Positions 1 to 34,664 of a stretch of DNA of 34,664 nt are shown in pieces (position 1 is the stretch's first letter; each line of letters starts with the position of its first letter). The position numbers and the translations under genes were made by a program. The stretch covers positions 1-34,664 of IMG/VR virus record IMGVR_UViG_3300008110_000194; one strand, written 5' to 3'. Below the pieces are notes generated by a model. It ran no database searches. It saw nothing but the letters and a program-made list of their open reading frames with translations, and was not told the DNA's origin. This DNA comes from a virus.

Positions 1-114
1 CATAATAGCCAAACATCGGGTAGCCTTCTGCTTTGTGTTGCTCGATAGCATATTGATATTCCGCATAAGTTATTTTAGGCGCAGGAGGGTTAATTATTTT
101 AATTAGATCGGCGG
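1..114. repeat. Direct terminal repeat, left copy
   Basis: These 114 bases are identical to the last 114 bases of the window (34551-34664). A minus-strand gene reads through the joined ends in one frame, so the sequence is a circular map of about 34,550 unique bases. The repeat is either an assembly overlap of a circularly permuted (headful-packaged) genome or, less likely, a true short terminal repeat. Headful packaging fits the P22-like terminase, but the sequence cannot decide between the two. Confidence 0.95.
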
Positions 115-319
115 GCGTTGGAATATCTGACGATTTTTCAGCATGTGTAAGCATAGCAGAACAAATCTGATCAGCACTGTACTTGTTGCCAAGAATTAAC
201 TCCCATGCCCGCAATCTAGCCCTGTGATCTGTGTTGCCGTAAGAGTTCATAGATACCGCCAATGCAGTAAATACATCCATGATTTTACGCTTTTCGTCAT
301 TTGTCCAATTAGAATCCAT
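1..319 (-). CDS. Helicase-loader-like replication protein, N-terminal part (gene crosses the map junction)
   Basis: The ATG is at 319 and the frame stays open to base 1. Joined to the other end of the window it continues to a TAA at 34411, giving 152 residues. The N-terminal two thirds is helical, with a tryptophan in an AWELIL stretch (about 38-43) and a PTPADLIKI segment (about 67-75). That layout resembles the G39P/DnaC-type loaders or inhibitors of replicative helicase found after DnaD-like initiator genes. The start overlaps the end of the upstream HTH replication gene by 11 bases, so the two are probably coupled. The likely role is to recruit host DnaB helicase to the phage origin, since no helicase gene is seen here. 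The family assignment rests on layout and context only. Confidence 0.7.
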   Translation of the reverse strand, partial: MDSNWTNDEKRKIMDVFTALAVSMNSYGNTDHRARLRAWELILGNKYSADQICSAMLTHAEKSSDIPTPADLIKIINPPAPKITYAEYQYAIEQHKAEGYPMFGYY

Positions 320-1004
320 GTTCATATAGCTCCTTTATGTTTTCCATGTTTTTAGATAATTTTTTTAAATCTTTTTTTACCCATTCAGCCTTAAACCCAG
401 TCCAACCCCTTTGGCACGCTTCACTTAGGGCAAAATCCAATGTAACCCCAGCCTTATTAGCTTCTCTGCGGATTCCTTCAATAGCAGTTTCCGTTATTTC
501 AGCCCTTTTTTTATTTCTTAATTTAACCCAGTCATTCCAAACTAAATCAGATACGTCCGAAGGGCGTATATATTGTTTACTTGTTTTATCATTGTTTATT
601 ACTTGTTTCTTATTTGGGTCACCCTCTGGTCGGTCTCTGGTCGTTTTGCGGGTCAATGGCTGGTCGTTTTGCGGGCGGTTATCTTGATATTGTAAATAAT
701 TACAAATAGTTATAACCATCTGCCCTTGGTCGTTTTCCAGTTCGATAGCTTGCCACTTTTTCGCATGTTCCAAAAAAGTCCTTACATTACGCTCACTCAC
801 GCTCCATGCATTAGCAAGGTAACGCCGTGAATACGACAATTGACCGCGCTTTAATTTTATTGGATTTCTGTTGATTGATACTATGGCGTCTTTAAAAGAT
901 GCGTTTTCAATAAGCCATAGCCATTTTTCCCTATCGGAAAATGGTTGCTCTTTACCAAACATTCCTGACTCACGCCAGCCACGATGTAATAAAAAAAATG
1001 ACAT
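309..1004 (-). CDS. Phage replication initiation protein with winged-helix/HTH domain
   Basis: A 231-residue protein and the first gene of the leftward unit. A strong AGGAGG lies 4 bases before the ATG. The N-terminus (HRGWRES then EKWLWLIENAS, about 7-36) and the region GQLSYSRRYLANAWSVSERN (about 54-73) match the usual pattern of phage DnaD/O-like initiators, where a winged helix binds origin DNA. The middle is polar and basic (about 110-140) and looks like a linker. The C-terminal 80 residues are helical. It is followed with an 11-base overlap by a helicase-loader-like gene, so the pair probably forms the replication initiation module. A transcriptional regulator cannot be excluded. Confidence 0.72.
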   Translation of the reverse strand: MSFFLLHRGWRESGMFGKEQPFSDREKWLWLIENASFKDAIVSINRNPIKLKRGQLSYSRRYLANAWSVSERNVRTFLEHAKKWQAIELENDQGQMVITICNYLQYQDNRPQNDQPLTRKTTRDRPEGDPNKKQVINNDKTSKQYIRPSDVSDLVWNDWVKLRNKKRAEITETAIEGIRREANKAGVTLDFALSEACQRGWTGFKAEWVKKDLKKLSKNMENIKELYEHGF

Positions 1005-1088
1005 TTAACCTCCTGCAGGTTTCCTGATAAAAAAATTGGGGCAGACCGTCAGGAGTCGGTGGTTCGGTTGCAAGCCTAGCCCTACCCC

Positions 1089-1116
1089 ATAATACTAAAA
1101 AAAAGATCCCTGTCAA
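1089..1116 (-). promoter_or_regulatory. Sigma70-type promoter of the leftward unit
   Basis: On the minus strand, TTGACA (1116-1111) and TATTAT (1094-1089) are separated by 16 bases. Transcription would start near 1082 and give a leader of about 80 bases before the replication gene at 1004. The leader holds a small CAGG-AAA-CCTG hairpin just before the Shine-Dalgarno. No matching terminator was seen between here and the late genes, so this promoter may feed much of the leftward unit. Confidence 0.75.
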
Positions 1117-1151
1117 TAGAAAAAAATAAAAAATAATTTTAAAAATAGGTG

Positions 1152-1179
1152 TTGACATTGGTTATAATTTGTTTATAGT
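1152..1179 (+). promoter_or_regulatory. Sigma70-type promoter of the early rightward unit
   Basis: TTGACA (1152-1157) and TATAGT (1174-1179) are separated by 16 bases. The site lies 25 bases upstream of the DUF1071 gene, which has its own AAAGGA ribosome site at about 1191. The -35 box faces away from the -35 box of the leftward promoter, with 35 bases between them. The two promoters thus form a compact divergent control region. Confidence 0.75.
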
Positions 1180-1203
1180 TTTGTTATACGAAAGGATAAA
1201 CTA

Positions 1204-1803
1204 ATGACAAAAGAAACTGAAAAACCAAAAACACCTTATGAGATTATGAGAGCGGTTAATGTTTCGGATAAAATCGAAAAGAAAAACGGGCTATCATATT
1301 TATCGTGGGCTTGGGCTTTAGATACATTGCTTTTAAATGACCCTAGCGCCTCATGGGAATTTCATGAGCCTAAAGAATACGGTAACAAAACATATCAAGT
1401 TTCTTGCACCGTGACCGCGTTTGATAAACCACGCACAATGCACCTTCCTGTTATGGATCACCGTAACAAGGCGATAAGCGATCCTGATGCGTTTGCGTTT
1501 AATACAGCTATGCAAAGATGCCTTGTGAAATGTATATCGCTCCACGGGCTAGGATTGTACATTTACGCGGGCGAGGATTTGCCTGACGGCGCTGAAGTCA
1601 AAATCAGCGATAAATTACAAAAAGAGTTTGATGATTTGAAAAAACAGGCATTTGAAGCTACGGCGGAAACTTACCCTAAATTACGGGCTAAAGTGATGGA
1701 ATTTGTTAAGCGTCAAGATGTTCCGCAATCACTAGCAGATGAAATGACCGCCGAAATGGTTAAAACAAAAAAGGCTATAGACGATGCAAATAATCAATTG
1801 TGA
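1204..1803 (+). CDS. DUF1071/Sak-type single-strand annealing protein
   Basis: A 199-residue protein. YLSWAWALD (32-40) and HGLGLYIYAGEDLP (114-127) are hallmarks of the DUF1071 group of phage annealing proteins related to Rad52/Sak. Such proteins coat single-stranded DNA and anneal homologous strands for replication and repair of phage DNA. The next gene is a YqaJ exonuclease with a 20-base overlap, giving a two-part recombination pair analogous to lambda Exo and Beta. The C-terminal 75 residues are charged and helical and may contact SSB. It is the first gene after the early promoter. Confidence 0.85.
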   Translation: MTKETEKPKTPYEIMRAVNVSDKIEKKNGLSYLSWAWALDTLLLNDPSASWEFHEPKEYGNKTYQVSCTVTAFDKPRTMHLPVMDHRNKAISDPDAFAFNTAMQRCLVKCISLHGLGLYIYAGEDLPDGAEVKISDKLQKEFDDLKKQAFEATAETYPKLRAKVMEFVKRQDVPQSLADEMTAEMVKTKKAIDDANNQL

Positions 1804-2419
1804 GCAAAACACGCCCGAATGGTATGAGGCGCGATTGGGAATCCCCACCGCTTCGTCATTTGAGAAAATCCTATCGCCAAACGGTAAACTTTCAACGCAA
1901 GCCACGGCTTATATGCGAAAACTTGTGGCTGAAATGGTTACAGGTGAGCAATGTAATGTTACTCAATCAAACGAATGGATGGAGCGAGGAAAGGAACTTG
2001 AGGCAAAAGCGGCGCATGAATACGATGCTTTCTATGCTATCGGGTTTAAGGTTGAGCCTGTGGGGTTTTGTTTAACGGATGACGGAATTGCGGGGTGTTC
2101 ACCTGATAGATTAGTTGGTGATGACGGACTATTAGAGATTAAATGCCCCGCGCCACATACGCATATTGACTATTTAGAAAGCGGTTTTGACAATGGGTAT
2201 AAACCGCAGGTTCAAGGGCAATTATATGTTACGGGTCGGAAATGGTGTCACTGGTACTCATACCACCCCAAAATGAATCCCGTGATTATTAAGATCGAGC
2301 GCGATGAGGAATATATCGAAAAACTTGACAAGGCATTGCGTGAATTTCACAAGGCAAAAATGGAACTGTACAACAAAATAAAGGGGAGTGAGCCTGAAAA
2401 CTTACTTTTAGCGGGATGA
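1784..2419 (+). CDS. YqaJ-type (lambda Exo-like) 5'-3' exonuclease
   Basis: A 211-residue protein. The N-terminal TPEWYEARLGIPTAS (10-24), RGKELEAKA (68-76), CSPDRLV (105-111), LEIKCP (117-122) and QVQGQLYVTG (142-151) follow the YqaJ recombinase pattern. D108, E118 and K120 correspond to the PD-(D/E)XK metal site. It should resect double-stranded ends to give single strands for the annealing protein encoded just upstream. The start overlaps that gene by 20 bases and the stop overlaps the next start (ATGA). Length is normal for the family. Confidence 0.9.
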   Translation: MQIINCEQNTPEWYEARLGIPTASSFEKILSPNGKLSTQATAYMRKLVAEMVTGEQCNVTQSNEWMERGKELEAKAAHEYDAFYAIGFKVEPVGFCLTDDGIAGCSPDRLVGDDGLLEIKCPAPHTHIDYLESGFDNGYKPQVQGQLYVTGRKWCHWYSYHPKMNPVIIKIERDEEYIEKLDKALREFHKAKMELYNKIKGSEPENLLLAG

Positions 2420-2727
2420 TAAGAAGCCCTAAACATTTAGCCTTTGTTGCATCTTTGCCGTGTGTTTTATGCGGTGAAAAATCAATAGCGGCGCATATTC
2501 GCATAGGTGGTGGCGGTGGCATGGGTTTAAAGCCACATGATTCGCATACTGTCCCATTGTGCCACGCTCACCATAGTGAACAGCACAACAGAGGCGAGCG
2601 GACATTTTGGGGCGATGTTCAAAAAGCCATTAACCTAGCAAATCATATTTATGCGAATACGGGCGATTATGATTATTGTAATTTAAAAATAGCGGAGTTT
2701 CGGCGTGAATTTTATAACCAGAAATAA
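2416..2727 (+). CDS. Small HNH/zinc-type protein, probable recombination nuclease
   Basis: A 103-residue protein starting inside the stop of the exonuclease gene. It carries C16-x2-C19, an AAHIRIGGGGGMG stretch with H27, and CHAHHSEQH (49-57). This Cys/His layout resembles DUF968/HNH-type phage proteins that sit beside recombination genes. A glycine-rich loop followed by H-x-x-C-x-x-HH suggests a metal-bound nuclease fold. It lies between YqaJ and NinB, which supports a role in processing recombination intermediates. The activity is inferred and the exact family is not certain. Confidence 0.68.
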   Translation: MIRSPKHLAFVASLPCVLCGEKSIAAHIRIGGGGGMGLKPHDSHTVPLCHAHHSEQHNRGERTFWGDVQKAINLANHIYANTGDYDYCNLKIAEFRREFYNQK

Positions 2728-3082
2728 CGACATTAAAAAACGCGCTTGCGAGGCAATAAACGGGCTTGACGGTTTGTGGGAAGTAATTGTTCGCCCATAT
2801 GAGAAACGCCGTTCAAATCCGCAAAATGATTGCTTCCACGGGTGGGTGCATATTATCTCTCAGCACTTAGGCATGGAAGCCAGCGCATTAAAAATGGCGT
2901 TAAAAGTAAAATGCGGGTTAATGGAAAAGCACATGGCGAGCGGTGAAGCTGTGTATGTTTTGCGGTCAAGTGCTGATTTAACGAAAGAGGAATTTGCAGA
3001 TTTGCTAAACCATACACAGGTTTTAGCTGATTCGCATGGAATTAAACTACCACAAGGAGGTTATGATGTACCAAACGCATAG
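2705..3082 (+). CDS. ninB: NinB-like recombination protein
   Basis: A 125-residue protein starting with GTG inside the end of the previous gene. The basic segment YEKRRSNPQNDCFHGWVHII (32-51) is the typical NinB core. NinB (lambda Orf) binds single-stranded DNA and SSB and helps load annealing proteins, in place of host RecFOR. The following region to about residue 110 has the family's alternating helices with LTKEEFADLL. Its place behind the annealing protein and exonuclease genes, and before SSB, fits. The start was taken at the GTG because no ATG is near. Confidence 0.75.
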   Translation: MNFITRNNDIKKRACEAINGLDGLWEVIVRPYEKRRSNPQNDCFHGWVHIISQHLGMEASALKMALKVKCGLMEKHMASGEAVYVLRSSADLTKEEFADLLNHTQVLADSHGIKLPQGGYDVPNA

Positions 3083-3479
3083 TCAAACAAGTAAAGACGC
3101 TTACTGTCAATTATCCGATGAGCAAAAGCAAATCGATATGGTTTATAATGAGATTATTCTATCCAAAAATAACGGCTTAACAGGCAGTGAAATTGCCGAT
3201 ATATTGAGCTTACCCATAGGCACTGTGTCCGCAAGATTAACCACGCTTATTCGGCAAAAGAAAGTCAAGCGGTCGAACATAACCCGCAGGGTCAATGGTA
3301 GGTTTTCGACCGTTTGCTTTGCGATGGAAACGACCATGGGGCAATTATCCAAGGAAGCGAATCAAAAGCGCGACAGATTAAAGGGATTGGTTAAAGAATT
3401 ATTATTAAACAAAAACGAATCAGGCGGGTTAAATTTGAGCGCGGTTGATGTAAAAAGATTGGAGGCAATGACAAAATGA
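3066..3479 (+). CDS. Winged-helix DNA-binding protein
   Basis: AAGGAGG at 3054-3060 lies 5 bases before the ATG at 3066, which decides this start over the upstream in-frame ATGs (137 residues). Residues about 35-75 (NGLTGSEIADILSLPIGTVS and on, then LIRQKKVKR) read as a MarR/IclR-like winged helix. The C-terminus is charged and helical. It is followed with an ATGA overlap by a second, smaller winged-helix gene. It could regulate early phage promoters, for example the shared palindrome at 5556 and 8136, but that link is only a guess. Confidence 0.68.
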   Translation: MYQTHSQTSKDAYCQLSDEQKQIDMVYNEIILSKNNGLTGSEIADILSLPIGTVSARLTTLIRQKKVKRSNITRRVNGRFSTVCFAMETTMGQLSKEANQKRDRLKGLVKELLLNKNESGGLNLSAVDVKRLEAMTK

Positions 3480-3667
3480 ATTTAACCGATACAGAATTTA
3501 GGATTTACAACATTTTAAAGAAACCGCAATGCCCTATGAAAAACTCGGACATTGCAAAATTAATGAACCGCACACCACAAACCATTTGGCGGAATATAAC
3601 TTCCATGATGGAAAAAGGGTATGTGGAAAGATACAACGGAAAATACTACAAACTGAAAGGCAAATAA
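3476..3667 (+). CDS. Small winged-helix protein
   Basis: A 63-residue protein that is almost entirely one winged helix-turn-helix: DTEFRIYNILKK, then NSDIAKLMNRTPQTIWRNIT (23-42), then a wing EKGYVERYNGKYYKLKG. It overlaps the preceding regulator by 4 bases and ends one base before SSB. It probably acts as a dimeric DNA-binding regulator. No target can be read from the protein itself. Confidence 0.7.
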   Translation: MNLTDTEFRIYNILKKPQCPMKNSDIAKLMNRTPQTIWRNITSMMEKGYVERYNGKYYKLKGK

Positions 3668-3668
3668 C

Positions 3669-4082
3669 ATGGCACAATCTGTCAACAAGGTAATTTTAGT
3701 CGGTAACTTGGGAAAAGACCCCGAGATTAAATCAATGTCATCCGGTGATGAGGTTGCTACATTTTCAATCGCCACAAGCGAATCATGGAAGGACAAATCA
3801 GGGGAATATCAAACAAAAACACAATGGCATAACATTGTTGTGTTTAACCAAAACCTGATTAAGGTGGTCAAAAACTATTTACAAAAAGGCTCTAAAGTTT
3901 ACCTTGAGGGCGCACTTGAAACGCGGTCATGGGAAAACAAAGACGGCGTTAAGCAATACACCACGGAAGTAGTGATTAAAAAATACAACGGTGAGATTAC
4001 TATGTTGGACTCAAAAGACGGCGGGAAGTTTCAAGATAAGCCAGCGCAGTCTAATGATGATTTAGATCAAGTGCCATTTTAA
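3669..4082 (+). CDS. ssb: Single-stranded DNA-binding protein
   Basis: A 137-residue OB-fold SSB. SVNKVILVGNLGKDPEIK (4-21), SESWKDKSGE (38-47) and TQWHNIVVFNQ (51-61) are canonical. The C-terminus ends in DDLDQVPF, the acidic tip that binds partner enzymes. It would coat single strands during phage replication and recombination and probably contacts the NinB and annealing proteins encoded upstream. The linker is short compared with bacterial SSB, which is usual in phages. Confidence 0.95.
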   Translation: MAQSVNKVILVGNLGKDPEIKSMSSGDEVATFSIATSESWKDKSGEYQTKTQWHNIVVFNQNLIKVVKNYLQKGSKVYLEGALETRSWENKDGVKQYTTEVVIKKYNGEITMLDSKDGGKFQDKPAQSNDDLDQVPF

Positions 4083-4093
4083 GGAGAAAAACC

Positions 4094-4252
4094 ATGGATG
4101 AATTTTGGGCAGGATTGTTTTTATTGACGTGCTTTTGCGCATGGCTAACGCACATATTCACTTGCTTTGCTAATGGATTATGGGGCTTTCTAATCGCAGG
4201 GGCTTTGTTCTTTCCTATCGGCATTATTCACGGTGTATGGATTTGGTTTTGA
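4094..4252 (+). CDS. Small two-helix membrane protein
   Basis: A 52-residue protein with a good AAGGAG 8 bases before its ATG. It has two hydrophobic stretches (about 5-27 and 31-51), separated by CFANG, and is rich in F, W and C. No known family was recognised. The stop overlaps the next start (TGATG). It lies in an operon of DNA-metabolism genes, so its role in the membrane is unclear; superinfection exclusion or host takeover are open possibilities. Confidence 0.62.
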   Translation: MDEFWAGLFLLTCFCAWLTHIFTCFANGLWGFLIAGALFFPIGIIHGVWIWF

Positions 4253-4596
4253 TGAAAAAAAACTTTTACGCATTAGGGCGATTAAAGCAAGGCGCAATGA
4301 ACGCCACCGAAACAAAATACGAAGAGCATTTAAAGCAGTTAATGATTGCTGGTGATGTTCTTTGGTACAAATTCGAGGGCATTAAGTACCGACTTGCTAA
4401 TAATACATTTTACACACCTGATTTTGCCGTGATGTTGTCGAGCGGACATCTTGAAGCTCATGAGGTCAAAGGCTACTGGCAAGACGATGCCAAAGTGAAA
4501 ATTAAGGTTGCTTCCGAATTATACCCGATTCGTTTTGTGGCGATTAAAGTTAAGGCTAAAAAATACGGCGGCGGATGGGAAATAGAGGAGTTTTAA
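4252..4596 (+). CDS. PD-(D/E)XK nuclease-like protein (DUF1064-type)
   Basis: A 114-residue protein from the ATG at 4252, which overlaps the previous stop. NATETKYEEHLKQL (16-29), then FYTPDFAVMLSSGH and EAHEVKGYWQDDAKVKIK, give the order E...PDF...E-x-K of a PD-(D/E)XK nuclease. This is the layout of phage DUF1064 and related endonuclease-I-like proteins thought to cut branched DNA. In this operon it would fit the job of resolving recombination or replication branches before packaging. Function is inferred from the motif order; no biochemical certainty. Confidence 0.72.
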   Translation: MKKNFYALGRLKQGAMNATETKYEEHLKQLMIAGDVLWYKFEGIKYRLANNTFYTPDFAVMLSSGHLEAHEVKGYWQDDAKVKIKVASELYPIRFVAIKVKAKKYGGGWEIEEF

Positions 4597-4598
4597 AT

Positions 4599-4748
4599 AT
4601 GACATGGACACCTGAAAAAGAAGCGCAGTTAATCGAGCTATGCTACACACATAAGCACATTAAGGACATTGCACGCGCCATGGGTTTAAGACCATCGCAG
4701 GTGTCGAATAAGATTAACCATTTGAGAAAGCAGGGGGTTAGTGTTTGA
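4599..4748 (+). CDS. Small HTH (SANT/GcrA-like) DNA-binding protein
   Basis: A 49-residue protein. MTWTPEKEAQLIELCYTHKH followed by IKDIARAMGLRPSQVSNKIN is a single tri-helical HTH of the kind found in GcrA and Myb/SANT-like phage proteins. GAGGAG just upstream serves as ribosome site. The stop overlaps the methyltransferase start (TGATG), so the two are translationally coupled. It may regulate or guide DNA transactions, perhaps with the methyltransferase, but nothing in it fixes the target. Confidence 0.66.
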   Translation: MTWTPEKEAQLIELCYTHKHIKDIARAMGLRPSQVSNKINHLRKQGVSV

Positions 4749-5518
4749 TGGTATATAAACGCAAAGAAATAATTGGTGATTGTGAATTATATTTAGGAGA
4801 TTGTATGGATGTAATGCCTACACTTGGTAATATTAACCACATTATTTCAGATCCGCCGTATGAGCAATCTTTGCATGATAGTAAAAACAAATTGCGCAAT
4901 CGATTAAGAAATGATGGCGGTTGTGATTTACAGGGATTAAATTTTGATGGTGTTGACAAAATAAGAAACAGTGTTGTTAATAAATCACAATCTATTTGCA
5001 GCGGTTGGTTTATTGCTTTTTGCACGATTGAAGGTGTGGCAAAATGGGCTGATGATATAAACGAATCTAAAATGAAATATAAAAGAGCTTGTATTTGGGT
5101 TAAACCAGATAGCACGCCACAACTGAATGGGCAATGTCCAGCGCAAGGAGCAGAATGTTTTGTAGCCGCTTGGTGCGGTGATGGTCATAGTAAATGGAAC
5201 TCTGGCGGCAAAAGGGGAATTTATACTCATTTAACAAATGACAAAGATAGAACTGGATTGCATCCAACTGAAAAGCCAATTCCACTTATGAGGGAAATAT
5301 TAAAGGATTTTACCAATCAATATGAAACTATATTAGACCCCTTTATGGGTTCAGGCACTACAGGAGTCGCCTGTGTAAAGCTAGGGCGTAAATTTATAGG
5401 TATTGAACTTGATGAGGGTTATTTTGATATAGCCTGTAAGCGCATTGAGGAAGCCTATAAGCAGCCTGATTTGTTTATTGAACAAAAGGTTAATTATATT
5501 CAGGATAAAATTTTATAA
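4748..5518 (+). CDS. DNA adenine/cytosine-N4 methyltransferase, beta class
   Basis: A 256-residue protein. The catalytic motif DPPY is at 35-38 and the AdoMet motif DPFMGSGTTG at 197-206, preceded by HPTEKP (172-177). This is the beta-class order (motif IV before motif I) of N6-adenine or N4-cytosine methyltransferases. It would modify phage DNA, most likely to escape host restriction or to mark replicated DNA. No cognate restriction gene is nearby, so it is an orphan enzyme. The gene looks more AT-rich in codon choice than its neighbours, suggesting separate acquisition. Target sequence is unknown. Confidence 0.92.
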   Translation: MVYKRKEIIGDCELYLGDCMDVMPTLGNINHIISDPPYEQSLHDSKNKLRNRLRNDGGCDLQGLNFDGVDKIRNSVVNKSQSICSGWFIAFCTIEGVAKWADDINESKMKYKRACIWVKPDSTPQLNGQCPAQGAECFVAAWCGDGHSKWNSGGKRGIYTHLTNDKDRTGLHPTEKPIPLMREILKDFTNQYETILDPFMGSGTTGVACVKLGRKFIGIELDEGYFDIACKRIEEAYKQPDLFIEQKVNYIQDKIL

Positions 5519-5536
5519 AAAATATAAAAACACTGC

Positions 5537-5570
5537 TTGACACACGATTAAATGGTTGGTATATTACCAA
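5537..5570 (+). promoter_or_regulatory. Early internal promoter with palindromic operator over the -10 box
   Basis: TTGACA (5537-5542) and TATATT (5560-5565) are separated by 17 bases, with TGG just before the -10 (extended -10). The perfect palindrome TTGGTATATTACCAA (5556-5570) covers the -10 box. The same arrangement recurs at 8117-8150. A repressor bound here would block the promoter, so the palindrome is a likely operator. The promoter serves the gene at 5592 and those after it. Confidence 0.82.
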
Positions 5571-5591
5571 TATAACAAGGAAGGATTGAAT

Positions 5592-6074
5592 ATGAAGCAT
5601 TATTCTGAATCAATAATTGTGCTAACAAAATTTACATTGGCTGATTTTTACTATGATTTTAACGATAATTTATCGGGATTAGTGCGCCCGTTGGATGAAA
5701 TTACAGAGCCAGAAAGATTTGTTCATGTTCCGGCTGATTTAATTCTAGCAGCTAGTCGTGTAAAATCATCGTCAAATGGGGTTTATAATCCTAACATTCG
5801 GTATAGAAAACTAACACCTGAGCAAGAAAAAGAAATGAAGCTAATTTGGGAAAAAGAAGAATGCAAAGGTTTTTTCAAATGCAGTGCGGCATTTGTTTAT
5901 AAAGAAAAAATTGAAGGCTCTTATGATGGTGCTATTTCCGCATTGATTGATAGGCATTTATCGACAAAAGTCACCATCGGTGCAAAAGACTCCGTTGGGG
6001 TTTTTAGTGTTTATGTGCACGAATCCCCAGAGGACATTATGAATTTAAGACAAAGACTATTGGAAGGAAAATAA
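5592..6074 (+). CDS. Early protein of unknown function
   Basis: A 160-residue protein. The start is the ATG 6 bases after AAGGAAGGA; an earlier in-frame start at 5556 lies inside the promoter and was rejected. It is the first gene behind the internal promoter at 5537. The sequence is soluble, mixed alpha/beta, with charged helices (about 75-95) and a C-terminal ESPEDIMNLRQRLLEGK. No family was recognised. First position after a strong regulated promoter suggests a function needed early, such as host takeover. Confidence 0.7.
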   Translation: MKHYSESIIVLTKFTLADFYYDFNDNLSGLVRPLDEITEPERFVHVPADLILAASRVKSSSNGVYNPNIRYRKLTPEQEKEMKLIWEKEECKGFFKCSAAFVYKEKIEGSYDGAISALIDRHLSTKVTIGAKDSVGVFSVYVHESPEDIMNLRQRLLEGK

Positions 6075-6075
6075 C

Positions 6076-6414
6076 ATGAAACTAGAAGTTGGGAAGTATT
6101 ATAAAACACGCAATGGTCGTAAATGTAAATGCGTTCATATATTTAAAGGTGAAGGAGTTAATTCACTTTGCTCGTTTGATGAGGAAAATATATCAAGAAA
6201 TTACTATAATAATGGAATGTATGATTTATTTTCACAAAGAGGAATTGATATTATCTCCGAATGGGTAGAGCCTGTTGAGCATGAGGTGGAGGTTTATATT
6301 CAAAAATCCAACGATGGTTTTGTATCCGTAAGTGTTTGTGACATTACACCGACACATGGCTGGAAAAAAATAGCAAAAATCAAAGTCAAATTCACAGAAG
6401 GCGAGGGGTTATGA
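6076..6414 (+). CDS. Early protein of unknown function, beta-rich
   Basis: A 112-residue protein. It opens with LEVGKYYKTRNGRKCKCVHIF, a beta-hairpin pattern common in small phage early proteins (GKYY-x3-G-x-K), which often begins SH3-like barrels. The second half (EHEVEVYIQK to KVKFTEGEGL) is also beta-strand-like. The C-terminal EGEGL is encoded by a GCGAGGGGTTATGA junction that is repeated at the end of the next gene. No family name can be given. Confidence 0.68.
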   Translation: MKLEVGKYYKTRNGRKCKCVHIFKGEGVNSLCSFDEENISRNYYNNGMYDLFSQRGIDIISEWVEPVEHEVEVYIQKSNDGFVSVSVCDITPTHGWKKIAKIKVKFTEGEGL

Positions 6415-6581
6415 ATCTTAACATGAAATATGAAATGGATGGAACACGCCAAAATTTAATTCGCTACCTTACTGGAATGATTAAGCGAGCGGATAATTGG
6501 GAACACGCAAGAATAACAATATCAAGAGCAAAGGCTGAACAATTACTTAGATTGTTAAAAAATGAAAGCGAGGGGTTATGA
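6411..6581 (+). CDS. Small helical protein of unknown function
   Basis: A 56-residue protein whose ATG overlaps the previous stop (ATGA). It is charged and helical, with RQNLIRYLTGMIKRADNWEHARITISRAKAEQLLRLLKN making up most of it. Both its 5' and 3' borders carry the same 14-base junction (6401-6414 and 6568-6581), so the gene looks like an exchangeable insert. No function recognised. Confidence 0.6.
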   Translation: MNLNMKYEMDGTRQNLIRYLTGMIKRADNWEHARITISRAKAEQLLRLLKNESEGL

Positions 6582-6733
6582 GCGACAGACTTAAACTAAT
6601 CAACGCCCAAGTATGGGACATAAACTATCCGTATCAGGTATATGATGCTATGAGCTTAATTACAAGACCGCATAAGATCATGCCGATACTACTGCAAAAC
6701 GCTTGGTACGCTAATGATAATGGGGGTAAATAG
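6578..6733 (+). CDS. Small protein of unknown function
   Basis: A 51-residue protein starting inside the previous stop (ATGA), with GAGGGG upstream. The sequence is rich in aromatic residues (VWDINYPYQVYDAM, then LLQNAWYANDNGGK). No motif or membrane segment was seen. Support comes from tight operon spacing and a proper ribosome site. Confidence 0.55.
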   Translation: MSDRLKLINAQVWDINYPYQVYDAMSLITRPHKIMPILLQNAWYANDNGGK

Positions 6734-6734
6734 T

Positions 6735-6866
6735 ATGCAAAAGATTAAACCCTACCTAATCGGCTTTATCACAGGCGCATTGCTTATGATAGCCGTGAAC
6801 AGCACAGGTCATGTGATTAGTGTTGTGATGATGAAGCCACTTGAACCGATGGAGATTGAGGGATGA
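6735..6866 (+). CDS. Small single-pass membrane protein
   Basis: A 43-residue protein starting one base after the previous stop. Residues about 7-22 (YLIGFITGALLMIAVN) form one membrane helix after a short basic start MQKIK. The tail is MMKPLEPMEIEG. No family recognised. The upstream site is the weak GGGGG of the preceding gene's end. Confidence 0.52.
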   Translation: MQKIKPYLIGFITGALLMIAVNSTGHVISVVMMKPLEPMEIEG

Positions 6867-7258
6867 TGATAACGAGCGAACTAACTGAAGATTTAAAGCA
6901 CATAAACATTAAACCAGAACTAGAGCAAATGATTCGTGAGATTCATGCTGAATTATGTGGAGAAAAAGAAGAATTGCGTGAAAAGCCAACGCCAAATGGT
7001 GTTGGTGTATCACTTAGTGAAGGCTCTATTAATTTTTACGATGGTGAAAAAATTGTGCATTATGATCCGTCAAAAAATGTTAAATTATCTGAAAAATTAA
7101 ATGTAATTTTATATTATAAGCCTTGGCTTAGTAAAGAAGAGTGCGAATCTCTAAAATATGCGATTAGTATTATAGAGCAATACGAATCAATCCCCGAAGG
7201 CTATATACAATGTATATACAACCCTGAGGAATATATGCTTGTCGCGAGGGTGAAGTGA
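6863..7258 (+). CDS. Early protein of unknown function
   Basis: A 131-residue acidic protein. GAGGG precedes a double ATG at 6863 and 6866; spacing favours the second, which would give 130 residues. An N-terminal helical part (SELTEDLKHINIKPELEQMIREIHAELCGEK) is followed by beta-rich sequence (GVSLSEGSINFYDGEKIVHY). The stop overlaps the next start (TGATG). No known domain recognised. Confidence 0.62.
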   Translation: MMITSELTEDLKHINIKPELEQMIREIHAELCGEKEELREKPTPNGVGVSLSEGSINFYDGEKIVHYDPSKNVKLSEKLNVILYYKPWLSKEECESLKYAISIIEQYESIPEGYIQCIYNPEEYMLVARVK

Positions 7259-7419
7259 TGCTGTTTTTTGTCGGTTTGTTTTGGTATATATTATCAGCTA
7301 TTGCATTTTTTGGTGAAAGGGATTTGCAATTTTACAGCACGCTAATTTTAGGGAATTTATTTTTATTAACTCAAATAATTATTGATAAAATAAACGAGAG
7401 AAACAATGACCAAACCTGA
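7258..7419 (+). CDS. Small two-helix membrane protein
   Basis: A 53-residue protein starting at the overlap TGATG with the previous gene. Two hydrophobic stretches, about 1-18 and 27-44, are joined by a short polar loop GERDLQFYS. The C-terminal KINERNNDQT is polar. It overlaps the following HTH gene by 14 bases. Function unknown; lysis or superinfection roles would be speculation. Confidence 0.57.
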   Translation: MLFFVGLFWYILSAIAFFGERDLQFYSTLILGNLFLLTQIIIDKINERNNDQT

Positions 7420-7612
7420 ACACTACACAAAGCTACTGGCAAAGCATGGGGTTAAAAAAAGCCACATTGCGCGGTTGTTATTTCCCAATTCTACTAGTCC
7501 GCATTCGTCATTATGTAACTGGTTTAATGGACGGGTAAAGAATCCTAATTGGGGGCTGATTGATATTATTTTGAAGGGGATAAGAAATGAGAACTCGAAA
7601 ACGAGAAAATAA
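7406..7612 (+). CDS. Small Cro/XRE-like HTH protein
   Basis: A 68-residue protein. HYTKLLAKHGVKKSHIARLLFPN (6-28) followed by SSLCNWFNGRVKNP reads as an XRE-like HTH whose recognition helix is around residues 33-43. It overlaps both neighbours (14 and 26 bases). It lies between the two promoters that share a palindromic operator (5556 and 8136), so it is one candidate for the protein that binds there. That is inference from position only. Confidence 0.65.
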   Translation: MTKPEHYTKLLAKHGVKKSHIARLLFPNSTSPHSSLCNWFNGRVKNPNWGLIDIILKGIRNENSKTRK

Positions 7613-8120
7613 CGATTTATACAGAACCCCTATTGACGCTGTTTTGCTTATTAAGGATAGGTTTGATTTTTCTAATTCGTGGGAACCATGCGCGGGTGAT
7701 GGTCGCATATCCAAAACGCTAAATGTTAAAAAAGCCACAGATATAAACCCGCTTGCTGATGGTATAGATTATTTAGACTTTTTTAAAGCGACAAAGCAGG
7801 ATGCAGTCGGTATTGATTTAATAGTCACTAACCCGCCATTTTCTAAAATTAAAGAATTTATAAAACATTCTCTTTCACTTGATTTACCATGCCTAGTGTT
7901 AATCCCAGAAGAAAAAATAGCTGGCAACAAATCTAAGTATTGGCAGGATCATGTGCACTGGCGCGGGACAGTGAGCAATTTAATCAAATTTGATACTATA
8001 GATGGGCGGATCGTTAACGGGAACGGCACTATGCGGTGCGCTTGGTTTTTATTTAAACCAGAAAAAAGCGGCGGAAAATTTATTTCAGAATATATGCATT
8101 TTTTTAAAAACACCTATTGA
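7587..8120 (+). CDS. DNA N6-adenine methyltransferase-like protein
   Basis: A 177-residue protein. Motif I EPCAGDG is at 33-39 and motif IV TNPPF at 81-85, the order of gamma-class adenine methyltransferases. LYRTPIDAV (11-19) is the common entry segment of this group. It is short and has no separate target-recognition domain, typical of phage orphan enzymes. The genome thus has two methyltransferases of different class. Both probably protect phage DNA from host restriction. It ends right beside the second shared promoter. Confidence 0.82.
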   Translation: MRTRKRENNDLYRTPIDAVLLIKDRFDFSNSWEPCAGDGRISKTLNVKKATDINPLADGIDYLDFFKATKQDAVGIDLIVTNPPFSKIKEFIKHSLSLDLPCLVLIPEEKIAGNKSKYWQDHVHWRGTVSNLIKFDTIDGRIVNGNGTMRCAWFLFKPEKSGGKFISEYMHFFKNTY

Positions 8121-8150
8121 CACCCCTATAATATATTGGTATATTACCAA
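8117..8150 (+). promoter_or_regulatory. Second early internal promoter with the same palindromic operator
   Basis: TTGACA (8117-8122) and TATATT (8140-8145) are 17 bases apart with an extended TGG. The palindrome TTGGTATATTACCAA (8136-8150) sits in the same register as at 5556-5570, while the spacers differ between the two sites. The -35 box overlaps the stop of the methyltransferase gene. It would drive the genes from 8173 on. The exact repeat argues for common control by one DNA-binding protein. Confidence 0.82.
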
Positions 8151-8172
8151 TAACACTAACGGAAGGAATAAC

Positions 8173-8421
8173 ATGACAATCACACGAAAAGACTTAGAAC
8201 CATTAAAAGAACTGCATAGCAAAGGCACAGAGTTTTTTAATTTGCTATTTGATTATATGCGGGAATTAGAAGGTGCTGAACTTTATAACAGTATGGACAC
8301 CTTCTTGGCAAAAGTTGACGGCATTGTGTATGACTTGCAAAAAGCGCAAGATGAGCATGATGACGAAAATCAAGAGCCACAACGGTATTCATCCAACAAC
8401 TTATATTTTGAGGTGCTATAA
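8173..8421 (+). CDS. Early protein of unknown function, helical
   Basis: An 82-residue protein. The ATG at 8173 follows GGAAGG and lies 28 bases after the -10 box; an in-frame opening from 8002 was rejected because it runs through the promoter. It is helical and acidic (DLEPLKELHSKGTEFFNLLF, then LYNSMDTFLAKVDGIVYDLQ). First gene of the second operator-controlled block. No family recognised. Confidence 0.66.
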   Translation: MTITRKDLEPLKELHSKGTEFFNLLFDYMRELEGAELYNSMDTFLAKVDGIVYDLQKAQDEHDDENQEPQRYSSNNLYFEVL

Positions 8422-8618
8422 TGGACTTTATGAACAGAATCGAATTTAGCGAACAAAAGGAAAGACGCGACACAATGGAAACACAAAACTTATTAGACAT
8501 TGCAAAAGAGATCGGCTTAACCCGCGTATTTGCGGCTGGCTTAATCGGATGCGCTATGTTTTATGGCTTTATCTGGGCAGTGACCTTGCTATGGGTTGGA
8601 TTAGGCGGTGTGTTATGA
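8421..8618 (+). CDS. Small single-pass membrane protein
   Basis: A 65-residue protein. A polar N-terminal helix (1-30) precedes a long hydrophobic stretch at about 36-64 (VFAAGLIGCAMFYGFIWAV then TLLWVGLGGVL). It overlaps the preceding stop by one base (TAATG) and the next start (ATGA). No charged residues follow the membrane segment, so the C-terminus is probably buried or short on one side. Function unknown. Confidence 0.6.
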   Translation: MDFMNRIEFSEQKERRDTMETQNLLDIAKEIGLTRVFAAGLIGCAMFYGFIWAVTLLWVGLGGVL

Positions 8619-8872
8619 TTGAACTAATTGACCTAGACACAGGCGCGACAATGGAAGTGCATGGTGATAAAGTATCAGGTTTACAATTTAGCGGTGAACC
8701 GACTGAACGGGCTTTGCGTGCGAAAAGATATATATTTAAACAGCAAGTAAAAGTTATTCGCCTAGATAATTTAATAAAAGAAAAAATATGTTATTCCAAT
8801 TTAAAAGATGAATTGACTGAACAAGCAACAATCCTAGAAGCACTTAAACTCATGGCGGAGGAAAGACGATGA
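8615..8872 (+). CDS. Early protein of unknown function
   Basis: An 85-residue protein from the ATG at 8615, overlapping the upstream stop. It begins with a beta-rich part (MIELIDLDTGATMEVHGDK) and ends with helices (LDNLIKEKICYSNLKDEL and LEALKLMAEERR). No motif recognised. Start chosen by the ATGA overlap common in this operon. Confidence 0.58.
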   Translation: MIELIDLDTGATMEVHGDKVSGLQFSGEPTERALRAKRYIFKQQVKVIRLDNLIKEKICYSNLKDELTEQATILEALKLMAEERR

Positions 8873-9210
8873 CAACTGAACTAAATCCAATGCCTGATAA
8901 AATCATTGCATACTTCGATGGATTCCAAGTGTGCATAACAGAATGTGAGCCAACTGAACATGACACGTTTCCGCACGCTGAATACATCCGAGCAGACCGC
9001 GCCGAACCAGTGAATGGGCAGGACACTGTGGCGATACCGAGGGATTTGTTTGATAAAATTGCAAATGGTCTTGAGGATATTGCGCATTTAGGTTCGCCGT
9101 ACGGTAAGGAAAAACGTGGGAATAGCAATGGAAACGTAATGGCTGGTGACTTAGCCGATTTACTCAAACCATACGCCGAGCAACAATTAGAGAAGGAACA
9201 AAAACAATGA
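8869..9210 (+). CDS. Early protein of unknown function
   Basis: A 113-residue protein with GGAGG before the ATG. Residues 12-45 look like a beta sheet (KIIAYFDGFQVCITECEP and HAEYIRAD), a pattern often seen at the front of small enteric-phage accessory proteins (HAEYIR-D/A). The C-terminal half is helical and ends in a glutamate/lysine-rich tail. No function recognised. Confidence 0.6.
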   Translation: MTTELNPMPDKIIAYFDGFQVCITECEPTEHDTFPHAEYIRADRAEPVNGQDTVAIPRDLFDKIANGLEDIAHLGSPYGKEKRGNSNGNVMAGDLADLLKPYAEQQLEKEQKQ

Positions 9211-9491
9211 CCCAAGAACAAAAGCCAACGGTTGAAAAAATCGAGAAATCATTATCAGATTGGTATAACATGGTTAATGGGGGCATGAATGAGAGCATTT
9301 TTTTTGATAAACATGAATTGCTTTTAGGGGCAATCCTCACCCAAGCCCTAGAGATTGCCAAGGGGGATAAGGTGGTTGTGCCGAGAATACCCACGGACCG
9401 GATGGTTACTATTGGAACGGAAGCAAAAATGTTTGGGCATTGTGCGGAAAATATATATGAAGCCATGATAGCCGTGGCAGAGGGGGAGTGA
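9207..9491 (+). CDS. Early protein of unknown function
   Basis: A 94-residue protein overlapping its neighbours by 4 bases and 1 base. Residues 1-25 are helical (TVEKIEKSLSDWYN), followed by KHELLLGAILTQALEIAKGD. The segment VVVPRIPTDRMVTIGTEA (57-74) resembles the VxxPREPTDxM phrase common in enteric-phage accessory proteins of unknown role. No enzymatic motif recognised. Confidence 0.6.
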   Translation: MTQEQKPTVEKIEKSLSDWYNMVNGGMNESIFFDKHELLLGAILTQALEIAKGDKVVVPRIPTDRMVTIGTEAKMFGHCAENIYEAMIAVAEGE

Positions 9492-9679
9492 TGGATATAG
9501 ACAGTAAAGTATTAGCTGAAACGACACAAGAGGTCATAAGTAAGCTGACACAACGCATAGCAAAGCTAGAGGATGCGCTTAAACTAGGTCTTGAGTATTG
9601 GGCGCATAGACAACAGCGATATAAAAACAGAAGCCCTATATGGGTAGAACGAGCAAGGGAGGCATTGAAGGATGAATAA
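9491..9679 (+). CDS. Small coiled-coil-like protein
   Basis: A 62-residue protein. Residues 7-35 (LAETTQEVISKLTQRIAKLE) form a probable amphipathic helix or coiled coil. The tail reads ERAREALKDE and is encoded by a 25-base repeat that occurs again at the end of the next gene. AGGGGGAG before the ATG serves as ribosome site. Function unknown. Confidence 0.58.
   Translation: MDIDSKVLAETTQEVISKLTQRIAKLEDALKLGLEYWAHRQQRYKNRSPIWVERAREALKDE
9655..9679 (+). repeat. 25-base gene-junction direct repeat, copy 1
   Basis: The 25 bases 9655-9679 (beginning AAGGGAGGCATTGAAGG) are identical to 9920-9944. Each copy encodes REALKDE plus stop for one gene and, overlapping, the Shine-Dalgarno and first codons of the next. 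The copies lie 265 bases apart and flank one complete gene. Confidence 0.95.
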
Positions 9680-9944
9680 CGAAACTAGAGATAAAAAGGG
9701 GCGCATGATTCAGAAGTATGATGTTCTTAAAGTGTATCACTTCACTGGCTCTCGAAATAAAAAATATTATATGTATAAACACGTAATAGAAGATAAGGCA
9801 ATCAACGGAAATTATTTCACTGTTTCCTCTTTATCAAGAGATAATCATACTTATAGCTTGGGTATGTATTTAGGCATTTGCAATGATATTGAAATAGTGC
9901 AGGGAGAAGGGCTAGATGAAAGGGAGGCATTGAAGGATGAATAA
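9672..9944 (+). CDS. Early protein of unknown function, flanked by direct repeats
   Basis: A 90-residue protein. It opens with RDKKGRMIQKYDVLKVYHF (5-23), a beta-barrel-like start typical of small phage proteins of the YopX-like type, then KYYMYKHVIEDKAINGNYFT and a beta-rich end. The 25-base repeat spans both its start and its stop, so the gene could be lost or gained cleanly by recombination. YopX resemblance is weak and only by eye. Confidence 0.58.
   Translation: MNNETRDKKGRMIQKYDVLKVYHFTGSRNKKYYMYKHVIEDKAINGNYFTVSSLSRDNHTYSLGMYLGICNDIEIVQGEGLDEREALKDE
9920..9944 (+). repeat. 25-base gene-junction direct repeat, copy 2
   Basis: Exact copy of 9655-9679. It ends the 90-residue gene and overlaps the start of the DUF551-like gene. 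Recombination between the copies would remove 265 bases and fuse the flanking genes without changing their reading frames. Confidence 0.95.
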
Positions 9945-10338
9945 TAAGGAAAGCATAGCAATACTAGAGCGCGATATAGATAGGTTTAAGGATGCGGATT
10001 ACAAGCAAGCCCTATCCCACGCCATAGAGGTGTTGAAGGCGAGTGAGTGGCAACCGATTGAAACTGCACCTGTAGGCATACCAGTATTGCTTTGTGGCGG
10101 CACAACGACAGAAACTTATGTTGATGAAGATGATGGCACAATACATACATTTGACGATGACCCATTTTACAAAAGACCAGCTACGGCGTATTTTAAATAT
10201 TATGATTCTAAACACCTAGATGACAAAGATGATGACCACCCACGCGGAAGATGGATAATGGGATTTTATGATTGTGCTTGTAAAATAGAATATCATAACC
10301 CAACCCACTGGATGTTGCTACCAAAGGAAGGTGAATGA
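9937..10338 (+). CDS. DUF551-like protein
   Basis: A 133-residue protein. WQPIETAPVGIPVLLCGG (38-55) and the end NPTHWMLLPKEGE carry the two landmarks of DUF551: the WQPIETAP entry and the closing PTHWM-x-LP. The family is common in phage accessory regions and its function is unknown. An extra acidic insert (VDEDDGTIHTFDDDPF, about 62-77) lies between them. The N-terminal 35 residues are a helical extension. The end is encoded by a junction repeated after two later genes. Confidence 0.75.
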   Translation: MNNKESIAILERDIDRFKDADYKQALSHAIEVLKASEWQPIETAPVGIPVLLCGGTTTETYVDEDDGTIHTFDDDPFYKRPATAYFKYYDSKHLDDKDDDHPRGRWIMGFYDCACKIEYHNPTHWMLLPKEGE

Positions 10339-10340
10339 TG
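10321..10340 (+). repeat. Gene-junction repeat (KEGE-stop/start), copy 1
   Basis: CCAAAGGAAGGTGAATGATG encodes the C-terminal PKEGE and stop of one gene and gives the AAGGAAGG ribosome site and ATG of the next. It is identical to 10745-10764, and 10496-10513 differs at one base over the shared 18. The three copies border the genes at 10338 and 10511. Confidence 0.9.
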
Positions 10341-10511
10341 CGTGAAACTATTGTAGCTGTATTGCTTGTTACTTTACTTTGTATATTCCCCTTTATTGGT
10401 GGGATTGTATCAGTGGAAATAAAAAGAGACCAAGAATTAGATAAATGTGCTAAGGAGCATAACGTATACGCTTGTGAATTTATAGTTGTGCCGGTAAAGG
10501 AAGGTGAGTGA
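10338..10511 (+). CDS. Small membrane-anchored protein
   Basis: A 57-residue protein. Residues 5-27 (IVAVLLVTLLCIFPFIGGI) form a membrane helix or uncleaved signal; the remaining 30 residues hold two cysteines (KCAKEHNVYACEF) that could form a disulphide outside the inner membrane. The end VKEGE is encoded by the junction repeat. No family recognised. Confidence 0.58.
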   Translation: MRETIVAVLLVTLLCIFPFIGGIVSVEIKRDQELDKCAKEHNVYACEFIVVPVKEGE

Positions 10512-10513
10512 TG
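10496..10513 (+). repeat. Gene-junction repeat (KEGE-stop/start), copy 2
   Basis: AAAGGAAGGTGAGTGATG matches copies 1 and 3 except for one A to G change, which leaves the glutamate codon and the overlapping start intact. It separates the membrane protein at 10338 from the gene at 10511. Confidence 0.88.
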
Positions 10514-10762
10514 ATTACTGTAGACGGACAGCCAAAGCGGAACTTTAACACAACAACGGAGCAAACAGTGACAATACAGATAACAGACATAAACAAGATA
10601 GAACGCCCACCGTATATTGAGCAAATAGGCAACGCGATTGGATTTGCACAAGAGGAGGATTTAGGTAACTTGACCAGAACTGGCGCGGATGCTGTTAGGA
10701 TATTGATTGATGTGGCAAAGCAATACGCGGCAATAATGGAATATCCAAAGGAAGGTGAATGA
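10511..10762 (+). CDS. Early protein of unknown function
   Basis: An 83-residue protein from the ATG at 10511 in the ATGA overlap. The first 35 residues are beta-rich (MITVDGQPKRNFNTTTEQTV and on), the rest helical (AVRILIDVAKQYAAIMEY), ending in PKEGE from the junction repeat. No motif recognised. Confidence 0.58.
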   Translation: MITVDGQPKRNFNTTTEQTVTIQITDINKIERPPYIEQIGNAIGFAQEEDLGNLTRTGADAVRILIDVAKQYAAIMEYPKEGE

Positions 10763-10764
10763 TG
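10745..10764 (+). repeat. Gene-junction repeat (KEGE-stop/start), copy 3
   Basis: Identical over 20 bases to 10321-10340. It ends the gene at 10511 and starts the gene at 10762. Recombination between copies 1 and 3 would remove 424 bases (two genes) and keep a correct junction. Confidence 0.9.
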
Positions 10765-10968
10765 GACTTAGATTCAGCATATAGATTGTATATAGCTTTT
10801 ATTATTATTCCAGCCACCGCTTATATTTTTTATAGCGCGGCAACAGGAAATAAATGGGCAATTATGATTGTTTGTATTTGTTTGGCGATTAGCTATGGCG
10901 ATAGAGTTTGGAATATAAGAGGCGATTCATTCTTTTATAACTTTATAAAGGGAATACAAGATAAATGA
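10762..10968 (+). CDS. Small membrane protein
   Basis: A 68-residue protein with two hydrophobic stretches, about 8-25 (LYIAFIIIPATAYIFYSA) and 31-45 (KWAIMIVCICLAISYG), and a polar C-terminus (GDRVWNIRGDSFFYN). Start set by the AAGGAAGG junction. Function unknown. Confidence 0.58.
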   Translation: MDLDSAYRLYIAFIIIPATAYIFYSAATGNKWAIMIVCICLAISYGDRVWNIRGDSFFYNFIKGIQDK

Positions 10969-11132
10969 AAAAAGAACTCGTCCTATTATTGCAATTCAAC
11001 GATAGCGTTACCGGTAAACCGATAACAGTCGAGATGCCCGAGGCGGAGTTTGACGCGCTTGTAAACAAAATTGACATTATGCGGAGCAAGTGGCATAATG
11101 AAAACGATGATATGCCAAGGGGGATTACTTAG
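10965..11132 (+). CDS. Last early gene, small protein of unknown function
   Basis: A 55-residue protein starting in the ATGA overlap. It begins with beta-like sequence (KKELVLLLQFNDSVTGKPIT) followed by a helix (PEAEFDALVNKIDIMRSKW) and an acidic end. The pattern recalls small proteins that regulate partners through one strand and helix, but no family was recognised. It is followed only 4 bases later by the structured RNA region. Confidence 0.6.
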   Translation: MKKELVLLLQFNDSVTGKPITVEMPEAEFDALVNKIDIMRSKWHNENDDMPRGIT

Positions 11133-11136
11133 TCAT

Positions 11137-11389
11137 TATAGTGAAGACATTGGGGAGGTTGTATGCCCCGTCATATTGTTGGCGACAAAAGCCTTAAATG
11201 GCAATAATTCAATGTCTTTATTATACTGATTAGCCACTCTTGATGATAACAGTCTAATCGGGCGATGGGCTGTTATCATTTGGTGTGGTTACGCTCAAAT
11301 GGCATGTGACAGCCAACCGTTGCCATGGCAGGGCGAAAAGAAAATTGTCACTTAACAAATCGCATTTGGCAAGCCTATGACCACACCAA
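11137..11389 (+). ncRNA. Structured RNA candidate at the end of the early unit (three stem structures)
   Basis: No credible gene lies here. Three stem structures follow one another. (1) 11137-11152 pairs with 11210-11225: 16 pairs, two of them G.U, enclosing a possible three-way junction with GGG/CCC and ATTG/CAAT helices. (2) 11243-11252 pairs perfectly with 11270-11279, extended inward by UCUA/UGGG pairs with two more G.U. (3) 11280-11289 pairs perfectly with 11380-11389 and encloses CAAATG/CATTTG (11296/11363) and GTGACA/TGTCAC (11306/11346). All non-Watson-Crick pairs are G.U on this strand and would be A.C on the other, which favours a plus-strand RNA. It could be a separate RNA or the 3' end of the early mRNA. 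Confidence 0.6.
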
Positions 11390-11391
11390 CC

Positions 11392-11411
11392 TTTTGGTCA
11401 CATATATGTGT
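11392..11411. repeat. AT-rich palindromic repeat, copy 1
   Basis: TTTTGGTCACATATATGTGT contains the perfect palindrome CACATATATGTG. A near copy starts 33 bases later. On the plus strand the palindrome is followed by TCTTTTT, so it might also act as a weak terminator for the early unit. As DNA, two palindromes about three helical turns apart look like paired protein-binding sites. Confidence 0.75.
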
Positions 11412-11424
11412 CTTTTTCGATGCG

Positions 11425-11444
11425 TTTTGATCACATATATGTTT
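11425..11444. repeat. AT-rich palindromic repeat, copy 2
   Basis: TTTTGATCACATATATGTTT matches copy 1 at 18 of 20 positions and keeps the core ACATATATGT palindrome. The spacing of 33 bases from copy 1 would put both sites on the same face of the helix. Candidate operator or iteron pair; no nearby promoter clearly uses them. Confidence 0.75.
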
Positions 11445-11452
11445 CACTTATT

Positions 11453-11475
11453 AAAGCAAAACCACCCGAAGGTGG
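11453..11475 (-). terminator. Rho-independent terminator, leftward
   Basis: On the minus strand CCACC-TTCG-GGTGG is followed by TTTTGCTTT. The C(UUCG)G tetraloop makes a very stable stem. It would end the small RNA that starts near 11568 and also any read-through from the spanin genes, keeping it out of the early unit. Confidence 0.82.
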
Positions 11476-11568
11476 CTTGCGGCTCAAGCACGAAGGCAAG
11501 AGGGGGATTGAGGCAGAGACCGCATAACGATCTCAGGAACTCCTTGAGCATCTAGGCTCACGAGATGT
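11453..11568 (-). ncRNA. Candidate phage small RNA of about 116 nt
   Basis: A consensus promoter (11602-11574) and a strong terminator (11475-11453) bracket about 116 bases with no open reading frame of note on this strand. The predicted transcript begins near AGTTTACATCTCG and can fold several hairpins: GAGC/GCTC, GAGATCG with CGGTCTC (7 pairs, one G.U, loop TTATG), GCTTG/CAAGC, and the terminator stem. The order promoter, hairpins, terminator is that of a trans-acting bacterial small RNA. It lies right after the spanin genes. Target unknown; family not recognised. Confidence 0.65.
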
Positions 11569-11573
11569 AAACT

Positions 11574-11602
11574 ATAATACACATTAACTAATGTATTGTC
11601 AA
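11574..11602 (-). promoter_or_regulatory. Consensus promoter of the candidate small RNA
   Basis: Minus strand TTGACA (11602-11597), 17 bases, TATTAT (11579-11574). The spacer holds the palindrome ACATTAACTAATGT, which could bind a regulator. The promoter lies 6 bases beyond the stop of the o-spanin gene, too late to serve any gene on this strand before the terminator at 11475. Confidence 0.8.
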
Positions 11603-11607
11603 TTATA

Positions 11608-11793
11608 CTATTCACACCTTTGATTATGCGTTATCGCTTGCCTAGCGTCATCTTTAGTCAATACAGAGTTAATCGAAAAATCTAACTTCTCGCAGGCATT
11701 TATCACGTGGGTATTTGGTGAGCACCCACTCACAGTAAGCATTGACAAGATCATCGCCAACAAGTTTATAGTTTTTCTTTTTACGTTTTTCAT
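11608..11793 (-). CDS. o-spanin lipoprotein (Rz1-like)
   Basis: A 61-residue protein. A basic start (MKNVKRK) and a hydrophobic stretch lead to LTVSGC, a lipobox with the lipidated cysteine at 24. The mature part of about 38 residues has two further cysteines. The gene begins inside the i-spanin gene in another frame and extends past its end, the classic Rz/Rz1 overlap. Together the two proteins would bridge the periplasm and fuse the membranes in the last step of lysis. It lacks the proline-rich stretch of lambda Rz1. Confidence 0.78.
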   Translation of the reverse strand: MKNVKRKTINLLAMILSMLTVSGCSPNTHVINACEKLDFSINSVLTKDDARQAITHNQRCE

Positions 11794-11959
11794 GTTGTTT
11801 CTTTTCTTTTTGTTTGGCGTTTTCTGCCTCTTGAATGCACTGTATTTTACCTTCTGCTACCCCTGCATTATACCGCGCTTTACCGTACATTGTAATTAAA
11901 AAACCGCCAAGGGCTATTAAACCCAAGGCGGTAAGTAGTACATAGGGGGGAAAACGCAT
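11669..11959 (-). CDS. i-spanin (Rz-like)
   Basis: A 96-residue protein. Residues about 5-25 form an N-terminal membrane anchor (PPYVLLTALGLIALGGFLIT), followed by a charged, lysine-rich helical region (about 45-65, many K/E/Q) that would reach across the periplasm. Two cysteines near the end (YCEW and DKCLRE) may form disulphides. The o-spanin gene overlaps it in another frame. The start overlaps the stop of the holin-like gene (TAATG). Assignment rests on architecture and gene overlap. Confidence 0.8.
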   Translation of the reverse strand: MRFPPYVLLTALGLIALGGFLITMYGKARYNAGVAEGKIQCIQEAENAKQKEKKQHEKRKKKNYKLVGDDLVNAYCEWVLTKYPRDKCLREVRFFD

Positions 11960-12114
11960 TATTTCTTCGGATTCACAACAGAGAAATAGTCAAGCACTTT
12001 GACAATCTTTGCCAAAATAGCATCGTCTTTTTGTGTTGGTGTTCTAGCTACAACAATAGTTGCCGCCGCAACAAGGTATCCAAATACTGTAAATAAATCG
12101 TTAATTAAGTCCAT
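11959..12114 (-). CDS. Small holin-like membrane protein
   Basis: A 51-residue protein. AAAGGA lies 6 bases before the ATG. One membrane segment (about 7-23, LFTVFGYLVAAATIVVA) is followed by RTPTQKDD and an amphipathic helix ending in basic NPKK. It is the first gene behind the lysis promoter at 12226 and is coupled to the i-spanin gene (TAATG). Holin is the natural guess from context, but a single-pass accessory protein is equally possible, since the 75-residue membrane protein at 15202 could also be involved in lysis. Confidence 0.68.
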   Translation of the reverse strand: MDLINDLFTVFGYLVAAATIVVARTPTQKDDAILAKIVKVLDYFSVVNPKK

Positions 12115-12134
12115 GTTCAATCCTTTGGTTAGGG

Positions 12135-12191
12135 GCAGTCATAGGGAAATATACTTGAAAGGAAGGATAACTAGAGAAAACCTATGACTGC
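12135..12191 (-). promoter_or_regulatory. 5'-terminal hairpin of the lysis mRNA leader
   Basis: GCAGTCATAGG (12135-12145) and CCTATGACTGC (12181-12191) pair perfectly over 11 bases. The promoter just upstream would start RNA at about 12191, so the hairpin would form the very 5' end of the message. The flanking TGGTTA/TAACCA arms extend the inverted repeat in DNA. The 35-base loop contains, on the minus strand, ATCCTTCCTT, the complement of a Shine-Dalgarno. Likely roles are message stability or control of translation. Confidence 0.65.
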
Positions 12192-12197
12192 ATAACC

Positions 12198-12226
12198 AGT
12201 ATATGTGATAATTATAGGGTAGTCAA
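12198..12226 (-). promoter_or_regulatory. Promoter of the lysis block
   Basis: Minus strand TTGACT (12226-12221), 17 bases, TATACT (12203-12198). It lies directly after a terminator, so the holin-like and spanin genes are uncoupled from the long late transcript and depend on this promoter. An alternative -10 (TATAAT) within the spacer is too close to the -35 box. Confidence 0.78.
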
Positions 12227-12227
12227 G

Positions 12228-12261
12228 AAAAAACCAGCCGTTAGAGCGACTGGTTTTTTTT
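12228..12261. terminator. Bidirectional terminator after the endolysin gene
   Basis: A CCAG/CTGG stem (12234-12237 with 12250-12253), extended outward by A/T pairs, is followed by eight T on the plus strand and six T on the minus strand. On the minus strand it ends the late transcript after the endolysin gene. On the plus strand it would stop early read-through. A further 75 bases to the endolysin stop hold a small TTGC/GCAA hairpin and nothing else seen. Confidence 0.82.
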
Positions 12262-12338
12262 AAAGAGAGACAGAAAATCCATCCACTGCTTCCAATAAAT
12301 TATTTATATAAGATATTTGCGGAGATTGCAAGTATTAT

Positions 12339-12854
12339 TCACCGCACCCGCGCATATTGAAAATGCATTGCATCGGGTTTATGCCAACGCGCACCCGCAG
12401 TCCAACCTGCTTTTTCAAACATCTCAACAACCTGTTTTGGCATCATTCCCTTTTCAGGATTCCACTTCACGCCTAATCCGTTAATTTCAGGGGCTAGATC
12501 AATCGCCGCGCCCCATGAGTGTATGGACATAGTGGTCATGTTCCCCCGCACTGGACGGGCAAAAAAACCGCCCCCACATTTATCTAGCTGGAATAAAGCG
12601 CGCTCTTTAGCGTCAAATTCCTGCCCTATTTGAACCAATACAGCCATTAGGGATTGCGCTACCTTTTTATGCACTCTAATTCTCTCACATTTACCGCCCC
12701 ATGACCATTCCATTGGATAAGGCGGTTTAATGAATACTAGGTTATTATCCGACCAAACGGGATCAACCCTAATAATACCACCCGCAGATGATTGAAATTT
12801 AGGATTGCCATAAAATGCGTTAAGGGCTTGTGGTGATGATAGTGGTGCGGTCAT
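12339..12854 (-). CDS. Endolysin, M15-type zinc peptidase
   Basis: A 171-residue protein. SIHSWGAAIDL (110-120) gives the H-x6-D zinc site of M15 (D-Ala-D-Ala carboxypeptidase/VanY-like) enzymes, with H112 and D119, and DAMHFQYAR (161-169) gives the third ligand H164. Such phage enzymes cut peptide cross-bridges of peptidoglycan at lysis. No signal peptide is seen, so release needs a holin. The start overlaps the DUF6378-like gene (ATGA). Last gene before the terminator. Confidence 0.86.
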   Translation of the reverse strand: MTAPLSSPQALNAFYGNPKFQSSAGGIIRVDPVWSDNNLVFIKPPYPMEWSWGGKCERIRVHKKVAQSLMAVLVQIGQEFDAKERALFQLDKCGGGFFARPVRGNMTTMSIHSWGAAIDLAPEINGLGVKWNPEKGMMPKQVVEMFEKAGWTAGARWHKPDAMHFQYARVR

Positions 12855-13102
12855 GTTAATCCTTTGCTAATTAAGGTTGTGTATCCAGCAATATCGTCCC
12901 AATGATCTTTGAAATTGGGGTTGCCATTAACAATCCGTGCGAGCTTACTGCAACACATATGCAGGGCTTCCCTTTGACTATCAGATAGTTTATCGAACGA
13001 TTGACCGCCCCGAAGTGAATTATACAATGTTTGGGTCGTCTTGGAAACGTCACAAAAGTTACCATGGGTGTTCGCCCTTTCGTTCAATAGCTTATCTGTC
13101 AT
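12851..13102 (-). CDS. DUF6378-like protein
   Basis: An 83-residue protein. LLNERANTHGNFCDVSKTTQ (5-24), SQREALHMCCSKLARIVNGNP and DHWDDIAGYTTL (about 66-77) follow the pattern of DUF6378, a small family frequent in phages. The conserved D-x-W-x-DIAGY end is clear. It is reminiscent of nucleotide-handling all-alpha proteins, but the function is unknown. It overlaps neighbours on both sides. Confidence 0.75.
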   Translation of the reverse strand: MTDKLLNERANTHGNFCDVSKTTQTLYNSLRGGQSFDKLSDSQREALHMCCSKLARIVNGNPNFKDHWDDIAGYTTLISKGLT

Positions 13103-13379
13103 CCCTATCCGCGTGCTCCAATAAATCTCTCATAACATTATCTAATAATGTTTCCGCCAAGTCAAGCCTTTCAGATGGCTTCAAGTCATTCTCAAATATC
13201 CAGTATTTAAATTTCCCGTTTTTCTTTTTTTTGCGGCGACCTATTCCAATAACAATATCCATTTCAGATTTTTTGTCAATTAAGGCATGAATTATTTTGT
13301 TAAACTTCTCAGGTGGTTTTGCCGTTTTTTTGGGTATATTTTTTATTGGAATACCGTTCATGTCAACAACATCACCCAT
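13092..13379 (-). CDS. Small protein of unknown function
   Basis: A 95-residue protein. The ATG at 13379 has GGAG 8 bases upstream and overlaps the previous stop; a longer opening from 13433 lies inside the phosphoesterase gene and was rejected. The middle holds a very basic loop (GIGRRKKKKNGKFKYW), which may bind nucleic acid, between two helical parts. No family recognised. Confidence 0.6.
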   Translation of the reverse strand: MGDVVDMNGIPIKNIPKKTAKPPEKFNKIIHALIDKKSEMDIVIGIGRRKKKKNGKFKYWIFENDLKPSERLDLAETLLDNVMRDLLEHADRDDR

Positions 13380-14343
13380 ATAAGTACTCCAAATCCAAAA
13401 TAGATATAGATGAGATTGATTGTATTTTTCCATCCGCTACGGTTATTGTATGCACACCGTACCAAGGTTGTTTTTGTGACCACGAAGCGTAATCGGGTAT
13501 ATATCCATGGGGCATATACGCACCGCCATTAAAGGCAGTAACACCGCGCCCATTGCCTAACTTTGGCTCTGTGTGTTGACCAAGTACATGGGTATGACCA
13601 AAGCAAACATCTTTAATAGAGCCAACCGCGACATTAACGGTAACTCTTTTACCGCCCAACGGTCTATTCATGCCATTCATTGGAACATGAGTAAACTCAA
13701 CGCCCTCAATATCAAGGTATTGTTTAAACGGCGTTACTTCCCAACCGAACTGGTTAAGTATAGCCAAGTACATTCCAGACGCTATGCCCATCATGGCTGG
13801 ATTGCAATTCTCATAGTCCCATATTCTCTGCTCATGATTGCCAAGCGTTATATACTTTGGGCAATCCACTTTTATTAAATCAGCTAATAACTTTCGTGCT
13901 TTCCATGAATACTCTAAATCTTTTTGAAGTGGGTCTTTTAACTTGCCCTTATGCGTGTCATCTCTTACATGTGAGCACAATGATTCAAAATCATCAAAGT
14001 CACCACCATCGACAATATAATCAGGCTTTTGATCGTTTATATATCTAGCTAACCATTTAAAGCGATCCATTGATAGCTTTGGCTGATTGTGAGCGTCTGT
14101 AAAATATACAATTCTTTTTTTGTTGCTATGCGTCAATGGCGGACTCCCTTTAAACAAACCTCTAACGTCTATTTTGTAATCCTCGCCAAATTGCGATATG
14201 ATTTTTTTAGATTTTTGAATACGGTCATAAAGAGTAGCGCGAGGTAGGTTTAGCTTATCACATATCTCTTTTGTAGCCACACCGCCCGTGATAGACATTA
14301 TCATCTTGGCTTGTTCTAGCGTGTTTGGTGATTCTAACTGCAT
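13372..14343 (-). CDS. HTH-calcineurin-like metallophosphoesterase
   Basis: A 323-residue protein from the ATG at 14343; the longer opening from 14490 would run deep into the upstream gene. Residues 8-45 hold a helix-turn-helix (VATKEICDKLNLPRATLYDR). From 78 the phosphoesterase motifs follow in order: DAH (83-85), GDFDD (114-118), GNHEQR (168-173), H219 and GHTH (249-252). All metal ligands are present, so it should be active on phosphodiesters or phosphomonoesters. The fused HTH suggests action on DNA or sequence-guided targeting. Such genes occur in other phages, with unknown substrate. Confidence 0.85.
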   Translation of the reverse strand: MQLESPNTLEQAKMIMSITGGVATKEICDKLNLPRATLYDRIQKSKKIISQFGEDYKIDVRGLFKGSPPLTHSNKKRIVYFTDAHNQPKLSMDRFKWLARYINDQKPDYIVDGGDFDDFESLCSHVRDDTHKGKLKDPLQKDLEYSWKARKLLADLIKVDCPKYITLGNHEQRIWDYENCNPAMMGIASGMYLAILNQFGWEVTPFKQYLDIEGVEFTHVPMNGMNRPLGGKRVTVNVAVGSIKDVCFGHTHVLGQHTEPKLGNGRGVTAFNGGAYMPHGYIPDYASWSQKQPWYGVHTITVADGKIQSISSISILDLEYLYG

Positions 14344-14957
14344 AACCACACCGCTATTACCTTGAATAGAAAAAAGCCCGATAGATGCAGCGACACACCG
14401 ATCCCTGTGAACAAGAATAAACCCGATAGATACTCGGCTGGTTCTGTTGCGTATGTAGGCGGGAAAAATGCACGTCCAATCATGTAACAAACGCCCATAA
14501 ATAGACCGCCAAGGATGATTGGAACGGCAAGCGGTGGGTTATATACTAAAAGAGGAATCGCCGCGCCTAGCGAGGTTAATAAGCCCTTGACGGTCATTCC
14601 TAAAACATCATACCAGTAGCGCGGAAGCCAGTCATAAAATATGGGATAAAGCACATGCTCTATTTTTTCTAAGTCGCGCCCGTTAAAAGGTTCTTCCTCA
14701 CTTGTCCCTAAATCGAAAAACCCCCCATGCCCTGTTGCCTTTGTTGCGATAGACACGGCAAAACAAAACACAAGCCAACCGCTATATGTCCATATATTAT
14801 CATTGGGAATCATAAACGCTAGGGCAATCGTGATACATAAGCCCCAGATTATGTTGATTATGACTTTATCAGTATGAAAAAACCCGCCACCATGCCAGCG
14901 TGATAATAACGCCCCCGCGACTGCAAACACAATTCCAAATCGGGTTCGTCTATTCAT
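14334..14957 (-). CDS. Multi-pass membrane protein of unknown function
   Basis: A 207-residue protein with about six membrane segments (about 8-20, 33-50, 58-73, 121-140, 143-163 and 178-205). SRWHGGGFF (19-27) and TKATGHGGFFDLGTSEEEP (72-90) carry glycine/histidine patterns that I have the impression are conserved in a group of phage membrane proteins. The central loop is acidic. It lies between HNH and phosphoesterase genes near the lysis region. Function unknown; a role in membrane takeover or superinfection exclusion is only a guess. Confidence 0.7.
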   Translation of the reverse strand: MNRRTRFGIVFAVAGALLSRWHGGGFFHTDKVIINIIWGLCITIALAFMIPNDNIWTYSGWLVFCFAVSIATKATGHGGFFDLGTSEEEPFNGRDLEKIEHVLYPIFYDWLPRYWYDVLGMTVKGLLTSLGAAIPLLVYNPPLAVPIILGGLFMGVCYMIGRAFFPPTYATEPAEYLSGLFLFTGIGVSLHLSGFFLFKVIAVWLCS

Positions 14958-15192
14958 TGCGTAACTCCTCTAAAAATACAGATAATGGTTTATCTGCCTT
15001 GGCGTAATTACACTTGTAACAAGCGGCGATTAAATTACTCTTGTGATTCGATCCCTTGTGAGCGCGGGGTACAATATGATCCTTTGTGGCTGTGTGATTA
15101 TAACCCAAACTAAGAGTCATTTCAACATTACAATAAGCGCATATTCCAGATTGATCGTTAAACATCTTAACTAACCAACCTTTGCGCTTCAT
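14950..15192 (-). CDS. HNH endonuclease
   Basis: An 80-residue protein. C18-x2-C21, DHIVPRAHKGSNHKSNL (38-54) and C58-x2-C61 make a complete HNH nuclease with a structural zinc. It is short, with no DNA-targeting domain, like free-standing phage HNH proteins. It could be a homing element, a packaging helper or a recombination nuclease; the position beside tail and lysis genes, far from the terminase, favours a homing-like or accessory role. Confidence 0.85.
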   Translation of the reverse strand: MKRKGWLVKMFNDQSGICAYCNVEMTLSLGYNHTATKDHIVPRAHKGSNHKSNLIAACYKCNYAKADKPLSVFLEELRNE

Positions 15193-15201
15193 TTTAAAAC
15201 C

Positions 15202-15429
15202 TCATGGATGTAGAATTGCGGCTATTGCTTTTTGTAATGTCAATCCCATTGAAGTAAAAATTCCAACGGCTGTCAACCATGCAATTACTAAACCATTGCG
15301 CCATGATTCAAGAGCACTGATTCTATCATCAAGTGACGCTATTCTATCATGTGTGTCATCGGTGGTTTTTTTAATATGCTCTAAATCGGATTTGAGTGAA
15401 CCCAAAAGCATTAGATGTTCGTCGTTCAT
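15202..15429 (-). CDS. Coiled-coil plus membrane helix protein, possible lysis factor
   Basis: A 75-residue protein. Residues 10-45 form a coiled coil (LKSDLEHIKKTTDDTHDRIA and on), and 46-70 a membrane helix (NGLVIAWLTAVGIFTSMGL). This is the XhlA-like order, coil then membrane anchor, found in some phage lysis or holin-associated proteins. The start overlaps the stop of the 54-residue gene (ATGA). A holin role is possible but not shown. Confidence 0.65.
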   Translation of the reverse strand: MNDEHLMLLGSLKSDLEHIKKTTDDTHDRIASLDDRISALESWRNGLVIAWLTAVGIFTSMGLTLQKAIAAILHP

Positions 15430-15590
15430 GGGATTTCCCCATAAGGCTTGATTTCTAAACTAATAACTTGTGACCAAAGCTCAGGTGTGTCTTTTTCGCT
15501 TATAGCAACATCACCAGCTTCGACTGTTGTAATAACAATCGCCGTGTTATCTTCATTTGCGTATCGTGCGTTTATAATTGTATAGGTCAT
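15426..15590 (-). CDS. Small protein after the tail fibre gene
   Basis: A 54-residue protein starting inside the stop of the tail fibre gene (ATGA). It reads MTYTIINARYANEDNTAIVI and on, beta-rich, ending EIKPYGEIP. Small proteins of this sort (MYTI-x-NA-x-Y-x-N) are often seen after fibre genes in phages and may assist the fibre or be virion parts. No family name is certain. Confidence 0.62.
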   Translation of the reverse strand: MTYTIINARYANEDNTAIVITTVEAGDVAISEKDTPELWSQVISLEIKPYGEIP

Positions 15591-16690
15591 GCTGTGATCT
15601 CCTCAATAATAAGTGTACATTTACCAACACCGCCGAAACGTCGAGCCGCTGTTGAACCGTTTAGTCTTAATGTTCCTGTTGATGGCCCGACACGAACATT
15701 TATAGTTTGTAGAGATGTACTAGCTGGCACAAACTCAAATTCTCGGATAGTTGTGACAAAAGCTGTTGCAGCAGCCGCTGAAGAACCTGTACCAGCATCA
15801 ATAGCATTTGCCCCTGCGTTTTGAAATGTCGCGACGACCATAGCGTCAGTTGAAGCTGAAGTCGAGCCCCAACATACTACACGAATACGCAATCTATTTG
15901 TCGTTGTTTTCGGTGTAATCGTTGCCGATAAAACCTGCGTGCCCTCTGTATTCTGGGGAATCGTGTCGTCTAGTGGAATTGTTGTAGTCAAATCCGCATT
16001 AGCCGTGTATTCTGCATAGGCGCGGTCAACGACTGTTCCGGTTGCAAAACGTAATTGACCAGATGAAAGCGTTAAACCAGTTCCGATAGATTGAATATTA
16101 GGAGATGATAAACTTTGATACTCCGTTAATCTCCAATTACCAGAACCTTCTGAAATAAATCGGGCAAAATCACCTGCGGCAGTTGTTATGTTTGCGCTAC
16201 CTGGAAGAATTAAAGAAGTCGCATTATGTGTTAATGTCAAAACACCTGTAAAGCGCAACAATCTTTCCGCGCCTTGTGCCACAGTTCCAAGAGATGTTAT
16301 TGAGGTGGTACCTGTCACAATAACGTAATTACTTGTTACGGCGCTTAAATCAATGGATGATGCCGATGGTATTGTATCGGCAGCTGCCCAATTAATTGGA
16401 CCAGTCGCCGCCGAAGCAATTTCAAAGGATTGAACATTGTCGGTTTCACGAACCAATACGCCAGCCGATGTTTCTAAGCGGAATTTATATGCGCCCTGAA
16501 TAAATAGCGTGGCTCTTCCCGATGAATCAAGCACTATAGGATTTGCATTAGGTGTTAAGCCATCCTCAGCCGTAAATGTTGCCTTTGGTGTAGTTGTGCC
16601 AGCGACATAGGTAAACAATCGACCACCCGATAATGGATTGCCATTATTATCTAAGAATTGCACAAAATGAGGAACGTAAATTACAGCCAT
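15587..16690 (-). CDS. Tail fibre / receptor-binding protein
   Basis: A 367-residue protein. The N-terminal 65 residues (FLDNNGNPLSGGRLFTYVAG, then TTPKATFTAEDGLTPNANPI) are the attachment segment found at the front of many phage tail fibres and spikes. The middle is threonine/serine-rich beta structure. The last 150 residues look like a separate beta-rich knob (TIPLDDTIPQNTEGTQVL and on to CTLIIEEI). It sits where P22 has its tailspike gene, directly after the ejection genes, so it most likely recognises the host surface. No endorhamnosidase-like region is evident. Confidence 0.82.
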   Translation of the reverse strand: MAVIYVPHFVQFLDNNGNPLSGGRLFTYVAGTTTPKATFTAEDGLTPNANPIVLDSSGRATLFIQGAYKFRLETSAGVLVRETDNVQSFEIASAATGPINWAAADTIPSASSIDLSAVTSNYVIVTGTTSITSLGTVAQGAERLLRFTGVLTLTHNATSLILPGSANITTAAGDFARFISEGSGNWRLTEYQSLSSPNIQSIGTGLTLSSGQLRFATGTVVDRAYAEYTANADLTTTIPLDDTIPQNTEGTQVLSATITPKTTTNRLRIRVVCWGSTSASTDAMVVATFQNAGANAIDAGTGSSAAAATAFVTTIREFEFVPASTSLQTINVRVGPSTGTLRLNGSTAARRFGGVGKCTLIIEEITA

Positions 16691-16691
16691 G

Positions 16692-18758
16692 TTATTTCAC
16701 CTTTTCTTTAACTTTATTTAAAAATACAGATAGTTTATTCATATCTCCAACCGTAGGTTTTTTAGTACCTTTCATTTTTTCAAGGAACTTAAACCCTTCA
16801 TCCGTAAATAATAATTCATTAAACCTTGCCGCGCTTTCAGGATTGTTTTTAACCATATCAATTAAAGATGGTGTGTATCTTGCCTTTAATTGCATTAACA
16901 ATTCACCTCTATTTGTTGGTATTTGCGTATCAGCAACCTCATCACGGATTGATTGAACCGCGCTTGTTCTTGAGCCCTGAACCATTCCTCTTGTTTCATT
17001 TAGGTCATCAATTATTTTATTTAACGATTCAATTTTATCAAACTTTTCTTGACCAATAACTGCTTTTAATTGATTGCGCGTTGTTTGGTTTTTTAATACA
17101 GCGTCCGAAAACCTTAATCCCTCACGCGCTGAATCTTCTAGCTTTCTTTGCAGATAAACACCCGCAACCGATTGTCTTAATTTATCAGCATCAACACCCG
17201 CAGATTTTGCCTTTGCAAAAAATTTGTTAATATATTCAGGGTCTTTGGTCATAAAGTTATTGGCAATTTTACTTAAATCGCCCTCGCCCATTTTAGCCAT
17301 TTGTCCCATTGGGCTTTCATTTAATACTTTTAAAGCGCCGGCATCTTCGCTGTATATTTTTCTAGCTTGTTTGTATGTTGGGTATTGGCTTTCGATAGCC
17401 TCATCAATGCTTGATAAAGCTGATTTAATTGCCGCGCCTTTTTGTTTTTCACCTGCGGAAAATGCTGAATCAGCCATACCACGTAAATGAGTTCTAGCCG
17501 CGTGCAAAGATACCGTTGAGTTATAAGGAAGTTTTGTTAAATCATCCACTCCAACGCCAAGTGACTCTAATTCGTTTTTAACATTGGTTAAAGTAAACGG
17601 GTCAGTTCTTGCATCCTCCAATGCTTTAACAACTAATGGATTACCTAACGCTTTTTGCATTGATGGATTTTCTATGTTAACAGATTTGTCAACCCCAACA
17701 GAACGTTGATAAAATGGCTTTGCTCTATTGGCTAATCTTGCCTTTTGCGAATCTATTGCGCTCTTGGCAGATTGTGAAACGGCTTGCCCGTATTTTTCGG
17801 CAGATAATTGTTGACCGCCCGTTGCTCTTTTAATTATTTCTTCATTTAATTTAGGAATCTGATTTACTTCAATATCCTTAATTGCTTGCGCCGCAACTTT
17901 AGAACCTTGCGAACCGCGACCCATTAAAAAGCCCATTTCTTTTAATGATGGAACTTCCGCCGCCGCCGCAATAGATGGTGATGCACCAACTTTTTTTGCT
18001 TCTAATAAAGCATTATAAGCATCATCAACGCTTATACCTTCATTTTTCAATGTACGCATAAACAATGCCTCAGCTTTTGGCAAATTCTTTAATTCTTTCG
18101 GCAAATTTGATTTTACAACAACATCAGATGCAAATTGACCTGTACCTTCTAAAACCTTGTTACCTAATTTTGCCACGCCTATAGCAGGGGTTGTGATAGC
18201 CGTTCCGAGTCCCTTAGCAACTGGCTTTACTACCGCACCCGTAGTGTCGGCAACTGCACCGACCACAGATTGACCTTTAATTGGTGTTGCGGACAAGCCG
18301 AGTAACCCAATATTAGTGAGGGCTTCAACATTTCTTGCTGCGCGGGGATTGTTTTGTGAAAATTCTGTATACGCATTTCCAACTTGACGTGCGAGATCAC
18401 CCGCAGGAGAATTACTAACATAGCCAGCAACATTTGACACACCTTGCTTGATTGGGGTTTCTATTACATCAGGGGTAATTGCGCTCAAACCGCGCCCAGC
18501 ACTAACTAATCCCTGACCGATTAAATCATTAACAAAACCAAGCCCACCTTTGCCAAATCCTTGCAATGCGTATTCTGCGCCAGATTGTTGACCTAAATCT
18601 GTTGCCGCCCTTGCTTGATTAACCATTTCTTGACGCTTTGCGAAATCTTCTGCGACTCTAGTCGTAAAGCCTTTTTGCGTTTCCTCTTGGGCAAATTTTT
18701 CCCAAGGTTTTTGCGCTACTTCCGGTTGTGTTGTTTGGTATTTTTCCCAAGGTTTCAT
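16692..18758 (-). CDS. Ejection (internal virion) protein, gp16-like position
   Basis: A 688-residue protein. PWEKY and PWEKFAQEE repeats at the N-terminus (3-26) are common in phage internal proteins. A glycine/alanine-rich region (about 55-195) could insert in membranes. The rest is long helices and coiled coil (about 200-680). As the last and longest of three consecutive genes between the DNA-stabilisation and fibre genes it corresponds in place and length to P22 gp16, which is ejected with the DNA and helps it cross the envelope. Start overlaps the previous stop (ATGA). Confidence 0.8.
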   Translation of the reverse strand: MKPWEKYQTTQPEVAQKPWEKFAQEETQKGFTTRVAEDFAKRQEMVNQARAATDLGQQSGAEYALQGFGKGGLGFVNDLIGQGLVSAGRGLSAITPDVIETPIKQGVSNVAGYVSNSPAGDLARQVGNAYTEFSQNNPRAARNVEALTNIGLLGLSATPIKGQSVVGAVADTTGAVVKPVAKGLGTAITTPAIGVAKLGNKVLEGTGQFASDVVVKSNLPKELKNLPKAEALFMRTLKNEGISVDDAYNALLEAKKVGASPSIAAAAEVPSLKEMGFLMGRGSQGSKVAAQAIKDIEVNQIPKLNEEIIKRATGGQQLSAEKYGQAVSQSAKSAIDSQKARLANRAKPFYQRSVGVDKSVNIENPSMQKALGNPLVVKALEDARTDPFTLTNVKNELESLGVGVDDLTKLPYNSTVSLHAARTHLRGMADSAFSAGEKQKGAAIKSALSSIDEAIESQYPTYKQARKIYSEDAGALKVLNESPMGQMAKMGEGDLSKIANNFMTKDPEYINKFFAKAKSAGVDADKLRQSVAGVYLQRKLEDSAREGLRFSDAVLKNQTTRNQLKAVIGQEKFDKIESLNKIIDDLNETRGMVQGSRTSAVQSIRDEVADTQIPTNRGELLMQLKARYTPSLIDMVKNNPESAARFNELLFTDEGFKFLEKMKGTKKPTVGDMNKLSVFLNKVKEKVK

Positions 18759-19870
18759 TTTACTTTTTTCCAGCTTTTAGGATTTGATGGATCACCACCG
18801 TTAAACATATAGCCATCAACCACAGAGCCTTTTCTTGGCGCGTTTAATGGTTGTGCGGATTGTTGTTTTTGAGGAACTCTTACTTCGGGCGCAATATATG
18901 CTGGTCCAGCAGAGCGTTTTACGCCTTGAATTGCGGCTTCTCTATTAGCGGCTTTTTGTGCCAATACCTCGGGAGTATCGCCGGGTTGTGGGAAGTATTG
19001 CAAATCAGCGTTTGCGAATTCACTATCAGCAATAACCGCGCCAGACTCTCTACGCAAAATAGCGTTAATAAAATCTCTTTTTGCTTGATCGGCAGATTTA
19101 AATTCTTTTGATGTTAAAAAATTACCAGCTATAGGAATTTGACCAGCGCCCCTTTGTGTCAAGCTCATTGATTCTTGAGTGATTTTAGGGTCTGATAAAA
19201 TGGCATTTGAAAGCGCCATTCTGTCTGCAAATCCAGCGTTTCTAGCTTCACTTTCATTCATTGTTATTTTTGATTTTAAATAATCAGTTTTTATTGTTTG
19301 TTGCAACTTCGGGTTTCCCGCCGCAGATGCCATTGCTTCGTTAAATCTTTTTTCAAACAAATCAGACTTAGGGGCTGAAATAGGCGGTGGCGGCATGCCA
19401 CCATCAGCAAGTGCACCCGCATCAAGAGGCGGTATATAATCATCAACATTGCCCATTTTTGCAACTTCTTCAGGTGTTGCAAATGTACCAACGGGAGGCA
19501 AAACTAAATCATTTTGACCGCCCATATTTGTGGGTTGCACCATAGGCGGCATAGGTGAATTAACATTGCCGAGCCCTATTTTTTCAGATATGCGCGGCTT
19601 TTGAAATACTTCGCCAGTTACAGGATTAAATGAAGTGCCACCGCTTTTTGCATCAACAAATCTTGCAGCCGCTTCTTCAGCAGGGCTTAACGGCAAACCT
19701 TGCGCCGCCTTAAAAAACGCTTGCTCGCCCATAGCGTCAACATCAAGCATTTGCGCTTTTCTCATCTCAGCGTTTCTTAATACACGCTGATAATCGCGCT
19801 CTTCCGCCTCACGGTCAAAATCACGCTTTGTTTTTAATCTATCAAATACGCTTAAATCAGGTGCTGGCAT
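18755..19870 (-). CDS. Ejection (internal virion) protein, gp20-like position
   Basis: A 371-residue protein. A basic helical start (FDRLKTKRDFDREAEERDYQ, 9-28) is followed by a proline-rich middle (about 90-160). The C-terminal region FKSADQAKRDFINAILRRES and GAVIADSEFANADLQYFPQP is, in my experience, a conserved block of phage internal proteins. The short end GSVVDGYMFNGGDPSNPKSW resembles the closing segment GY-x-F-x-GGDP-x-x-x-SWK of the same group. Position between the other two ejection genes supports a role in DNA delivery. Confidence 0.8.
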   Translation of the reverse strand: MPAPDLSVFDRLKTKRDFDREAEERDYQRVLRNAEMRKAQMLDVDAMGEQAFFKAAQGLPLSPAEEAAARFVDAKSGGTSFNPVTGEVFQKPRISEKIGLGNVNSPMPPMVQPTNMGGQNDLVLPPVGTFATPEEVAKMGNVDDYIPPLDAGALADGGMPPPPISAPKSDLFEKRFNEAMASAAGNPKLQQTIKTDYLKSKITMNESEARNAGFADRMALSNAILSDPKITQESMSLTQRGAGQIPIAGNFLTSKEFKSADQAKRDFINAILRRESGAVIADSEFANADLQYFPQPGDTPEVLAQKAANREAAIQGVKRSAGPAYIAPEVRVPQKQQSAQPLNAPRKGSVVDGYMFNGGDPSNPKSWKKVK

Positions 19871-19873
19871 TTT

Positions 19874-20851
19874 TTAATCCTCGTAAATAAACGAACCATC
19901 AGGATTCTGACCGATAATTCTACGCGCTCCACCACCGCGCAATGCGTTGGATAAAGTGCCTGTAATTGTGTTGCTTTTTGCTAATGTTGCATTTGCGCCG
20001 ATGTTGCCCATGTTGCCGTAAATATCACCAACCGCTCCAGCCGCCGATAAACCTTGACCGCCTAAGCCTGCAATTTGTGAGTTTTGGCTTAACCAACGAT
20101 TATAGGCATCGTTATAAGTTTGATCCGCCAACCCTTGACCGTATTCTTGAGCCGCTTTTAACGCCGCGCCTGATTGCCCCATGCCTCTTGCGGCTAATGA
20201 TCTTTCAAGTGCAGTTTGACCTTCACGCAAGCGGAATTGATAGCCGGGGTCTTGAGTCAAATCACCGGGGTTAAATCCAGATGTTAACCTTTGCGATAAT
20301 TGAGCATTAGCCGCCGATCCTGATTGTAAAAATGGATCAAGAGTTTCTTTTGCTCTGCCTTGTGCTTTTAATAATTGATCTTCCATGTCGCCTTGCATCA
20401 TAAAGGAGTTAATACCGGATGCTATGTTGCCCAATCCGCCTAATCCCATACCTCCGCCCGATCCAGAGCCAGTTAAGCCTACTGCGCCTCTTAATGCTGA
20501 ACCAATGCCAGATGTTGCTCTTGTAGCCGCCCCTGCTAATCCTGTGCCCTGTGTTGCGCCCTGCAATGCGGCATTACCCGAGGTTGTAGCAAGCGGAGTT
20601 CCTGCGGCAAATCCTGCACCGCCGCCACTTAAATAACCACCTAAACCGCCTGTTGCGCCACCTAATAGCGCACCCTTGAGTCCACCACCGGAAGCCGCGC
20701 CTAAACCTGCGCCGATAAGCCCACTACCTAGCGTGGAAGCCGTAGCGCCCGTTGCGCCAAGTGCCGCGCCTAATGCAGTCCCGACACCGGGGGCAATAAA
20801 TGGTAACGCAATAGGCGCAATCCGCGCTAAAGTTTTAAAAAAGCTAGACAT
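19874..20851 (-). CDS. Ejection (internal virion) protein, gp7-like position
   Basis: A 325-residue protein. The first 150 residues are extremely rich in glycine and alanine and hydrophobic (GTALGAALGATGATAST and on), fit to form a membrane channel. The second half is helical with DPGYQFRLREGQTALERSLA and GQSGAALKAAQEYGQGLADQ, a well-known block of podophage injection proteins. It probably leaves the virion during infection and helps form the DNA conduit. Start overlaps the acetyltransferase stop by 8 bases. Confidence 0.82.
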   Translation of the reverse strand: MSSFFKTLARIAPIALPFIAPGVGTALGAALGATGATASTLGSGLIGAGLGAASGGGLKGALLGGATGGLGGYLSGGGAGFAAGTPLATTSGNAALQGATQGTGLAGAATRATSGIGSALRGAVGLTGSGSGGGMGLGGLGNIASGINSFMMQGDMEDQLLKAQGRAKETLDPFLQSGSAANAQLSQRLTSGFNPGDLTQDPGYQFRLREGQTALERSLAARGMGQSGAALKAAQEYGQGLADQTYNDAYNRWLSQNSQIAGLGGQGLSAAGAVGDIYGNMGNIGANATLAKSNTITGTLSNALRGGGARRIIGQNPDGSFIYED

Positions 20852-21305
20852 TTATTTTAACCATCTCCGTTCCAAGTTTGTTGAAGCCAAATTTTTTAAA
20901 TAAGTTTTGATATTGTTTATCGTTTTTAACACTAATCCCCGAAGCGCAAGATGTATAAATAGCGCTACATTTATTAGCATCAGCATTATCAACCAAAATC
21001 CTAACCAAATCACGCGACACCCCATAGCCTCTAAAATCAGGATGAACATAAAACATTTCTATGTCCGCCTGTGGTGTTTTGTAATAAGTTTTACTATAGT
21101 ACATAGATGCAACAGCGATTATTTTGTCTTTATGCTTTGCCACTACACAAACATTATCCAGCCAGTTAGTGATTGTCTTTTTGGTCATGTCGTGGTCATA
21201 TTCTTGTGTATTGTAAATACTCTCATTAAAATATGTCGGATACATTAAGCCCTGAATATCATCAACATCATCAATACTTGCAACGCTATAAGTAATTTCA
21301 ATCAT
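20844..21305 (-). CDS. GNAT family acetyltransferase
   Basis: A 153-residue protein. VVAKHKDKIIAVASMYYSK (54-72), EMFYVHPDFRGYGVSRDLV (83-101) with the acetyl-CoA loop R-G-x-G-x-S, and a C-terminal FKKFGFNKLGTEMVKI follow the GNAT fold. GNAT genes at this spot, before the ejection proteins, are known in several podophages. The substrate is unknown; a virion protein or host protein is possible. The start overlaps the upstream stop (ATGA). Confidence 0.86.
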   Translation of the reverse strand: MIEITYSVASIDDVDDIQGLMYPTYFNESIYNTQEYDHDMTKKTITNWLDNVCVVAKHKDKIIAVASMYYSKTYYKTPQADIEMFYVHPDFRGYGVSRDLVRILVDNADANKCSAIYTSCASGISVKNDKQYQNLFKKFGFNKLGTEMVKINV

Positions 21306-21745
21306 GCGTTAATTTCTCCAAATCCTAATATAGTTAATGGCACTGTCACCGAAATCCAAGCTGGGGTGTAAATTCTATTTAGCCCCGATACGACTTGCCC
21401 CGATTGAGAGCCTAAATTCCCTGATACCGCAAAACAAATTCCATCATTTGAAAATGTTAGCGGAAAGTTATTTATATATGTTGTACCAGCAACTGAACTT
21501 GTATTTGCAGGTGGTGACAATGTTATTCTAAAGAAACACAATCTCCGACCAATTTTGTAATAACGCCCCGTAATCGTTGGGGGTGTTACAACTGTTAAAC
21601 TGGTAAAAGCAGGAGTCCACGCCGTACCCGTATCGCCCTCAAATAATTGATTAAAAAACAATATCCAAGGAAGTGTAGTTTTTAAGCCATCGGAAGTTTG
21701 ATTTGCAATGTTATCGCCGATAGGTGGTGGTAGGACGCTACTCAA
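21302..21745 (-). CDS. Small beta-rich virion protein, possible tail tip/knob
   Basis: A 147-residue protein beginning with TTG, 7 bases after AGGAG and inside the end of the gp10-like gene. The first 35 residues (LPPPIGDNIANQTSDGLKTT) are an attachment-like segment seen in phage fibre proteins; the rest is a beta-sandwich-like domain rich in S, T, F and I. It occupies the place of the P22 tail needle gene 26 but lacks any long coiled coil. It may close or decorate the tail tip. Function inferred from position. Confidence 0.7.
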   Translation of the reverse strand: MSSVLPPPIGDNIANQTSDGLKTTLPWILFFNQLFEGDTGTAWTPAFTSLTVVTPPTITGRYYKIGRRLCFFRITLSPPANTSSVAGTTYINNFPLTFSNDGICFAVSGNLGSQSGQVVSGLNRIYTPAWISVTVPLTILGFGEINA

Positions 21746-23138
21746 GGTATGCTCCTATCAATGATATTTTAACGGGGTCTGAAATTGATAATCGAAATGT
21801 CATTTGATCGGCAACTCCCAAACGTCTAAATACGACTTTTGTCTGGTATTGACCAACAGCCCCCATACTTGACTGTATTGTCCCCGACCATGTTTTTGCG
21901 CCATCTCTACTTAGCTGCAAAGAGGCAATGGGATTAACTCCCTGCCCTGTTTGTAATCCTACACCATTTTCTAGTAGAATTTCAAGTTTATTATAGCGAG
22001 TTAATTGATTTTCATTGTTCAAATGTGTAAAAATTCTATCGCGCCGTATAGGGTCGCCGTTGTCTGAAAAAATATCTTGCGAAAACTCATAAACATTCCC
22101 GTTCCGTCTATCGCCAACCAGGTGTTTGCCAAACGCAAACATGACTCCACCCATTAAATGTTGCTCAAATTCACCATTATTTAAATAAGCTCTTTCATGC
22201 CATAAATTTGTTGCAACATCAAAAACAAGGGAAGTTTCAAGCCCACCGCCTGTGATAATATAAAAATCATGCCCGTCTTGCTGATATGAAAATGCACGCA
22301 TGTTAGCCTTATCAGTGGCTTTTTTAATCTGCAACTCAATGGCTTCCGTTGACACTCTTTGTGGGCTAAATCCACTTGCTCTATAAACAACGCCTTCACC
22401 ATCAGCATTAGCACCAACCCAAAATACAGAGCTTCCGTGTTCTAGTGCAGTGTGAGCCGCCATAATCCCCACTGGCATTTCAGCACCTGATATTTTTTGA
22501 AACGCAAAAGCCGCATCACCTGTATTTGTCCAAATCTCGGTTGATCTTCCGCCAAATAACCATAATTGACCTGCACCACGAATTGGTCTTACAAGAGCAT
22601 CAGGCGCACCCTCAGCAGTTGCGAAATCAAGCGCGTTCCAGCTTAATCCATCGTTAAGGGCTGATATATAAAACCGCCCTGTGTTGTTTTGGTTAACTAC
22701 AAAATATCCATCAATATAAGTAATAGTGCCAACACTAGCAGGCAAATCAGGGTCTGTAACTTTTTGAAAGGCATTTGTGGCATAGGTTAGTATATATACG
22801 TTTGTACCATCGCACAAAGCTAATTGGTTAAGATTTTCGTCAATAGATATGTTTCCGCGAAATGTGTCTAAAGTACCCCTTAGTACACTTGTGCCATTTG
22901 ATAATACTTCATATAATTCTGTGCCCGATACGCTAAACGCTCTGCCGTTGCTTGACGCAAAACATTGCCGTGTAGGACCAGAGCCCGTTAATGCGAATGA
23001 ACCTAGTCCGGGTGTGCCAAACAACGCCGCAACCTCAACAGCTTGCTGGTCAAATATAGGGTATAGATTAATTGTTCTTTGCGCGTTAAACGGCAATGAT
23101 CTTTGTTGATATGATGGACCGACTAAGCCTATCTTCAT
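21738..23138 (-). CDS. P22 gp10-like tail hub / DNA stabilisation protein
   Basis: A 466-residue protein from the ATG at 23138 (TAATG overlap), close to the length of P22 gp10. The start KIGLVGPSYQQRSLPFNAQR (2-21) and TINLYP, then FVVNQNNTGRFYISALNDG and SWNALDFATAEGAPD (about 150-185), and FWVGANADGEG, are the standard landmarks of this family, which folds as a beta-propeller. Six copies would form the hub that plugs the portal after packaging and binds fibres. It follows gp4-like and precedes a tail tip candidate, as in P22. Confidence 0.9.
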   Translation of the reverse strand: MKIGLVGPSYQQRSLPFNAQRTINLYPIFDQQAVEVAALFGTPGLGSFALTGSGPTRQCFASSNGRAFSVSGTELYEVLSNGTSVLRGTLDTFRGNISIDENLNQLALCDGTNVYILTYATNAFQKVTDPDLPASVGTITYIDGYFVVNQNNTGRFYISALNDGLSWNALDFATAEGAPDALVRPIRGAGQLWLFGGRSTEIWTNTGDAAFAFQKISGAEMPVGIMAAHTALEHGSSVFWVGANADGEGVVYRASGFSPQRVSTEAIELQIKKATDKANMRAFSYQQDGHDFYIITGGGLETSLVFDVATNLWHERAYLNNGEFEQHLMGGVMFAFGKHLVGDRRNGNVYEFSQDIFSDNGDPIRRDRIFTHLNNENQLTRYNKLEILLENGVGLQTGQGVNPIASLQLSRDGAKTWSGTIQSSMGAVGQYQTKVVFRRLGVADQMTFRLSISDPVKISLIGAYLE

Positions 23139-23827
23139 TACATCCACCCGTTTTCAAATCGACCACTTCTAATCACAAGGGGATTACTGTCCATTGAGCG
23201 ATTGCGCATAATGTTAGCCCGAACTAATCCCTTACTATCCTCAGCTATTTTTAACACTAACGGATCAAGCTGTAAGCCGTACTCTGGCGCGACATCAACA
23301 GCAAGGTTATAAATTAACATTCTTTCCCAGCCTGTTGGCAAAGTGACCTCATCATCAAGCCCTAATCTAGTTACTGCTTTCTCAGTCAATAAGAATATCT
23401 GATATGATTTATCAGGCACTGGATAAAGCCTTATATTAACCAATGGGCTTCCATTATCAGAGTTTATATAAGCTGGAACGGATAAAGTATCCTTTTGAGA
23501 TATTTGATTATTATACATTTCATCGGAAATTATAGATAAATTATAATCCGTGTTACCATCGGCAATATAAGACGATACAATCAAAAGCGGTCTTGCGGTG
23601 TTAAAATCACCACCTACGCCCATGGTATAATTACCATTACCGCCCGTGATATTAAATGTTTCCCATGATCTTGCATATACTAACATGCTATCATTAGCAA
23701 ATGACTCCAATAAAGCGTTTAAAGCATCTAGTGCATCATTTGCTTCGTCCGCCGTTATTACAGTGCCATTAAAGCTAACGCCGATTTTTTGAAGGGCTTT
23801 TGTAATTATATCTCTTGCTGTCGTCAT
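23138..23827 (-). CDS. P22 gp4-like tail accessory factor
   Basis: A 229-residue protein from the ATG at 23827, which follows GGTGGGA; the in-frame opening from 23860 covers a hairpin and was rejected. TTARDIITKALQKIGVSF (2-19), EANDALDALNALLESFANDS and LPTGWERMLIYNLAVDVAPE (about 168-187) follow the gp4/head-closure pattern. It would bind the portal after packaging and seal the head. It is longer than P22 gp4 by some 60 residues, mostly in the beta-rich middle. Confidence 0.86.
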   Translation of the reverse strand: MTTARDIITKALQKIGVSFNGTVITADEANDALDALNALLESFANDSMLVYARSWETFNITGGNGNYTMGVGGDFNTARPLLIVSSYIADGNTDYNLSIISDEMYNNQISQKDTLSVPAYINSDNGSPLVNIRLYPVPDKSYQIFLLTEKAVTRLGLDDEVTLPTGWERMLIYNLAVDVAPEYGLQLDPLVLKIAEDSKGLVRANIMRNRSMDSNPLVIRSGRFENGWM

Positions 23828-23857
23828 GATCCCACCGATAAAAGCTAAACAATCGAA

Positions 23858-23875
23858 CACACCCCGAAGGGTGTG
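23858..23875 (-). promoter_or_regulatory. C(UUCG)G hairpin between coat and gp4-like genes
   Basis: CACACCC-TTCG-GGGTGTG on the minus strand gives seven G/C-rich pairs with the very stable UUCG loop. No T-run follows, so it is not a full terminator. It sits 10 bases after the coat stop and 31 bases before the next start, and could attenuate downstream transcription or protect the coat message from 3' decay, raising coat output. Confidence 0.75.
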
Positions 23876-23884
23876 CTCTGTAAT

Positions 23885-25126
23885 TTAGCTGGTTACGCGG
23901 CATAACCATTCGTCACGGACAACTGCCGTACCGAATTGAATGTCAAGACGCATTTTGAGTTGGTCAGTGTCGCCATCGTAGAATTTGATAGCGCGCATTG
24001 AGATACCATCAACGGTTTCGGTTGAGCACTCAACAACGCCATTGCCCGGATCAAACAAAGGCACAGACGCAAAGCGAACTGCCGATGGGTGATACACAAG
24101 TGAGTTAGCTAATGGCACAACGCCAGTACCGGTTGAGAAGGTCAATGCAGCGTTATCAGCGATTGTTGCTGATACGTTTTGACGTGGACCAGAGAAGAAC
24201 AACGCAGGGCTAATTGGGAGAGCCGCAATCGCGCCAGCAGTTGCCGCTGTTGTAGCAGTTACAGTGAACTGTTTCAAGTTCGGCAATGTTGCTTTTGTAA
24301 TTGGGTTAACATCAAATACGCCAGCGATTGTGAAGGTCGTGCCTGCCGTTAGGTTGTTTGTGCCAGTGATAGCATCAACAGCGATTGTTGTTGCACCATT
24401 GGTTGAAACAGCACCGTTTACAAGTACGGATTGAGCGTTAGCTGTACCGTTTGTGTGGGTGTACGCAAGGTTAGAAGTCATGAAATCCATACCGAGTGTG
24501 GTTGAACCCAAGTAACCTGTGCGGAATTGCTTAGCAACTTGCTCTGTAGGCAAGAACAAACCTTGTAAAGCTGGAACCATTGTCGTATTAACCGACTGAT
24601 GGATAACAGCCAAAAGGTTGTCTTGTGGGCAAGATTGAGCGCGAATACGCTCAGCCGCTTGCAAAAACACGCCCGAAGTAGCCGGTGAAGTGCCCGGTGT
24701 ACCTACAGTCATGTAAGCCGCTTGCGTAGCCAATTGAAGGTTATAAGCCTCAACAGAGTCAGCAATACGGGCTACAGCCGGTTTAAGGAAGCGATCCGCC
24801 CATGATCTCAATTGTGCATCTGTTGCAATTTCAGCAGATGTTAAATCAATATCAACACCACGGCGCTGGTTAACGGTTAATGCTACGCGCTCTTCAATTG
24901 TATCTTGAGTTGCAAATGTAGCGTTTGACCGCACGTTATAGCGAGCGTTTTTATTGATGTAGATGGTATCACCCGGCTGGACTGATTTAAAGCCTTGACC
25001 GAATGTTGACTCATCTTCTTTATCCACAGATGCTGTAAAACCTAAGCGGTTTCTCAGCATTACTGCACCCATCTTGGCGGCAACGCCTGTCAGGGATTTT
25101 ACTGTATTAATAGTATTGGTAGCCAT
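23885..25126 (-). CDS. Major capsid (coat) protein, P22 gp5-like
   Basis: A 413-residue protein, near the P22 coat length. The N-arm (ATNTINTVKSLTGVAAKMGA), the QPGDTIYINKNARYNVRS and VALTVNQRRGVDIDLTSAEI blocks (about 50-110) and the closing FYDGDTDQLKMRLDIQFGTA and VVRDEWLCRV are characteristic of the P22 coat family (HK97 fold). A threonine/alanine-rich region at about 225-320 would be the inserted I-domain. It is the shell of the head, assembled on the scaffold encoded just upstream. AAAGGA precedes the start. Confidence 0.94.
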   Translation of the reverse strand: MATNTINTVKSLTGVAAKMGAVMLRNRLGFTASVDKEDESTFGQGFKSVQPGDTIYINKNARYNVRSNATFATQDTIEERVALTVNQRRGVDIDLTSAEIATDAQLRSWADRFLKPAVARIADSVEAYNLQLATQAAYMTVGTPGTSPATSGVFLQAAERIRAQSCPQDNLLAVIHQSVNTTMVPALQGLFLPTEQVAKQFRTGYLGSTTLGMDFMTSNLAYTHTNGTANAQSVLVNGAVSTNGATTIAVDAITGTNNLTAGTTFTIAGVFDVNPITKATLPNLKQFTVTATTAATAGAIAALPISPALFFSGPRQNVSATIADNAALTFSTGTGVVPLANSLVYHPSAVRFASVPLFDPGNGVVECSTETVDGISMRAIKFYDGDTDQLKMRLDIQFGTAVVRDEWLCRVTS

Positions 25127-25141
25127 TTTTTATGTCCTTTG

Positions 25142-25981
25142 TTAGAATTTAATGTTGTATTTTTTAAGAAGTTCCTCACCAGACATTTCACTAACATCCT
25201 TAGTAACGCTTCCGCGACCTTGGACACTCTTGATTGGGTTTGGTGCGTTTGTTACCCTGTTAAGCTGGGGTTTTTTCGTTTGAGCCATTGCGATTTCCAT
25301 GGCTGCCCGATAGGGTGACATGGCGGCTAATGCCTCTAGCTTTCCTTCTTTTGCGAGATTATAAAACGCCAAAGACGCATCATCCGCTTCTAAGAAAGCC
25401 TGTTGAATCTGCTCAGGCAAGTCATCTAAATAATCGGCATTTTCTTCAACGACTTGCGCGAAATCAGGGATTTCCGCTTTATGGGATTCAGCCTTTTGGG
25501 CAATTTCTTGCGTTCTTTGCTCTTCCCAAATTTGTCTTTGATAGTCTTGTTGCTTTTTATTAAGCTGCTCTTGCTGTTGGGCTTGTTCCTGCTTAATGTT
25601 ATAAAGAATTTCCGCTTTTAGAAAATCGCCATAATTGTCAAAATCGTCCTCTTTTGGAGCACCATTTGCATTACCTTGATTATTTTGCGGGGGCTTTGCC
25701 TGAATCTGTGAGCGATATTGCTCTAATTCGGCTGCTAACGCGGCTTTTTCAGCACGCTCTTTTGCTATGATCTTATCGCGCCGTGAAATAGCATTAACTG
25801 CTTTTTTCGGGAAAACCACTTCTTCGGGTGGGCTTTCAGATGTTTCAGCCTCTTCATTTGATTCGGCTTCAACTGGCTCTTTTGGCTCTTCTTTAGGCGG
25901 TTCGACCTTTACAGGCGCTTCAGCGATATGAGTTCCATCTTCCTTCATGGAAGAAATAACACTATCTAGTTCATGTTCCAT
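25142..25981 (-). CDS. Scaffolding protein
   Basis: A 279-residue protein, highly charged. An acidic, proline-rich N-terminal region (20-60) is followed by long helices rich in Q, E, K and A (about 65-190), including EQAQQQEQLNKKQQDYQRQI. The C-terminus (NRVTNAPNPIKSVQGRGSVT, then SGEELLKKYNIKF) carries the basic segment that docks on coat protein in P22-like scaffolds. Position directly before the coat gene fits. It would guide head assembly and leave before packaging. Confidence 0.88.
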   Translation of the reverse strand: MEHELDSVISSMKEDGTHIAEAPVKVEPPKEEPKEPVEAESNEEAETSESPPEEVVFPKKAVNAISRRDKIIAKERAEKAALAAELEQYRSQIQAKPPQNNQGNANGAPKEDDFDNYGDFLKAEILYNIKQEQAQQQEQLNKKQQDYQRQIWEEQRTQEIAQKAESHKAEIPDFAQVVEENADYLDDLPEQIQQAFLEADDASLAFYNLAKEGKLEALAAMSPYRAAMEIAMAQTKKPQLNRVTNAPNPIKSVQGRGSVTKDVSEMSGEELLKKYNIKF

Positions 25982-26038
25982 TTACTATACTCCTTTTTTT
26001 TAACATTTGCAAGTGCATAATGTATCAGGCGGAATTGC

Positions 26039-26434
26039 CTAATTGATTAGTAACAAAATTGCCGCCTCATCATCGAGTTCACGCAATCTTGCTAAATTCT
26101 GGTAATATCTTAATTCTGCCTCAAAAATGGCGGATTGGATTTCTGAATGGTTAAAATAATCTTCAAGGGAAAGATTTTTGACAATGTTATCAATTATAAT
26201 TTCTTTTTGAGGAATAAAATCTTGTTTTTTGATAATTTCTTCTGGAACGGCAATAGCCTCTAAGGTTTCTTCAATTTTATTAACAAGATTATCAGCTTTT
26301 TTCTTCTTATCTTTAGACCAACTGCCATGATACCAAGAAAGAGCACCACCTACGATATTTTGAGGCAATGGTATGTTTTGCCCAAAATAAGAGCCAAAAT
26401 AAGAGCCAAAATATATTCCGTTATATGTTTGCAT
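26039..26434 (-). CDS. Virion-associated protein with YFGSYFG repeats
   Basis: A 131-residue protein. Residues 8-18 repeat the unit YFGS (YFGSYFGSYFG), encoded by a 12-base tandem repeat; such YFG runs are common at the front of small phage structural proteins. After GGALSWYHGSWSKDKKKKAD comes a lysine-rich turn and a long helical C-terminus (YFNHSEIQSAIFEAELRYYQ). The start overlaps the upstream gene by 14 bases and has only a weak ribosome site. Exact role unknown. Confidence 0.68.
   Translation of the reverse strand: MQTYNGIYFGSYFGSYFGQNIPLPQNIVGGALSWYHGSWSKDKKKKADNLVNKIEETLEAIAVPEEIIKKQDFIPQKEIIIDNIVKNLSLEDYFNHSEIQSAIFEAELRYYQNLARLRELDDEAAILLLIN
26382..26417 (-). repeat. 12-base tandem repeat inside a structural gene
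   Basis: Two exact copies of CCAAAATAAGAG (plus-strand reading, 26382-26405) and a third that diverges at its end. On the minus strand they encode the YFGS repeats. Such short repeats can change copy number by slippage. Confidence 0.9.
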
Positions 26435-27257
26435 CTATATTTGTTGTGTTTCTTGTGTTTCCTGTAATTATTGATTCAACCCTGTCTTTTGTTCCATCAA
26501 GAGATTTAAACTTAGCAACACCATCTAAACCAACGGCAGAACCAGCCAAAACCGCCGTTACAATTCTCATCATATCCGCCGCCGTATAGCTTCCTTCTAA
26601 GACTTCTGTCCATGGATTAGAAGCAGAGCCCGCATCGTTAAGTTTTTCACCCATGCTGCCAGCTACATTATTATTTGAAGCAATGGCAGACCACACCGCC
26701 GTTGCTATTTGTTCCGCTGTAAGTTCCGTTGAAATTGAAGTGGCAATCATATTCCCAACGCCATAGGTTACAAGAGAGCCGCTGAAAAATATATTTGCAT
26801 TTGCTGATATATCAGCGTTTGCTCTAGCTGTTGCATCTGTTGTGAATGTTATTGTTGACGTTCCAGAAGCATTAACGGGCGCAACGCCAGAAGCTGATGC
26901 AGTAAATAAAATAGAAGCAGAACCTATCGCCGATGCAATAGCCTGTCCGCTTGCAAGCGTTGAAAATGATATTGTGGAATCGCCAATAGCATTTCTGCCC
27001 TGCGCACCCGAACCGCTCGCATTAAATGTTATTAAAGAATCGTTTCTTGAGGAAATAGAGCCAGCTTTATAAGGTAAAACCCAAGCCACAGGGGCAAGCG
27101 CACCGCTTGGGATAGATGCTCGCTTATTGGATATTCCCTCTCCCACGGATTGATTCATTCTCTCGCCCCGCGTCCATTGCGTACGCGGCTGTGCATTTAC
27201 CCCGCCAAAATAGCGGAGCGGCAAAGTAGAAAGATTGATTCCAACCCGTTTAAGCAT
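26421..27257 (-). CDS. Repeat-containing virion protein (fibre or decoration)
   Basis: A 278-residue protein from the ATG at 27257 (TAATG overlap with the previous gene). Residues about 70-170 hold five imperfect repeats of 20-22 residues with the pattern x-S/A-x-I-x-F-x3-A-S-G, likely a stack of beta strands. The C-terminal part (ELTAEQIATAVWSAIASNNN, EKLNDAGSASNPWTEVLEG and SYTAADMMRIVTAVLAGSAV) is a helical block I have seen in many phage structural proteins at the end of fibre-like chains. It lies in the extra block between portal and scaffold genes. Confidence 0.72.
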   Translation of the reverse strand: MLKRVGINLSTLPLRYFGGVNAQPRTQWTRGERMNQSVGEGISNKRASIPSGALAPVAWVLPYKAGSISSRNDSLITFNASGSGAQGRNAIGDSTISFSTLASGQAIASAIGSASILFTASASGVAPVNASGTSTITFTTDATARANADISANANIFFSGSLVTYGVGNMIATSISTELTAEQIATAVWSAIASNNNVAGSMGEKLNDAGSASNPWTEVLEGSYTAADMMRIVTAVLAGSAVGLDGVAKFKSLDGTKDRVESIITGNTRNTTNIDANI

Positions 27258-28135
27258 TATCCCCAACCAAAATCAGTGGACATATAGAAGTTTGTTGATG
27301 CGCCCGTAGCCGCCCCTGCCATGTATAGCCAAACAAGACAAGCGCCATCCATTACACGCGGCAATGATGGAAGCTGATTTAGCAGGTCACGCTCTGATGC
27401 GACAGAAGCTGTTGTGAGCGGCAATGTCAAAAGCGGTCTTGCAAGACATAGTGCGCCAGTGCCTGTGTTAGCGGCTGAGAATGTAACCGAAGCCACGTTC
27501 TGCACGCCTGTGTCACCACTTGCGAGTGGCAAGAATGGGCCGTAATTGTTAGCCGCAACCCCTGAATGTCCAATATGTCCAACTTGCGTTGATGCAGTCA
27601 TTGCGACCGTTACAGGTAAGCCGTTCCCTGCGTTCCCCGCTTGGTCGGTGTAGGAAAGCGAAATGTTCTGCGCCGTTGCACCGTTCGCTGCGGTCTGCAC
27701 CCAGAATAACCTGCAACCCGCGCCGCCTGAATAGCGCAAGGTTGGCGTTCCAGTAAGGGTTTGTGCAACCGCAGAGTTGTTTGTTATGCCGGGCCAATAT
27801 CCCTGCAAGTCCACAAGCATAAGCTGCGCTGGCACGCCCGTTGCAACAGCGGTCAATGCGGATGCGTTTAAGATGTGTTTGGTGTCAGGCGATACGTTGC
27901 CCCCATGCGGGATGCCGAAAATCTGAGTTCCGTTTCCTGTTGATTCGTCACAAGTCCGCCACGCAAGAGCCGTTCCCGCCCATGCATTTGCTACAGGCGT
28001 TCCCGCCAAAGAACTCATGTCATACCAGCGCCCAGCAACGTATGCCACAGCGCCTGTAATCTTATTTACATCCGCTCTTGCAAATTTTCCGCTTGTGATT
28101 TCGGACACTAAATCGTCCATCGATGAAAAGCCCAT
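27257..28135 (-). CDS. Structural protein, paralogue of the upstream gene
   Basis: A 292-residue protein. It begins SSMDDLVSEITSGKFARADV and has alanine/threonine/glycine-rich beta structure throughout. It aligns with the gene before it: LSYTDQAGNAG against INYTDRNGAAR, and GPFLPLASGDTGVQNVASV against SPFLPILDGITRLNSVQML, followed by LCLARPLLTL against FVICKPLAEI, in the same order and spacing. The two are therefore likely tandem duplicates. Probable head-surface or fibre component; molecular role unknown. Confidence 0.72.
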   Translation of the reverse strand: MGFSSMDDLVSEITSGKFARADVNKITGAVAYVAGRWYDMSSLAGTPVANAWAGTALAWRTCDESTGNGTQIFGIPHGGNVSPDTKHILNASALTAVATGVPAQLMLVDLQGYWPGITNNSAVAQTLTGTPTLRYSGGAGCRLFWVQTAANGATAQNISLSYTDQAGNAGNGLPVTVAMTASTQVGHIGHSGVAANNYGPFLPLASGDTGVQNVASVTFSAANTGTGALCLARPLLTLPLTTASVASERDLLNQLPSLPRVMDGACLVWLYMAGAATGASTNFYMSTDFGWG

Positions 28136-28144
28136 ATTTTTCTC

Positions 28145-28987
28145 CTATGTGTTGATAAATTCAATTAAACCGTTTAGAGGCAAAGGCGGGTTTGTGTTGC
28201 CTTGCATCATTATAAAATTCAAAAACGCGCCCTCTTCTATTCGTGGCATTTTCGCTTTTTGTTTGAAAAATTGTATCTCGCACGGCACGCCAACTTCAAA
28301 CATTTGTATTTCCGCAAGCGGTTTGCAAATAACGAAAGCCGCAAATCCACCTGCCGTGTTCAGCATCTGCACACTGTTCAAACGTGTTATCCCATCCAGA
28401 ATTGGAAGAAACGGTGAGCGTGCGCTGCTTAGCGCTACATCGCCCGCAGATGCGCAAAGACCACCAACAACCGAAGATTGAATAAGGCTTGTTTGAACGC
28501 TGCGCGCCGCACCGTTTCTATCTGTGTAGTTTATAATGCACGATGCATTTGTAGCCATTGGTGTCGTAACAACCGCAAACATCTGTAATTCTTTTCCATC
28601 TGTATATCGCGGAAGCGTTGCAGTATTATCCATTTCCTGAACGTCAATACTATCCAAATCAATAAGCGGGTATGCCATCACATAATCCGCGAGAATAAAG
28701 AAGTTCGGCGCACCGTTTGCCGTTGCTGTTTGCAAAATCAGTTTATGAAGGTATTTTTCACCTCCAAAATGCCCCGTATAAATGCTATCGTTTCTCTGCC
28801 CTATCAATGGTGTGGCTGTAGCTTGCGAGCCAACATAAGCGTTAAATTTTGGAATCCCCGCGCCCATTGATAAATCGGACCATCCAAACGCTCCAACATT
28901 CGGCAAGCTGCTTTTCTGTATGGGCTGATAAAAATACGCGCCCGTATCAGTAAATGCCTTTGCGTATGTGCTAAGATTCCGTAGCAT
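28145..28987 (-). CDS. Structural protein, paralogue of the downstream gene
   Basis: A 280-residue protein. The ATG at 28987 has GGAG 5 bases upstream and overlaps the small cysteine gene by 17 bases; the longer opening from 29056 would run through most of that gene. The middle (PNFFILADYVMAYPLIDLDS, then IINYTDRNGAARSVQTSLIQ) and the segment SPFLPILDGITRLNSVQML match the next gene. The C-terminus adds a short charged end. Probably a capsid decoration or fibre protein; no known name. Confidence 0.7.
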   Translation of the reverse strand: MLRNLSTYAKAFTDTGAYFYQPIQKSSLPNVGAFGWSDLSMGAGIPKFNAYVGSQATATPLIGQRNDSIYTGHFGGEKYLHKLILQTATANGAPNFFILADYVMAYPLIDLDSIDVQEMDNTATLPRYTDGKELQMFAVVTTPMATNASCIINYTDRNGAARSVQTSLIQSSVVGGLCASAGDVALSSARSPFLPILDGITRLNSVQMLNTAGGFAAFVICKPLAEIQMFEVGVPCEIQFFKQKAKMPRIEEGAFLNFIMMQGNTNPPLPLNGLIEFINT

Positions 28988-29090
28988 CGCAACTCCATAC
29001 CACTTGCCCATCAGGATGGTCTGCGCATGGCTGAATAATCCCATCCACACCTTCAAGTTCTTTAAAGCAGTGAGCGCATGTATATCTCAT
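28971..29090 (-). CDS. 39-residue cysteine-rich (zinc-ribbon-like) protein
   Basis: Starts in the TAATG overlap with the gene before it. C5-x2-C8 (TCAHC), C22 (QPCADH with H25) and C34 could hold a metal ion. The small gene supplies the ribosome-bound region for the next gene, which starts within its last codons. Small CxxC proteins occur in phage structural operons but no function is assigned. Confidence 0.6.
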   Translation of the reverse strand: MRYTCAHCFKELEGVDGIIQPCADHPDGQVVWSCDATES

Positions 29091-29497
29091 TAGTCGATTG
29101 TGGCTGTCAAAGCCCCTGCTGCGAATTGTGGCTGAATACCTGTAGATGTTGGGAGTGTTGAAGTTAGTGCGCCGCGCAAAATAATCTGCCCCGCGCCCGA
29201 TGATGTTGTAACGATTGAAAAATGCGTTACATCAGCGCCGTTTGCTGTAGATTGTGGAAACTGAATAAGCGCGGCATTTTCTACAGTGTTTCCAGTTACC
29301 GTGAATCCAGTTGTGCGAGAAACTGCAACCCGCGCATAAGAGCCATAATCCGCCTCGCTTGTGGTGGCAGTCCCCGCTTCATTTGGGTTTGCAGTGTGTA
29401 ATGCAACCCAGAAGTTTGCATTGCCAGCCCATGCAGGGTTTGCACTGTCAAAAATATAATTTAAAATTTCTGTTTCTGTTGTGTTACCTAAGCTCAT
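29090..29497 (-). CDS. Small conserved-looking virion protein
   Basis: A 135-residue protein. SLGNTTETEILNYIFDSANP, then WVALHTANPNEAGTATTSEA and YARVAVSRTTGFTVTGNTVE, is a pattern I recognise from many phages, next to head and tail genes: entry helix, VALHTA-x-P-x-EAGT, and beta-rich remainder. It is usually annotated as a structural protein of unknown role. It follows the portal gene with a good ribosome site (AAAGGAAA). Confidence 0.76.
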   Translation of the reverse strand: MSLGNTTETEILNYIFDSANPAWAGNANFWVALHTANPNEAGTATTSEADYGSYARVAVSRTTGFTVTGNTVENAALIQFPQSTANGADVTHFSIVTTSSGAGQIILRGALTSTLPTSTGIQPQFAAGALTATID

Positions 29498-29519
29498 AGT
29501 TTATTTTCCTTTTGTTAGT

Positions 29520-31709
29520 TCATTGCACTCCAACAACGCGCCCTTGCTCATCCCTAATTACAGTTTTAGGTCTGTTCATAGTTTGAATCATTGTTTGAAT
29601 TGTTTGATTTTGCATTTGAGAAGTTTTCTCAAGCGCCTGAGAAATTAAAAATGCTATATCTTGCGGGTTTGTGTCATCACCTTTTGCCAGAACTGCTTTT
29701 ATTAAATCAGCTTGGATTTTTTCTCTTTCAAGCTCATTTTTGGCGTTCATTTCATTTATTCTTGTTTGAATATCAATAGCCTTTAAATCTATTTCTTTTT
29801 GTTTTAAGTCTATTTCTTGCATTTTAACAACTGCTTCATTTTCAGTTTTGCTTAAATCTGCCTGAATCTTTTTATCTTCCATTTGCGCCTTTAAAGCAAC
29901 TTCCATTTGCTTATCCTGCAACTGCGCTTTTAGCGTTTCAATTTCTTGTTGCATGGTTTGAAGCGCAACCTGCCCCTCTTGAATAATCTGTGTCATTTGT
30001 AGTTTTTCAGGGTCTGGCGCTTCTTCTTCCTGCATTTCCTCACGGTCATCTTTTTCTAGGAATTTAGGGTCAATGACCTTTTTCATACGGTTAGCCATTG
30101 CTTGTGCGCCTGCGAAATCTGAATACTTAAAGTATAAATCGCCCATAACCTGCATTAACTCAGGCTGGGAATTAAATATAGCCTGCAATGCCTCAACGCT
30201 TTCTTGGCGCAGTGTGGTATAGCTTGCGCCCGTTACAACGCGAACATCATAAGAGCCTTTAGTTAAATCAATCGTTTCTTCTTGGTCGTCCGCCATTTCA
30301 CCATTAACGCCAACTTGTTTAGGCTCATCTTCTGCCCCAATAATTCTTAATATCCGCGCTGTGTCATAAACATCTTTAACGGCGCTAACCAAAATGCGCC
30401 CTACTTGTGTGATCGCCTTGGAAAGGTTATCCGCAAAGTGGAATGTTGCAACATCGCCCTCTTGCTTACGCTGTGCAATAGCAACCCCAGATTGTTCATT
30501 TGAGCGAATACCTAATGAAGCGTTATAAATCCCCATTGTTGATTTAATATCATCAACAGCGCCCCGTGAAGCGTTAATAACGCCCGATGGTATCATTGGC
30601 GGCTCTAACCGTTGCGGCGCACCTACGGCATTACCTTGCGCGTCTTGTGTTTTATATCTTAACACTCCCGCTTTGCTTGGATTTAACCAATCAGCCGCGT
30701 AATCTTCAACCTGCCCCTCAGCCGCCATAACAGGCGCAATGGGTGATTTCATAATCAATTCTGTTTCAAGCGACTTCCAGTAATTGAGCATTTTCTGTGC
30801 GCCCTTGGATTTGCGAATCAGCGAGAATAAATAACGCTTGCCGTCAATCCAGTTTTCTTCGCCATACACAGGAACAATCGGGATATACTTACCAGGGAAT
30901 ACTGTTTCTTCTAAAATATCGCTGCCTGATAACTTATAGCGCATAACCTTGCGCTCCTTAACAGTTCTTGTCCGCTTGGCTTTTTGTTTACCAGTTAACT
31001 CAAACACTTCGCCTTTTTCGTTAATACCGATAGTTTTTTCGGTTTCTTCAATGACAAAATGCTCTGCAATGGCGATAAAATCATCATCTTGGCGCGATGT
31101 TAAAACTTCATCCGAATCAAAGCTATTTGGCTCTTTGCCGGGGTATAATCGTTTAAACTCCGAAACTTTAATTTGCTCTACAATCGTCCCATGCTTGGCA
31201 TCGCGACCATCAACCTCATAGGAACATGAATCAAGCCAAACTGATAATGGATTAGTAACACGGCAAATCTTTAATTCTTGGTCAAAGGAATTATCATCGA
31301 CATAATCATGGTCAACACGCAAAAACCCGATACCTTGCTTGATGGCGTTAAATACAGCAGTATCGTAGGCATTGTCAGCATTTGAGCGGTATTCAATGGA
31401 TTTAATCAATCCCTTTAGGGTTTCAGCGACTTCTTGCGAGGAGTCAAAGCCTACAGGGATAATGTTAATTGTGGGGGTGTTAATGCGAATATCATTCGCG
31501 ACTTGGTGGATAAATTGTGTTAAATGGTCAATAGTTAGCGCAGGGCGACCCGATGAAACTCTGTTATTATAGTCATTCTCATCCCATTGAGCGTAATCAT
31601 CATCTGATAAGAACTTAGCATCTTCACGGGCTTTTCTATAGTTTTCCGACCAGTATTCTTGGTCTGCTTTTAACCGATCACGCGCTTGCTTTATAACATC
31701 TTCAGACAT
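29520..31709 (-). CDS. Portal protein, P22 gp1-like
   Basis: A 729-residue protein, matching P22 portal length (725). The N-terminus (ARDRLKADQEYWSENYRKAR, EDAKFLSDDDYAQWD) and the SGRPALTIDHLTQFIHQVAN block (about 53-72) are characteristic of this family, as is VFNAIKQGIGFLRVDHDY (about 119-136). A long coiled coil of Q, E and K at about 585-690 corresponds to the barrel that reaches into the head. Twelve copies form the DNA entry pore and bind the terminase and the gp4-like factor. Confidence 0.93.
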   Translation of the reverse strand: MSEDVIKQARDRLKADQEYWSENYRKAREDAKFLSDDDYAQWDENDYNNRVSSGRPALTIDHLTQFIHQVANDIRINTPTINIIPVGFDSSQEVAETLKGLIKSIEYRSNADNAYDTAVFNAIKQGIGFLRVDHDYVDDNSFDQELKICRVTNPLSVWLDSCSYEVDGRDAKHGTIVEQIKVSEFKRLYPGKEPNSFDSDEVLTSRQDDDFIAIAEHFVIEETEKTIGINEKGEVFELTGKQKAKRTRTVKERKVMRYKLSGSDILEETVFPGKYIPIVPVYGEENWIDGKRYLFSLIRKSKGAQKMLNYWKSLETELIMKSPIAPVMAAEGQVEDYAADWLNPSKAGVLRYKTQDAQGNAVGAPQRLEPPMIPSGVINASRGAVDDIKSTMGIYNASLGIRSNEQSGVAIAQRKQEGDVATFHFADNLSKAITQVGRILVSAVKDVYDTARILRIIGAEDEPKQVGVNGEMADDQEETIDLTKGSYDVRVVTGASYTTLRQESVEALQAIFNSQPELMQVMGDLYFKYSDFAGAQAMANRMKKVIDPKFLEKDDREEMQEEEAPDPEKLQMTQIIQEGQVALQTMQQEIETLKAQLQDKQMEVALKAQMEDKKIQADLSKTENEAVVKMQEIDLKQKEIDLKAIDIQTRINEMNAKNELEREKIQADLIKAVLAKGDDTNPQDIAFLISQALEKTSQMQNQTIQTMIQTMNRPKTVIRDEQGRVVGVQ

Positions 31710-31798
31710 TAAAGAACCTTAAAAAAGATTTGTGGATTTTTAGCTGCGGTGTGCGCTGAATACTATCTGACAAGCATGATAGGCTTTTTGCATTTAAC

Positions 31799-31827
31799 AT
31801 TCTATACAGTTTAAATTGCAATGTCAA
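31799..31827 (-). promoter_or_regulatory. Promoter upstream of the portal gene
   Basis: Minus strand TTGACA (31827-31822), 17 bases, TAGAAT (31804-31799). The -35 box overlaps the terminase stop. About 90 bases of leader follow before the portal start, including a CTATC/GATAG hairpin at about 31761-31780. It would allow head genes to be made separately from the terminase genes. Confidence 0.75.
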
Positions 31828-33107
31828 TACCCCATGTATGATCCGCTAAAAGATTTATTTATTTGCATTGATACGGGTTTTCCGCCAACGCTTCCCTTTA
31901 TTCGATTTACGGCGTGCGCTAGGTATCTGAAAGCGTCTGCTGAATGAGAAGCCCAATCATGGCGCGGTTTGTTCTTAAACACCTTGCGGTCATCATCCCA
32001 CTCATAAGCGTAATTCTCTAACGCAAATATCCCGTCCTTGGTTTTTGTATCATCAAAAACGCACATAGGAAATAATTGCCGCGCCGCCTCTATACCGCCT
32101 TCAACGCTGGCATTTTCTAGCACTTGATTTTGAACGCCAAGCCGCGATAATTGGACTGTGGCACTATCGCCCCTGATATTCCCCGCCGAAGCATCATGTG
32201 GTAAATAATGCCCGTTTCTCATGTAATTGTAGGGCTTTTCTTTGACAATTTTTGCATAGTGCTCTAGTCCCTCATTTGAGTTTTCGTAGTAATCAATCAC
32301 CCTAAGCTCACGCCCCACAAATTGCGCCCACCAAATTGTTGTTGAATCCGCCCAGCCCAAATCCCATGCCGTGAATACTTCATAGGCTGGGTCATACGGT
32401 ACATTTGTTATTCTTTGCTCTTTGCGCGCTGAATCAATTAGCTTAGCATAGACCGCGCCTGAACGCCTTGTGTCTAATTCACCTTCCCAAATATGGCTAT
32501 AGGACTCAGGGTCTGTTTCCTTTAGCCTTAATCGCTCTTTTTCAAGAACAGCAGGAAAAAACGGGTTATCTTGCCAGTTAATCTTTCTAACCAGCGCGTC
32601 ATCGTGCTTTGTGGCAATAAATCGCTGATAAGTGGGGTCTGATATGTTTCGGGGGTTAAACACTACAAAAATTTCAGAGCCTTCTTTACGAATAGAGGGT
32701 ATTAGTAATTCCCATGATCTATCGGATATATTTTCAGCTTCCTCGACCCAAACACGATCAATGCCGCTAATACCCTTAATCTCCGTGATGTTGTGCTTTA
32801 GTCCCTTGAATAAAAACTCTGTGCCATTCTTACCACGAATGATTGTCTGCAAAACTTCATAATGGCTTGATAAATGTTTATCTGACCGAATAATGTCTGA
32901 TAATAGTTTATGAACGCTATCACCGATACTTGTCTGCAATTCCCTTGTGCATAGTATCCGCAATGGTTTTGCTATTGCCTCAGCTAACAAATACCGCGCT
33001 ATAGTTTCAGATTTACCACCACCGCGCCCGCCGTAGAATACTTTAAAACGGTGCGGTTCGTGTATTCCTTTAAACGCTTTCGGAATCTGTATGTTTAGAA
33101 TCGACAA
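31824..33107 (-). CDS. terL: Terminase large subunit
   Basis: A 427-residue protein. Walker A GGRGGGKS is at 26-33, Walker B VWVEEAE at 120-126 and the coupling motif VVFNPRN at 149-155. The nuclease part starts with AWDLGWADST (249-257), continues with HDASAGN (near 304) and ends with SHSADAFRYL (near 392), giving its acidic metal ligands. It pumps DNA into the head and cuts it. The Terminase_3/PBSX-like architecture fits headful packaging. The start overlaps the small subunit gene by 38 bases. Confidence 0.95.
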   Translation of the reverse strand: MSILNIQIPKAFKGIHEPHRFKVFYGGRGGGKSETIARYLLAEAIAKPLRILCTRELQTSIGDSVHKLLSDIIRSDKHLSSHYEVLQTIIRGKNGTEFLFKGLKHNITEIKGISGIDRVWVEEAENISDRSWELLIPSIRKEGSEIFVVFNPRNISDPTYQRFIATKHDDALVRKINWQDNPFFPAVLEKERLRLKETDPESYSHIWEGELDTRRSGAVYAKLIDSARKEQRITNVPYDPAYEVFTAWDLGWADSTTIWWAQFVGRELRVIDYYENSNEGLEHYAKIVKEKPYNYMRNGHYLPHDASAGNIRGDSATVQLSRLGVQNQVLENASVEGGIEAARQLFPMCVFDDTKTKDGIFALENYAYEWDDDRKVFKNKPRHDWASHSADAFRYLAHAVNRIKGSVGGKPVSMQINKSFSGSYMGY

Positions 33108-33465
33108 AGGTTATTCTCACTTCGCTTGTGGTTTCGATGGGTTTGCCGTCTTTGCCGCTTAGTTCTGTTTCTTGTTTATCTTTCCAACCAAAATTCTTTA
33201 ATGCAAAGATAGCACCCGTAGGAGTGCCAGAAAACAATCGTTTTTCCGCATATTGCTCAACCATTGTCTTGGCTTTTTTAATCGTGTCTAAATACTCGTC
33301 TTTTTCTTCATAGTTTATTAATGTTTGGCGTGTTGTGTCTAATGCCAAAGCAAGCCCTGTTATGGTATATGGCTCATCATCTTGATCGCATTTAGCAAAA
33401 TAAACATCAATCTGCTTTTGCAAACTATCTACTGATTCAAACTTTGGGGGACGACCACCAGCCAT
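33070..33465 (-). CDS. terS: Terminase small subunit
   Basis: A 131-residue protein. AGGRPPKF at the start, TGLALALDTTRQTLINYEE (36-54, an HTH), then AEKRLFSGTPTGAIFALKNF and GWKDKQETELSGKDG, is the classic layout of small terminases: DNA-binding HTH, oligomerisation helices and a C-terminal tail that contacts the large subunit. It would recognise the pac site, which in P22 lies within this gene. Start overlaps the upstream stop (TAATG). Confidence 0.9.
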   Translation of the reverse strand: MAGGRPPKFESVDSLQKQIDVYFAKCDQDDEPYTITGLALALDTTRQTLINYEEKDEYLDTIKKAKTMVEQYAEKRLFSGTPTGAIFALKNFGWKDKQETELSGKDGKPIETTSEVRITFVDSKHTDSESV

Positions 33466-33656
33466 TATTTCAACCTACTCACAGCCATTTTAAAAAAGTT
33501 ATCAAGTAGACCCTCAACGTATAGTTTGCTTTTTTGACTTTCTAGTGAATTATACAAAATAACCGACTCACGGACTTTCTTTGCCTCGTCAACTTTATTA
33601 AGTTTAGACGATTCATATAAAAAAACTATCAGTGCAATTTTAAGAACATCCTCCAT
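33465..33656 (-). CDS. Small helical protein before terminase
   Basis: A 63-residue protein. It is helical throughout, [19 protein letters not shown] then KVDEAKKVRESVILYNSLES. It starts and ends in TAATG overlaps, so it is coupled to both neighbours. A mildly hydrophobic start (4-14) does not make a clear membrane segment. Not recognised; a packaging helper is one possibility given its position. Confidence 0.6.
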   Translation of the reverse strand: MEDVLKIALIVFLYESSKLNKVDEAKKVRESVILYNSLESQKSKLYVEGLLDNFFKMAVSRLK

Positions 33657-33787
33657 TATTTCTTCTTTTTCCCCGCCTTATTCAAAGCAATGGCAATAGC
33701 TTGCTTTAATGGTTTGTTTTCTTTTTTAACCATCATGCCAATGTTTTTTGAAATTGTCTTTTGTGATTTACCTGATTTTAGTGGCAT
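33656..33787 (-). CDS. DUF6496-like small basic protein
   Basis: A 43-residue protein: [20 protein letters not shown], then [19 protein letters not shown]. Proteins with this phrase ([12 protein letters not shown]... QAVAIAL-x-KAG-KKK) are very widespread in phages, often near terminase or portal genes, and have no known function. The many lysines suggest nucleic-acid binding. Both ends use TAATG overlaps. Confidence 0.78.
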
Positions 33788-33849
33788 TACTTACCCTTTT
33801 TGCCGCCGTAACCTGATTTACCGCCCTTACAGCCTTTTTTATCTTTCAT
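33787..33849 (-). CDS. 20-residue glycine/lysine-rich microprotein
   Basis: [20 protein letters not shown], preceded by GAGG at good distance from the ATG and ending in a TAATG overlap with the next gene. It has one cysteine and is strongly basic. It might be a real DNA- or RNA-binding peptide, or simply a leader whose translation couples the upstream gene to the DUF6496-like gene. The ribosome site and precise coupling are the only support. Confidence 0.55.
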
Positions 33850-33856
33850 AATAACC

Positions 33857-34240
33857 TCACATCTCTTGAAATTGTTGGAGCAATCTATCCTCACGCGCCC
33901 GAATATCCGCAATGATCTTAACCATGGATTCCCTCATGCGCTTAGGACATACATTAGCACGCTCGCAGATTACAGTCAAGTCTTTGTAAATATCGCCGTT
34001 TGAGTGAAAGTATATTCGACCATCACGAACCTCTTTGCCTCGATGATCCTGCAATGATTCAGGGGCGCATATACGCTTAACGAATGTACTGTGCTTATCA
34101 TGCCCCTTTGACTTTAACCGCTTTAGGGATTTGATAAACTGCACTTCCTGTGCATCAAGGCTCTGGTTAGTCTTAAACGCGCCGTATGCGTCCGCAACTG
34201 CTAAGGCTAGTACAGCGTCCCATAAATCTTTTTCAGGCAT
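33857..34240 (-). CDS. Late-unit protein of unknown function
   Basis: A 127-residue protein from the ATG at 34240, 6 bases after GGGGGG; a longer opening from 34366 would overlap most of the previous gene. Residues 3-30 are helical (LWDAVLALAVADAYGAFKTN), the middle holds basic and histidine-rich sequence (KRLKSKGHDKHSTFVKRIC), and the end is a long amphipathic helix (MRESMVKIIADIRAREDRLL). It is probably DNA-associated given the basic middle. It lies between replication and packaging genes, where some phages place late regulators, but no such motif is clear. Confidence 0.62.
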   Translation of the reverse strand: MPEKDLWDAVLALAVADAYGAFKTNQSLDAQEVQFIKSLKRLKSKGHDKHSTFVKRICAPESLQDHRGKEVRDGRIYFHSNGDIYKDLTVICERANVCPKRMRESMVKIIADIRAREDRLLQQFQEM

Positions 34241-34430
34241 TGTTTCCCCCCTCATTGAAACCAATCGCAAAGCCAAACATTCCGCATAAATACTTTGTGT
34301 AATCCTCGCGCTTACTAGGGTGTAATTTGACATTAACCCATTCAATGACTTGTGGCAATAACCCATTATTTTTTACTTCGGAATATGTCATGCCGTACCA
34401 TGGAACAATTTTAGTTTCCATTTTTATCAC
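34233..34430 (-). CDS. Small protein of unknown function
   Basis: A 65-residue protein. The ATG at 34430 or the one 9 bases later (METKIVPWYGMTYSEVKNNG) may be used. It overlaps the end of the loader-like gene and the start of the next gene. A central helix LLPQVIEWVNVKLHPSK is followed by a mildly hydrophobic KYLCGMFGFAIGFNEGG. No family recognised. Confidence 0.58.
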   Translation of the reverse strand: MIKMETKIVPWYGMTYSEVKNNGLLPQVIEWVNVKLHPSKREDYTKYLCGMFGFAIGFNEGGNNA

Positions 34431-34664
34431 CTATAGCCTTCATTTGCTGTTGAATTGGAACGTGATTTGACCGCTTTTCAAGTATTTGCTTGTAACTTGG
34501 CGTATCACTTTCCCCGCGCTGTTGCTTTTCATAGTCTTTGATAACCTGACCATAATAGCCAAACATCGGGTAGCCTTCTGCTTTGTGTTGCTCGATAGCA
34601 TATTGATATTCCGCATAAGTTATTTTAGGCGCAGGAGGGTTAATTATTTTAATTAGATCGGCGG
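34411..34664 (-). CDS. Helicase-loader-like replication protein, C-terminal part (gene crosses the map junction)
   Basis: Continuation of the gene that starts at 319. Reading leftward from the repeat, the frame runs through EGYPMFGYYGQVIKDYEKQQ and SYKQILEKRSNHVPIQQQMK to TAA at 34411. The C-terminal third is basic and polar and may bind DNA or the helicase. In this linear view the part inside the 114-base repeat (34551-34664) duplicates bases 1-114. The full protein has 152 residues. Confidence 0.7.
   Translation of the reverse strand, partial: ADLIKIINPPAPKITYAEYQYAIEQHKAEGYPMFGYYGQVIKDYEKQQRGESDTPSYKQILEKRSNHVPIQQQMKAIGDKNGN
34551..34664. repeat. Direct terminal repeat, right copy
   Basis: Identical to bases 1-114. 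It should be counted once in the circular genome. Confidence 0.95.

Follow-up and report, generated by a model that had tools for sequence, protein, structure and literature searches.

The question raised by this locus is whether a gene-free stretch between two convergent blocks of phage genes encodes a structured RNA and, if so, what kind of work that RNA does. The window analysed here is the whole of IMG/VR record IMGVR_UViG_3300008110_000194 (34,664 bases), from an uncultivated phage of a P22-like lineage. Its minus strand encodes a P22-like portal (Pfam P22_portal, E 8.8e-150), a Terminase_3-type terminase, a head closure protein and a major head protein, and this late block closes with a lysis set that comprises, all on the minus strand, an M15 peptidase (12339-12854), a small ORF (11959-12120) and an Rz-like spanin (11669-11959). 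The plus strand carries an early-type block with a Sak-like annealing protein, a methyltransferase and many small ORFs, and the last ORF of this block lies at 10965-11132. The sequence of interest, which we call element A, sits between the early and late blocks. As had been predicted, it begins 4 bases past the last early gene, whose ORF ends at 11132, and the region holds no conserved gene.

The original prediction described a helix of 16 positions with two G.U pairs, formed by 11137-11152 and 11210-11225 on the plus strand and closing a three-way junction. Re-checked on the sequence, this pairing is correct. The gapless run of the closing helix, P1, extends inwards by two further G.U pairs (11137-11154 with 11208-11225; 18 pairs, 4 of them G.U), and beyond a single mismatch six outer pairs follow (11130-11135 with 11227-11232). 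Over this full extent, 11130-11232, the plus strand folds at -37.2 kcal/mol against a shuffled mean of -19.8 +/- 3.3 (z -5.34), and none of 200 shuffles folded as well. The minus strand of the same segment reaches -21.0 kcal/mol, which agrees with the earlier view that the structure makes sense as a plus-strand RNA. Nowhere else does the window have a gapless helix that combines at least 12 Watson-Crick pairs with a span of no more than 140 nt. In 40 dinucleotide-shuffled copies, 1.3 such helices were counted per copy, and helices with at least 14 Watson-Crick pairs arose 3 times across all 40 (roughly 0.07 per genome). As a bare inverted repeat, P1 is only mildly unlikely for a genome of this size. 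Because helices of 14 or more pairs also arise in shuffled genomes, single-sequence statistics are insufficient to settle the nature of element A, and we take comparative evidence, not the fold of one sequence, to be decisive.

A comparison was made possible by one related phage, found through the spanin gene (IMG/VR 3300037882_000458, handled here as L087 and G046; 33.9 kb). Its late genes closely resemble those of the window (spanin 82% identical, head-region proteins 71-89%), and its early genes match weakly. A counterpart, A', occupies the place between its early and late blocks, with strand and order conserved; it reads AGTTAGCTATCG GCA GGGTTGTATA TGC CGTTTACGATAAAA CCCC TTTAAT GGGG AATAATA CGATAGCTAACT and folds with z -4.5. 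It shares the loops and joints of A, and its stem letters are replaced with pairing intact. To search for the element we used a covariance model, R2, whose only input was the window RNA with its fold; the alignment behind another model, R1, was padded with N, and the window-only R2 therefore serves as the independent test. Over the whole relative, R2 gave a single match, on the plus strand at the syntenic site (9899-9975; 46.7 bits), with an E-value of about 1.6e-8 that is rough, as covariance-model E-values are in this setting. When the R2 alignment was modelled without base pairs (R3), nothing in the relative was found up to E=10. Over 486 kb of DNA from other phages, R2 scored no higher than 18.5 bits. 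Because the relative partly guided the choice of the window fold, in its third arm, the R2 test is independent of the letters of the relative and not wholly of its structure.

In the two-row alignment, both partners differ in 9 of the 19 pairs (P1 six, P2 two, P3 one), and all but one of these are still standard pairs; sliding the 3' partners by 1-3 columns as a control left 0-2 such double-sided changes. Paired cells make up 97.4% of the alignment, against 32-47% with the partners slid by 1-3 columns. These figures rest on two sequences and are good evidence for the fold rather than a formal covariation analysis. Compensatory change in related phages, the check proposed for the original prediction, is thus seen in the sole relative that the searched collections contain. 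As aligned, the two predicted folds retain a three-way junction in which stem letters have been replaced pairwise, loops are fixed and the genomic place is kept. The proposal of a novel plus-strand structured RNA with a three-way junction is accordingly supported, by a fold kept through paired changes in one relative. That element A is a real conserved RNA we regard as highly probable, and it is very probably an undescribed functional RNA.

The alignment also defines the anatomy of the element on the plus strand. The covarying core of P1 comprises 11140-11152 and 11210-11222. P2 (11153-11168) pairs GGG at 11153-11155 with CCC at 11166-11168 around the loop AGGTTGTATG (11156-11165), and in the relative it is GCA/TGC around GGGTTGTATA. 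A conserved single-stranded joint, GTTGGCGACAAAA (11178-11190; GTTTACGATAAAA in the relative), leads to P3 (11191-11202), in which GCC at 11191-11193 pairs with GGC at 11200-11202 around TTAAAT; its equivalent in the relative is CCCC TTTAAT GGGG. A second joint, AATAATT (11203-11209), follows P3 directly, and its AATAAT (11203-11208) is conserved. Between P2 and the first joint the window is 8 nt longer than the relative. Of the inner arms originally proposed, GGG/CCC was right; the combination of ATTG/CAAT with GGC/GCC can be drawn in the window and is not kept in the relative, so we rejected it for the supported third arm, GCC-UUAAAU-GGC. The letters unchanged in both phages (RGGUUGUAUR, GUUNNCGAYAAAA, UUWAAU and AAUAAU) all lie in loops and joints. 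Such confinement is characteristic of an RNA that makes contact with something through its single strands.

The original prediction recognised no known RNA class, and our searches agree. No part of the window matched Rfam 15 at the gathering cut-off, and no plus-strand match to element A appeared up to E=10; nor did we find described elements of this kind in the literature. A nucleotide search of 50,697 phage records matched only a small hairpin, CCACCCGAAGGTGG, and tRNA T arms, and nucleotide matches to plasmids were rejected as chance. DNA-pattern scans of IMG/VR for the loops returned at least 120 stretches in one case and 46 in the other; some of these were examined for a helix around the loops, and the known relative alone has one. 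Among terminase relatives (80 loci, the best 54-60% identical), element A was absent from the records searched, and no prophage relative appeared in the genome collections scanned. Three weak matches were set aside as chance. One, in L002 (14.8 bits), lies inside a DnaD-like ORF. The other two, L045 9406-9480 (18.5 bits) and L035 1361-1435 (16.8 bits), are without the GGUUGUAU loop; both have a 13-bp helix and UUGUUGACGUUAAAAG, lie upstream of the terminase and are probably a coding stretch of the other strand. Element A can be described as a candidate family of 83 positions with fixed loops and two known members. Fast sequence divergence makes phage non-coding RNAs difficult to detect; in this case a helix noticed by eye in one genome was confirmed by an independent homologue that was visible to a structure-aware model and missed by a sequence-only one.

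Element A is one module in a row of folded modules: A, B and C in the window, and M1, M2, A' and C' in the relative. Module B (11242-11280, plus strand) is a long hairpin of 39 nt, GATGATAACAG...CTGTTATCATT, with z -6.08, and is absent from the relative. Module C (11280-11389, plus strand), identified by folding and sequence, is closed by TTGGTGTGG/CCACACCAA; the closing helix of C' is TTGGACTGG/CCAGTCCAA, with two double changes relative to C. C' is predicted to fold as a cloverleaf, and the inner arms drawn for C and C' are tentative; the strings CGAAAA.AAAA and CAAGCC are common to the two. M1 has a 12-bp closing helix. M2, about 108 nt long (G046, L268, 9784-9892), is tRNA-like, with closing strands TTGGACGGG/CTCGTCCAA, an acceptor of 7-9 bp, a canonical T arm GGTGGTTCGATTCCATC and an extra hairpin, and without a normal anticodon arm. 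Escherichia phage Murica has an atypical 99-nt tRNA-OTHER whose T arm is similar. The candidate family is accompanied by further modules in a syntenic row that varies in make-up between phages.

Signals for expression were sought around this row. Promoter-like matches occur throughout the region at about twice the shuffled number, which limits the weight of consensus calls such as the following. A sigma-70-like promoter, TTGACA-17-CATAAT (11071-11099, plus strand), is called on its 11/12 consensus match only; TG precedes its second hexamer, and the site falls within the last early ORF, with about 30 bp between its end and element A. In the relative, TTGACA sites occur at 9519 and 9558, about 100-150 bp ahead of M1. 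Within the early block of the window, near-identical strong promoter-like sites (TTGACA-17-TATATT-ACCAATA) lie on the plus strand at 5537 and 8117. No clear plus-strand intrinsic terminator was found after module C and the cassette. The opposite strand may carry a small RNA gene of its own (11602-11455; about 115 nt), in which a candidate promoter, TTGACA-17-TATTAT at 11602-11574 (11/12 consensus match), is combined with a GC-rich hairpin CCACCTTCGGGTGG and its T-rich tail TTTTGCTTT at about 11478-11455; the RNA folds with z -2.3 and was not found in the relative. Between these features and module C are two TCACATATATGTGA-like palindromes, TCACATATATGTGT (11398-11411) and TCACATATATGTTT (11431-11444), 33 bp apart. 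Three such palindromes follow C' in the relative (G046 10071, 10104 and 10134; 33 and 30 bp apart), so that the 33-bp spacing, three helical turns, is common to both phages. They are probably DNA-binding sites of a dimeric regulator, operator-like rather than RNA.

Two further structured stretches were seen outside this region. In the relative, in the stretch that separates the endolysin from the small ORF preceding the spanin (L087 4688-4725, plus strand), the Rfam abiF RNA is matched with 46.6 bits (cut-off 37), and no abiF gene was seen beside the match in the late operon; it could be just a terminator of similar appearance or a copy, carried by the phage, of the AbiF-restraining RNA. The hairpin at the corresponding place in the window, CCAGTCGCTCTAACGGCTGGTTTTTT, is terminator-like and unrelated. 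In a coarse scan, the 110-nt stretch of the window that folded most strongly lay at about 23816-23925 on the minus strand (z -5.2); it takes in the beginning of the ORF that follows the coat protein gene (23138-23860), together with the gap ahead of that ORF.

What might element A do? No plus-strand gene that it could control as a leader lies downstream, and the next plausible genes are all on the minus strand. Riboswitches and other 5' leader regulators sit upstream of a gene on their own strand, and the position of element A therefore excludes a leader of this type. Because no cis target is present, a role in trans suggests itself. The explanation we favour, holding it about evenly balanced between right and wrong, is that element A is a conserved plus-strand RNA, one module of an early phage cassette of small stable RNAs, that would act in trans. 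Early transcription by host RNA polymerase would start at the element's own sigma-70 promoter, inside the last early gene, and read-through from the early operon would add to it. The long stems may permit trimming by RNase III or E-type enzymes into stable pieces, and the fixed loops may serve in trans as binding sites for an RNA or for a protein of the host or the phage.

The main rival has element A act in cis, as the 3' end of the early mRNA: a helix of 18-24 bp, cut by RNase III or blocking exonucleases, would trim, stabilise or retro-regulate the transcript or insulate it from convergent late transcription. In favour of this, element A of the window starts 4 nt past the last early stop, the transcription units converge and P1 of the window is long enough for RNase III. 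However, a plain RNase III stem needs no fixed loops, and it is the loop letters that are kept while the stems are replaced; P1 of the relative, moreover, has just 12-13 pairs. The last gene before the cassette also differs between the two phages, and in the relative M1 and M2 intervene between that gene and A'. The occurrence of the cassette after different last genes speaks against control of one particular upstream gene. We consider the cis role possible and, on balance, unlikely. The tRNA-like features of the row invite a different reading, that it is what is left of a phage tRNA-type array, or a variant of one, with degenerate tRNA-like genes kept by drift or processing needs. This would account for the predicted cloverleaf of C' and for M2, with its acceptor and canonical T arm, the latter matching tRNA genes of other phages; the tRNA-Sec model scores M2 at 27.8 bits, below its cut-off of 47. 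Yet ARAGORN called no tRNA in either phage, M2 included, and element A itself has no T arm and another topology. Its pairing is under selection, which is not decay, and we judge a decaying array to be improbable.

Readings in which the conserved entity is a peptide or the DNA itself fare worse. In P2 of the window, GGGAGG TTGT ATG CCC offers a Shine-Dalgarno-like GGAGG and an ATG, and could serve as the ribosome site of a translated mini-gene or leader peptide with a 14-codon ORF from about 11163. The ATG of the relative opens an 8-codon frame in another register with respect to the conserved letters, the two peptides do not match and stem letters change freely at all codon positions. The different registers of the possible ORFs make a leader peptide unlikely, and we find it scarcely credible. 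A DNA-level feature, such as an origin or a protein-binding inverted repeat, is very improbable. The 33-bp-spaced palindromes do adjoin the element in both phages, but the G.U pairs of P1 favour a plus-strand RNA, as the two folding energies reflect, and only the loops are kept, not the stem sequence as in a DNA-binding site. The favoured explanation, a trans-acting module, can be carried further. The row may be a new type of phage RNA cassette, made of separately closed, interchangeable modules (three-way junction, cloverleaf, tRNA-like, hairpin) that are gained and lost between phages like genes, expressed early from their own promoter and acting as decoys or inhibitors of host RNA-acting proteins such as defence ribonucleases. 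We offer this extension as a speculation and hold it to be doubtful.

Several known phage RNAs resemble element A in part. The lambda sib-type retroregulator, an RNase III 3' element, is likewise structured and directly follows a phage gene, and sib retro-regulates int; element A differs in its conserved three-way junction and fixed loops, and in the relative it stands apart from the last gene. HK022 put is a small structured early RNA at the start of early operons, where it acts on polymerase ahead of genes, whereas element A lies at the end of the early block, with no downstream gene. GOLLD and ROOL are large structured phage-associated RNAs, and GOLLD sometimes lies beside tRNAs; the cassette modules are much smaller and closed individually, and the Rfam search up to E=10 gave no match to either family in either of the two phages. 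T4 offers a closer parallel in rnaC (species 1) and rnaD (species 2), non-coding stable RNAs of about 120-140 nt that stand in a row beside tRNA genes. We know of no function for either. Like M2 of the relative, whose layout recalls it, rnaC carries a tRNA-like T arm. Element A, in contrast, has another topology, belongs to an unrelated phage lineage and occurs in a window without tRNA genes; homology was rejected, as R1 scored about 5 bits on rnaC and R2 gave no match. By analogy, T4 RNA C and D are probably nearest to element A in manner of working without being its homologues. Element A makes testable a question that dates from these T4 RNAs, whether early phage RNAs target host RNA-binding proteins.
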